This document shows positions 1 through 46,079 of a stretch of DNA of 46,079 bases, piece by piece (position 1 is the stretch's first letter; every line of letters starts with the position of its first letter). The translations under genes and the position numbers were made by a program. The stretch comes from an uncultured Clostridia bacterium. Lineage in GTDB: Bacteria; Bacillota; Clostridia; Oscillospirales; Acutalibacteraceae. The DNA lies in NCBI GenBank assembly GCA_947589415.1, contig CANQBP010000016.1, positions 1 to 46,079 on the forward strand, written 5' to 3'. Under the pieces are notes generated by a model. It saw nothing but the letters and a program-made list of their open reading frames with translations. It made no database searches and was not told the origin of the DNA.

Positions 1-135
1 ATGCCCATAAATTTACCCCCACTTGAACTGCAAAGCCAATTCGCCGCCTTTGTAGAACAGACCGACAAATCGAAATTTATCGCTATCAATATAAAGAAAA
101 ATATAAGGAGAGTGAAATTATATGACCAATTTTGA
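1..135 (+). CDS. hsdS: Type I restriction specificity subunit HsdS, 3' end only (partial)
   Basis: The reading frame is open from the window edge to a TGA at 133-135. It encodes LPPLELQSQFAAFVEQTDKSK, the signature of the second conserved helix region near the C-terminus of HsdS proteins. HsdS carries the target-recognition domains of a type I restriction-modification complex. In most HsdS proteins about 20 more helical residues follow this motif; here the frame instead runs through the hsdR ribosome-binding region (IKKNIRRVKLYDQF) and ends 14 bases inside hsdR. The tail therefore looks cut and replaced, which fits recombination among hsdS copies or a gene remnant. The rest of the gene, and any hsdM, lie outside the window. 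Confidence 0.75.
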   Translation: MPINLPPLELQSQFAAFVEQTDKSKFIAINIKKNIRRVKLYDQF

Positions 136-3100
136 ATTTCTGAGCAGTATATCCGTTTACACTCTATTTTCGGCTGCTGCCATCGAAGCCGAAAAGGTCT
201 ACTCCACCTCTCCGGCAATGTGTGCCGTGGGCTGTCGTAAGGCTCTGGAGCTTGCAGTAAAATGGGTGTATTCCGCCGACAACACGATCAGTATGCCTTA
301 TAAGGACAATCTGCAATCGCTGATCCATGAACCGTCATTTCGTTTTGCCCTCGACAGCCGGACCTGGGGAAAGCTGCCCTTTATTATCAAGCTCGGCAAT
401 CTTTCAGTGCATACGGAGAGAACTGTAAATAAGGCTGATGCTCTGCTTGCTCTTGAAAACCTGTTTGAATTTATCGAATGGGTGGACTATCACTATGGCT
501 CGGACTATCAGGAACGGCACTTTGATCCTGCCCTGATACCTTCGGAAAAGATAATTATCGACACCAAAAAAATAAAAGAACAGGAGTCTCTTATTGAGCA
601 GAAGGACAGCGAGATCAAGGCATTACAGGCTAAAATCGCCGAAATGTCGGCTTCCCTCACTGCCGGAAAGGAAGAAAAGCAGAAAAGTCGAACCTTTGCC
701 CCTTCCGATCTCTCGGAGTTCAAAACCCGAAAGATATACATTGATGTTGACCTCAAATCAATGGGCTGGAAGTTCGCCGGTACCGATGCCGATGTCCGGG
801 AAGAATACGAAGTGACCGATATGAACGGTGTTTTCGGACAGAAAGGCTACTGTGACTATGTGCTGTTCGGGCGTGATGGTCTGCCTCTTGCTGTCATAGA
901 AGCAAAAAGGACGAGTAAAGATCCTAATATCGGCAGGAAACAAGCGGTACTTTATGCCGATTGCTTAGAGCGTAAATTCGGGCGCAGACCCATGATGTTT
1001 ACCTCAAATGGCTTTGAAACATACTTTTGGGACGATTTGTCCTCGCCGCAGCGGAAAGTAAGCGGCTTCTTCACAAAATCCGACCTTGAAAAGCTGATGA
1101 ACCGCCGTGAAACCCGCAAGAAGCTCAGCACTATCCCCATAGATGACAGAATTACGGACCGCTATTATCAGAAAGAGGCTATCCGCGCGGTATGTGAGCA
1201 TATCGAGGATGGCTTTCGCAAGGCTCTGCTTGTCATGGCTACAGGTACAGGCAAGACCAGGACAGCTTCAAGCCTGACAGATGTACTGAGCCGCGGCGGC
1301 TATATTACAAATATTCTTTTCCTTGCTGACAGAACAGCTCTTGTCAAGCAGGCTAAAGACGCTTTTAAGAATTATCTGCCCGATATGTCGCTGTGCAACC
1401 TGTGCAATAACAAGGATGATCGAAATGCCCGCATCGTGTTTTCTACTTACCCCACGATATTGAATGCTATTGACAGCACAAAAACAATTGACGGAGTGCC
1501 GCTGTTTTCTCCTGCTCACTTCGACCTTATTATCACGGACGAGAGCCACAGGAGCATTTTTAAGAAATATCGTGCTATCTTTGAGTATTTCGATGCGATC
1601 ATGGTCGGTCTGACAGCTACCCCTAAAACCGATGTTGACCGCAACACATACGATTTCTTTGAAGTCGAGGATGGTGTGCCGACTTATGCATACGATTATG
1701 AAACTGCAGTACATTCCGATCATGTGCTTGTGCCGTATTATAATTATGAAGTAACGACAAAATTTCTTGAAGAAGGTATTACCTATGACGACCTTTCAGA
1801 TGAAGACAAAAAACGCTATGAGGATGATTTTGCCGAGGACGGCTATGTTCCCGATTTTATCCCCTCGGCAGCACTGAACAAGTTTGTTTTCAACGAGAAT
1901 ACTGTTAATACCGTCCTGCAAGACCTTATGGAGCATGGTATCAAAGTCCACGGCGGTGACAGGCTCGGCAAAACGATCATATTCGCTCAGAATAAGGTAC
2001 ACGCTGAATTTGTTGTGCAGTGTTTTAACAAGCTCTATTCGAAACTTGGTAACGGACATTTTGCCCAGCGTGTCACCTGTGATGACAGCTATGCACAAAC
2101 GATTATTGACGATTTCAAGATACCCGATAAAATGCCCGTTATCGCCGTTTCGGTAGATATGATGGACACAGGCATTGATGTTCCCGAATGTGTCAATCTT
2201 GTATTTTTCAAGAAGGTACGCTCAAAAACGAAATTCTGGCAGATGATCGGCAGAGGTACAAGACTTTGCAAAGATCTTTCCTGCATTGACGGTATAGACG
2301 GTGAATACACAGGCAAGTGCCGTTTTCTGATATTCGATTACTGCGGTAACTTTGAGTATTTTAGGGAAAACAAGAACGGCTACGAAACAGGTGAAACAAA
2401 GTCCCTGACCGAAAACATCTACTGCAAGCAGGTTCGACTCATATTCGCATTGCAGGACGGTAATTTCTCCGATGACGCGTATCAGGATTTCCGCAGACAG
2501 CTCACAGATGATTGTCAAAGCGGTGTCAATGCTCTGTCATATGACCTTGTATCAGTAAGGCTCAAAACAGAATACGTCGAGAAATTTAAAAAGCCCCCAA
2601 AATGGGCATCCCTTTCCGATATGGATATATCGGAGCTTCAAAAGCATATTGCTCCTCTTATTACTACAAATGACACAGATGAGTATGCAAAGCGTTTTGA
2701 CAACTTCATGTACGGAATGATGCTTGCAAATATTGATAAGCTGCCTACAATGAATTATCTGAAAAATCAGCTCTGCCTGACTGCTGAAGCATTGGAGCAT
2801 AAAGCCACGATACCTCAGGTCAAGCAGAAACTTTCACTTATCAAGGATATTCAGACAGATACATTCTGGGATAATATCAGTATTCTGACAATGGAAAAAG
2901 TCCGTCAGGAGCTTCGTGACCTGATGCAGTTCCTCATTGGCGGAGGAGAAAAGCCGAAGATATTTACAAAACTCGATGATCCTGTTCTTGGCAGCAAGGA
3001 GGGCGATGTTCTTGGTGCGGCATACGACTTTGAGGACTATCGAAAGAAGGTCAACCGCTATGTTGAGGAGCATAAGAACGATACCGTTATCTATAAACTG

Positions 3101-3496
3101 AACCATAATCTCCCGCTTTCAAAAGCAGATTATGCGGAACTTGAAAGGATACTCACGCAGGAGCTTGGTAACAGCGAGGATTACAAGCGAGAGTATGGTG
3201 ACACTCCCTTTGGTTTGCTGATCCGCAAGATAGCAAAGCTCGATCATGACAGTGCTATGTCTGCATTTTCTTCATTTATCAATGACAGCTCGCTCAATCA
3301 GAAACAGATCGAATTTATTCTGAAAATCATCAACCATATTGAAAATAACGGCTATATCGAGGATATTAAAATACTGATGAAACCGCCTTTTGATAAACCC
3401 TACAGCTTTATCAAGATGTTTGATTCTAAAACAAGAAATGCTATACTGCTGACTATTGAGAGTATCAAGAATAATGCTTTGCAGGTAGTGGCATAA
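122..3496 (+). CDS. hsdR: Type I restriction endonuclease R subunit HsdR (EcoEI/EcoAI-like)
   Basis: ATP-dependent DNA translocase and nuclease of a type I restriction complex, 1124 residues. Residues 1-135 look like a DUF4145 helical domain, followed by a coiled coil (about 150-185). The nuclease core shows a PD-(D/E)xK pattern with D245 and E260-A-K262. The SF2 motor follows: Walker A TGTGKT at 374-379, DESH box at 473-476, motif III LTATP near 497-501, and motif VI QMIGRGTRL near residue 710. The C-terminal 400 residues match the EcoEI-type R subunit tail. The start at 122 follows AAGGAGAG by 7-8 bases and overlaps the hsdS frame. No frameshift is visible, so the motor and nuclease appear intact. 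Whether the system works depends on hsdM and hsdS outside the window. Confidence 0.93.
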   Translation: MTNFEFLSSISVYTLFSAAAIEAEKVYSTSPAMCAVGCRKALELAVKWVYSADNTISMPYKDNLQSLIHEPSFRFALDSRTWGKLPFIIKLGNLSVHTERTVNKADALLALENLFEFIEWVDYHYGSDYQERHFDPALIPSEKIIIDTKKIKEQESLIEQKDSEIKALQAKIAEMSASLTAGKEEKQKSRTFAPSDLSEFKTRKIYIDVDLKSMGWKFAGTDADVREEYEVTDMNGVFGQKGYCDYVLFGRDGLPLAVIEAKRTSKDPNIGRKQAVLYADCLERKFGRRPMMFTSNGFETYFWDDLSSPQRKVSGFFTKSDLEKLMNRRETRKKLSTIPIDDRITDRYYQKEAIRAVCEHIEDGFRKALLVMATGTGKTRTASSLTDVLSRGGYITNILFLADRTALVKQAKDAFKNYLPDMSLCNLCNNKDDRNARIVFSTYPTILNAIDSTKTIDGVPLFSPAHFDLIITDESHRSIFKKYRAIFEYFDAIMVGLTATPKTDVDRNTYDFFEVEDGVPTYAYDYETAVHSDHVLVPYYNYEVTTKFLEEGITYDDLSDEDKKRYEDDFAEDGYVPDFIPSAALNKFVFNENTVNTVLQDLMEHGIKVHGGDRLGKTIIFAQNKVHAEFVVQCFNKLYSKLGNGHFAQRVTCDDSYAQTIIDDFKIPDKMPVIAVSVDMMDTGIDVPECVNLVFFKKVRSKTKFWQMIGRGTRLCKDLSCIDGIDGEYTGKCRFLIFDYCGNFEYFRENKNGYETGETKSLTENIYCKQVRLIFALQDGNFSDDAYQDFRRQLTDDCQSGVNALSYDLVSVRLKTEYVEKFKKPPKWASLSDMDISELQKHIAPLITTNDTDEYAKRFDNFMYGMMLANIDKLPTMNYLKNQLCLTAEALEHKATIPQVKQKLSLIKDIQTDTFWDNISILTMEKVRQELRDLMQFLIGGGEKPKIFTKLDDPVLGSKEGDVLGAAYDFEDYRKKVNRYVEEHKNDTVIYKLNHNLPLSKADYAELERILTQELGNSEDYKREYGDTPFGLLIRKIAKLDHDSAMSAFSSFINDSSLNQKQIEFILKIINHIENNGYIEDIKILMKPPFDKPYSFIKMFDSKTRNAILLTIESIKNNALQVVA

Positions 3497-3566
3497 AACA
3501 AATAGGATATAAATCTGACGCTTCATGTTGCAGATAATAAAAACTATAAAACATGACAAATAAACA

Positions 3567-3613
3567 CAGTGCGGTACCTTAATTTCTCCTCAATGGTACT
3601 GCACTGTTTTTTG
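3567..3613 (+). terminator. Intrinsic terminator after hsdR
   Basis: A 12-bp stem (CAGTGCGGTACC pairing with GGTACTGCACTG, one G-U pair) with a 16-base loop is followed by six T residues. It sits 70 bases after the hsdR stop codon. Confidence 0.85.
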
Positions 3614-3687
3614 GCTTTATCAAACAATATATAAGCAAATCATTCTACAATAGAATAATCAAAATATCAAAACTGCCTGTTGATATT

Positions 3688-3717
3688 TGTTTTGTTCAGA
3701 GGGATATATAGTATAAT
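3688..3717 (+). promoter_or_regulatory. Sigma-A-like promoter with no clear gene
   Basis: TTGTTT, 18 bases, TATAAT. It points into the 3.72-3.98 kb stretch, which has only short broken reading frames. Confidence 0.45.
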
Positions 3718-3984
3718 GTAAGCGTTGCTGTTGCAAACTATACATATCTATTCCGTAGAAATCCAAGATTATTTGGAGAGCAAAAAAGAAATATGGAAAT
3801 TGAAAGATTTGCCCATTGCTCCTGTCAAACACAAAAAATCCATACTATCAAAAATACTTTATCCCGTGATAATGCTAATGGCATACATTTTAGTGGTGTA
3901 AGTTATGATCAGATGATTGGTAAAATTCCAAAGAATTCTTATAGATGGAATTAAAAAGCATTGTAATGTAGAGTATGAATATTT
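3718..3984 (+). pseudogene. Decayed coding sequence, family not recognised
   Basis: With the preceding terminator and promoter this fills the 488-base gap after hsdR. No intact gene is visible. Three plus-strand frames each carry a protein-like stretch in turn. One frame, entered from about 3724, reads NYTYLFRRNPRLFGEQK and continues as a 54-residue frame from ATG 3793. The frame beside it reads LKDLPIAPVKHKKSILSK and ends with a hydrophobic segment (ILYPVIMLMAYILVV) and a stop near 3900. A third frame starts at TTG 3917. This pattern suggests an old gene broken by indels, perhaps for a membrane protein, downstream of a surviving promoter. I do not recognise the parent family; chance open frames in AT-rich DNA remain possible. 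Confidence 0.3.
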
Positions 3985-4671
3985 TTATGACAACAACTTA
4001 TTTCTGTATTCTTCCGCACTCTGTAATAATTCCTCGTCTGTTCCGTCTGTATTGACTTCATCAAAGTTTTGGCATATTCTCCGTAGTCTTTTCAGAGTTA
4101 CTTCAATACCTCTGTTCTTAGTTACCAAAATCCGACGCATCTCAAACATAAACTCTTTCATTTCCTTGTTGGCTTCTTTATCATAATCGTCATCTCTGAT
4201 GATTACACAGCCACTTTCGTATTTTCTGAGGAAACTCTCGCAAACTTGCTCAATAATAATTCTTGCCTCATATACAGACATTTCAAGAATACAGGCGGCT
4301 GCATGATAATGCCCGCCTCCGCCAAAAAACCGGAATATTTCATCAGCAGAAATGCTGTCACTTGTTCTCATAGAGCATCTGGTGTTACCGTCCGGCATTT
4401 CACGGATAGTAACCCCTATTTTTACACCTTCAACCTGATCTACAAAAGAGTTTATTCCTTCAAGTTCAGAATCCTTTATGTCAGCCGTCTTTAAATCATT
4501 CAATGTAATTATGCCTGTCAGAATCTGATCATTACAGCTAAAATGAAAACTGTTTTTCAAAAGCTCCTCCAAAGCCATTCTCTGCTTTGACTTAACAAAC
4601 ATATTCTTACGCCCAATACCGGCGATATCGACTTCACAGTCTGCCAATTCTTCAAGAGAAATTGATTTCAT
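3985..4671 (-). CDS. DHHA1-domain protein lacking the DHH catalytic domain (NrnA-like C-terminus)
   Basis: The protein has 228 residues. Around residues 90-125 it reads EGVKIGVTIREMPDG, then RCSMRTSDSISADEIFRFF and GGGGHYHAAAC. This matches the DHHA1 substrate-binding domain of NrnA/RecJ-family phosphoesterases, whose hallmark is GGGGHxxAAG. In NrnA the metal-binding DHH domain of about 180 residues comes first; it is absent here, so nanoRNase or pAp-phosphatase activity is not expected. A charged extension of about 80 residues follows the DHHA1 domain. The second ATG was chosen because GGAGG lies 6 bases upstream of it and only 3 bases from the first. It begins 11 bases after the NUDIX gene, so the two are probably co-transcribed. 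It could be a truncated remnant or a repurposed nucleotide-binding protein. Confidence 0.6.
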   Translation of the reverse strand: MKSISLEELADCEVDIAGIGRKNMFVKSKQRMALEELLKNSFHFSCNDQILTGIITLNDLKTADIKDSELEGINSFVDQVEGVKIGVTIREMPDGNTRCSMRTSDSISADEIFRFFGGGGHYHAAACILEMSVYEARIIIEQVCESFLRKYESGCVIIRDDDYDKEANKEMKEFMFEMRRILVTKNRGIEVTLKRLRRICQNFDEVNTDGTDEELLQSAEEYRNKLLS

Positions 4672-4682
4672 CATTAACCTCC

Positions 4683-5114
4683 TTAAAACAAGTTCTTATC
4701 CCGACAATGCTGTGCGATCAAAAGGCAGTGTAGTATATTCCCATCTCCTGCAAATATTTCTGTATTATCAAAGTCTGCACCTTCAATGCTGATCCACTCA
4801 AGCTCATTGCCGCCTGATTCCTGAACAAGTTCAACTTCCTTTGTCAATCTGCATACATAGCACTCTATAATTCTATTCGTGCGGTAATATGTAACATCCG
4901 TCAAATGATAAAGCGTAGTGATTGATTCTTTGTCTATACCTGTTTCTTCTTCAAGTTCACGATAAGCCGCATCAAGAAAAGTTTCTCCTTCTTCCCACTT
5001 ACCTCCGGGAAAGTTCAGCTCTCCGATATAGGGAGGATTTTTTCTTTTGCAAAACAGTATTCTGCTGTTATCGGAACTGTATACCATAAAATATATACAT
5101 GGTAATTTTATCAT
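4683..5114 (-). CDS. NUDIX hydrolase
   Basis: A 143-residue single-domain NUDIX protein. The Nudix box (G-x5-E-x7-REUxEExGU) spans residues 38-60, with G38, E44, R52, E53, E56 and E57 in place. These enzymes hydrolyse nucleoside diphosphates linked to another group; MutT-like clean-up is one common role, but the substrate cannot be read from the sequence. It heads a two-gene minus-strand unit with the DHHA1 protein. A TATAAT (plus-strand 5125-5130) lies only about 10 bases from the ATG and no Shine-Dalgarno is visible, so a leaderless message is possible. Confidence 0.85.
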   Translation of the reverse strand: MIKLPCIYFMVYSSDNSRILFCKRKNPPYIGELNFPGGKWEEGETFLDAAYRELEEETGIDKESITTLYHLTDVTYYRTNRIIECYVCRLTKEVELVQESGGNELEWISIEGADFDNTEIFAGDGNILHCLLIAQHCRDKNLF

Positions 5115-5209
5115 ATTCTACATAATTATACAAGTTATATATTTTTATTCACTTTTTGTATTTTCTTTTAATCACTTTTCATTGAAATACAAAAAAATAT
5201 ACCGTTTTC

Positions 5210-5238
5210 TTGACTTTCAGGTTCTCTCATGATATACT
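5210..5238 (+). promoter_or_regulatory. Sigma-A-like promoter of the metal exporter
   Basis: TTGACT, 17 bases, TATACT. The expected transcription start near 5245 lies about 12 bases before the riboswitch-like element. Confidence 0.8.
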
Positions 5239-5255
5239 TAGGCATAATATATATT

Positions 5256-5330
5256 ATACTGAACAGGAGAAGTTTTCGCTTTATCCGGGTCATATTCATG
5301 ACAGCGGTGCAGTTGCCCGCGGGACAGTGA
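5256..5330 (+). ncRNA. Candidate NiCo (czcD-type) riboswitch aptamer
   Basis: The RNA opens with ACTGAACAGG and closes with GGGACAGT, so that ACTG (5258-5261) pairs with CAGT (5325-5328) as the closing helix. These flanks match those I recall for the NiCo cobalt/nickel riboswitch (ACUGAGCAGG and GGGACAGU). Inside are a CCGGGTCAT/ATGAC hairpin and a GCGG/CCGC hairpin, giving a multi-way junction. Its 3' strand is shared with the terminator at 5317-5357, as expected for a switch that turns transcription on when ligand stabilises the aptamer. The downstream gene is a CDF exporter, the classical NiCo target. The assignment is from memory of the consensus, not a covariance search. Confidence 0.68.
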
Positions 5331-5357
5331 TTTTGATTACTGTACCTGCGGTTTTTT
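5317..5357 (+). terminator. Conditional terminator of the metal-exporter leader
   Basis: CCGCGGGACAGT (5317-5328) pairs with ACTGTACCTGCGG (5339-5351) with one bulge, followed by TTTTTT. It uses the 3' strand of the aptamer closing helix, so the two structures exclude each other. Confidence 0.8.
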
Positions 5358-5381
5358 AATACCCGAAAGAGAAGTGATAAT

Positions 5382-6290
5382 ATGAGTATTTATCCTCCCG
5401 CTTCAATTAGAAACAATGATAAAAATGAGTTACGGACAGCGGTCAAGGTTTCAGTGATAAGTATTATTTCAAATACCGTTCTTTCACTGTTCAAACTTGC
5501 TGCGGGATTTTTTGCAAATTCCGGTGCTATGGTAAGTGACGGTATTCATTCCGCTTCCGATGTCTTTAGCAGTATTATAGTGATAATCGGAGTAAAATTG
5601 GCAGGAGATAAACCCGATAGCGAACACCCGTACGGTCACGAACGCTTTGAATGTGTTGCCGCGATAGTACTTGCCGTACTTTTGTTTTTTACCGGAGTAA
5701 CAATCGGAGCAGAGGCGGCGGAAGATATATATTCCGGCAGCTATAAGGATTTTGTCCCGCCGGGAATATTTGCGCTTATAGCCGCTGTTGTTTCCATTGC
5801 CGTGAAAGAGGCTATGTTTCACTACACCAAACATTATGCAAAAATCATAGATTCGGGTGCGGTTATGGCAGATGCCTGGCATCACCGCAGCGATGCCATG
5901 TCATCTGTCGGCGCACTTATAGGAATAATCGGGGCAAGAAGCGGATTGCCCATACTTGAACCCGTTGCAAGCATTCTGATATGTCTGTTTATTATTAAGG
6001 CGGCATTCGATATTTTTAAAGATGCAGTAAACAAAATGGTCGATCGTTCATGTGATGATGAAACAGAAGATGCGATCCGTGAATGTGTTCTTGCACATAG
6101 AGATGTAATCGGAATCGACCTGCTGAAAACAAGAATTTTCGGAAATAAAATATATGCTGATATAGAAATATGCGTGGACGGAAACAAAACTCTAAGTGAG
6201 AGCCACGAAATTGCCGAACAGGTGCATAACTCCGTTGAAGAAAATTTCCCTAAGCTCAAACATATTATGGTTCATGTAAATCCGGAATAA
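5382..6290 (+). CDS. Cation diffusion facilitator (CDF) divalent metal exporter
   Basis: A 302-residue inner-membrane antiporter that exports divalent metals. The two metal-site motifs are present: SDGIHSASD with D53, H56, D60 in helix II, and DAWHHRSD with D164, H167/H168, D171 in helix V. Six hydrophobic segments precede a cytoplasmic ferredoxin-like domain of about 90 residues (ending KHIMVHVNPE). The start follows AGAGAAG by 8 bases. It is preceded by its own promoter and a NiCo-like riboswitch, so Co2+/Ni2+ export is the best guess. The length and domain order are normal for bacterial CDF proteins. Confidence 0.9.
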   Translation: MSIYPPASIRNNDKNELRTAVKVSVISIISNTVLSLFKLAAGFFANSGAMVSDGIHSASDVFSSIIVIIGVKLAGDKPDSEHPYGHERFECVAAIVLAVLLFFTGVTIGAEAAEDIYSGSYKDFVPPGIFALIAAVVSIAVKEAMFHYTKHYAKIIDSGAVMADAWHHRSDAMSSVGALIGIIGARSGLPILEPVASILICLFIIKAAFDIFKDAVNKMVDRSCDDETEDAIRECVLAHRDVIGIDLLKTRIFGNKIYADIEICVDGNKTLSESHEIAEQVHNSVEENFPKLKHIMVHVNPE

Positions 6291-6306
6291 AAATTTAGTA
6301 TTCCTA

Positions 6307-6335
6307 TTGAAAAAAATAGCAGGTTATGGTAACAT
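6307..6335 (+). promoter_or_regulatory. Candidate promoter of the hydrogenase maturation operon
   Basis: TTGAAA, 17 bases, TAACAT. It would give a leader of about 170 bases before the first gene. Confidence 0.45.
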
Positions 6336-6425
6336 TAGTTTAGGTTGAACATATAAGCTGCCTGCTTGATGTAAAACCGTATCAAAAATAACTGCTTCTA
6401 AGGTCAAAGGCTTCTCCTGAACCAA

Positions 6426-6486
6426 AGGGTGTGTAAAATACTTCGTTCAAATCAGCACCCTTGTATTATTCACGGGTGCTTTTCCT
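6426..6486 (+). promoter_or_regulatory. Attenuator-like leader of the hydrogenase maturation operon
   Basis: AGCACCC (6454-6460) pairs with GGGTGCT (6474-6480) just before TTTTCCTTT, forming a terminator-like hairpin 25 bases before the Shine-Dalgarno. An upstream AGGGTG (6426-6431) can instead pair with CACCCT (6456-6461), which would break the hairpin. Further upstream AGCAGG (6318-6323) is complementary to CCTGCT (6361-6366). Mutually exclusive pairings in a long leader suggest attenuation or a riboswitch. It may alternatively be a plain terminator for the metal exporter. Confidence 0.45.
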
Positions 6487-6512
6487 TTACGGGCAAATAA
6501 GGAGAGATTTTT

Positions 6513-6758
6513 ATGGAAAGTCATGTATCAATAATCGGTATCATAGTCGAAAATCTTGATTCCACGGATAAACTCAACGAGCTTTTGCATGAATATGCTA
6601 ATTTTATTATAGGCAGAATGGGTCTGCCCTATCATAAAAAAAATGTCAATATTATAAGTATTGCTCTTGATGCACCCGCTGATGTCATCAATACTCTTTC
6701 GGGAAAAATCGGTATGCTTGACGGAATAAGCTCAAAGGTGGTATTTTCCAATAAATGA
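6513..6758 (+). CDS. TM1266-family hydrogenase-system regulator (ACT-like)
   Basis: An 81-residue protein resembling the TM1266 family that accompanies [FeFe]-hydrogenase genes. It has an ACT-like alternating beta/alpha pattern (VSIIGIIVEN at the start, NVNIISIALDAPADVIN in the middle, SKVVFSNK at the end) and no catalytic motif. AAGGAG lies 9 bases before the ATG. The stop overlaps the hydE start in ATGA, so the two are translationally coupled. The family's regulatory role is suggested from context and is not well established. Confidence 0.8.
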   Translation: MESHVSIIGIIVENLDSTDKLNELLHEYANFIIGRMGLPYHKKNVNIISIALDAPADVINTLSGKIGMLDGISSKVVFSNK

Positions 6759-7828
6759 AAAGTCTTATTGACAAACTCGAAAAAAACTCTATTCTAAAAT
6801 TATCGGAATATACCGAACTAATAAAAGGTTTTACTCCGGAACTGTCAGAATATCTTTTCCGAAAATCAAGGGAAATACGGCATAAATATTATCGGCACGA
6901 TGTATATATACGTGGTTTGATCGAATTTACGAATTACTGTAAAAATGATTGTCTGTACTGCGGGATAAGGCGCAGCAATAAAAATGCCGAACGTTACAGG
7001 CTTACTAAGGAACAAATTCTGAGCTGCTGCGAAAACGGTTATTCCCTCGGATTTCGCACATTTGTACTTCAAGGCGGTGAAGATCCCTATTTTACGGACG
7101 AAAGAATAGTTGATACGGTTCGGTCTATAAGGAAAAAATATCCCGATTGTGCTATAACACTTTCGATCGGTGAAAAAAGCTATGACAGCTATAAGGCTTT
7201 TTTTGATGCAGGTGCAGACAGATATCTTCTGCGCCATGAAACAGCCGATTGCGAACATTACGGTAAGCTCCACCCGAAAGAATTGAGTTGTGAAAACCGC
7301 AAACAATGTCTTTATAACCTTAAAAAAATCGGTTATCAGGTAGGCTGCGGTTTTATGGTAGGCTCACCTTATCAGACTGCGGAAAATCTTGCGAAAGACC
7401 TTCTTTTCATAAAAGAACTTCAGCCGCAAATGGTCGGTATCGGTCCGTTTATCGCACAACATGATACTCCGTTTAAGGATTTTAAAAGCGGAACGCTTGA
7501 ACTTAGCCTTTTTATGTTAGGTCTTGTACGTCTTACGCTCCCCGATGTACTCCTCCCTTCGACAACGGCTTTGGGTACGATCCACCCGCAGGGAAGAGAA
7601 TTGGGAATACTTGCCGGTGCAAATGTTGTTATGCCGAATTTATCACCAACGAACGTCAGAAATAAATATCTGCTGTATGACAATAAGATATGTACGGGAG
7701 ATGAGGCGGCGGAATGCAGGCATTGTATGGAACTGAGAATGAAAAGTATCGGTTATAATGTTGTGGTAGACAGAGGAGATGCCGTAAATTTCCGCAAATC
7801 CGCCCGTCTTAGCGAAAATCACATATAA
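6755..7828 (+). CDS. hydE: [FeFe]-hydrogenase maturation radical SAM enzyme HydE
   Basis: A 357-residue radical SAM enzyme of the BioB/HydE branch that helps build the two-iron subcluster of [FeFe] hydrogenase. The SAM-cluster motif is C62-x3-C66-x2-C69 (NYCKNDCLYCG). The typical HydE region RHKYYRHDVYIRGLIEFTN precedes it, and LRHETADCEHYGKLHP and QVGCGFMVGSPYQT follow. A C-terminal triad C313-x7-C321-x2-C324 matches the spacing of the accessory iron-sulfur site of Thermotoga HydE. It sits between the TM1266-like gene and hydF, which supports HydE over biotin synthase or ThiH. It ends 59 bases before hydF. Confidence 0.95.
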   Translation: MKSLIDKLEKNSILKLSEYTELIKGFTPELSEYLFRKSREIRHKYYRHDVYIRGLIEFTNYCKNDCLYCGIRRSNKNAERYRLTKEQILSCCENGYSLGFRTFVLQGGEDPYFTDERIVDTVRSIRKKYPDCAITLSIGEKSYDSYKAFFDAGADRYLLRHETADCEHYGKLHPKELSCENRKQCLYNLKKIGYQVGCGFMVGSPYQTAENLAKDLLFIKELQPQMVGIGPFIAQHDTPFKDFKSGTLELSLFMLGLVRLTLPDVLLPSTTALGTIHPQGRELGILAGANVVMPNLSPTNVRNKYLLYDNKICTGDEAAECRHCMELRMKSIGYNVVVDRGDAVNFRKSARLSENHI

Positions 7829-7887
7829 GAAAACCATGCGGTAAATGAAAAAGTACAATTTTAAAATAAGGAATAAGGAGAATTGTT

Positions 7888-9087
7888 ATGAGTTTAAATT
7901 CAACGCCTTCGGCTGACAGGCTTCACATTTCTTTCTTTGGAAAAAGAAACGCAGGAAAATCAAGCATAGTAAATGCCGTAACGGGTCAGGATCTCGCAAT
8001 TGTATCGGAAACACTCGGTACAACCACCGACCCTGTATCCAAAGCTATGGAACTTCTGCCGCTCGGTCCTGTTGTAATAATTGATACACCGGGTATTGAT
8101 GACGAGGGCGACCTCGGTGAGCTGCGCATAAAAAAAAGCTATCAGGTACTAAATAAGACGGACATCGCAGTTCTCACGGTTGCAGCCGACAAGGGTATAT
8201 CCGTTGAGGACGAAAAACTTATAAAAAAATTCAAGGACAAAAATATACCCTATATTGTAGCATACAATAAAAGCGACCTTAAAAACATTTCGGTCACGGG
8301 CGAAAATGAAATCCTTGTAAGTGCAAAAACCGGTGAAAATATTTTTGAGCTTAAAGAGCTTATCGGAAAGCTGTCAAAAGGTCAGGAAAATAATAAACAT
8401 ATCGTTTCCGATATGCTCAAAGAAAATGATATAGTCGTTCTTGTAGTCCCGATTGACGCTGCTGCCCCCAAGGGAAGACTTATCCTGCCGCAGCAGCAAA
8501 CACTCCGAGATATACTTGATTGCCATGCGATTTCTGTTGTGACACAAGATACGGAGCTTACCACAACGCTTAATTCTCTTTCTAAAAAACCTAAGCTCGT
8601 TATAACAGACAGTCAAGCGTTTGCAAGGGTCAGCAAGGACACTCCGAAAGATATTCTGCTAACGTCCTTTTCAATTCTTTTTGCTAACTATAAAGGCAAT
8701 TTAAGACTGGCGGTCGAGGGTGTACGCACTTTATCCGAGCTTAAAGACGGCGATACTATCCTCATTTCCGAGGGCTGTACGCACCATAGACAATGCGGGG
8801 ATATCGGTACGCAGAAACTGCCTGCCCTTATTAAAAAATTTACCGGACTGAGCGGCTTAAATTTTGAATGGACGAGCGGAACAGAATTTCCGGACAGCCT
8901 TAAAAAATACAGGCTTATTTTACATTGCGGAGGCTGTATGCTGAATGAAAGGGAAATGAAGTACCGTCTTAAATGTGCGGGCGATGAGGGCGTATCCATT
9001 ACAAATTACGGAACAGCTATTGCATATATGAACGGAATACTCAAAAGAAGTCTTGAAATTTTTCCGGATATTGCCGAGCTGATTTAG
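7888..9087 (+). CDS. hydF: [FeFe]-hydrogenase maturation GTPase HydF
   Basis: A 399-residue scaffold that receives the assembling two-iron subcluster and delivers it to apo-hydrogenase. The N-terminal Era/TrmE-like GTPase has G1 GKRNAGKSS (18-26), G3 DTPG near residue 71 and G4 NKSD near residue 129. A dimerisation domain follows. The C-terminal cluster domain has C297-x-H299 and C347-x2-C350, the CxH...CxxC signature of HydF. AAGGAG is 6-7 bases before the ATG. It is in the same direction as hydE, with no terminator between. HydG and the hydrogenase itself are not in the window. Confidence 0.95.
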   Translation: MSLNSTPSADRLHISFFGKRNAGKSSIVNAVTGQDLAIVSETLGTTTDPVSKAMELLPLGPVVIIDTPGIDDEGDLGELRIKKSYQVLNKTDIAVLTVAADKGISVEDEKLIKKFKDKNIPYIVAYNKSDLKNISVTGENEILVSAKTGENIFELKELIGKLSKGQENNKHIVSDMLKENDIVVLVVPIDAAAPKGRLILPQQQTLRDILDCHAISVVTQDTELTTTLNSLSKKPKLVITDSQAFARVSKDTPKDILLTSFSILFANYKGNLRLAVEGVRTLSELKDGDTILISEGCTHHRQCGDIGTQKLPALIKKFTGLSGLNFEWTSGTEFPDSLKKYRLILHCGGCMLNEREMKYRLKCAGDEGVSITNYGTAIAYMNGILKRSLEIFPDIAELI

Positions 9088-9102
9088 AAATGATTGAAAA
9101 TT

Positions 9103-9139
9103 AACGGGGTCACCCTATTGAGGGGCGACCCCGTTGTTT
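9103..9139 (+). terminator. Terminator after hydF
   Basis: AACGGGGTC (9103-9111) pairs with GACCCCGTT (9127-9135); the loop bases CCC/GGG can also pair. The T-rich tail is weak (GTTTA). It may also stop the convergent sugar-transferase operon. Confidence 0.65.
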
Positions 9140-9277
9140 AAAATAATTTACCGAGCATAAACCGTAAAAATTTTGAACACTTTAACACGCACTTCTCATA
9201 TATGCAGTACAGCTCACACACATAATCAAAAATTTATAACCCGCAAAGGAAACCGGTGCAGCAAATCAACGCCACAG

Positions 9278-9904
9278 CTATCGTCCGTCCCTATGCTTGA
9301 GTATTACACCCGCAGTTTTAAAAATAATCTTGATGTCCGTCCAAACACTTCTTTCGGCTATATATTTTCTGTCAAGCTCCATCCATTCTTCAAACGAAAT
9401 ATCGTTGCGGTTAGGTCTTGACTGCCAATAGCAAGTAAGCCCCGGCTTTACTTTCAGTCTGAATTTGTCTTTTTCCGTATATTCCTCTACCTCATTCGGA
9501 AGAGGGGGGCGCGGACCTACAAAAGACATATCCCCCTTTAATATATTAAGCATTTGAGGCAGCTCATCAATATTGGTGGCACGTAAAAACTTACCCGCTT
9601 TTGTGATCCTGGGATCATTTTTAATTTTAAATGCCGGCCCGTCAGCTTCATTCATTTCCATTAACGAAGCCTTTTTTTCCTCTGCATCAACGCACATGGT
9701 ACGAAATTTATACAGCTTGAATTTTTTTCCGTTCATACCCACACGCTCCTGAACAAAAAAGGGTTTTCCTTTCCCGTCAGATACCGACACTATTACAGCT
9801 ATGATTATATAAAAAACAAAAAATACCACTATGAATAAAAATGAAAAAAATATATCGAACAAACGCTTTACAAAATCGTAAATCGGCTTTCTTTTATATT
9901 CCAC
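9278..9904 (-). CDS. Undecaprenyl-phosphate sugar phosphotransferase (bacterial sugar transferase)
   Basis: A 208-residue membrane protein of the PF02397 family, which moves a sugar-1-phosphate onto undecaprenyl phosphate to start exopolysaccharide or capsule repeats. One N-terminal hydrophobic segment (about 15-42) is followed by the catalytic domain with PFFVQERVG, FKLYKFRTM, LRATNIDELPQ, MSFVGPRPPLP and KPGLTCYWQ. The short form, without the extra N-terminal helices, resembles capsule-type CpsE/WcaJ catalytic halves. The GTG start follows GAGGAGG by 6-7 bases. It is the last of three same-direction genes, 19 bases after the phosphatase. Confidence 0.9.
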   Translation of the reverse strand: MEYKRKPIYDFVKRLFDIFFSFLFIVVFFVFYIIIAVIVSVSDGKGKPFFVQERVGMNGKKFKLYKFRTMCVDAEEKKASLMEMNEADGPAFKIKNDPRITKAGKFLRATNIDELPQMLNILKGDMSFVGPRPPLPNEVEEYTEKDKFRLKVKPGLTCYWQSRPNRNDISFEEWMELDRKYIAERSVWTDIKIIFKTAGVILKHRDGR

Positions 9905-9923
9905 TGCAAATCCTCCTCGGACA

Positions 9924-10670
9924 CTAAAACCACATACCCATCACCTTTTTGGGACGCTTAGGCATGGTCATGTCCACATATCTTCCGTTAAAAACATCTC
10001 TTGCATTCTTGTCAAACCAGTCCGCATATTCGTCGCCGAATTTTTTTTCGATAAATCTGTATGCGTCCTTCAAATTAGGTACACGCCGTTTCATATTGTG
10101 ACAATCCGAGGAAATGAGTTGTGCCATACCCCACTTTATATACTTTATTGCAATTTTATTGTTTTCAAGGACAGCGCCGCTGTTTATTTGAGCTATACAG
10201 CCCTTTTCAATAAGGTCATACAGCTTTGTGGGGTCAGACGTAAAATAGGGATAACGCTCAACATGAGCAAGAACAGGCTGATACCCCCTGTTTATTATGT
10301 CAATAAGCGTATGTGTAAGACCATACGGACGTTCATCGGTAGGAAACTCTATCAACAGATAGTTTGTATCCGTGAAGCATAATTCGTCAAGGTCAAGATC
10401 ATTGAGCTTTGTGGAAAAATATATTTCCGCTCCGAGTTTGAATTTTATTCCCAGATCATTTACTTCCGGCACCGACATCAGTTTATTATAGCTATGTTCT
10501 CTCGCACGGACAAAATCATCAAGGCTTATCCTGTTTACATGGAAATGCGGTGTGAAAGTAATAGCCTTTACGCCCTGTTTTTTTTCTTCTTCAAGAAGTT
10601 CAAGCGAAACATCAGTATTTTTTGCGCCGTCATCGATTCCCGGCAATATGTGACAATGTAAATCAAGCAT
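9924..10670 (-). CDS. CpsB/Wzh-type PHP tyrosine-protein phosphatase
   Basis: A 248-residue metal-dependent phosphatase of the PHP fold. Metal-ligand motifs appear in order: DLHCHILPGIDDGAKN at the start, FTPHFH, GAEIYF, LAHVERYPYF and ISSDCHNMKRR. In Gram-positive capsule systems this enzyme removes phosphates from the C-terminal tyrosines of the CpsD kinase. It lies between the Wzz-like gene and the sugar transferase, 19-31 bases from each, the usual capsule order. No CpsD kinase is present in the window, so its partner must be elsewhere or different. Confidence 0.9.
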   Translation of the reverse strand: MLDLHCHILPGIDDGAKNTDVSLELLEEEKKQGVKAITFTPHFHVNRISLDDFVRAREHSYNKLMSVPEVNDLGIKFKLGAEIYFSTKLNDLDLDELCFTDTNYLLIEFPTDERPYGLTHTLIDIINRGYQPVLAHVERYPYFTSDPTKLYDLIEKGCIAQINSGAVLENNKIAIKYIKWGMAQLISSDCHNMKRRVPNLKDAYRFIEKKFGDEYADWFDKNARDVFNGRYVDMTMPKRPKKVMGMWF

Positions 10671-10701
10671 TTTCTATAATCCTTCTGTCCTTTTGAAATT
10701 T

Positions 10702-11421
10702 TTATCCCTTGTTAAATTCCTTTGCATCAACTTCGGGAATAATTCCGAGCAAAGGTATATGAAGATTATTAACAATATCTTCCTCGCTCTTGAATGTATT
10801 GTTCGCAAGCTCTCTTGCCAGTACGAATACAAGTACGAGAACAAGACCTATAACTCCGCCCAAAATTGCATTTCTCGCGGAATTAGGGCTTACGGGTAAG
10901 CCGTTATTAGATATTCTTGCTTCACTTATAACCTTGACCGAACCTGCTTCGACCTTTTCTCTTATTATCGGAGGCGCAACATTTACTATTTCCTCGACTA
11001 TCATATTAGCATATTCCGGACGTGTGGAGCGCATAGAAATATTTATTACTTGTGTCGAATCAACCGTTGAAACACTTATCGAATTTTTTAAAGTTTCGGC
11101 GGTCGCAGATAAATTCAAATTACTGATAACTTCATTCAAAACGGTATCGGACTTTATTATAATTGAATATACGTCCGCAAGACTTCTTGCCGCATTAAGC
11201 TCCGCCGAATTGACGGTCGCACTTTTATCCGACATATTATTAACTATAAGCACAGCATTTGCTTCGTATTTCTTAGGAATAAAAAACCTCGAATACAGAT
11301 AAAAGCAAACCGCAAAAACTACCGTAACCAAAATTATAACCACAATATGCTTTCTAATTACATTAAAAACAACTTTCAGATCTAATTCTTTTTCTTTGAA
11401 ATTTTCTGTTTTTTCTTCCAT
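10702..11421 (-). CDS. Wzz/CpsC-like polysaccharide chain-length and export regulator
   Basis: A 239-residue protein with two membrane helices (about 28-50 and 185-207) around an extracellular Wzz domain, the layout of CpsC. The tail after helix II is short and ends PLLGIIPEVDAKEFNKG, a sequence like the start of the CpsD/BY-kinase junction, but no kinase follows. CpsC normally activates CpsD and controls polymer length. Its start follows AGGAGAAT. It is the first gene of the minus-strand operon and has a near-consensus promoter. Confidence 0.88.
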   Translation of the reverse strand: MEEKTENFKEKELDLKVVFNVIRKHIVVIILVTVVFAVCFYLYSRFFIPKKYEANAVLIVNNMSDKSATVNSAELNAARSLADVYSIIIKSDTVLNEVISNLNLSATAETLKNSISVSTVDSTQVINISMRSTRPEYANMIVEEIVNVAPPIIREKVEAGSVKVISEARISNNGLPVSPNSARNAILGGVIGLVLVLVFVLARELANNTFKSEEDIVNNLHIPLLGIIPEVDAKEFNKG

Positions 11422-11495
11422 AAATATTCTCCTCGGCTGACACCTTTCATACAGACGTCGTTAATCAAATTACATAAAAATCTACACAATACAAA

Positions 11496-11524
11496 ATTAT
11501 ATACTTGTTTTGCATTTTTGTCAA
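11496..11524 (-). promoter_or_regulatory. Promoter of the exopolysaccharide operon
   Basis: On the minus strand: TTGACA, 17 bases, TATAAT, a perfect sigma-A consensus. The predicted leader is about 68 bases. Confidence 0.88.
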
Positions 11525-11699
11525 TAGCATTTGTGATGAAAATTATATTCAAATTTCTTTTGGGGAATTCATCAAAATTTTCCGCATAATGGATAAATTA
11601 AAAACTATTTTGTATAAAAAAATGGTGTATATTTTATCATCGTCAAATGTTATAATATTGTTATATAAATAAACTAAAGAAAATGAAAGGACGAATAGC

Positions 11700-12563
11700 A
11701 TGAAACGTGTACTCATAATAGGTTCGGGCCCTGCCGGAATATCCGCTTCTCTTTATCTTGCAAGAGCGGACATAGACGTAACTGTAATCTCCGCAGGAGA
11801 AAGCGCCTTAGAAAAGGCAGGCAAAATTGAAAACTATTTTGGTTTTTCGGAGGCTGTTTCCGGAAAGGAGCTTATTGAAAACGGAAAATCGGGAGCAAAA
11901 AGACTCGGTGTAAAGTTCAGAGAAGGTGAAATTGTCGATTTGAATATTGATGCAAATAACAAAATCGAAGCATATACTTCTTCAAATAAGGAGGAATTTG
12001 ACTGTGTTTTGCTGGCAACCGGTTCTCAAAGGAAAAAACCCGATATAAAGGGCTTAAAGGAGCTTGAAGGTAAAGGCGTAAGCTACTGTGCGGTTTGCGA
12101 TGCATTTTTCCACAACGGCAAGCCTGTGGCTGTAATCGGCAGCGGAAGTTACGCTATGCATGAAGCTGTCTATCTTGCACAAACATCTCCAAAAGTTACA
12201 ATTCTGACAAACCATGAAAATACAGAACTGTCAGCCTGTGATAATATTGACATATGTGACAAAAAAATAGCCGAGCTTACAAATGTCGGAAACCTTCGCC
12301 ATGTAATATTCGATGACGGTTCTCATATAGAGGTTTCAGGGATATTCGTTGCTGCGGGTATTGCCGGAAGTACGGATCTCGCAAACAAACTCGGTGCATT
12401 CATTGAGGGAAATACCGTAAAGACAGATAAAAATATGTTCACGGGCATTCCCGGATTATATGCCGCAGGTGATTGTACGGGCGGTCTGTTGCAGGTGTCA
12501 AAAGCTGTTTACGAGGGTGCGGCTGCGGCTATGGAAATAATTAAATATTTAAGAAAAAATTGA
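11700..12563 (+). CDS. Thioredoxin-reductase-like flavoprotein, possibly ferredoxin-dependent
   Basis: A 287-residue FAD disulfide reductase. The FAD site GSGPAG is at the N-terminus, the redox pair CAVC sits in SYCAVCDAFF, and the C-terminal FAD motif is YAAGDC. The protein is about 25 residues shorter than ordinary NADPH thioredoxin reductase. The second dinucleotide site reads IGSGSYAMHEAVYL, and the usual HRRxxxR that binds the NADPH 2'-phosphate is replaced by TNHENTELS. This resembles the ferredoxin-dependent flavin thioredoxin reductases described in clostridia, but that is inference. A TATAAT at 11651 is the likely -10; AAAGGACG precedes the ATG. No thioredoxin gene is adjacent. Confidence 0.85.
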   Translation: MKRVLIIGSGPAGISASLYLARADIDVTVISAGESALEKAGKIENYFGFSEAVSGKELIENGKSGAKRLGVKFREGEIVDLNIDANNKIEAYTSSNKEEFDCVLLATGSQRKKPDIKGLKELEGKGVSYCAVCDAFFHNGKPVAVIGSGSYAMHEAVYLAQTSPKVTILTNHENTELSACDNIDICDKKIAELTNVGNLRHVIFDDGSHIEVSGIFVAAGIAGSTDLANKLGAFIEGNTVKTDKNMFTGIPGLYAAGDCTGGLLQVSKAVYEGAAAAMEIIKYLRKN

Positions 12564-12564
12564 T

Positions 12565-12614
12565 AAAAAATATCCCGCAGAACCGATAACCGTGTTCCCG
12601 GCGGGATATTTTTT
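12565..12614. terminator. Bidirectional terminator
   Basis: AAAAAATATCCCGC (12565-12578) pairs with GCGGGATATTTTTT (12601-12614). It serves the flavoprotein on plus and the VanW gene on minus. Confidence 0.9.
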
Positions 12615-12635
12615 ACTCTTATATTGATTTTTGAC

Positions 12636-14480
12636 CTATCCCAAATACTTGTCGGCAGTACCGTACGGTATAGGCGCATTACTTCCGCAGCCGTTTGGTG
12701 AAAGCACCTGCGGTGACGATCCGGTCGGAGATACATTGGAGGGGCCGTTTTCTGTATCACTCGGCATCATCGAAATAACGGAACTGTATGAATCATACTT
12801 GTAGTCATATGAACCTACGGGAAGAAATTCTCTCTTTACTTCCTTGCCGTTTTTAAAATACACCTTTGCTCCCTTTGCCGAATACGAACTGTCGTATGCA
12901 CCGTTTACCCAGCCGACGGGAACGATCTCATCATATTCCGACGAAATCGGGCCGTACATCTCAACACACAACTCGTCACATCCGTCGCCGTTGTAATCAT
13001 ATACATAGGTAGCTATATATACCGCATAGTCTTTTGTGTTTTTAAACTGCATATCAAGGTTTCCGTAGTCCACGGTAGCATCAAGACCTCTGTCCGCATA
13101 TACGGACGGATAAGCGTGTGCGTGTCTTTCAACAACCTCCATATCCGCCTTCAATGCACAAATATAAATCGTGGTTGATGCCTGACATATACCCCCGCCG
13201 TATTCCTGTACATATTCACCTTGTACTATCGCAGTTGAGGGAACATAACCCAAATCACCGTTTGTCGTATCTCCTGTCATAGTATTGAAAGAGAATGTTT
13301 CACCCGGCTTTACTACATATCCGTTAGCGGATTTTATGGCAAGCTCCATATTATAGTTTGATGCCCACCGGTTATTCGCCGTAGTATAGTGAGATGCAAT
13401 CAGCTTCGTATTGGCCTTTATTTTATCAAGACTTACCTTGAACGGTGTCCTTACCGTTGTCATCGTTATATTTCCTATTTTTGATGACTGTTCAAGTATT
13501 CCCGTAATTTTTTGCGTCAGCTCATCATGGTCCACAAGAAAGCCGTCAGAACCGTCCTCATATGTAAACTTCTCGGTTTTTGTAGGCTCAAAGCTCTTCA
13601 CATGAGCATCAACGGGCTGTACTTCAATTTTTTTGGCAACATCTTCAACAACCTTGTCAATCGAATCCTTATTGAGTACGGACGTTACCGTAAAATCAGT
13701 CTTTCCGTCATTATACACAGTTCCTACCGTCGGTTCATCAAGTTCGCCTCTGCTGTAATGATATGCCTGAATAAGAACATCGGAAACATCGGTATCAAAC
13801 TCAAAATCGTCCTCCGTCAGCTTGACAGTCTTTCCGTCACAACTAACCGTTATATCAACATCATCACGAAGTTCAATCAGCTTATCCTGCATTGCATCAT
13901 ATGCCTCGCTTAATGTTTTTCCGCTCATATTTACTCCGGAAACCGTAACATTATCTCCGAATACAATAGTCGCCGTATTTATTGTCTTTATTTCCGCAGC
14001 TTCATCTCTTATGACCGGAATTGAAGAAATTTCGCTGTCTTGTTTTTCGGATACTCCCGCCTGTTTTGATGCCTGCGAAGCCGTACTTTCGGTTTCCACA
14101 ACGGCAGGAGCAGAATTTCTGTTGTAACTGAGGGCGAACACGATGCCTGCGGCAGCAACCGCAATAAGGGCGCACGCCGATGTTATCGCTATAATCTTTC
14201 CCTTCTTTTTCGCCTTCGCCGGCTTTCCGTGTCCCGTAGGAAGTCGCCTGTTTTCCGACGGTTTATTATTGCTTGTTCCTGCAAAAACTACTGTTTCATC
14301 TTCCGAAGAATTACTTCCTTCAGTTTCGTATATGTTGGTAATTTCGGATTGGTGCGAAATATCACCGCTTTTCAATTCACCGTTTTCGGACGAAAGACTG
14401 TCCCCTCCGAACACTACTTCCTCCTCGTTTTCGGCTTCGGACTGAACACCATCAATATTATTATACTCCTCTTTATCCAT
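12636..14480 (-). CDS. VanW-domain membrane-anchored cell-wall protein with peptidoglycan-binding-like domains
   Basis: A 614-residue protein. An acidic cytoplasmic N-terminus (1-80, with two similar segments EEEVVFGGDS and DETVVFAGTS) and a basic stretch precede one membrane helix (about 95-118). Outside are a YoaR-like putative peptidoglycan-binding region (about 165-370) and a VanW domain (about 375-510) with KPGETFSFN, QGEYVQEYGGGICQASTT and HAHAYPSVYADRG. A Gly/Ser/Pro-rich tail ends the protein. VanW is linked to vancomycin clusters but its biochemical role is unknown. The ATG at 14480 follows GGAGG by 8 bases; a TTG five codons upstream overlaps that site and was rejected. Confidence 0.87.
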   Translation of the reverse strand: MDKEEYNNIDGVQSEAENEEEVVFGGDSLSSENGELKSGDISHQSEITNIYETEGSNSSEDETVVFAGTSNNKPSENRRLPTGHGKPAKAKKKGKIIAITSACALIAVAAAGIVFALSYNRNSAPAVVETESTASQASKQAGVSEKQDSEISSIPVIRDEAAEIKTINTATIVFGDNVTVSGVNMSGKTLSEAYDAMQDKLIELRDDVDITVSCDGKTVKLTEDDFEFDTDVSDVLIQAYHYSRGELDEPTVGTVYNDGKTDFTVTSVLNKDSIDKVVEDVAKKIEVQPVDAHVKSFEPTKTEKFTYEDGSDGFLVDHDELTQKITGILEQSSKIGNITMTTVRTPFKVSLDKIKANTKLIASHYTTANNRWASNYNMELAIKSANGYVVKPGETFSFNTMTGDTTNGDLGYVPSTAIVQGEYVQEYGGGICQASTTIYICALKADMEVVERHAHAYPSVYADRGLDATVDYGNLDMQFKNTKDYAVYIATYVYDYNGDGCDELCVEMYGPISSEYDEIVPVGWVNGAYDSSYSAKGAKVYFKNGKEVKREFLPVGSYDYKYDSYSSVISMMPSDTENGPSNVSPTGSSPQVLSPNGCGSNAPIPYGTADKYLG

Positions 14481-14528
14481 TGAACTGACCTCCAATCAAT
14501 CTGCGCCAACTTATATCCTTCTTATCCG

Positions 14529-14557
14529 TCTATAATAATACAACAAAATACCTTCAA
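14529..14557 (-). promoter_or_regulatory. Candidate promoter of the VanW gene
   Basis: On the minus strand: TTGAAG, 17 bases, TATAGA, about 42 bases upstream of the start region. Confidence 0.55.
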
Positions 14558-14689
14558 ATGTAAAGTGTTTTTTTATCAAACAAAGATGTAAATACTTACA
14601 AACTTTATTTTGAAATTTTTATAAATTTAGATTTTTTAACTATTCAAAAAAAATTATACATAACATACAACGAAAATAATTATTTTTTG

Positions 14690-14718
14690 TTGAAATATTT
14701 ACATAAATGAAGTATAAT
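14690..14718 (+). promoter_or_regulatory. Promoter of the MGDG-synthase-like glycosyltransferase
   Basis: TTGAAA, 17 bases, TATAAT, about 50 bases before the ATG. Confidence 0.82.
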
Positions 14719-14769
14719 ATTGGTAGTAATATTATTTTTTAGAGTCTTAACTATGGAAAGGAGAAAAAT

Positions 14770-16059
14770 ATGAGAGTACTTATACTTTCCGCCACAACCG
14801 GAGGCGGACATATGAGAGCAGCAGCTGCTTTGAAAGAATACATAGAAATGCAGGACAGCAATGCTGTTGTTAAAATATCCGATGCAATTGAATACGTCAG
14901 TCCGTTTCTGAATAAAGCCGTGACCGGCGGGTATGTCTATATGGTCAGAAATACCCCCAAAATGTACGGAAGCATATATAAAAACGCAGACAAAAGCTCC
15001 ACCCCTATAAACAAAACCGTTGAGCTTACAACAACCTCTTTGAGAAATAAGCTGCTTCCGCTTGTATGTGACTTTCACCCGGATATTGTCATCACCACCC
15101 ACCCATTTGCAGCTGAGATCGTCACATCTCTTAAACAGAACGATATCATTGATCTTCCCATAATTGATATAGTCACGGACTTTGCAATACATCAGGCTTA
15201 TATCAGCGACGGCGTAGATGCCTATATCGTTTCAAGCAGGGAAATGGTAGATCAGGTCGTTGAAAGAGGTGTAAAAAGAGTCCATGTATATCCGTACGGT
15301 ATCCCCGTAATGCAGAGTTTTTATCGGGAAATTGACAGAAATGAAGCATTTGCAAGCGAAGGTCTTGACCCCGATATTCCGACAATACTTATAATGGCGG
15401 GCAGCTTCGGGGTAACAGATGTTCTGAAAATTTATCAAAAAATAGTAAAATCACCCGAAAATTTCCAAATTATTGTCATAACGGGCAAAAATGAGAAACT
15501 GTATGAAACCTTTGACAGTTATCTCAAAAGAATAACCTTAAACAATACCATTGTGGAATTAAAGCAGTCTGTCAAGGCGGAAAATGCCGCCAAAGCAGCC
15601 GCTGCAAAAGCGGCAAAAAGTGTCAAAAATGATAAATCGAAAGCGGCAGTTAAACAAAAACCGCATGACACCTCCCCGAAAAAGCTAAAACCCGCAAAGC
15701 CTACGGAATTATTGTATTATACCGATAATGTTGACAAGTATATGCGAATGGCGGACTTGATTGTAACAAAACCCGGAGGTCTTACGGTAAGTGAAGCGAT
15801 AACAGTAGGACTCCCTATGGCTATTTTCAAGGCAATACCCGGACAGGAGGAGCAAAATGCAGATTTTCTCGTAAACAACAATATGGCTGTACGACTTGAG
15901 AAAAAAGATTCCTGCACCTCTGTCATTTCGGATCTGCTCAGAAATCCCGTAAAACTGGAAAATATGAGAAAATCAATAAATTCATTTTCCAAAGGAAATT
16001 CAGCGGCAAATATTTATTTGCTTATGCTTGATCTGATAAAAAAATATAAGAACAGATAA
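14770..16059 (+). CDS. MGDG-synthase/UgtP-like glycosyltransferase (GT28 fold) with Ala/Lys-rich insert
   Basis: A 429-residue GT-B glycosyltransferase. The N-terminal MGDG-synthase motif SATTGGGHMRAAAAL is clear, followed by DFHPDIVITTHPF and DIVTDFAIHQAYI. The C-terminal donor-binding half has ILIMAGSFGVTD, VTKPGGLTVSEA and PGQEEQNADFL. Relatives add glucose or galactose to diacylglycerol to make glycolipids and lipoteichoic-acid anchors; the acceptor here is not proven. Residues about 265-313 are an unusual insert of repeated Ala and Lys that interrupts the donor domain just before YYTDNVDKYM. AAGGAG lies 6-7 bases before the ATG. Confidence 0.87.
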   Translation: MRVLILSATTGGGHMRAAAALKEYIEMQDSNAVVKISDAIEYVSPFLNKAVTGGYVYMVRNTPKMYGSIYKNADKSSTPINKTVELTTTSLRNKLLPLVCDFHPDIVITTHPFAAEIVTSLKQNDIIDLPIIDIVTDFAIHQAYISDGVDAYIVSSREMVDQVVERGVKRVHVYPYGIPVMQSFYREIDRNEAFASEGLDPDIPTILIMAGSFGVTDVLKIYQKIVKSPENFQIIVITGKNEKLYETFDSYLKRITLNNTIVELKQSVKAENAAKAAAAKAAKSVKNDKSKAAVKQKPHDTSPKKLKPAKPTELLYYTDNVDKYMRMADLIVTKPGGLTVSEAITVGLPMAIFKAIPGQEEQNADFLVNNNMAVRLEKKDSCTSVISDLLRNPVKLENMRKSINSFSKGNSAANIYLLMLDLIKKYKNR

Positions 16060-16410
16060 TAATTTTTCAAAGCTGCTGCATTAAAAACAGCATCATTTAA
16101 CACAAATACAATAAGCAGTTATCTAAAAGACACAATCCTGAAATCAGAAACCGCCGCCGAACATGGTATCATTTATGTTTTTGAGCATCAGCCGATTAAA
16201 ATACGGTTATTTTATACCCCGTGAATTTTTTAACATAGTAAGTTCCGAAAGATGTCATTCGGCGGGTACATTTCATTTATTTTACATTTACAGCATATCA
16301 ATTACGCCCTTTCTATCCCCCCGAAATTTTCAGCCGTAATTTTGTATGACAGCATTGTTTTTCTAATACAGCCTAATAATTATTTGTTTAATTCTTATTC
16401 TTGGAAGATA
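16060..16410. other. Long intergenic region, no gene seen
   Basis: No reading frame with a ribosome site was found. It holds two separated inverted repeats: CCGCCGAA (16154-16161) with TTCGGCGG (16258-16265), and AATTACG with CGTAATT near 16297 and 16337. A short ACGG/CCGT hairpin followed by AATTTTTTAA near 16204-16232 may end the upstream transcript. A folded RNA is possible but unproven. Confidence 0.35.
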
Positions 16411-16439
16411 TTGATTTATCAGTAAAATAATGTTATTAT
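16411..16439 (+). promoter_or_regulatory. Promoter of the LPG-synthase-like membrane protein
   Basis: TTGATT, 17 bases, TATTAT, about 48 bases before the chosen ATG. Confidence 0.65.
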
Positions 16440-16486
16440 AAGATATACGGTTGTTTACCGAGTTTTTTTATGTTTTGGGAGGAATT

Positions 16487-17554
16487 ATGGATAATAAAAA
16501 GGAAAAAAAGTTTCATATTCCGTGGGGATTGATATTTAATATCGCAATAATTGCATTGACAATATTTCTTATAGTATATTTTATTTTTTCCGAAGGCGGA
16601 TTTATGGATCTCCTCAACAGCGGTGTCCATATAAGTTTGGCATGGCTTATTACTGCTGTTTTTGTTCATTTGTTGAATATTGCCCTTGATATGACGGTAA
16701 TATATCTTTTTACAAAACAGACAAACAGCGAATTTACCGTGTTTAACGCTCTTATTGCCTCAATGACGGGACAGTTTTTTTCCGCCATAACACCGAGCGC
16801 TTCGGGCGGTCAGCCGATGCAGATTGTTGCAATGTCGAGAATGGGCATAAAACCGTCAAACTCCACATCTACACTTATGCAGAAATTTCTTGTGTGGCAG
16901 TTTACAATGGCAGCTTACTGCATAGTTGCGGTTACCGCAAAATTTTCTTTTATTTCGCAGCAACTTAATCCTACCATGTGGGTTTTATCCATTGTCGGCT
17001 TTGCGGCTCAAGTCTTAATGATTGTCATTCTTTTGCTTGCCTCTTTCTGCAAACCCGTCACCACTAAGGTCGTAAACTTTTTTTTAAATCTTCTGGGAAA
17101 ACTTCATATCGTCCATGATGTCGAGGAAAAGAAAAAAAGTATTGAAGCAACTCTCACTTCTTTTCACGAGAGCAATAAACAGCTTAATAAAAATAAAGCC
17201 CTGCTCGTAAAAATATATGTGATCACGGCAATTCAGATGACTTCATATTTTCTTGCGCCGTACTGTATAGCCATGGCTTTCGGTATTCACTGCGATATTT
17301 TCGATATGCTCTGCGCACAAGCCTATGTCAGCATGGTTTCGAGCCTTATTCCCCTGCCCGGCGGATCGGGAGCAGCCGAATATTCATTCAGCGTATTTTT
17401 CGGAACATATTTTTCCGCACAAACAATAAAATCCGCTATTCTTCTATGGAGAACAATAACGTATTACGGAACTATTGCGGTTTCGGCCCCGTTCGCATGG
17501 CTTAGAAAAAAGAATAAACAGATAGAGTCAGATGTTAAAATTGATACCGACTGA
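16487..17554 (+). CDS. Lysylphosphatidylglycerol-synthase-like transmembrane (UPF0104) protein
   Basis: A 355-residue integral membrane protein with about eight hydrophobic segments and a charged cytoplasmic loop (about 210-245, EEKKKSIEATL). Family signs are ITPSASGGQPMQI near residue 105 and SSLIPLPGGSGAAEYSF near residue 295, both typical of the PF03706 flippase-like domain found in MprF and in glycolipid pathways. There is no lysyl-transferase domain, so it is not a full MprF. The start follows GGGAGGAATT; an in-frame codon 12 residues upstream lacks a ribosome site. It lies between glycosyltransferase genes, so a role in moving lipid-linked or envelope glycans is plausible. Confidence 0.85.
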   Translation: MDNKKEKKFHIPWGLIFNIAIIALTIFLIVYFIFSEGGFMDLLNSGVHISLAWLITAVFVHLLNIALDMTVIYLFTKQTNSEFTVFNALIASMTGQFFSAITPSASGGQPMQIVAMSRMGIKPSNSTSTLMQKFLVWQFTMAAYCIVAVTAKFSFISQQLNPTMWVLSIVGFAAQVLMIVILLLASFCKPVTTKVVNFFLNLLGKLHIVHDVEEKKKSIEATLTSFHESNKQLNKNKALLVKIYVITAIQMTSYFLAPYCIAMAFGIHCDIFDMLCAQAYVSMVSSLIPLPGGSGAAEYSFSVFFGTYFSAQTIKSAILLWRTITYYGTIAVSAPFAWLRKKNKQIESDVKIDTD

Positions 17555-17571
17555 TAAAGGAAAAATTAAAA

Positions 17572-17600
17572 TTGCCGTACATGATGCGGGCAAGTATAAT
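17572..17600 (+). promoter_or_regulatory. Promoter of the tandem glycosyltransferases
   Basis: TTGCCG, 17 bases, TATAAT. It implies a 220-base leader. Confidence 0.6.
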
Positions 17601-17825
17601 CACAAAGACATTAACGTCCTAAGCAGTTTATGTAGTGTTACACAAGGGTTAAAAGTGTGGTACACACATGATTTTCCCTACCGTTTTTAACAGTACGAAC
17701 GGACTTTGAGGAAGTTATAAAATTACGGATTTGAAGAAATAAAAATTTTGTGATGTTCTGATGTATCGCTCGCAGCAAGCACGGTAACTAAGGGGCGATA
17801 TACTCAAATAACAGGAGGTTAAATT
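17601..17825 (+). other. Long leader with hairpins before the glycosyltransferase pair
   Basis: No reading frame of note. The last hairpin joins TATCGCTC with GGGGCGATA (about 17764-17801) around a 21-base loop and ends roughly 15 bases before AGGAGG. Smaller hairpins include GTGTG/CACAC near 17657-17669 and CCGT/ACGG near 17683-17701. Placement beside the ribosome site suggests translational control; no known riboswitch consensus was recognised. Confidence 0.35.
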
Positions 17826-18767
17826 ATGTCAGAGCCTGAAATCTCAGTCATAGTCCCGATTTATAATGTAGAAAAATATCTTGATGTCTGTCTTGAGTCA
17901 ATAAGAAATCAGACCTTTACAAATTTTGAGGTTCTTATGGTTAATGACGGAACTTTGGACAATAGTGTCGAAATTGCAGAAAAATATACAAAACTTGACA
18001 GCAGGTTCAAACTTTATCATAAAAAAAACGGCGGTCTTTCAGATGCAAGAAATTATGGTCTTGAGAGAGCAAAGGGCAAATATGTGGCTTTTATTGATAG
18101 TGATGACCGCATAAGAGAACAATATCTTGAAAGTATGTATGATGCCATAATAAAATATAATGCCGATATTGCCGTATGTGATTTCTGTTTCTATTATCAA
18201 AACAGCGGAAAAATCAGAAAAAGTAATAAAAAACGTATTGACAATAATCGTGTGTATGAAAAAAATGATGCTGTAAGAGAGCTTGTGCGTGACAGACAAT
18301 TCAGATTTTATGCTTGGAACAAATTGTGGAAAATATCATTATTTAAGGATAACGATATTAAAATGCCAATAATGATATATGAGGATATGGTCGCAAGCAC
18401 AAACCTTTTCTGCCATGCAAAGAGCGTCGTTTCTGTCGATTATTGCGGGTACGTTTATACAAGAGCATTTTCAAAGTACAGAGAGGTTTCAATGTCCAAA
18501 AAGAGGATAAACGATTATATTAAAACCGTAGGCTGCATGAGAAAAATTCTCGAAGAATGCGGTCTTTATAAAACGGCAAAAAAACCTTTCTTCAGACACA
18601 AAATGCACGTATTTCTTTCCGTCCCCCTGTTGGTGATACAAGCACATAATGAACTTGAAAACGGAATTTTAAAAAATTCCTTTGCCGGAATGAAAAGGGT
18701 AATAGATTTTTCGCATATACCTGTTGATAAATTAGACGAAGTAATGGAAAACGGAGCAATATTTTAA
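17826..18767 (+). CDS. Family 2 glycosyltransferase (first of tandem pair)
   Basis: A 313-residue GT-A enzyme of the EpsH/CpsI type. The nucleotide-binding start SVIVPIYNVEKYL, the VNDGT region, NGGLSDARN and the metal-binding DSDD are all present in the first 110 residues. The C-terminal half, about 200 residues, has the YAWNKLWK and YEDM motifs common in capsule and exopolysaccharide transferases. No membrane helix is evident. AGGAGG lies 7-8 bases before the ATG. The next gene is a close paralogue 13 bases downstream, so the two form an operon made by duplication. Confidence 0.9.
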   Translation: MSEPEISVIVPIYNVEKYLDVCLESIRNQTFTNFEVLMVNDGTLDNSVEIAEKYTKLDSRFKLYHKKNGGLSDARNYGLERAKGKYVAFIDSDDRIREQYLESMYDAIIKYNADIAVCDFCFYYQNSGKIRKSNKKRIDNNRVYEKNDAVRELVRDRQFRFYAWNKLWKISLFKDNDIKMPIMIYEDMVASTNLFCHAKSVVSVDYCGYVYTRAFSKYREVSMSKKRINDYIKTVGCMRKILEECGLYKTAKKPFFRHKMHVFLSVPLLVIQAHNELENGILKNSFAGMKRVIDFSHIPVDKLDEVMENGAIF

Positions 18768-18780
18768 TTGGAGTGATTTC

Positions 18781-19743
18781 ATGGGTGAACCAAAAGTGTC
18801 AGTAATAGTGCCCATATACAATGTAGAGAAATATCTTGACAGATGTCTGCGATCATTAAAAGAACAGTCCTACAAAGATTTTGAGGCTCTTCTTATCAAT
18901 GACGGCACACCTGACGGAAGTATGAAAATTGCAGAAAAATATGCCGACAGCGACAGCCGTTTCCGTATTTTTAACAAAACAAACGGCGGTCTTTCAGATG
19001 CAAGAAATTACGGAATAGAACGTGCGAGAGGAGAATTTCTTGTTTTTGTTGACAGTGACGATTATCTGCATGAGGATTATCTGAAAACGATGTATGAAGA
19101 TTGCATTAACAATAATGCGGATATGGCGTATTGCAGATTTAAACACACGGGTGATAAAACAGGGATTAAAATTCCCTCTTTAAACCCCAAAAAAGCGGTT
19201 ATAGACAGAGATAAAGCCCTTGATATGCTTATAAGGGATAAACGAATGCATAGTTATGCTTGGAATAAGATGTACAGACGCTGCCTGTTTACCGATAATG
19301 CTATCAGATATCCCATAATGTATTTTGAGGACGTTGCAACAAGTGCAAGACTTCTTTTTCACGCAAATAAAATTGCCGTAACGGATAAATATTTGTATTT
19401 TTACGTAAGACGTACGGGAAGTATAATGTCTACAATGAACAGTAAAAAAATAGAACACCTTCTCCTCTCTATACTTATCACAAGAAATTATATAGAACTT
19501 CACGGAGAGTATGATAAATACAAAGATTCCGTGAAAGCTGTTGCCCGTAAAATGAGATTTATAAATATTTATTCCATAATAAGGCAGCACATTATCTGCT
19601 TCAACTTCAAGGGTATGAAAACTAACCTCCGCACCAATAAAAGACTTTATAATTACATAATTTCCGATGATTATAAACCCGTGGAGGGTTATCCGGAGCT
19701 GCCTTACAATATTATCCAGCCCGAAAGAAAAACAAAAAAATAA
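18781..19743 (+). CDS. Family 2 glycosyltransferase (second of tandem pair)
   Basis: A 320-residue GT-A enzyme paralogous to the gene before it. It shares the opening SVIVPIYNVEKYLD, NGGLSDARNYG(I/L)ERA(R/K)G and DSDD, as well as YAWNKMYRR and YFEDVATSARL later. The C-terminal 70 residues have diverged, which suggests a different acceptor. The ATG follows TTGGAGTG. The two enzymes could add successive sugars of one polymer, perhaps the one started by the 9.3 kb transferase, but they are 8 kb away from it. Confidence 0.9.
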   Translation: MGEPKVSVIVPIYNVEKYLDRCLRSLKEQSYKDFEALLINDGTPDGSMKIAEKYADSDSRFRIFNKTNGGLSDARNYGIERARGEFLVFVDSDDYLHEDYLKTMYEDCINNNADMAYCRFKHTGDKTGIKIPSLNPKKAVIDRDKALDMLIRDKRMHSYAWNKMYRRCLFTDNAIRYPIMYFEDVATSARLLFHANKIAVTDKYLYFYVRRTGSIMSTMNSKKIEHLLLSILITRNYIELHGEYDKYKDSVKAVARKMRFINIYSIIRQHIICFNFKGMKTNLRTNKRLYNYIISDDYKPVEGYPELPYNIIQPERKTKK

Positions 19744-19826
19744 CCTGATGTCATTATCGGCATTGTATTTTTACTGTTTGCTTTCATTTCCTGCCACACA
19801 AAATACTCTAAAAATATAAAAAGTTA

Positions 19827-19862
19827 CAGTTAATATACCGTTGGTTATCCGTATATTAACTG
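19827..19862. repeat. Perfect 12-bp inverted repeat
   Basis: CAGTTAATATAC and GTATATTAACTG flank a 12-base spacer. It lacks a T-run, so it is not a simple terminator. It lies 84 bases after the second glycosyltransferase. Confidence 0.7.
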
Positions 19863-19868
19863 CGTGAT

Positions 19869-19897
19869 ACGGGTTATCCCCCGTTTTATGTCTTTTT
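19869..19897 (+). terminator. Weak terminator after the glycosyltransferase pair
   Basis: ACGGG (19869-19873) pairs with CCCGT (19880-19884), followed by T-rich sequence (TTTATGTCTTTTT). Confidence 0.4.
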
Positions 19898-19909
19898 GTC
19901 TTACCGTAT

Positions 19910-19950
19910 AAAAAGGAGACTGCTGCACAACCGCAACAGCCTCCTTTTTT
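19910..19950. terminator. Bidirectional terminator between convergent genes
   Basis: AAAAAGGAG plus CTGCTG pairs with CAACAG plus CTCCTTTTTT, giving A- and T-runs on both sides. It serves the glycosyltransferases and the Na/Pi cotransporter. Confidence 0.85.
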
Positions 19951-19997
19951 GTGTCATCACAAGGTATATGTCAAACATAAGTCCCCCGAAACGGCTG

Positions 19998-21668
19998 CTA
20001 ATTCACCGCCGCCGTTACACCGGACGACTTCTTATTATTCTTAGTTAATGTTGAAAATGCGATGTTTATACTATGATCGGCTATTCTCTCCAAATTTGTC
20101 AAAAGCTCCATAAACAATGTACCTACTGTTGCATTACATTTTCCCGTACTTAGTCTTTCGATATGGTTTTCCTTATATTCAGCCGTTTTATCATCTATCT
20201 CCTGTTCAATGCTGCTTACCATATCTGCGGCTTTGCTGTCAAAATATTGTGCCTTAAACATCTCCAATGACCTATCAAGAATACTATCCACCAAATCCTG
20301 CATCTTATTGGCTTCTTCAAGTGCCGTATCACTGAACGTTTCACCTTTTCTTATGATATTTTGTGCAAGCTCACATATGTTTTCGGCATGATCGCCTATT
20401 CTTTCCATATCACTTACAACATGATAATAAGAACCTATTTTTACACGATCACCGTCCTCAAGGTTAAGTCCGTTTATCTTGACAAGATAATTTGTTATCG
20501 CCATATTCAGATAATCAATTACCTCCTCATTTTCTTCAACCTCGGATATAAGTTTCTCATCTTGATTTATAAATGCCTGCATTGATTTTGTAAAGTTTTT
20601 CCTTGCAAGCATGCCCATTCTTTCAATCTCTTTCGTAATTTGTGATACGGCGAACGGAGGAGTTTTAAGCATACGCTCATCAACATATTTGAGTCTGCTT
20701 GCCTCCTTAGCATTTTCATCTTCACCCGGTATGACGATACACGCCAACTTTACTATTACTCCCTCAAGCGGAAGCATGACAAGTGTTGCTACAATACTCG
20801 ATATGATATGCGCAAGCGATATCTGAAAAGCGACTATCCCCGTAAGGGATTCGATAAAGCTGTTAAACGGCGTAAACATTGAAAGCAGCGCAAACAGTAT
20901 TGCTCCCAATGATGTAAATACAACATAGGATATTGCGGTTCGCTTAGCTGCCTTTGTAGCACCGAGAGAAGAAATGACCGCCGTTACACACGCACCTATG
21001 TGAATACCATACACCATATATACCGCATTGGGCAGCATCAACGCACCCGCCGCACCCAAAGCCTGCAATACTCCGACAGCAGCCGAAGAACTTTGTATTA
21101 TTGCTGCGAATACTATACCGAAAATTATGCCTACAATCGGATTGCTGACCGAGGTGATAATATGTGAAAAAGCCTCCGACGATGCAAGCGGCTTGAGGTT
21201 TCCGCTCATCGTTGTCATTCCGAAAAACAAAATTCCGAAGCCTGCTATTATCTGACCGATATATTTTGTGTTATTCTTCTTACTGAGAACAACCATAAAT
21301 GCACCTATAAATATCGCAAGGGGTGCATAATCCGCTATTTGAATTGAAAGGAGAACGCTTGTTACCGTTGTACCTATGGTAGCTCCCATAATAACGCCCA
21401 TTGCCTGACTGATATTCATTATCGAGGCATTTACAAATCCGACACACATAACCGATACGGCTGTCGAGCTTTGTATAATTGCGGTCACTATAATTCCCAC
21501 CAAAGCACCGAGAAAGCGGTTAGTCGTGAGCTTTTCGAGAAGTGTGCGCAGATTTGAACCTGCTGCAAGCTCCAGTCCCTCTCCCATCAGCTTCATTCCG
21601 TATAGAAACAGTCCCAATCCTCCGAGTGCAAGAATAATCTGCATCATTATTTCCTGATTGAAGGTCAT
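19998..21668 (-). CDS. Na/Pi cotransporter family protein with PhoU-like C-terminus
   Basis: A 556-residue protein. Residues about 1-320 form the NptA-type membrane domain with two inverted repeats, each marked by a QSS motif (IIQSSTAVSVM and IIQSSSAAVGV). Residues about 340-545 form a PhoU-like helical domain. It is expected to import phosphate with sodium; the PhoU part probably senses or limits the flux. The ATG at 21668 follows GGAGG by 8 bases. Open codons continue 38 residues upstream, but they lie in the structured leader and have no better start. Confidence 0.9.
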   Translation of the reverse strand: MTFNQEIMMQIILALGGLGLFLYGMKLMGEGLELAAGSNLRTLLEKLTTNRFLGALVGIIVTAIIQSSTAVSVMCVGFVNASIMNISQAMGVIMGATIGTTVTSVLLSIQIADYAPLAIFIGAFMVVLSKKNNTKYIGQIIAGFGILFFGMTTMSGNLKPLASSEAFSHIITSVSNPIVGIIFGIVFAAIIQSSSAAVGVLQALGAAGALMLPNAVYMVYGIHIGACVTAVISSLGATKAAKRTAISYVVFTSLGAILFALLSMFTPFNSFIESLTGIVAFQISLAHIISSIVATLVMLPLEGVIVKLACIVIPGEDENAKEASRLKYVDERMLKTPPFAVSQITKEIERMGMLARKNFTKSMQAFINQDEKLISEVEENEEVIDYLNMAITNYLVKINGLNLEDGDRVKIGSYYHVVSDMERIGDHAENICELAQNIIRKGETFSDTALEEANKMQDLVDSILDRSLEMFKAQYFDSKAADMVSSIEQEIDDKTAEYKENHIERLSTGKCNATVGTLFMELLTNLERIADHSINIAFSTLTKNNKKSSGVTAAVN

Positions 21669-21885
21669 ACTCAAGTCCTCCGTTTTTCTGTTCTTATCAT
21701 AACCGCAAAAAGATGTACCCCAAACTTCCGAGCCGACGGTAAACATCAATAGCTGAGTGAACGGCAACCTTCCCCCAATCACTCAATCAGCCTGAACACA
21801 AGCCTCCGGATCTTAATAAGCATATTTTAATCATTTTTATCCTAACACTTCAATGATATTACAACATACGACATTTAATATTCTT
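21669..21885 (-). promoter_or_regulatory. Long structured leader of the Na/Pi cotransporter
   Basis: This 217-base region is part of a 305-base gap and is more GC-rich than its surroundings. On the minus strand TGAGTGA pairs with TCACTCA (plus 21755-21761 and 21780-21786), and this helix can extend with GCTG/CAGC. Downstream GATGT pairs with ACATC around a CCG/CGG hairpin (21711-21746). The arrangement ends about 40 bases before the Shine-Dalgarno. I could not match it to a known riboswitch. An alternative reading is a 38-codon N-terminal extension of the transporter. Confidence 0.4.
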
Positions 21886-21892
21886 TAAAGGA

Positions 21893-21920
21893 ATTATATT
21901 TTTTTCTATCTTTATTACAA
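21893..21920 (-). promoter_or_regulatory. Candidate promoter of the Na/Pi cotransporter
   Basis: On the minus strand: TTGTAA, 16 bases, TATAAT. An 8-bp palindrome (CATATGAT/ATCATATG, 21932-21957) lies just upstream of it. Confidence 0.55.
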
Positions 21921-21973
21921 AATCGTTTATCCATATGATTTATTTTTATATCATATGCAGAATATTACTTAAA

Positions 21974-23719
21974 TTACTTATCACTCCGCACAAATGGCAT
22001 TACATAAAGAGTAGTCTGGTTTACATATATCACCATTCCCGGTTTAGCACCTCTCGGTTTGCTTACATATCTTACCTTTGTATAGTCCACCGGCACTTTT
22101 CCCGCATCTCTTGCCTTACTGTGATAAGCGGCAAGCTGTGCCGCATAAATCAATGTGTCGTCATCAGGCTCTTTTCCGTCCGTAACGATTATTGTATGTG
22201 AACCGGGTATATCCTTAACATGAAGCCATATATCATTTTTATCGGATTTTTTAAGCGTGAGCATATCATTTTGCTTATTATTTCTCCCGACAAGTATCTT
22301 AAAACCGTTTGGTGAAATAAACTCAAGCGGCGGAAGAGGTTTTTCGCTCTTTTGTTTCTTGCCCTTTACTTTTATATACCCCTCCTCTGTAAGCTCCTGA
22401 CGTATTTCGTCAAGCTCTCTGACACTTTCCGCCCTGCTAAGACTGTCGGATACCGATGATACATAATCCAATTCGGTTTCCGCTTGTTTTATCTGTACAC
22501 GCAGCACCTGTTCTGCGGTTTTTGCCTTTTGGTAACTCTTATAATACTTTTGCGCATTAGCTGACGGAGAAATTGACGGGTCAAGTTTTATTTTTATTTT
22601 AGACATATTTTCATCATAGAAGTTTTCAACTTCACATTCCGACGATCCTTTTTCTATTCTGTATAAATTAGCCTGCAGCAGATCCCCGCATATCCTCAAC
22701 TGCTCTCTGTCGGCGCAGGATTTGAGTTCATCATTTTGTATATATATCTTTTTTATAAGCCTTGTCGCCGTATTCGATAAGAGCCTTGTGAGATCCTCTG
22801 ATTTTGCTCTTATTGCCGACATATTATCTCTTTTGGAATAATATATATCAAGAAGATCACTGAAAGTGTCACTTTCCTGCTTAGATCTTCCGGAACCGTA
22901 CTGCTGTATATGTTCAAAGGTAAAGTCGATCGGCTTGTTGTTTCCGTCTGTTATAATACACGGTACACCCGAACATTCCCTTGCAGCATTGATATTTTTT
23001 TTCAAAAAATATGACAAGCGTGTCCTTTGTTCTTCGTTTATACTATTTGTGTATATATCTTCCCCTCTGCCCGTGAGGTATTCAAGTTCCCTGCATATTA
23101 TAGGTGAAACACCCTGTATAATTGAAAGAAGTGCCTTTGAAAGCGGCTGTACTCCGGGAAGACTTTCCACTGCCTTTATAATCTCCTCGGCATCCGTGTC
23201 AAGCATACAAAGTTTTATCTGTTTCGGCGGCATTTCGTATTTTATACCGGGAAGAATAAGACGCTGCGATGACATAGAGGCATCAACACGCTTAACAGCA
23301 TCAATTATTATACCGTTCTCATCAATAAATACTATATTACTGTACTGACCCATTATTTCAACCGCAAGTTTCAGCGTAATAATATCACCAAGCTCATTAA
23401 CCGCCTCAAACTCAAACATGATTATTCTCTCAAGTCCCGGTTGGCTTACGGATTTTAACTTTGCTCCGCCAAGCCTTTTTCGAAGCAGCATACAAAGCAT
23501 TGGCGGGACTTTCGGATTTTCCGGAGAAGTCGTTGTTATATTTATCCTCGGTGCGTCTGCTCTTGCGGAAATCAGCAGTTTACTGCTGCCCTCTCTCGAA
23601 CGCATTGTGAATATCAAGCGATCCTTTGCAGGCTGATAAATTTTATCTATTCTGCTTCCGATCAGAGTTCTTTCAAGCTCCTTTTTTATATGTCTTAAAA
23701 ATACACCGTCAAGTGCCAT
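21974..23719 (-). CDS. rqcH: Ribosome quality-control protein RqcH (NFACT / fibronectin-binding-like)
   Basis: A 581-residue NEMF-family protein. It binds stalled 50S subunits carrying peptidyl-tRNA and recruits tRNA-Ala so that a C-terminal alanine tail marks the peptide for decay. The NFACT-N domain opens with ALDGVFLRHIKKEL and contains PPMLCMLLRKRL and the EIMGQYSNIV segment. A coiled coil (about 380-440) follows, then the NFACT-R domain with GRNNKQNDMLTL, DIWLHVKDIPGSH and YTKVRYVSKPRGAKPGMV. The second of two adjacent ATGs is preferred because GGGGG lies 6 bases from it. It is 33 bases downstream of the Nif3-like gene, likely in one operon with trmK. Confidence 0.93.
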   Translation of the reverse strand: MALDGVFLRHIKKELERTLIGSRIDKIYQPAKDRLIFTMRSREGSSKLLISARADAPRINITTTSPENPKVPPMLCMLLRKRLGGAKLKSVSQPGLERIIMFEFEAVNELGDIITLKLAVEIMGQYSNIVFIDENGIIIDAVKRVDASMSSQRLILPGIKYEMPPKQIKLCMLDTDAEEIIKAVESLPGVQPLSKALLSIIQGVSPIICRELEYLTGRGEDIYTNSINEEQRTRLSYFLKKNINAARECSGVPCIITDGNNKPIDFTFEHIQQYGSGRSKQESDTFSDLLDIYYSKRDNMSAIRAKSEDLTRLLSNTATRLIKKIYIQNDELKSCADREQLRICGDLLQANLYRIEKGSSECEVENFYDENMSKIKIKLDPSISPSANAQKYYKSYQKAKTAEQVLRVQIKQAETELDYVSSVSDSLSRAESVRELDEIRQELTEEGYIKVKGKKQKSEKPLPPLEFISPNGFKILVGRNNKQNDMLTLKKSDKNDIWLHVKDIPGSHTIIVTDGKEPDDDTLIYAAQLAAYHSKARDAGKVPVDYTKVRYVSKPRGAKPGMVIYVNQTTLYVMPFVRSDK

Positions 23720-23752
23720 CATATACCCCCAAAAATCTGTCTTTGAACTTAA

Positions 23753-24505
23753 TTAAATATACATCATAACATCCGTATCACGTTTTGCCTGTTTGAAAAC
23801 GGTATTTCGGAATTTTTCGCTTAATATCCGAACGAACCTCGGTATTATAATATCCTCCGAACGGAAATGACCTATATCAAACACGGATATATTGTTTTCA
23901 TATGCAAAAAGTATTTCATGATGCTTGATTTCACCTGTAACAAAAGCATCTGCACCCGCAGACACGGCGTCAAAAATATTACTTCCTCCCGCCCCGCATG
24001 ATACACAAATTTTTTTTATCGATCCCGTTCTTTCGCAGTATCGCAGTCCGTTACATAATAGTGACGATTTGATCCTATATGCAAATTCCCTGCAGTCGGT
24101 TTCCTTTTCAAGTTCCCCAAACAGCAGACATTCCGAATTTGTCTTGTTTTCCGATATGACTCCTAAGGCTTCGGCAAGCGTATTATTCACTCCGATATCG
24201 GCAATATCGAGATTTGTATGTGCGGATATCACCGTAATATCGTTTTGCACAACAAGATAAGGAACGCTAAACTTTTCTATTTTTTTGAGCGGATTAAATA
24301 TTATCGGGTGGTGACTTACTATTATTTTCGCCCCCTCTTTTACCGCTTCCTCTACTACTTCAGTCGTAACATCAAGTGCAAGCAATACTTTTTCCGATGT
24401 ACAATCCGCACTCCCTATAAGCAATCCCGCATTGTCAAAACTCATAGCCGTATCAAACGGAGCAATCTCATTTATGTAATTAAATATTTCCCCTGCCGTT
24501 ATCAT
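23753..24505 (-). CDS. Nif3-like dinuclear metal-centre protein (YqfO/YbgI family)
   Basis: A 250-residue Nif3-like protein. The metal-site motifs are present: SFDNAGLLIG near residue 20, VSHHPIIFNPLKK near residue 64, AHTNLDIADIGVN near residue 95, and FVTGEIKHHE and DIGHFRSE in the C-terminal half. Its function is unsettled, although GTP cyclohydrolase I type 2 is often written for it. The short form lacks the PII-like insert of B. subtilis YqfO. GGGAGG lies 7 bases before ATG 24505; an ATG two codons earlier overlaps the trmK stop as ATGA. The trmK-Nif3 pairing is conserved in Firmicutes. Confidence 0.9.
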   Translation of the reverse strand: MITAGEIFNYINEIAPFDTAMSFDNAGLLIGSADCTSEKVLLALDVTTEVVEEAVKEGAKIIVSHHPIIFNPLKKIEKFSVPYLVVQNDITVISAHTNLDIADIGVNNTLAEALGVISENKTNSECLLFGELEKETDCREFAYRIKSSLLCNGLRYCERTGSIKKICVSCGAGGSNIFDAVSAGADAFVTGEIKHHEILFAYENNISVFDIGHFRSEDIIIPRFVRILSEKFRNTVFKQAKRDTDVMMYI

Positions 24506-24507
24506 TT

Positions 24508-25188
24508 TCATTCCTCCCTATCAATAATTTCCGTAAGCTCCGATATTAGTTTTTCCGCAGCATTATATTCCTCTGTCCCTTTTTCGTATCCCATCAGCTT
24601 TTTTTTAAGTTTTTCGTTTACAACATAAATATAACGTTTTGCTTCATCGGAGCTGTCACTGTCAAGTGTACCTATATATTTGAATTTCATCGGACACTGC
24701 CTTATTATTCCGTCATACGACACAAGCATTACGCTGTATGTCTTGCCAAAGGATATGCAGGCTTTTTCTTCTTTTATCCTAAAACCGCTGCCGCACAAAT
24801 ATTCACGCAGGCTTTCCGCTCTCGTCATAGGCTGAAGTATAAGATTTTTATCGGGATCTCTCAGCCAAGAAGTTCTGTCAATAATTTTTATCATAAGCTC
24901 CCCGCCCATTCCTGCCATTACCGTATCATCGGCTTCATCTGCACTTATCTTATCAAGACCGTCCGACAAAACGAGCTTGAGCTTTCCGTTTAATCCGTAC
25001 CTCTCCGTATTTACCCTTGCCCTGCAAAGCGGGCCGCTTCTTACGTCAGAAGCAACAGCACACTTGATTTTTTTATTAAGCAAAAGCCATATCGGTAAAT
25101 ATCCGTGATCCGTACCTATATCCGCAACCGATACCCCTTCCCGCACAAATGATGCACATAGCGATAATCTTTGATCAAGGCTGAACAT
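24508..25188 (-). CDS. trmK: tRNA (adenine-22-N1)-methyltransferase TrmK
   Basis: A 226-residue SAM-dependent methyltransferase that makes m1A22 in bacterial tRNA. It opens with LDQRLSLCASFV; the SAM site is VADIGTDHGYLP, with ASDV at the end of strand 2 and the catalytic-loop sequence VMAGMGGELM. LILQPMTRAESLR follows, also typical of the family. The C-terminal coiled coil (KLKKKLMGYEKGTEEYNAAEKL) is complete. The ATG at 25188 was chosen because GAGGGG sits 8 bases upstream; a GTG three codons earlier is too close. It is coupled to the Nif3-like gene. Confidence 0.92.
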   Translation of the reverse strand: MFSLDQRLSLCASFVREGVSVADIGTDHGYLPIWLLLNKKIKCAVASDVRSGPLCRARVNTERYGLNGKLKLVLSDGLDKISADEADDTVMAGMGGELMIKIIDRTSWLRDPDKNLILQPMTRAESLREYLCGSGFRIKEEKACISFGKTYSVMLVSYDGIIRQCPMKFKYIGTLDSDSSDEAKRYIYVVNEKLKKKLMGYEKGTEEYNAAEKLISELTEIIDREE

Positions 25189-25211
25189 AAACCACACCCC
25201 TCAACACACAT

Positions 25212-25239
25212 AGAGCCGCAAGGATCACCCTGCGGCTCT
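25212..25239. terminator. Strong hairpin between DUF1858 gene and trmK
   Basis: AGAGCCGCA (25212-25220) pairs perfectly with TGCGGCTCT (25231-25239), with AGG/CCT continuing inside. There is no T-run on either side, so it may be an attenuator or RNA-stability hairpin rather than a full terminator. Confidence 0.55.
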
Positions 25240-25254
25240 TGAGATAGCGCAAAA

Positions 25255-25458
25255 CTATTTATTTTTGATATGCTCATTGATTTTATCAACAAGCTCGTCA
25301 GCATCTACACCGTGAACTGCACACGCCTGCTCGATAGTTTCACCTCTTGATGCGGGACAGCCCAGACAATGCATTCCTATCGAAAGAAAAATCGGTACTG
25401 TCGTTTCATCAATATCAAGAACATCTCCGATTATTGTATCCTTAGTTACTTGTGCCAT
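25255..25458 (-). CDS. DUF1858-domain small redox-type protein
   Basis: A 67-residue single-domain DUF1858 protein. It opens with TKDTIIGDVLDID and carries HCLGCPASRGETIEQAC, where C33-x2-C36 is the paired-cysteine motif of the family. The same fold forms the N-terminus of the iron-sulfur repair protein ScdA/RIC and is found near anaerobic metabolism genes, so a disulfide or cluster-related role is likely but unproven. AAGGA precedes the ATG by 9 bases, and a strong promoter lies upstream. It is 66 bases upstream of trmK, with a hairpin between. Confidence 0.88.
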   Translation of the reverse strand: MAQVTKDTIIGDVLDIDETTVPIFLSIGMHCLGCPASRGETIEQACAVHGVDADELVDKINEHIKNK

Positions 25459-25494
25459 AATTTCAATTCCTTTCTGTTTTTAATATATACGTAT

Positions 25495-25523
25495 ATTATA
25501 ATACCCCGACCGTTTTTTTTCAA
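25495..25523 (-). promoter_or_regulatory. Promoter of the DUF1858 gene
   Basis: On the minus strand: TTGAAA, 17 bases, TATAAT, about 37 bases before the ATG. Confidence 0.8.
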
Positions 25524-25550
25524 TACCAAAAAAATATATTTAATAACATA

Positions 25551-25570
25551 ATTCCAAATAATTCCAAATA
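25551..25570. repeat. Tandem 10-bp direct repeat
   Basis: ATTCCAAATA occurs twice without a gap, immediately after the stop codon of the beta-helix gene (minus strand). No function is apparent. Confidence 0.6.
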
Positions 25571-26245
25571 TTATAAAATTTTGTCCGCTATCTCACCTTG
25601 TTTTTTATAAATGCTTCCGCTCGGAATATATCCTCTTACCATAGACAAAGGATATACCGTGGTATTTCTGCCTATTACCGTTCCGGGGTTAAGTATGGCA
25701 TTACAGCCTACCTCAACATTATCACCGACAACAGCTCCGAATTTTTTCAGCCCCGTGTTTATTCTTTCCCCGCCTGCCATTATTGTAACGGGAGTTTTGT
25801 CGGATTTAAGATTTGAAGTCTTTGCCCCGGCTCCGAGGTGAGCCTTATAGCCGAGGATAGAATCACCTATATAATTATAATGCGGTACCTGCGCATTATC
25901 GAAAATTATACAGTTTTTGAGTTCCGACGAATTTCCTATCACGCTCCCGCTTCCTATTATCGCACTTCCTCTAATAAAAGCACAATGTCTTATCTCCGCA
26001 CCCGGACATATAATAAGCGGCCCGGTAAGATATGCGGAGGGCATTATATTTGCTGTTTTTGCTATCCAAATATCATTTCCCCTATATTCATATTCTTCCT
26101 TTGAAAGATTTTTACCGATAGAGATAATATATTCCGATATCTTCGGCAAGGCCTCCCAAGGATATGTCAAACCGCTAAAAATATCCGATGAAATACTTTT
26201 TGACAAATCCAGCAAATTTTCGACTTTAAGTTCATTATTTGTCAT
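25571..26245 (-). CDS. Left-handed beta-helix acyltransferase/GlmU-C-like protein
   Basis: A 224-residue protein. After a helical N-terminus (1-60), residues about 60-215 are hexapeptide repeats: IWIAKTANIMPSAYLTGP, IIGSGSVIGN, VVGDNVEVGCNAILNPGTVIG and similar. It corresponds to the C-terminal acetyltransferase half of GlmU-type enzymes without the uridylyltransferase half, and such proteins are often labelled UDP-GlcNAc diphosphorylase-like. The central SILGYKAHLGAGAKTSNLKSD resembles the GlmU acceptor loop. The substrate is unknown. It is the last gene of a four-gene unit with gaps of 14 bases or less. Confidence 0.8.
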   Translation of the reverse strand: MTNNELKVENLLDLSKSISSDIFSGLTYPWEALPKISEYIISIGKNLSKEEYEYRGNDIWIAKTANIMPSAYLTGPLIICPGAEIRHCAFIRGSAIIGSGSVIGNSSELKNCIIFDNAQVPHYNYIGDSILGYKAHLGAGAKTSNLKSDKTPVTIMAGGERINTGLKKFGAVVGDNVEVGCNAILNPGTVIGRNTTVYPLSMVRGYIPSGSIYKKQGEIADKIL

Positions 26246-26259
26246 TGAGCAAACCCCCG

Positions 26260-26526
26260 TTAAAAAATAATATCCTCATCATCAAATTCCTTGAAAAATT
26301 CCCAGTCGTCGCCGTCGAATTTACCTGCAAGAAAAACTATATTTTTACCCGCCGTTTCTATTGAGTAAACCGAAAAACTGTACGGCTTCTTTGTTTCGGG
26401 GTGGAGTACTATATCACATTCCCCCAAGGAACGCCATTTTCGGGAGAAAACATCAACACCGTCTATACAAAATCTCCTGCCGTCCGATTTACCCAAATAA
26501 GTATATTCTTTCATAATTTCTATCAT
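26260..26526 (-). CDS. Small protein of unknown function
   Basis: An 88-residue protein I do not recognise. It is beta-rich and acidic at the end (EFFKEFDDEDIIF), with paired segments such as GRRFCIDGVDVF and YSFSVYSIETAGKNIVFLAG that suggest a small beta-barrel. It has no signal peptide. The start is 6 bases after the lipoprotein stop; no clear ribosome site, so translation is probably coupled. An internal ATG (MKEYTYLG) is an alternative start. Its place in the tight operon supports it being real. Confidence 0.6.
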   Translation of the reverse strand: MIEIMKEYTYLGKSDGRRFCIDGVDVFSRKWRSLGECDIVLHPETKKPYSFSVYSIETAGKNIVFLAGKFDGDDWEFFKEFDDEDIIF

Positions 26527-26532
26527 CAACCG

Positions 26533-27036
26533 TCAACCCATAACTCTTTCGGTTATATCCGATATCAGATATCTGTCCCCCTCATATACGATAATAAAAT
26601 TTTTTGAATACTCATAATCCCCTGCACCCTGACTTATCCCGTTTTCATCTTTATGTTCCCCGGAATACGTCAGTTTATATGACAGCGGCATAACATAGCG
26701 GTTGTCACCGCATATAATGTGAGCTTTATCTATATCCGTAATTTCAAATTCCGCCGCATTTCTCGAATAATCATAAAAACCCGTTTCATTATAATTCCAT
26801 ATAAAATCCTCGGCGGTACAACTCAATATACCTGCATGATTCTGTTCCGTAACCGCCGTCAGATATTGCGTTACCGTTTCCTCAAGAATATCCGACACTT
26901 CCGCTCCGTACGGAACATAGCTTATATCCTCTGCCGACATATTCTCTTCTTCGGAATTTTCGTTACATGAACAAAACATAGTTAATATGCAAAGCGAAAA
27001 CACACTCGCCAAAATACACGAAAAAACTTTTTTCAT
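26533..27036 (-). CDS. Putative lipoprotein of unknown function
   Basis: A 167-residue exported protein. Residues 1-24 form a signal peptide (KKVFSCILASVFSLCILTMF) ending in CSC, which is a plausible but imperfect lipobox. The mature part reads like a small NTF2/DUF4829-type domain: VTQYLTAVTEQNHAGILSCT, then YVMPLSYKLTYSG and FIIVYEGDRYLISDITERV. That class is usually a ligand-binding or structural fold, and no active site is visible. Its ATG overlaps the kinase-like stop codon by one base (TAATG), showing coupling. Confidence 0.72.
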   Translation of the reverse strand: MKKVFSCILASVFSLCILTMFCSCNENSEEENMSAEDISYVPYGAEVSDILEETVTQYLTAVTEQNHAGILSCTAEDFIWNYNETGFYDYSRNAAEFEITDIDKAHIICGDNRYVMPLSYKLTYSGEHKDENGISQGAGDYEYSKNFIIVYEGDRYLISDITERVMG

Positions 27037-27653
27037 TATTTTATCATACCTCTTTGCCGCAGATATGATAAAATAAATACTGCCGTGCCTTCAATCCCCA
27101 GTTTTCCGCTGTTTATGCACAAATCATAATTATTTGGATCTCCCCATTTTTTTGATGCATAGAAATTATAGTAATTCGCCCTGCTCTTGTCCGTTTTTGC
27201 AACAACACTCTGCGCTTTTTTGGGATTTACATTATACTCCCTTACCGCATAATCGACACGCTTATCCATATCCGCATATATAAATAACCTCACGATATCC
27301 TTTCTCTCGGAAAGTATATAATCGGCACATCTTCCCACAATAACACAAGGTTTATCCGCCAATTTTCTTATAACATCGTGCTGCGCAAGAAAAAGTCTGT
27401 CGTTAAGCGGGAGCTGCGGTTCAATTCTGAAACTGCTGTCATATACCGCAGCAGCACCGATAGAAAGCGAATACAACAAACTGCTTGAAGATTTTTCGTC
27501 CATTCCCTCTACTATATCGGGATCAAGTCCGCTTTCCTCCGCTACAATATTGATAAGATTTTTGTCATAATAAGCTATTCCGAGTCTTTCGGCAAGTTTA
27601 TATCCTATTTTTCTTCCTCCGCTGCCGAACTGTCTTGCTATCGTTATCACCAT
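27036..27653 (-). CDS. Cytidylate-kinase-like family protein
   Basis: A 205-residue P-loop protein of the PF13189 family. The P-loop is ARQFGSGGRKIG at the N-terminus, followed by LAERLGIAYYDKNLI, then CVIVGRCADYIL and the LID-type YNVNPKKAQSVVAKTDKSRANYYNFY segment. These proteins resemble cytidylate kinase, but their substrate is not established. GGAGG lies 7 bases before ATG 27653, which was preferred over an upstream in-frame start. It is the first gene of the four-gene minus-strand unit. Confidence 0.85.
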   Translation of the reverse strand: MVITIARQFGSGGRKIGYKLAERLGIAYYDKNLINIVAEESGLDPDIVEGMDEKSSSSLLYSLSIGAAAVYDSSFRIEPQLPLNDRLFLAQHDVIRKLADKPCVIVGRCADYILSERKDIVRLFIYADMDKRVDYAVREYNVNPKKAQSVVAKTDKSRANYYNFYASKKWGDPNNYDLCINSGKLGIEGTAVFILSYLRQRGMIK

Positions 27654-27694
27654 AATAAAGCCTCCCCTATACACCTGACCGAACCTTTCTTATT

Positions 27695-27723
27695 ATTGTA
27701 TCATATTGTTTATTGAATTTAAA
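27695..27723 (-). promoter_or_regulatory. Candidate promoter of the cytidylate-kinase-like operon
   Basis: On the minus strand: TTTAAA, 17 bases, TACAAT, about 42 bases before the ATG. Confidence 0.45.
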
Positions 27724-27794
27724 CAGTTTTATGATAATATTTTAAATATATTTTCGGAAAACATACTTGTAATAATTTCGTTTCCTTTTTGTAG

Positions 27795-27823
27795 TTGACT
27801 TTATCAATGGAAAATCTTATCAT
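27795..27823 (+). promoter_or_regulatory. Promoter of the peptide-binding lipoprotein
   Basis: TTGACT, 17 bases, TATCAT, about 44 bases before the chosen TTG start. Confidence 0.65.
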
Positions 27824-27866
27824 ATTAAGTATGATATATAAATATTTTTTGAACGGAGCTGATAAT

Positions 27867-29474
27867 TTGAAATATTTTAAAAAAATCCTCTGCATAATGC
27901 TTTCATTATGTCTTGTTATATCCGTATGTGCCTGTAACAGAGAAACAGAACCGCCCGAAGAACAGATAATATACTATAATACCGATATTGAGCCTGTTAC
28001 ACTTGATCCCCAGATTGCGAACGATGCGAGTGCAAGGCTGTTGATTATGAATATTTTTGAGGGACTTGTCCGTATCGACCGCAACAACAATGCAATACCC
28101 GGTGCTGCCGAAAGATGGGAGATAAGCAAAGATAAACTCATGTACACATTTTATCTGCGGGACGGATTAAAATGGAATGACGGAACCGATCTCACGGCTA
28201 ATGATTTTATTTACGGTATTCAAAGAACTCTTATGCCGCAAACATCTTCACCTACCGCATCAACCTTGTTTGTCATAAAAAATGCGGAAAAAGTTAATTC
28301 CGGAAAATCCGATATTTCCACCCTCGGCGTATTTGTCCCAAATGACAGCACTATAATCTTTCAACTTGAATATCCCGATTCGGATTTTTTACAGCTTCTC
28401 GCCACGGCTCCCGCTATGCCGTGTAATAAAACATTCTTTGAAAAAACTGCCGGTCAGTACGGCAGAGAGGACGATAAGCTGCTTTGCAACGGTGCTTTTT
28501 ACATAAGGGAAAACGGTTGGGCTCATGACGAATATATTTACCTTAGAAGAAACGAAGAATATAAGGGTGAGGATAAGCCTGTACCGTTAGGTGTTAATAT
28601 CACAATCGGAAATACCCCGGACGATGTGTGCAGTGCTATAAATGACGGAATTATTGATTGCGGTGCAATAACCTCGGCCGATACCGAAAGAGCCGAAAAA
28701 CTCGGATTTAACCTTACGGGCTTCGGTGATACCGTGTGGGGAATATCATTCAATAATGAGGACGAACTGTTTAAAAACAAAGATGTTCGGCGAAGTCTTT
28801 TATCTGCACTTGACAAGGATTATATCCTTAAAAACATTCCTGACAACTGTATGGTGTCGGGTAATATAATCCCGGACAGTGCTCGGCTTGACGGAAAAAA
28901 ATACAGGGATATTGTAGGAAATGTTTCTTTTGAACCGACAGAATTTCCCGAAAAACTGCTTGCTAAAGCATTAAAAAATTCTAATACAGACAGCATTACA
29001 AACATAACAATATTGTGCTGCGACGACGAAAAGACACAATCATTTGTAAATAATATGATTGAAACATGGAATGACCTTTGCGGCGGCTATTTCAACAAAA
29101 AACCCGTTTCCTTGTCCGAGCTTAAGGACAGAGTGGCGGACGGTAATTTTGAGGTCGTTATCGCACCGCTTACTATTCAGGGCAATACACCGCTAAGCAC
29201 ATTGGAATTATTTGAAACCTCAAGCAAATACAATACCGCCGCCTACAAAAATGCGGAATATGACACTCTTGTGGAGGAAATAAGAAAAACGCAGCTTGCC
29301 CAAAGTGCAGAAAATATAAAACAAGCTGAACAAAGTCTGTTGAATGACGGTATATTCTATCCCCTCTATATTGAAAACAGATACTATGCAAGTGCAGGAA
29401 ATGTCAAGGGAATAATTTTCCACCCTTTCGGTGCGGAAGCGGATTTCTTTCATGCATCGAAAATCTCGGAATGA
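27867..29474 (+). CDS. Oligopeptide ABC transporter substrate-binding lipoprotein (SBP family 5), orphan
   Basis: A 535-residue extracytoplasmic solute-binding protein. The signal peptide KYFKKILCIMLSLCLVISV ends in the lipobox VCAC. The family 5 hallmarks follow: IEPVTLDPQIANDASARLL, IFEGLVRID, AERWEISKDKLMYTFYLRDGLKWNDG and DFIYGIQRT. They indicate a DppA/OppA-type binder of peptides or similar ligands. The TTG start at 27867 follows GGAG by 8 bases; an upstream in-frame codon at 27795 lies inside the promoter. No permease or ATPase genes are adjacent, so it must share a transporter encoded elsewhere. Confidence 0.9.
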   Translation: MKYFKKILCIMLSLCLVISVCACNRETEPPEEQIIYYNTDIEPVTLDPQIANDASARLLIMNIFEGLVRIDRNNNAIPGAAERWEISKDKLMYTFYLRDGLKWNDGTDLTANDFIYGIQRTLMPQTSSPTASTLFVIKNAEKVNSGKSDISTLGVFVPNDSTIIFQLEYPDSDFLQLLATAPAMPCNKTFFEKTAGQYGREDDKLLCNGAFYIRENGWAHDEYIYLRRNEEYKGEDKPVPLGVNITIGNTPDDVCSAINDGIIDCGAITSADTERAEKLGFNLTGFGDTVWGISFNNEDELFKNKDVRRSLLSALDKDYILKNIPDNCMVSGNIIPDSARLDGKKYRDIVGNVSFEPTEFPEKLLAKALKNSNTDSITNITILCCDDEKTQSFVNNMIETWNDLCGGYFNKKPVSLSELKDRVADGNFEVVIAPLTIQGNTPLSTLELFETSSKYNTAAYKNAEYDTLVEEIRKTQLAQSAENIKQAEQSLLNDGIFYPLYIENRYYASAGNVKGIIFHPFGAEADFFHASKISE

Positions 29475-29496
29475 TACCCGACTTTTGATTTATGTC

Positions 29497-29525
29497 TTGC
29501 AGTATTGAAAAAAAAATGTTACAAT
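29497..29525 (+). promoter_or_regulatory. Promoter of glycyl-tRNA synthetase
   Basis: TTGCAG, 17 bases, TACAAT, giving a leader of about 25 bases, too short for a T-box. Confidence 0.65.
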
Positions 29526-29557
29526 ATGATATATGAATTTAATTGGAGGATAATAAA

Positions 29558-30934
29558 ATGAAAAATACGGAAAAAAATCTTGATACTATTTCCAATCTTT
29601 GTAAAAACAGGGGTTTTGTATATCCCGGTTCGGAAATATACGGCGGTCTTGCAAATACTTGGGACTACGGTCCTCTCGGTGTTGCTCTTAAAAACAATAT
29701 AAAAAATGCATGGCTCAAAAAATTTGTTCAGGAAAATAAGTACAATGTCGGTCTTGATTCGGCTATTCTTATGAATCCGCAGACATGGGTTGCTTCCGGA
29801 CATCTCGGAGGATTTTCCGATCCTCTTATGGATTGTAAAGAGTGTAAAACAAGACATAGGGCGGATAACATCATTGAAGATTTTGACGGCACAAACGTTG
29901 CGGGTTGGACAAATGAACAGCTTGCAGATTACATAAACGAAAAGAATATCCCCTGCCCCGTTTGCGGTAAGCATAATTTTACGGAAATACGTCAGTTTAA
30001 CCTCATGTTCAAAACATTTCAGGGTGTTACCGAGGACAGTAAGGATACACTGTATCTGCGCCCCGAAACAGCGCAGGGTATTTTTGTGAATTTCGCAAAT
30101 ATCCAAAGAACAACAAGAAAAAAAGTTCCGTTTGGCGTTGCACAAATCGGTAAGTCATTCAGAAATGAAATAACTCCAGGTAAATTTATCTTCCGTGTGC
30201 GTGAATTTGAACAAATGGAGCTTGAGTTCTTCTGCAAACCCGAAACCGACCTCGAATGGTTTGAATACTGGAGAACTTTCTGCCGTGACTGGTTATATTC
30301 ACTCGGAATAAGCAGCGAAAACCTAAGACTCCGTGACCATGACCCGGAGGAGCTTTGTTTCTATTCAAAGGCTACAACCGACTTTGAATACCTGTTCCCG
30401 TTCGGTTGGGGTGAGCTTTGGGGCGTTGCCGACAGAACCGATTATGATTTGACACAGCACATAAATACAAGCGGAAAGAGTCTTGAATACTTTGATGCCA
30501 CAACAAACGAAAAATATATTCCCTATGTCATTGAACCGTCACTCGGAGTTGAACGTCTTTTCCTTGCGGTTCTTTGTGAGGCTTATGATGAAGAAGAGAT
30601 TGACGAAAAAGACACACGTAAGGTTCTGCATCTGCACCCTGCTCTTGCTCCGATAAAGGCTGCCGTGCTTCCTCTTACGAAAAAACTCTCCGAGCAGGCT
30701 GAAAAAGTGTTTGAACAGCTTTCAAAAGATTTTATGGTTGATTTTGATGAAACCGGTTCTATCGGAAAACGTTACCGCCGTTACGATGAAATCGGCACAC
30801 CTGTATGCATAACTTTCGATTTTGACAGCCTTGATGACGGCTGCGTGACCGTTCGTGACAGAGATACCATGAAACAGGAGAGAATAGCCATAGATAAACT
30901 CAATGACTATATCGCCGAAATGGTTAAGTTTTAA
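29558..30934 (+). CDS. glyQS: Glycyl-tRNA synthetase, single-chain dimer type
   Basis: A 458-residue class II synthetase that charges tRNA-Gly. It is the alpha2 form, not the alpha2beta2 GlyQ/GlyS form. Visible signs are [24 protein letters not shown] at the start, a zinc-type pair C-x2-C near residue 97 (CKECKT), CPVCGK near residue 135, motif 2 [21 protein letters not shown], and motif 3 [14 protein letters not shown]. The anticodon domain starts near residue 355 ([15 protein letters not shown]). GGAGG lies 8 bases before the ATG; an earlier in-frame TTG overlaps that site. Adjacent genes are unrelated. Confidence 0.96.
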
Positions 30935-30940
30935 TTTTAT

Positions 30941-30977
30941 CCCCTGCACCTTGTAAATCGGGTGCGGGGGTTATTAT
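30941..30977 (+). terminator. Terminator after glycyl-tRNA synthetase
   Basis: CCCCTGCACC (30941-30950) pairs with GGTGCGGGG (30961-30969) with one mismatch, followed by GTTATTAT, a weak T-tract. Confidence 0.7.
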
Positions 30978-31075
30978 ATACGGTGTTTTTTTCCGTTTAA
31001 TAAATTTCTGCTTGCATAAAATGAAATTTTTTATTATTAAACTTGCAAAATTTACAATTGCAAAGCTAAAAATCA

Positions 31076-31104
31076 TTGACAGATATTATAAACAGTTATA
31101 TAAT
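31076..31104 (+). promoter_or_regulatory. Promoter of ilvE
   Basis: TTGACA, 17 bases, TATAAT, a perfect consensus, about 40 bases before the ATG. Confidence 0.9.
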
Positions 31105-31143
31105 ATACATATATTTTAAATTTGCCGAAAGGAAGTACTTACA

Positions 31144-32169
31144 ATGGAAAAGAAAAATATCGACTGGGAAAACTTAGATTTTAACTATATTAAAACCGAT
31201 AAGCGTTATGTTTCGACATACAAGGACGGAAAATGGGACGATGGCGCTCTTATTGATGATGATATGATAACAATGAGTGAGTGCGCCTGCGTTTTGCAGT
31301 ATGCACAAACTATTTTTGAAGGTCTTAAAGCATATACCACACAAGACGGCAAGATCGTTGTTTTCAGACCCGATCTTAATGCGGAAAGACTCGCAAACTC
31401 GGCAAGGAGAATGGAGATGCCCGTACTGCCCGAAGATAAGTTTATTGATGCCATAGTTCAAACAGTAAGAGCTAATGCGTCTTATGTACCTCCCTACGGT
31501 ACGGGCGCAACGCTTTATGTTCGCCCCTATATGTTCGGTATTAACCCCGTTATTGGTGTTAAACCCGCTTCTGAATTTCAGTTCAGAGTATTTACTACTC
31601 CCGTAGGGCCGTATTTCAAAGGCGGTGTAAAGCCCCTTACAATCAAGGTAAGCGATTTTGATAGGGCTGCACCTAACGGAACCGGTTTCATTAAGGCAGG
31701 TCTTAATTATGCAATGAGCCTCCATGCTATCGTAACGGCACATAATGAGGGTTTTGCGGAAAATATGTATCTCGATCCGAAAACGAGAACTAAGGTTGAA
31801 GAAACAGGCGGCGCTAATTTCCTGTTCGTTACGAAAGACAATAAAATCGTGACCCCGAAATCAAACAGCATACTCCCCTCGATAACAAGACGTTCACTTA
31901 TGACTGTTGCAAAAGATTATCTCGGTTATGAGGTTGAGGAACGTGAAGTATATCTTGACGAACTCGGTGATTTTGCAGAATGTGGTCTTTGCGGTACGGC
32001 TGCCGTTATATCACCTGTCGGAAAAATCAACGACCACGGCAGAGAGATTTGTTTCCCCAGCGGCATGGAAAAAATGGGTCCTGTCACGCAGAAACTGTAT
32101 GATACACTAACAGGTATGCAAATGGGTAAGCTCGAAGCTCCCGACGGTTGGATAAAGGTTGTCGAATAA
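31144..32169 (+). CDS. ilvE: Branched-chain amino acid aminotransferase
   Basis: A 341-residue fold-type IV PLP enzyme that interconverts leucine, isoleucine and valine with their 2-oxo acids. It has the class II BCAT layout: FEGLKAYTTQDGKIVVFRPDLNAERL near residue 68, LYVRPYMFG near 134, GTGFIKAGLNYAMSL with the PLP lysine at about K194, and VEETGGANFLFV. CGTAAVISPVGKI follows near residue 285. GAAAGGAAG lies about 6 bases before the ATG. It is a single-gene unit between a consensus promoter and a strong terminator, with no T-box in the short leader. Confidence 0.95.
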   Translation: MEKKNIDWENLDFNYIKTDKRYVSTYKDGKWDDGALIDDDMITMSECACVLQYAQTIFEGLKAYTTQDGKIVVFRPDLNAERLANSARRMEMPVLPEDKFIDAIVQTVRANASYVPPYGTGATLYVRPYMFGINPVIGVKPASEFQFRVFTTPVGPYFKGGVKPLTIKVSDFDRAAPNGTGFIKAGLNYAMSLHAIVTAHNEGFAENMYLDPKTRTKVEETGGANFLFVTKDNKIVTPKSNSILPSITRRSLMTVAKDYLGYEVEEREVYLDELGDFAECGLCGTAAVISPVGKINDHGREICFPSGMEKMGPVTQKLYDTLTGMQMGKLEAPDGWIKVVE

Positions 32170-32211
32170 TTTTGTCTTTTCCGACATAGAAATTTTTCTT
32201 ATCAAAATATT

Positions 32212-32257
32212 AACGGTTCTCCGCCCGGTTTTAAGATCCGAACGGAGAACCGTTTTT
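32212..32257. terminator. Strong terminator after ilvE
   Basis: AACGGTTCTCCG (32212-32223) pairs perfectly with CGGAGAACCGTT (32243-32254), followed by TTTTTG. It may also act on the convergent dehydrogenase gene. Confidence 0.9.
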
Positions 32258-32350
32258 GATTTCTGTCATAAGTTTTGCAATTATACGCAGAAGTAAATAT
32301 CTTCTCATAAAAAATTGCCTTGTTATACATCTGCACAAAATATATTGTGA

Positions 32351-33310
32351 TTAAAATTCAGGTTTGATAGCTCTTAAAAACAAATCCGTGAGAGCTTTTT
32401 CCGCCGACACTCTTCCCTCTATAACATCATTTACACCTCTGCATATCGGTAAATCAACATTATATTCGGAGGCAAGAAGTACAAGTGCTTTAGTCGTATC
32501 AACACCTTCCGCAAGCAAACCGTACTTTTCGCCTTTCACAAATTTTTCACCAAAGCAGCGGTTGTGACTGTATTTTGAAAAAAGAGTCGCTTCATAATCT
32601 CCGAGGTGACAAAGACCGTATGCGGAAAGTTCATTTCCGCCCATTGCCTTTATAAGCCTTGATATTTCCCTCGTTCCCCTTGACATCAAAGCACCTTTGA
32701 GAGAGGATCGGTTAAGACCGTCAAGCATACCCGCCGCAATACCCATAGTATTTTTTGATGCAGCACCTATTTCACTTCCTATCAGATCCTGACCGACATA
32801 GAAACGTATAAGGTCACTCGAAAACTCCTTTATAAGCATGGATTTTAATTCGTCATGTCGTGAATCTATTACCATACAGTTAGGAATACCGTTGCTGAAA
32901 TCCTGCGGGTGACCGGGTCCTACCCATATTGCAACTTCGGTTTCGTCCGTGACATATTCCTCAACTATTTGTGTAAGACGGCAGCCTGTCGCCGCCTCTA
33001 TCCCTTTCATACATAATACGATTTTTTTACCCCTTATATCGTACCTGATAAGTGACTGTATAAAAGAACGCAATGCTTGAGAGCTTATGGAAATTATAAG
33101 TATATCCGCACTGTTTACGGCACTTTCAAGATTATCCGTAATATTTATGCTCTCCCTAAAACTAAGCATATTATTTTTTCTCGTTTCTTTAAGTTCAATA
33201 AACTGCGGGGCATCAGACAATCCCCATATGGTAACATTGTGACCTATCTTATCAAGATACCAACCGATAAACGAACCCCATCTTCCACAACCTAACAGCG
33301 ATATATTCAT
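32351..33310 (-). CDS. gpsA: Glycerol-3-phosphate dehydrogenase [NAD(P)+] (GpsA), divergent
   Basis: A 319-residue dehydrogenase that reduces dihydroxyacetone phosphate for phospholipid synthesis. The Rossmann motif is GCGRWG (7-12). Family segments follow: KKIVLCMKGIEA, SEIGAASKNTMGIAAGMLDGL, with the catalytic lysine in SKN, RGTREISRLIKAMGGNE and GLCHLGDYEATLFSKYSHNR. The usual GPSFAxE motif is changed to GPGHPQDFSNGIPN, so it is an unusual member and substrate preference could differ. The ATG follows GGAGG (33321-33325) by 10 bases. Confidence 0.85.
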   Translation of the reverse strand: MNISLLGCGRWGSFIGWYLDKIGHNVTIWGLSDAPQFIELKETRKNNMLSFRESINITDNLESAVNSADILIISISSQALRSFIQSLIRYDIRGKKIVLCMKGIEAATGCRLTQIVEEYVTDETEVAIWVGPGHPQDFSNGIPNCMVIDSRHDELKSMLIKEFSSDLIRFYVGQDLIGSEIGAASKNTMGIAAGMLDGLNRSSLKGALMSRGTREISRLIKAMGGNELSAYGLCHLGDYEATLFSKYSHNRCFGEKFVKGEKYGLLAEGVDTTKALVLLASEYNVDLPICRGVNDVIEGRVSAEKALTDLFLRAIKPEF

Positions 33311-33380
33311 TTTAACAACCTCCGGAAATAATTATAAGTCTATGATAACATATTAGGGAAAAAAAATCTATACCGCAAAC

Positions 33381-33405
33381 AAAAAAAGACAGACTTACGT
33401 CTGTC
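33381..33405 (-). terminator. Terminator at the end of the PAP2 gene
   Basis: On the minus strand GACAGAC pairs with GTCTGTC around a 4-base loop, followed by seven T residues. The stop codon of the PAP2 gene lies in this hairpin. Confidence 0.88.
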
Positions 33406-33940
33406 CGATTTTTTTCTCTGTATCAACGGAAAAAATAAATTTTTCAATTTTGTACGTTACTGCCGCATTTATAATTCCGAAAATCATTCCGAACAATACA
33501 TCTGTCGGAAAATGAACATACAAATAAAGCCTTGAAACTGCTATCGCAAGCGCAAGCAAATACATACAAACACCGAGCTTTTTATTATAGATAAAGAATA
33601 CCGTTGCCGTGCTGAATGCAAAAAAAGTATGACCCGACGGAAATGAAGCATCTGTTTCCGGCGGTACGAGAAGATTTACAATACCGTTAAGCTCATACGG
33701 ACGTATCCGGTTCACAATAGGTTTAATTATCAGATTGCAGATTATAAAACCGCATATAAGACTAAAAGTCAGTGTTTTTCCGAAATTTCGGTATTTTTTA
33801 GTTATAAGGGCAACTACCGCAATTATTATCCAAAGCACACCCGCCATACCAATCATTGAAATAAACGGCATAATATTATCAAGACAATTTGTTTTAAAAT
33901 TATTTTGAATATAATTCAGTATATAAAATTCCCAATCCAT
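33395..33940 (-). CDS. PAP2-family membrane phosphatase
   Basis: A 181-residue membrane phosphatase with about five hydrophobic segments. All three acid-phosphatase motifs are present: KPIVNRIRP, PSGH in ASFPSGHTFFA, and SRLYLYVHFPTD with the catalytic histidine. Relatives include BcrC-type undecaprenyl-pyrophosphate phosphatases, phosphatidylglycerophosphatases and phosphatidate phosphatases; the substrate cannot be decided here. GGGGG lies about 6 bases before the ATG; a GTG eight codons earlier lacks such a site. A terminator separates it from the GpsA-like gene. Confidence 0.87.
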   Translation of the reverse strand: MDWEFYILNYIQNNFKTNCLDNIMPFISMIGMAGVLWIIIAVVALITKKYRNFGKTLTFSLICGFIICNLIIKPIVNRIRPYELNGIVNLLVPPETDASFPSGHTFFAFSTATVFFIYNKKLGVCMYLLALAIAVSRLYLYVHFPTDVLFGMIFGIINAAVTYKIEKFIFSVDTEKKIGQT

Positions 33941-34220
33941 AAAAAACCCCCAAGACAAATACACATATTTCTGATTTGACGGGATATCCCGAAAGTAATT
34001 ATATCATATTATAAGCTCGAAAATTAACATATTTCATAAATATTAAAAATTTGGTGAATATTTATATAATTTTTCTCCTAAAATTTGCTTTCGGTAAGCT
34101 ATTTGACATATTTCCTCCGATAACCCCGCTTTATAACCGTGTAAATGTAAAATCTTTGCATTTTTGATATTTTATTTTACAATCCGACTACAAAAATCGT
34201 ACAAAAATTCATAAAAGCAG
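33941..34220. other. AT-rich divergent intergenic region
   Basis: No gene or strong structure was seen between the PAP2 gene and the helicase promoter. It contains A/T tracts that could hold the minus-strand PAP2 promoter, but no clear hexamer pair was identified. Confidence 0.4.
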
Positions 34221-34249
34221 TTGTATGAAAATAAAATATCTACTATAAT
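34221..34249 (+). promoter_or_regulatory. Promoter of the exonuclease-helicase fusion gene
   Basis: TTGTAT, 17 bases, TATAAT, about 37 bases before the ATG. Confidence 0.7.
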
Positions 34250-34286
34250 ATTACTAACAACACCATAAGTTTAAGGAGTTCGGAAC

Positions 34287-37200
34287 ATGAGTAAGGGTAT
34301 TATTTTCTTTGATACGGAAGTCTGTATTGATGATAGAAAAATACACGATATAGGAGCTGTTTCAGAAAACGGCTCGACATTCCATTATTCATCTGTTTAT
34401 GATTTTATTGACTTTATTGAAAATGCGTCCGTACTTTGCGGACATAACATAGTACACCATGACCTTGTGTATATTGAAAAAGCATTAGGTAAGCCGATTG
34501 ACCTGCCTGCTATTGATACTCTTTATCTCTCCCCCCTCCTGTTTCCAAAAAGACCTTACCATTCTCTGATTAAAGATGATAAACTTCAATCAGATGACCT
34601 TAATAATCCGGTAAATGACAGTAAAAAGGCAATGCGGCTGTTTTATGATGAATTAAATGCCTATCACGACTTGCCCCGTGAACTTAAGGGTATTTTTCAG
34701 GCTCTTCTCTCCGAAACACCCGAGTTCAAAGGTTTCTTTTCAATTGTTGATGAGGTAGTATATAATGCCGATACCGATAAACTTATACAAGATTTTTTTA
34801 CGAATAAGATATGTACAAACGCAGATATCAGACCGTTTATAAATAACTATTCGTTGGAGCTTGCTTATGCTCTTGCGCTAATCAATACAGATGATCACCA
34901 AAGCATCACCCCGCCTTGGCTGTTACATAACTTCCCCCAAATAGAAAACATTATCCGACTCCTTAAAAATAAACCGTGTAAAACAGGGTGTCCCTACTGC
35001 AACAGTAAGTTAGACATACATAGTAAGCTAAAAGAAATTTTCGGTTATGACGAATTTAGAAAATACAACGGAGAACCGTTACAGGAGAAAGCAGCACAAG
35101 CCGCTGTTGACGGTAAATCTTTGTTAGCTGTATTTCCTACCGGCGGAGGTAAATCTATCACATTCCAACTTCCCGCATTGATTGCGGGACAAGCTGCCCA
35201 TGCCCTGACAATCGTCATATCCCCCTTACAATCACTAATGAAAGATCAGGTAGATAATCTCAACCATATAGGCATTAGTGAGGCAGTAACCATTAACGGG
35301 TTATTAGACCCCATAGAACGGGCTAATTCTATTGAGCGTTTGCTGAACGGTTCAGCAACACTTCTTTATATTTCTCCCGAACAGCTTCGGTCAAAAACAA
35401 TTGAAAAGATACTGACTTCACGAAATATTGCACGTTTTGTTATAGATGAGGCTCACTGCTTTTCTGCATGGGGGCAGGATTTTCGGGTAGATTATTTGTA
35501 TATCGGAGATTTTATAAGACAGCTGCAACAATTAAAGAAAAGTAGTGAACCTATACCTGTTTCCTGCTTTACCGCTACCGCAAAACAGAAGGTCATTACC
35601 GATATATGCGATTATTTTAAACGCAAATTAAATATCTCACTTGAGATTTTCGCATCTTCAGCTACTCGTGAAAATCTGCACTACACAGTTCTACATCAGG
35701 ATACTGACGAAGAAAAATATAATACCCTCCGAAATCTGATTGCCGAAAAGGATTGTCCCACTATCGTTTATGTTTCACGCACCAAAAGAACCAAAGAGCT
35801 TGCCGATAAATTGACAGCAGACGGCTTTCCGGCAAGACCTTTTAACGGAAAAATGGATCCCAATGACAAAATAGAAAATCAAGAAGCGTTTATCAGAAAT
35901 GAGGTCAAAGTCATTGTTGCTACATCGGCTTTCGGAATGGGTGTTGATAAAAAAGACGTCAAACTTGTAATACACTATGACATTTCAGATTCTCTCGAAA
36001 ACTATGTTCAGGAGGCAGGCAGGGCAGGACGTGACCCCCATATGCAGGCGGAATGTTTTGTACTGTATAATGACGACGATCTCGATAAACATTTTATTCT
36101 TCTAAATCAGACAAAACTCAGCATCAGTGAAATTCAACAGGTATGGAAAGCCGTCAAAACATTGACACGATTCAGACCTAATGTCTGCTGTTCCGCACTT
36201 GAGATAGCAAGACAGGCAGGTTGGGACGATTCGGTAAATGATATAGAAACCAGGGTAAGAACTGCTATATCTGCCCTTGAAAATGCCGGATATGTCAAAC
36301 GGGGACGGAATGTCCCACATGTATATGCGACAAGCATACAGGCAAAAAACATGAATGAAGCCTCTTTCCGTATAGATAACTCTCCGCTGTTTTCCGATAA
36401 ACAGCGTACAAATGCCAAACGAATCATAAAATCCCTGATTTCCAGCAGGAGTATCGCCAATGCCGATAACGATGAGGCCGAATCAAGAGTTGATTATCTT
36501 GCAGACACTCTCGGTCTTGAAAAATCAGAGGTTATATGTGCAATAAATCTGATGCGCCAAGATGGCCTGCTATCCGATACAAAGGATATGTCTGCCTACA
36601 TTTACGGTTCGGAAACAGAAAACAAGTCAAAACAAACTCTGGAAAGATTTGCAGAACTTGAAAAATTTCTGCTTGAACAAATAACCGAAAACGAATGTGA
36701 TTTTAACCTTAAAGAACTGAATGACAAGGCTTTGGACAGGCAAATAAAATCCAGTACAAAAAACATAAGAACACTGATTTATTACCTTACGGTCAAAAAC
36801 TATATTATTAAAAACGGCAGTGAGGGTTCCCATTCTTACCAATTATCCGCTGCCTTTCAAACTGACAAAATGCTTTCTAAATATCAGCGGCGTATCGATC
36901 TGTGCAATTTTATCCTCGAATACCTCTACCGAAATACCGAATCAACAAAAAGAAATAAAGATGAAAAACCGGTTCAATTCTCCGTGATTGAATTACTTAA
37001 TGAATATAAAAACAGCCTTACTTTGGAAAACGACAAAACTTATACTTCCGCTGCCGATGTGGAAGATGCCTTACTATACCTTTCTAAAACAGGTGCATTA
37101 AAGTTAGAGGGCGGTTTCCTTGTTCTTTATAACGGTATGGAAATCAAGCGTCTTATAACGGATAATAAAATCCGTTATAAAGTCGATGATTACCGTTTTC

Positions 37201-39083
37201 TTGACGAATTTTATAAACAAAAGATTCAACAGATACATATTGTGGGCGAATATGCTAACCTTATGGTTAAGGATTATCAGGCAGCATTACAGTTCGTTCA
37301 AGACTATTTTCAAATGGATTTCAAAAAGTTCATTTCAAAATATTTCAAGGGTGATCGTGCTAAGGAAATCAAAAATAATATTACGCCTAAAAAATATCAT
37401 CAACTATTTGGTGAATTATCCGATTCTCAATTAAAAATCATCAAAGACGCTGATTCAAAGTACATTGTTGCGGCAGCAGGCCCGGGCAGCGGAAAAACTC
37501 GTGTACTTGTACATAAATTAGCATCTTTACTGCTTTTGGAAGATGTAAAGCACGAACAACTTCTTATGCTGACATTTTCCCGTGCGGCTGCAACCGAATT
37601 TAAAAAGCGTTTAATAGGGCTAATCGGTAATGCGGCAAATTTCGTAGAGATAAAAACATTTCATTCCTATTGCTTCGATCTTTTAGGAAAAATAGGAAGC
37701 CTCGATGAAGTAGAAGATGTTGTGAAAAAAGCAGCGGAAATGATTGAAAACGGAGAGGTTGAACAGGGAAAAATAACAAAAAGCGTACTTGTCATAGATG
37801 AAGCACAAGATATGGACGAAAACGAATTCGGTCTTATCAAAGCTCTTATAAAACAAAATGATGATATGCGGGTCATTGCCGTTGGAGATGACGATCAGAA
37901 CATATATCAATTCAGAGGTTCAGACCCGAAATATATGCGTTCGCTTATAGATGAATTTGGTGCTGTTAAATACGAAATGAATGAAAATTTTCGCAGCGGG
38001 GCTGAGATAGTCGCTCTTTCAAATTTCTTTGCGAAGTCAATAAATAATCGTATGAAAACCGAGCCTATTGTTTCTGCAGCCGGCTGCCATGCAGTGGTTA
38101 CAATTGTTCGGCATCAAAGTAGATATATGTATGATGCTGTTGCAAATGATATTGTGAACCATACCATAACAGGAACTGCTTGTATTCTGACATCAACAAA
38201 TGATGAAGCACTGCAAATGCAGGGCTTACTTATAAAATACGGTATCAGGGCAAAACTGATACAGTCTATTGACAGATTGAGTTTACGTAATCTTGCAGAA
38301 ATCAGGCATCTTCTTAAAATAATCGAAGGTCAGCTCCGCTCACCTGTTATTTCCGATGAAACATGGCAATACGCAAAAAACAGAATTTCCTCTATTTATG
38401 CAAATTCAGGGTGTTTGGAGAATGTTCTCAATATGATGAAAGAGTTTCAGACCGTATTTCCTATAAAGTATTTTTCCGATTTCAAGGAATTTATCAATGA
38501 ATCAAATTATGATGATTTCTATACCCAAGAACAAAATACCATATACATATCTACTATACATAAATCCAAAGGAAGAGAGTTTGACAATGTGTATATTATA
38601 CTTTGTGATAATAACGCTACAACAGACGAAGAAAAAAGAAAACTTTATGTCGGTATGACAAGAGCAAAAAAGCAGCTGCATATTCACTGCAACACAAATC
38701 TTTTCTCGGACTGCACTATTCCGGGGGTCACTTTCCAAAGTGATAACAATGACTATCCGGAACCTGCGGAAATCACAATACAAATGGGATATAAAGATGT
38801 TTTTCTCAACTTCTTTTCCGGAAAGAAAAAGCTGATTTTTAGCCTTCATAGCGGTTCGGCCCTTGAAGTCGGAGAAAATCACTTATCTGCCGTCATTAAC
38901 GGTAAGAGTGTTCAAATTCTTCAATTCTCAAAGGCATTCAAAAACAAACTGGACGGTTTAAAAGCGAGAGGTTATCTCCCCTATTCCGCTGTCGTACAAT
39001 TTATTGTTGCATGGAAAAACGAAAATTATGATGAAGAACTGCCGATAGTGTTGGCGGATATATCACTGAAAAAACAAGCATAG
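34287..39083 (+). CDS. DEDD exonuclease - RecQ helicase - UvrD helicase fusion protein
   Basis: A single 1598-residue protein with three enzyme modules. Residues 1-125 are an RNase T-like exonuclease with D9 and E11 (FFDTEV), D59 (HHDLVY) and D111 (VNDSKKAMRLF). A cysteine cluster C231-x3-C235-x2-C238 follows. Residues about 255-760 are a RecQ-type SF2 helicase: Walker A PTGGGKS (284-290), DEAH (387-390) and QEAGRAGRD near 570-578. Residues about 1040-1510 are a UvrD-type SF1 helicase: AAAGPGSGKT near 1064, IDEAQD near 1170, GDDDQNIYQFRG near 1198, HKSKGREFDNVYI near 1425 and VGMTRAKKQ near 1455. All motifs look intact. AAGGAG lies 9 bases before the ATG. It is monocistronic. DNA repair or phage defence are both possible. 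Confidence 0.93.
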   Translation: MSKGIIFFDTEVCIDDRKIHDIGAVSENGSTFHYSSVYDFIDFIENASVLCGHNIVHHDLVYIEKALGKPIDLPAIDTLYLSPLLFPKRPYHSLIKDDKLQSDDLNNPVNDSKKAMRLFYDELNAYHDLPRELKGIFQALLSETPEFKGFFSIVDEVVYNADTDKLIQDFFTNKICTNADIRPFINNYSLELAYALALINTDDHQSITPPWLLHNFPQIENIIRLLKNKPCKTGCPYCNSKLDIHSKLKEIFGYDEFRKYNGEPLQEKAAQAAVDGKSLLAVFPTGGGKSITFQLPALIAGQAAHALTIVISPLQSLMKDQVDNLNHIGISEAVTINGLLDPIERANSIERLLNGSATLLYISPEQLRSKTIEKILTSRNIARFVIDEAHCFSAWGQDFRVDYLYIGDFIRQLQQLKKSSEPIPVSCFTATAKQKVITDICDYFKRKLNISLEIFASSATRENLHYTVLHQDTDEEKYNTLRNLIAEKDCPTIVYVSRTKRTKELADKLTADGFPARPFNGKMDPNDKIENQEAFIRNEVKVIVATSAFGMGVDKKDVKLVIHYDISDSLENYVQEAGRAGRDPHMQAECFVLYNDDDLDKHFILLNQTKLSISEIQQVWKAVKTLTRFRPNVCCSALEIARQAGWDDSVNDIETRVRTAISALENAGYVKRGRNVPHVYATSIQAKNMNEASFRIDNSPLFSDKQRTNAKRIIKSLISSRSIANADNDEAESRVDYLADTLGLEKSEVICAINLMRQDGLLSDTKDMSAYIYGSETENKSKQTLERFAELEKFLLEQITENECDFNLKELNDKALDRQIKSSTKNIRTLIYYLTVKNYIIKNGSEGSHSYQLSAAFQTDKMLSKYQRRIDLCNFILEYLYRNTESTKRNKDEKPVQFSVIELLNEYKNSLTLENDKTYTSAADVEDALLYLSKTGALKLEGGFLVLYNGMEIKRLITDNKIRYKVDDYRFLDEFYKQKIQQIHIVGEYANLMVKDYQAALQFVQDYFQMDFKKFISKYFKGDRAKEIKNNITPKKYHQLFGELSDSQLKIIKDADSKYIVAAAGPGSGKTRVLVHKLASLLLLEDVKHEQLLMLTFSRAAATEFKKRLIGLIGNAANFVEIKTFHSYCFDLLGKIGSLDEVEDVVKKAAEMIENGEVEQGKITKSVLVIDEAQDMDENEFGLIKALIKQNDDMRVIAVGDDDQNIYQFRGSDPKYMRSLIDEFGAVKYEMNENFRSGAEIVALSNFFAKSINNRMKTEPIVSAAGCHAVVTIVRHQSRYMYDAVANDIVNHTITGTACILTSTNDEALQMQGLLIKYGIRAKLIQSIDRLSLRNLAEIRHLLKIIEGQLRSPVISDETWQYAKNRISSIYANSGCLENVLNMMKEFQTVFPIKYFSDFKEFINESNYDDFYTQEQNTIYISTIHKSKGREFDNVYIILCDNNATTDEEKRKLYVGMTRAKKQLHIHCNTNLFSDCTIPGVTFQSDNNDYPEPAEITIQMGYKDVFLNFFSGKKKLIFSLHSGSALEVGENHLSAVINGKSVQILQFSKAFKNKLDGLKARGYLPYSAVVQFIVAWKNENYDEELPIVLADISLKKQA

Positions 39084-39097
39084 TGTAAAAGATGTAA

Positions 39098-39135
39098 ATG
39101 CCTCCGAAACTGACATCTCGGAGGCATAATTATTT
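39098..39135 (+). terminator. Terminator after the fusion helicase
   Basis: ATGCCTCCGA (39098-39107) pairs perfectly with TCGGAGGCAT (39118-39127), followed by AATTATTTTT. Confidence 0.85.
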
Positions 39136-39189
39136 TTACGGTGAACGGCTAAATTCATTTGGAAAAACTGCAATAACCGCAGATACTTT

Positions 39190-39228
39190 TTATGTCAATG
39201 TATTAAATATGTTAATATAATCGTCCAT
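39190..39228 (-). pseudogene. Gene-start fragment (MDDYI...)
   Basis: A 12-codon frame reads MDDYINIFNTLT then stops. Its first 16 bases (plus 39213-39228) are identical to those at 41595-41610, the start of another broken small gene. It lies directly after the fragment at 39233-39307. Confidence 0.4.
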
Positions 39229-39232
39229 TTTT

Positions 39233-39307
39233 TCAGTACCACATGACTATTCTTTCTTTGGGAACTTCATCTGTTTCCCCTTTGTAAAGTTCATTCAAAG
39301 TACGCAG
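39233..39307 (-). pseudogene. C-terminal fragment of a 79-residue-type small protein
   Basis: The minus strand reads LRTLNELYKGETDEVP, then KERIVMWY and a stop. This aligns with the end of the intact gene at 39545-39784 (LQYFRSLKNKDNLP, TQEILMWY, stop). An in-frame stop codon lies just upstream and there is no start, so only the 3' end of a paralogue survives. Confidence 0.55.
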
Positions 39308-39316
39308 TTAATAAAA

Positions 39317-39514
39317 TCATTCTTCTTTAGGTTCAAATCTGATACCGTTATCTCCGGGATAGGGCGTGTCGTGTTCCTCTCTATCAATTAGTTCACGAGG
39401 GATTCTTTCCGGAAAGGCATCACAGGTTAAATCTCTATGATTATGCTTACAATGATTACACATTACATCCCTTGCTCCCGGATCACAATACCATCTCTCA
39501 CTTTCGTATGCCAT
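39317..39514 (-). CDS. Small cysteine/histidine-rich protein (CDAFP...GDNGIRFEP type)
   Basis: A 65-residue soluble protein. MCNHCKHNHRDLTCDAFP in the middle and PYPGDNGIRFEP at the end form a pattern I recall from many uncharacterised bacterial small proteins. C-x2-C, two histidines and another cysteine suggest a zinc site. GGAGGAG lies about 9 bases before the ATG. It follows the 79-residue gene by 30 bases, so the two are probably one transcript from the strong promoter near 39860. Function is unknown. Confidence 0.72.
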   Translation of the reverse strand: MAYESERWYCDPGARDVMCNHCKHNHRDLTCDAFPERIPRELIDREEHDTPYPGDNGIRFEPKEE

Positions 39515-39544
39515 ATTTATCTCTCCTCCAATCTGTTAGTATTA

Positions 39545-39784
39545 TCAGTACCACATCAAAATTTCTTGAGTTGGCAAATTGTCTTTATTTTTTAATGACC
39601 GAAAATATTGCAGTGCGTGTGAAATATGGGAGCTGCACCACTCATATCCTTTAGGTAGTACATATTTCCTTAAAATATCATTTTTTATATCATAAATCAA
39701 TTCAAAAGGAAATTGACAATCCTCAACTTCCGCTGAACAGCGAATTTCAAAATCAGACTTAACTATATTGTTTAGTTTTATCAT
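39545..39784 (-). CDS. Small protein of unknown function with a degraded paralogue nearby
   Basis: A 79-residue protein I cannot assign. It opens with MIKLNNIVKSDFEIRC and ends with ALQYFRSLKNKDNLPTQEIL then MWY. The fragment at 39233-39307 shares this C-terminus, which shows that the gene belongs to a family with at least two local copies. A strong promoter lies upstream, while the ribosome site is weak. Polymorphic small genes in such arrays are often immunity or antidefence genes, but nothing in this protein proves that. Confidence 0.62.
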   Translation of the reverse strand: MIKLNNIVKSDFEIRCSAEVEDCQFPFELIYDIKNDILRKYVLPKGYEWCSSHISHALQYFRSLKNKDNLPTQEILMWY

Positions 39785-39844
39785 AATATTGTGTAACCTC
39801 GTTCTCCTTTGGTATAATGACTGCTGTCACCGTAACTGTCTTAA

Positions 39845-39872
39845 ATTATAGCATTTATTATTTGGTTGTCAA
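39845..39872 (-). promoter_or_regulatory. Promoter of the small-gene pair
   Basis: On the minus strand: TTGACA, 16 bases, TATAAT, about 60 bases before the ATG at 39784. Confidence 0.75.
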
Positions 39873-39984
39873 TACTTTTCCGAACCACACCTCACCTAAT
39901 TTCACGGTTTGACTCGTATTAGTCGTATAAATTGTCTTATTCTTTAAATTTAAAAGGATATTGATAAGTTTTAAAGTAATTAAA

Positions 39985-40055
39985 CCGCATTGGTAACGTG
40001 AATATATTTGTTTTTATTTACACGGCAATAACCCCATTATGTTTTGGTAATGCGG
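39985..40055. other. Foldable intergenic element
   Basis: Part of the 391-base gap 39785-40175. CCGCATT (39985-39991) pairs with AATGCGG (40049-40055), and inside it CGTG pairs with CACG around an A/T-rich loop of about 20 bases. GGTAA/TTACC can also pair downstream (to about 40070). No protein frame was seen. It might be a small RNA or a remnant of a mobile element. Confidence 0.3.
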
Positions 40056-40125
40056 CGTCCGAACCTTTACCGCCATACCATAAATAGGTTATTATTTTGA
40101 CTTCCTGACTCATGCTTAAGTTACC

Positions 40126-40168
40126 AAAAATACCGCCTGCAAAGAAATTGTCTTTACAAGCGGTTTTT
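40126..40168. terminator. Bidirectional terminator
   Basis: ACCGCCTGCAAAG (40132-40144) pairs with CTTTACAAGCGGT (40152-40164) with two G-T mismatches (G-U pairs when read on minus). A- and T-runs flank both sides. It lies 8 bases after the membrane-protein stop. Confidence 0.85.
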
Positions 40169-40175
40169 AAACATA

Positions 40176-40820
40176 TCAGATTGTGTCTACGTCGACAGCC
40201 CCCTTGAAATAAGTGAGGCTGTTAAATATATCTATCGGCAGGGAATTATTATTTGCGGAAAATCTGATTTTATCGTTTCCTATATTCACGGTATTACTTA
40301 TACGGTCTATAACTATATCGGGCGTAACGGTTTGAGAAATATACATATAAGCGGTATCTCCTATATTTACATCTGTTCCGTCACTTCGGATTATTCTTAT
40401 GTTTGAAAGGGAATGACCTGTTGATGTGTACAGACTTCTGTACCATGATGTGCTCAACCTGCCCAAAGTAATATATAGCCTGCCGTCAGTATTACATCTC
40501 AAAACGGGAGTTATAACATATCTGATTCTTCGATCTTGTTTTATATAAGTGATTATGAAATTCTCTACCGTACACGGTACAGGCTCAACATGAACAAGTC
40601 TGCCCAAACCGTGTATATACTTATGCCAAAAGAATATATCCAAAGCTATACACAAAATACCGACAAGTCCCGCAAAAAACAGGAATATAGGACTGACGCT
40701 GTCGGACCGTCCGTTAAAGACAGCCGCCAGCAGTACAAAAATTATTTGTAATGCAATAAAAACCGTAAGAATAATAATATTTTTCTTTCTCGCCATCAAA
40801 ACATTTTGGTTTACTCTCAT
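40176..40820 (-). CDS. Membrane protein of unknown function with two helices
   Basis: A 214-residue protein. Two hydrophobic segments (about 15-35 and 43-65) form a hairpin near the N-terminus after a short basic tail (MARKKN). The remaining 145 residues look like a beta-rich soluble domain containing VEPVPCTVENFIITYI and RYVITPVLRCNTDGRLYITLG. I do not recognise the family. AGGTGG lies 5-6 bases before ATG 40820. It is a single gene with its own terminator. Confidence 0.68.
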   Translation of the reverse strand: MRVNQNVLMARKKNIIILTVFIALQIIFVLLAAVFNGRSDSVSPIFLFFAGLVGILCIALDIFFWHKYIHGLGRLVHVEPVPCTVENFIITYIKQDRRIRYVITPVLRCNTDGRLYITLGRLSTSWYRSLYTSTGHSLSNIRIIRSDGTDVNIGDTAYMYISQTVTPDIVIDRISNTVNIGNDKIRFSANNNSLPIDIFNSLTYFKGAVDVDTI

Positions 40821-40887
40821 AATAACCACCTTTTTTGTATGTAACAGTAGATTTTGCCGTTAATAACAAGGGAAAAACGGCTTAATA

Positions 40888-40944
40888 TCAGAATTTCAAA
40901 TATATCTCCTCTCGGTATTCAATTGTGATCCGGTTATAAATTGT
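40888..40944 (-). pseudogene. Fragment related to the 130-residue gene downstream
   Basis: The minus strand reads YNRITIEYREEIYLKF then stops, similar to FDKQIAIEPQEEIYAEIW inside the gene at 41058-41450. DNA similarity covers plus 40902-40943 and 41261-41302. No start or flanking homology was seen, so this is a short duplicated remnant. Confidence 0.42.
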
Positions 40945-41057
40945 TTAATTGTTGCAGCTATATCCGACAAATTCGCTTACCGCACCCTCACTAACTGCCG
41001 TCATACCGACATTATTACCGTTATCGGGAAAATAGTGTCAATTATTGAGCCTGTTCA

Positions 41058-41450
41058 CTAATAAGGATATATCCATACATTCCAATACTTCGCAGAAAAG
41101 GATACATAATCCCCTTTATTTATTTTATTAGTAGTGTTTTCGGGTATTTCTACCATATCAAGCCAATCATGTTGGAAACGTATATAATATACATCATCAT
41201 CTATATCTTCACATATTCCATGAAAATGAACCGTGTTATCAATACCCCATATTTCCGCATATATCTCCTCTTGGGGTTCAATTGCAATCTGTTTATCAAA
41301 TTCTCCAAATGATAATTCAACAGAATACGTTTTTAACAAAACAGGGCTTTCTTCGCATTTCCATATACCTTTTATTATTCCTATTTCTGTTATACCATAT
41401 ATGACCGTTTTTTCATTATCACTTTGAATACTGCTTACAATTACCCTCAT
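41058..41450 (-). CDS. Small protein of unknown function
   Basis: A 130-residue acidic, beta-rich protein with no signal peptide or recognised motif. It contains FGEFDKQIAIEPQEEIYAEIW in the middle and ends YVSFSAKYWNVWIYPY. The ATG overlaps the stop of an upstream frame in ATGA and follows GGGGGG by 10 bases. A partial relative is found 100 bases downstream. I cannot name the function; size, composition and company fit an immunity-type gene. Confidence 0.6.
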   Translation of the reverse strand: MRVIVSSIQSDNEKTVIYGITEIGIIKGIWKCEESPVLLKTYSVELSFGEFDKQIAIEPQEEIYAEIWGIDNTVHFHGICEDIDDDVYYIRFQHDWLDMVEIPENTTNKINKGDYVSFSAKYWNVWIYPY

Positions 41451-41610
41451 CTTTGCTGTACCCCCCGTAATTCATTAACAACAAAGTTTCTAAACCACGT
41501 TTTCCTATGATAACGGAAATTTCCTGTACTGATTTCATTCATCTCATATAAACCAAATCTGATAATTCTCATACTAACGGCAGACCATATTCTATAATAT
41601 AATCGTCCAT
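41447..41610 (-). pseudogene. Frameshifted small gene (MDDYI... start)
   Basis: The best start is ATG 41610, 5 bases after GGGAGTG. It reads MDDYIIEYGLPLV and meets TGA at 41569. A second frame carries on as RIIRFGLYEMNEISTGNFRY and ends in VVNELRGVQQR with a stop coupled (ATGA) to the next gene. A one-step frameshift near 41570-41575 would join the two into about 55 residues. Alternatively the second frame is read from 41647 as a 66-residue protein with no ribosome site. Confidence 0.45.
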
Positions 41611-41647
41611 AAAAACACTCCCGATAATTCTTATTAGATTTTACCAT

Positions 41648-41746
41648 ATTTATGTAAAAAATTCAATAATTTTTAAGTTGTATAATAAAATTGTATAATA
41701 AAATGTCAAAAAAGAATAGAACAACATTGAAACCGGAGGTAACAAT
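41648..41746. other. AT-rich spacer
   Basis: Nothing recognisable beyond AT-rich sequence with a short repeated TTGTATAATAAAA unit near 41680-41705. It begins the 364-base gap before the ABC transporter gene. Confidence 0.35.
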
Positions 41747-41803
41747 ATGGGCCGCTTAAATAATCGCACAAAAACAGAAAAGGTAACAACCGAATTATTT
41801 TAA
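41747..41803 (+). CDS. Possible 18-codon micro-ORF
   Basis: ATG 41747 follows a strong Shine-Dalgarno (CCGGAGGT, 6 bases away) and encodes MGRLNNRTKTEKVTTELF before TAA. A ribosome site this good ahead of so short a frame suggests a leader peptide or the surviving 5' end of a lost gene. No promoter was found immediately upstream. Confidence 0.3.
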   Translation: MGRLNNRTKTEKVTTELF

Positions 41804-41841
41804 ATTGTAATTTATAGCGGACATCATTATTTTTATGTTGA

Positions 41842-41877
41842 TTTTTACGCTAAATTTTACTAAATTTTACGTAAAAA
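41842..41877. promoter_or_regulatory. Candidate operator of the ABC transporter gene
   Basis: TTTTTACG (41842-41849) and CGTAAAAA (41870-41877) form a perfect inverted repeat with a 20-base spacer. Inside it TAAATTTTAC is repeated twice in tandem (41851-41870). The site overlaps the -35 region, where a repressor or a response regulator could act. Confidence 0.5.
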
Positions 41878-41894
41878 GGTAATGATTTTATAAT
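41867..41894 (+). promoter_or_regulatory. Candidate promoter of the ABC transporter gene
   Basis: TTTACG, 16 bases, TATAAT (41889-41894); the weak -35 fits a regulated promoter. A second TATAAT lies at 41905-41910. The leader also has a hairpin TCCGCATAATTTCGCGGCC (about 41939-41957) of unknown role. Confidence 0.45.
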
Positions 41895-42011
41895 AGTGAT
41901 ATGGTATAATGCTATATGCATATGTGCGAAACGAAACTATCCGCATAATTTCGCGGCCTCGGATAGTTTTGATTTTGCGTTCGTATGCTTAATATATTTA
42001 GGAGGTATTCT

Positions 42012-44738
42012 ATGCTGCAAATCAAGAACATTACAAAAAGCTACTGTGTGGGCGAGCTTGAACAGACAGCCCTTGATAATGTATCACTCAATCTAAGGGA
42101 TAATGAATTTATATCGGTACTCGGTCCGAGCGGTTCGGGCAAGACTACGCTGCTCAATATCATAGGCGGTCTTGACAGCTATGACAGCGGTGATCTCGTT
42201 ATTGACGGTATTTCCACAAAAAAGTATAATTCACGTGATTGGGATACATACAGAAATCATACAATAGGCTTTGTTTTCCAAAGTTATAACCTTATTCCGC
42301 ACCAATCCGTACTTTCCAATGTTGAACTCGCACTTACTATCGGCGGTATCAAAGGTAAGGAAAAAAGAAAAAGAGCCGAAGAAGCCCTTAAAGAAGTCGG
42401 TCTTGAGGAACATATGCATAAAAAACCGAATCAGCTTTCCGGCGGACAAATGCAAAGGGTTGCTATTGCAAGGGCACTTGTAAATGACCCCAAAATCCTG
42501 CTTGCCGATGAGCCGACCGGCGCACTCGATACCGAAACCGGCATACAGGTAATGGAGATACTGAAAAAGGTTGCGAAAAAACGACTGGTCGTTATGGTAA
42601 CGCATAACCCGGAGCTTGCCGATAAATATTCTACAAGAATAGTTAAGCTCCGTGACGGTAAGATCGTTGACGATTCCGACCCGCTTGACTCGAAAAGCAA
42701 TACAGATGAGAATGGCAAAAAAGCAGATAAACACAATAAATCAAAAATGTCCTTTCTCACTTCCCTATCGCTGAGTTTTAATAACCTGCGGACAAAGAAG
42801 ATGCGCACAATAATAACATCAATTGCAGGTTCGATAGGCATAATAGGTATTGCCCTGATACTTGCTCTTTCAAACGGTGTAAATCTTTACATTAGTCAAC
42901 TTCAAAGAGATACAATGGAAAATTATCCGATAACAATAAATGCGGTAGAATATGTCTATAATGACAGCTACAATAATGACGATGATATTGATGACAGTAC
43001 AGACGAAGATACTTTACAAAATCTTGACAATGTCATATTTTCTTCCATAAACGAAACAAATGAAGACGAATCCTATCAGCCGACCGTCAAGAAAAACGAT
43101 CTTTCTTCTTTCAAGAAATTTCTTGATAAACCCGAAAATAAACTCAGCGAATATATCGGAACGGGATCTGTTATTCTCGAATATGATACAAGATTTTTCG
43201 CATATACCGATAATACCGAAGGTAAACTGATAAATACTTCAAATAACTTGTCCTCAAGCGGTGAATATTACGGTGTAGACGGATATACGGCAGACGGTTT
43301 TATCGAATTACCGCAGGGCATGGATTCAACAATCAGCCAAAAAACCGTAAACAGCTATGATCTGATTTACGGTAATTGGCCCGAAAATGAAGATGAATGT
43401 GTTATTATAGCAAATGCAGGCGGATACATTGACGCTAAAACACTTTGTCAGTTAGGTTACATCTCAACATCTGATTATGTCAAAATGGTAAACAATAATT
43501 CCCTCGCAGATAACGGCACACTCGGAACTGTTTCCTATGAGGATATATGTAAAAAAGAATTTACCATTCTTCCAACTGGTTTCAGATATGAAAAAAATGA
43601 TCGCGGGACTTTTGATTATATAAAGGACAGCTCAAAAGAAATCAATAATATAATAGATAAATACGGTATTAAATTGAAAGTAAAAGGAATTGTTACGCAA
43701 AAGCCGTCACAAAATTCCGACAACAATTTATTACAGCAATCTTTCTCTAATTATTCGGGTAATCCCGTTGTGGGCTACACATATAAGCTCACAAACAAAA
43801 TTATAGATATGTCAGCGGACTGCGATGTTATAAATGCCCAAAAAAGCGATACAAGCAAAAATATAATTACCGGTATCCCGTTTGAAGAAAAAGACAAAAA
43901 CATATTAGTAAAAGCTATAAAAAATGCTTTTAAAAATATGGACGAAGGCACTAAAGTACAATTTGTATCATCTATGTTCGGTGATTCCAATTTGGACTCC
44001 GGCATCGGAGAAGGTGAAGAAACCGAGTATAATCCGATAAATCAATTTGATAAATGGCTTGAAACGGCAACTGACGATCAAATTTTTGATTTTTATGATA
44101 ATGCCTGGTTCTTCCAAAAGGATCTTGATACGACCTTGTATGAAATAGGTTATGTTGCTTATGAAAATCCAACGTCAATAGTAATATATCCGGACAGCTT
44201 TGACGGTAAAGAAGGAATTTTGAAACTTCTTGACGAATACAATAACTCTGTCGGAGATAACGGAAAAATCAAGTATGTGGATTACATAAAGGACTTAACT
44301 GACCGCATTGCAAGCATGATAAATACAATTTCCTATATACTTATAGCCTTTGTTGCGGTTTCTCTTATTGTTTCATGCATAATGATCGGTATTATAACAC
44401 ACATTTCCGTTCTGGAACGTACAAAGGAAATCGGAATACTTCGTGCTTTGGGTGCATCAAAAGGAAATATCTCTCAAGTATTCAATGCAGAAACCTTTAT
44501 TATCGGATTACTTTCCGGAATAATCGGTATAGCTGTCGCAGCACTATTCTGCATACCTGCAAATGCCGTCATCGGTTCTATGGGTATTGTTGAAAGCGGT
44601 GCGATAACGGTTTCACTTCCCGTACTGCCGTCAATAATTCTAATTATTATAAGTACATTCATTACAATGATAGGCGGCTTTGTTCCTGCAAAATGTGCGG
44701 CAAGAAAAGACCCCGTTATTGCATTGAGATCCGAATAA
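42012..44738 (+). CDS. MacB-like ABC transporter, fused ATPase and FtsX permease
   Basis: A 908-residue fusion. The N-terminal ATPase (about 1-225) has Walker A GPSGSGKTTLL, signature LSGGQMQRVAIARAL and Walker B ILLADEPTGALD. A charged linker (225-260) leads to TM1 (about 275-300), a large extracellular domain of about 480 residues, and three C-terminal helices in the FtsX domain (LERTKEIGILRALGASKGNIS). This type moves lipoproteins, peptides or antibiotics, or transmits force to envelope enzymes, rather than importing nutrients. AGGAGG lies 6-7 bases before ATG 42012, which is preferred to an ATG nine codons earlier. The operator-like repeats suggest inducible expression, as seen for peptide-antibiotic detoxification, but no sensor kinase is adjacent. 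Confidence 0.9.
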   Translation: MLQIKNITKSYCVGELEQTALDNVSLNLRDNEFISVLGPSGSGKTTLLNIIGGLDSYDSGDLVIDGISTKKYNSRDWDTYRNHTIGFVFQSYNLIPHQSVLSNVELALTIGGIKGKEKRKRAEEALKEVGLEEHMHKKPNQLSGGQMQRVAIARALVNDPKILLADEPTGALDTETGIQVMEILKKVAKKRLVVMVTHNPELADKYSTRIVKLRDGKIVDDSDPLDSKSNTDENGKKADKHNKSKMSFLTSLSLSFNNLRTKKMRTIITSIAGSIGIIGIALILALSNGVNLYISQLQRDTMENYPITINAVEYVYNDSYNNDDDIDDSTDEDTLQNLDNVIFSSINETNEDESYQPTVKKNDLSSFKKFLDKPENKLSEYIGTGSVILEYDTRFFAYTDNTEGKLINTSNNLSSSGEYYGVDGYTADGFIELPQGMDSTISQKTVNSYDLIYGNWPENEDECVIIANAGGYIDAKTLCQLGYISTSDYVKMVNNNSLADNGTLGTVSYEDICKKEFTILPTGFRYEKNDRGTFDYIKDSSKEINNIIDKYGIKLKVKGIVTQKPSQNSDNNLLQQSFSNYSGNPVVGYTYKLTNKIIDMSADCDVINAQKSDTSKNIITGIPFEEKDKNILVKAIKNAFKNMDEGTKVQFVSSMFGDSNLDSGIGEGEETEYNPINQFDKWLETATDDQIFDFYDNAWFFQKDLDTTLYEIGYVAYENPTSIVIYPDSFDGKEGILKLLDEYNNSVGDNGKIKYVDYIKDLTDRIASMINTISYILIAFVAVSLIVSCIMIGIITHISVLERTKEIGILRALGASKGNISQVFNAETFIIGLLSGIIGIAVAALFCIPANAVIGSMGIVESGAITVSLPVLPSIILIIISTFITMIGGFVPAKCAARKDPVIALRSE

Positions 44739-44741
44739 AAT

Positions 44742-44778
44742 AAAAAAATCAGAGGATTTTAGCGTCCTCTGATTTTTT
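44742..44778. terminator. Bidirectional terminator
   Basis: AAAAAAATCAGAGGA pairs with TCCTCTGATTTTTT around an 8-base loop. It serves the ABC fusion on plus and the ABC-2 permeases on minus. Confidence 0.9.
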
Positions 44779-44779
44779 A

Positions 44780-45922
44780 TTATGCAATTTTTCTCTTTTT
44801 GCCCGATACGAATATTCCGCATACAACAAATATTATCGTAAATCCGATGAGAATAAGCGAATTGACTGCAAGCATAGGCAAATCGGCATTGAGGTTTTCC
44901 GATGTTGTAATTATCTCACTGCTTTGAATGTACCAATAGGTCGGAAAAATACGGGCTATTGCTTTGACACCCTCTCCGAGGAAATCTATCGGAACAAATA
45001 CACCGCATAAAAAACTCGAACCGAGAGTTATCACATTGACAAGACCTGTTATTGCATTTTTCGGGAAAAGAAATGTACTCAAAAAATATGCAAGTGCCAA
45101 TGTCGTTATACCGAAAATAAACATATTAAGTATGTACATTGTCCCTCTTACCGTAAGCAGCGTATCCCCTATCATAATATAACCGAGGACAGCAAAGAAA
45201 AAACATACCGCCAAAACATATGTAAGACTTGACATGAACAAATCAAAATTATATTTTTTATAATTCTTGCTGCTTACTATTGTCCTCTTGCGTATCATCA
45301 AATTATTAAAACTCGACAGTACAAGACATATAATAAACAATATACAGGACATCAGACTATATGCCGCAAAGTTAAAATATGTCGCAGCCTTTGAAAGTGA
45401 AACCGTATCGAGCTTTGTTGTCATTTCAACTTCAGCCTTTTCGGATACTGCCTCATTCACAACCCTGATAAGCTCCTTTTCGTCCGAAATATCATCTGCA
45501 TATACATTCAAAACCCGCATATATCTGCTTATAAGTATTTTTGTAAACGCAGCATCGCCCTCCCCTGTTGATCTTATCTCCGGTGCAGGTGATTTACCGT
45601 CAAGCGCATCTCTTCCGAAATTTTTCGGGATAGTTATAACACAACATATCTCACGATAAAAAAGTGCGTCCGAAATCGCCTCATCACCGCTTATTTCCGC
45701 AATTTCACAATTATTTCCGAGATATTTTTCAAAATCCTTTGATATTTCCGAGGTTTTGTCATTATTTATTACTAACACGCTCGGCTTTTCGCTTACAAAT
45801 TTACCGTTTGTATTATCCGTCTGCATATTCAGACCCGCAAAAACAATTACTATCCCTGTATAAATGATTATCATAACTATATTTTTTTTAATTACCTTAA
45901 GAAAGGCACTAAATACTGTCAT
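44780..45922 (-). CDS. ABC-2 family permease
   Basis: A 380-residue ABC-2/YhgE-type permease. One N-terminal helix (about 12-32) is followed by an extracellular domain of about 150 residues (SVLVINNDKTSEISKDFEKYL, CCVITIPKNFGRD), then five or six helices (from about 185). FLCGVFVPIDFLGEGVKAIARIFPTYW is a typical ABC-2 segment. Such proteins pair with a separate ATPase to export drugs, lipids or polysaccharides. The ATG follows AAGGAGG by 7-8 bases and overlaps the end of the preceding permease gene by 14 bases. The ATPase is not in the window and should lie beyond the edge. Confidence 0.87.
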   Translation of the reverse strand: MTVFSAFLKVIKKNIVMIIIYTGIVIVFAGLNMQTDNTNGKFVSEKPSVLVINNDKTSEISKDFEKYLGNNCEIAEISGDEAISDALFYREICCVITIPKNFGRDALDGKSPAPEIRSTGEGDAAFTKILISRYMRVLNVYADDISDEKELIRVVNEAVSEKAEVEMTTKLDTVSLSKAATYFNFAAYSLMSCILFIICLVLSSFNNLMIRKRTIVSSKNYKKYNFDLFMSSLTYVLAVCFFFAVLGYIMIGDTLLTVRGTMYILNMFIFGITTLALAYFLSTFLFPKNAITGLVNVITLGSSFLCGVFVPIDFLGEGVKAIARIFPTYWYIQSSEIITTSENLNADLPMLAVNSLILIGFTIIFVVCGIFVSGKKRKIA

Positions 45923-46079
45923 ATCTCTGCCTCCTTAATCTGCCCCATGATATAATAAGCATTACAGCCGAGAATATTATCAGGCTGACCGCATCAATAA
46001 TAAATCTTTCCATACTGTCATAATAATAGAGTGCATACAATCCGTCGGTTATCATTGCAACGGGATTTATCATATTAAG
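45909..46079 (-). CDS. ABC-2 family permease, C-terminal end only (partial)
   Basis: The frame enters from the right edge and ends at TAG 45909-45911. The 56 visible residues include MINPVAMITDGLYALYYYDS, MERFIIDAVSLIIFSAVML and the end RRQRYDSI. This is a typical ABC-2 permease C-terminus: a conserved D-x-LYxLYYYD loop and a last helix. It overlaps the next permease by 14 bases, so the two form a coupled pair, probably a heterodimer. The start and the ATPase lie outside the window. Confidence 0.8.
   Translation of the reverse strand, partial: LNMINPVAMITDGLYALYYYDSMERFIIDAVSLIIFSAVMLIISWGRLRRQRYDSI

Follow-up and report, generated by a model that had tools for sequence, protein, structure and literature searches.

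Hna, a single-effector helicase-nuclease with anti-phage activity, combines an SF2 motor with a 3'-5' single-strand exonuclease in one chain; ATP restrains it and phage SSB releases it (PMC13381803). Hachiman comprises a sensor helicase and an effector nuclease and is stated to react to damaged DNA (PMC12278908). Gabija is proposed to target RecBCD-free linear DNA (PMC12407980). The window, i.e., the whole stretch of 46,079 nt analyzed in this work, belongs to a contig of an uncultured Clostridia bacterium (Acutalibacteraceae) and carries a gene whose reading frame of 1598 amino acids is open over the entire length given to it in the preliminary description. As judged from motifs, profile matches and a predicted structure, its product is shown to be one chain in which a DEDD-type exonuclease is joined to a RecQ motor and to a compact motor of the UvrD type, all with intact catalytic residues. 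By analogy, an exonuclease and two 3'-5' motors in a single chain would fit the class of Hna, Hachiman and Gabija.

The likeness to Hna consists in the single chain with an SF2 motor and an exonuclease, whereas Hna has 845 amino acids, two DinG-like SF2 domains and a C-terminal PD-(D/E)XK nuclease, and is without a UvrD motor (PMC13381803). With Gabija the fusion protein shares the pairing of a UvrD-type helicase with a nuclease, and GajB models gave the top scores of the UvrD half among the best 25 of 70 PADLOC matches; it differs in that the nuclease is of the DEDD type, resides in the same chain and is accompanied by a RecQ motor. An OLD nuclease GajA adjoining GajB was not recognized in the window, judged by ORF length and by reading: no GajA-sized ORF lies beside the fusion gene (the adjoining ORFs have 319, 189, 65, 79, 217 and 130 amino acids). 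Among the scanned neighbors of the homologous loci, GajA was seen in L060 only. The RecQ half had its best PADLOC matches, again among the best 25 of 70, in DpdF and PsyrT/RqlH, which share the RecQ core. With either of them only the motor is common (the PsyrT model was covered at positions 8-376 of 689); a full-length PsyrT with its phosphoribosyltransferase part, together with PsyrA, was not found, and no Pribosyltran match was obtained. The DpdF model (NF041063) reached 217.6 bits against a cut-off of 550.

WRN, too, carries an N-terminal DEDD exonuclease before its RecQ core, the same arrangement as in the fusion protein, which differs from WRN in having no detected RQC or HRDC, in the Asn in motif III and in the presence of the UvrD motor. 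RecBCD, AddAB and AdnAB are likewise helicase-nuclease machines with UvrD-type motors and were found among the structural matches of the UvrD half; their nuclease is of another fold, their motors are of SF1 only, and they consist of several subunits. PADLOC-DB 2.0.0 (2023) yielded matches to parts of the protein only, among the best 25 of 70, and a model for the whole fusion was found neither in Pfam nor among the best 25 of 37 NCBIfam matches. Plasmid relatives are annotated by NCBI as 'RecQ family ATP-dependent DNA helicase', a name that tells nothing of the exonuclease or of the second motor. No description of an exonuclease-RecQ-UvrD fusion was found in the literature searched, newer defence catalogues and closed papers lying outside its scope; the family may already bear a name elsewhere.

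Domain composition and active sites

Features of the gene and of its product are collected in Table 1. The same domain order was found in 45 full-length homologues of about 1585-1713 amino acids, originating from metagenome-assembled genomes (MAGs) and isolates, as well as in complete plasmid records. In all 46 sequences (the window protein and these homologues) the exonuclease acids are kept, as are the core residues of the two motors, so that the three-enzyme reading of the preliminary description is supported.

Table 1. The fusion gene, the domains of its product and the adjoining signals (positions in the window)
Feature	Position	Strand	Basis or remark
Ribosome-binding site AAGGAG, 8 nt 5' of the ATG of the fusion gene	34273..34278	+	read from sequence
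Fusion gene, 1598 aa: DEDD exonuclease - Cys4 - RecQ - linker - UvrD - C-terminal domain	34287..39083	+	open ORF, Pfam
DEDD-type exonuclease domain, residues 1-150	34287..34736	+	D9, E11, D59, D111; Asn106 at the motif III His position
Stretch with four invariant Cys (C176, C231, C235, C238)	34812..35000	+	putative zinc-type site
RecQ SF2 motor core, residues 240-609	35004..36113	+	
Linker, mostly helical, residues 610-1035	36114..37391	+	without Pfam RQC, RecQ-zinc or HRDC match
Compact UvrD/Rep SF1 motor core, residues 1036-1487	37392..38747	+	
C-terminal domain, residues 1488-1598	38748..39080	+	strand-rich in the model, without recognized family
Terminator-like hairpin, 10-bp stem, 14 nt 3' of the stop, then A/T-rich sequence with five T	39098..39127	+	z -3.89

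The N-terminal domain possesses what defines the DEDD exonuclease superfamily, namely four metal-binding acids in motifs I, II and III within a related sequence. D9, E11, D59 and D111 are identical in 46/46 sequences, as are H53, N54 and D77; none of the 45 full-length homologues has lost one of the acids, a loss which had been proposed as grounds for abandoning the three-enzyme reading, and the acids are also present in plasmid homologues at 29-36% identity. In Pfam the full-length protein had no exonuclease-domain match, and among 33 N-termini six matched DNA_pol_B_exo1 (best E 0.0014) and one RNase_T (E 0.034); Pfam alone was accordingly rejected as proof of an exonuclease. Among solved chains, a profile of 33 rows (A3) matched 2p1j, a PolC exonuclease, at E 0.0076, and entries that bear the name exodeoxyribonuclease III at E 0.013-0.092, values weak when taken alone. 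An hhalign comparison with RNase_T-family domains from related genomes, those of the PolC type among them, gave a probability of 82.9 and E 9e-6, the alignment to the PolC-type exonuclease taking in motifs I and II and not motif III. In the control with 20 windows of 150 residues, which were built from another alignment of the same protein, residues 1-150 scored 24.4 and the other 19 windows at most 3.4. In the predicted model of the N-terminus, strands and helices succeed one another in an RNase H-like manner; in a fold search with a 700-residue model against solved structures, the match lists were occupied by RecQ chains.

Motif III reads N-N-P-x-N-D, with Asn106 (45/46; Ser in 1/46) at the position of the DEDDh His. 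In the DEDDh and DEDDy subclasses (RNase T, DnaQ, WRN) motif III contains His or Tyr, neither of which is found here, so that of the 'RNase T-like exonuclease' named in the preliminary description the intact DEDD acids stand, but the strict likeness to RNase T does not. The Asn was also found in distant plasmid homologues and, since it is kept across phyla, is taken from these alignments to characterize the family rather than to reflect decay.

Four cysteines, C176, C231, C235 and C238, follow between the exonuclease and the RecQ core, outside the RecQ zinc region; they are identical in 46/46 sequences, which bears out the cysteine cluster reported earlier, and a distant Aliarcobacter copy is without most of the C231-C238 part. 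The two other RecQ-type proteins of the host have C-x2-C pairs after motif VI, which are absent from the fusion protein. The RecQ motor (PTGGGKS 284-290, DEAH 387-390, QEAGRAGRD 575-583) matches Pfam DEAD and Helicase_C above the cut-offs over residues 264-582, and its score with the NCBIfam recQ_fam model TIGR00614 (284.4 against a cut-off of 219.8) places it in the RecQ helicase family, as had been proposed from the motifs. The canonical RecQ equivalog TIGR01389 scored 320.6 against 640.2 bits, over profile positions 4-379 of 591. Every residue of PTGGGKS and DEAH is identical in 46/46 sequences, and Q575, E576, G578, R579, A580, G581 and R582 of motif VI in 43/43. RQC, RecQ-zinc and HRDC domains had no Pfam match at E 0.1 in the fusion protein, in agreement with the earlier remark that the zinc and HRDC regions were 'not obvious'.

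The assignment of the second motor to SF1 UvrD agrees with our data as well: Pfam UvrD-helicase and UvrD_C matched above the cut-offs over residues 1045-1468, as expected of the UvrD/Rep SF1 group, GPGSGKT and DEAQD lie at 1065-1071 and 1171-1175, and DEAQD, GDDDQN, K1070 and R1459 are identical in 46/46 sequences. The PcrA, UvrD and Rep equivalogs scored far below their cut-offs (110.3 vs 911.2, 108.1 vs 1144.45 and 105.7 vs 951.45 bits, respectively). For the C-terminal domain a profile search of the PDB gave nothing better than E 0.084; a HIRAN-like domain was considered and dropped, as 28 members had no HIRAN match.

The left neighbor of the fusion gene is divergent and 322 nt distant, and a strong hairpin lies directly 3' of the stop; because of these two features the gene is likely to be a single-gene transcription unit, which fits its earlier description as monocistronic. 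The terminator scan did not list this hairpin. Promoter-like matches in the region were near expectation (24 vs 18.8 expected, sd 4.4), and SOS-type boxes with up to two mismatches numbered 8 in the window vs 14.1 expected, none of them 5' of the fusion gene. The 'patch of decayed small genes' described next to it was not borne out, the ORFs at 39.3-41.5 kb being short but open; two small minus-strand ORFs at 39317-39784 (65 and 79 amino acids) are seemingly intact, and the first has a clear ribosome-binding site. Foreign base composition was considered and rejected, as the GC content of the gene is 38.1% vs 38.8% in the rest of the window.

Distribution and descent of the gene

In the species-level genome set 76 loci with a homologue were found, 45 of them full length (query start <=6 and end >=1570); the others are mostly cut by contig ends, and L025, L060, L066 and L075 are split. 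With the own genome counted, the fusion was present in 6/64 genomes of the genus (one partial), 4/300 of the family (three partial) and 16/398 of the phylum (several partial or with stops), counts which are lower bounds owing to gaps in MAGs. Of the same 64 genus genomes, 58 have an ABC transporter belonging to the right-flank family and 53 have gpsA. Universal, syntenic presence in the genus, which had been set out beforehand as an argument against a defence role, was thus not seen: the gene is accessory and patchily present. Besides the fusion, the host genome encodes two RecQ-type and two UvrD/PcrA-type helicases, so the fusion is not its sole representative of either type.

Plasmid records with a match somewhere numbered 547, and 16 of them cover at least 80% of the query at a single site; the carrier plasmids are large and spread over several phyla, and several have IS elements nearby. 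Clear relatives are held by 10 IMG/VR contigs, an eleventh having a short RecQ match alone, and of 83 phage records with a match not one reaches 80% coverage of the query. On two of the IMG/VR contigs an adjacent pair of large serine recombinases is located near the fusion gene (L090:6510-14845, checked with Pfam; L167:355-12521, by eye). A homologue of 31% identity (L174:201-10513) stands at the apparent left end of a Mu-like prophage with repressor-, Ner-, MuA- and MuB-like ORFs, all read by eye. Broken or split copies were observed in other Bacillota (L161:7531-11751, with transposase-like ORFs nearby as read by eye; L163:7486-9333; L165:7317-10704).

The smpB/tmRNA neighborhood is a known integration hotspot. 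In three loci of the phylum sample (L154, L156, L157) an smpB-like gene, recognized by eye, is 2.5-5.5 kb away from the fusion copy. In the relatives G059 and G063 a PAP2-like gene adjoins dnaX-ybaB-recR-smpB-like genes, and in the window (33395-33964) it adjoins the fusion gene. A clean empty site or insertion was not demonstrable: a dnaX query found nothing at E 1e-50 in the window's own assembly (G000), and in G059 the right flank is on other contigs.

In a tree built by a quick method, 7 changes were counted for Bacillota and 4 for Bacteroidota vs 14.8 and 13.7, respectively, in shuffles; being so far below the shuffles, these numbers indicate that descent, as read from the sequences, is partly vertical. 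A Desulfovibrio row and a planctomycete MAG row fall among the Bacillota rows. Horizontal transfer is likely, short of proven, since genome bins may contain stray contigs.

Genes next to the fusion gene

No defence gene was recognized among the immediate neighbors in the window, which were named by eye as gpsA-, PAP2- and ABC-transporter-like, and no conserved partner gene was found across the 75 loci compared (of 76; L024 was left out). The nearest thing to a partner is a Fic-family gene at position -1 in L029, L031, L032, L063 and L037, with a match to the SoFic model in L032 and L037; chance, shared descent and partnership are all possible.

At homologous loci, known defence genes recur. 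A GajA-GajB pair lies directly upstream of the fusion gene, at 112 nt, in L060, and PsyrT-PsyrA lies beside two copies, upstream in L072 and downstream in L159. In L162 the fusion is surrounded by Olokun and Shango genes (OloB, SngB, SngC) and an MkoA-like gene, with OloA in the sample tally (among the matches listed). Near other copies were found type II methyltransferases (L157), an AbiLi-like gene (L156), a PbeC/DndD-like gene (L159), a type III restriction enzyme (L057), PDC-S06 (L070), a NERD-helicase (L040), a type III Mod (L171), and HaeIII-type (L172) and CcrM-like (L173) methylases. On the IMG/VR contig L090 the fusion has as neighbors two serine recombinases, an AlwI nuclease and the D12 methylase that accompanies it, and on an Allochromatium plasmid a type I restriction-modification system is one gene away. 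A putative methylase of L169 had no PDB match. At L060:3902-14793 an ORF that resembles a serine recombinase by eye precedes GajA, GajB and the fusion gene, the last of which occupies two frames in this MAG; all four point the same way, possibly as a mobile two-system cassette.

The frequency of such neighbors was estimated on loci picked before their neighbors were viewed. This sample drew on 12 of the 15 other phylum-sample genomes with a match (G480, G578 and G648 were excluded for partial or contig-edge matches), one of the 12 having no flank (n=11). A known defence gene was found at at least 4 of the 11 loci (L156, L157, L159, L162) vs 0/20 control stretches (Fisher p 0.010 by locus), the controls being shorter (3.8-9.0 kb) and drawn from a single genus, and what counts as a 'known defence gene' having been fixed after the matches were seen. 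By protein, a hand count among the matches listed gave 11/100 vs 0/105 (p 0.0003), proteins within a locus not being independent. Loci were assigned from the best 25 of 110 matching families, with PDC-S01, HerA and DruM2 unplaced and uncounted; DndA/SspA matches were excluded from the count as probable housekeeping desulfurases, and the mad3 model, the sole one matching in the controls (6/105 proteins), was set aside as unspecific. At 7/11 loci no known system was assigned among the matches listed. In L160 the fusion stands at the end of an apparent glycine-cleavage operon (by eye). A comparison of near and far neighbors did not discriminate, PADLOC naming 33 families among the 105 near neighbors and just as many among the 105 far ones, and some near-neighbor matches (Fic; DprA-like ShosA) may be housekeeping.

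Possible function

Considering the patchy presence, the mobile carriage and the recurrent defence neighbors of the homologues, a defence role is supported, and we regard the fusion as rather probably a self-contained, horizontally moving anti-phage or anti-plasmid enzyme, a putative single-gene helicase-exonuclease. The defence role proposed in the preliminary description thus holds in part: it is derived from context and agrees with the neighbors of the homologues, but not with the immediate neighbors in the window, which are not defence genes. The broken copies, which fit an accessory gene of any role, count against it, and so does the fact that repair genes too travel on plasmids.

An accessory enzyme of DNA repair or recombination, i.e., a bacterial WRN analogue with an extra UvrD motor which would process the host's own stalled forks and ends, seems rather unlikely to us. 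RecQ, UvrD and DEDD exonucleases are indeed families of repair enzymes, WRN, with its DEDD exonuclease fused to RecQ, is among the RecQ matches of the fusion, the gene stands alone, and in L035 an SbcD-like gene (by eye) adjoins it; on the other hand, the fusion is missing from most of the relatives searched, is carried by plasmids and other mobile elements beside defence genes, and shares its host with further helicases of both types. Its occurrence on large plasmids of several phyla would also suit a helper in maintenance, transfer or replication of plasmids or integrative elements with no part in defence, all the more as the Aliarcobacter copy is beside ParA/ParB with a replication initiator nearby and a Bacteroides finegoldii copy is near ssb and ParA genes. 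Against such a helper, whose probability we consider low, speak the 75 loci compared, across which no replication or partition gene is conserved as its partner, the location of several copies on very long contigs (e.g., 652 kb and 3.6 Mb) and the known defence genes as recurrent neighbors. A misassembly or chance fusion of separate genes could be suspected in a MAG contig, some homologues being split, but the identical order in the 45 full-length homologues from MAGs and isolates and in complete plasmid records in effect refutes it and leaves it a negligible probability.

RecQ and UvrD motors walk 3'-5' on single-stranded DNA, and DEDD nucleases degrade from 3' ends in the 3'-5' direction. If the fusion is a defence enzyme, it would load on a 3' single-stranded tail, a free end or a fork of incoming or replicating foreign DNA, where the RecQ module would open the duplex and the exonuclease module would degrade the 3' strand, while the UvrD module, compact as in GajB, could serve as a second motor or as an end sensor and gate. 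RecB and RecD work on the opposite strands of a single blunt end, an arrangement closed to two motors with the same polarity; the modules of the fusion would hence follow each other along one strand or each take one arm of a branched molecule. Which of them unwinds and which senses is a guess.

We tentatively predict, with somewhat less than even confidence, that the fusion stands for a widespread and as yet undescribed family of single-protein defence systems, a one-chain counterpart of RecBCD and Gabija, in which an SF2 RecQ and an SF1 UvrD motor of the same polarity feed an Asn-type DEDD exonuclease, sensing foreign 3' ends or forks. If this is true, many 'RecQ family helicase' records would hide a three-enzyme, one-gene immune system, which could easily be cloned and tested. 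It would offer a simple system for asking how a helicase-nuclease distinguishes foreign DNA from that of its host, for what reason two motors of the same direction stay together, and whether a DEDD active site works with Asn replacing the usual His or Tyr.
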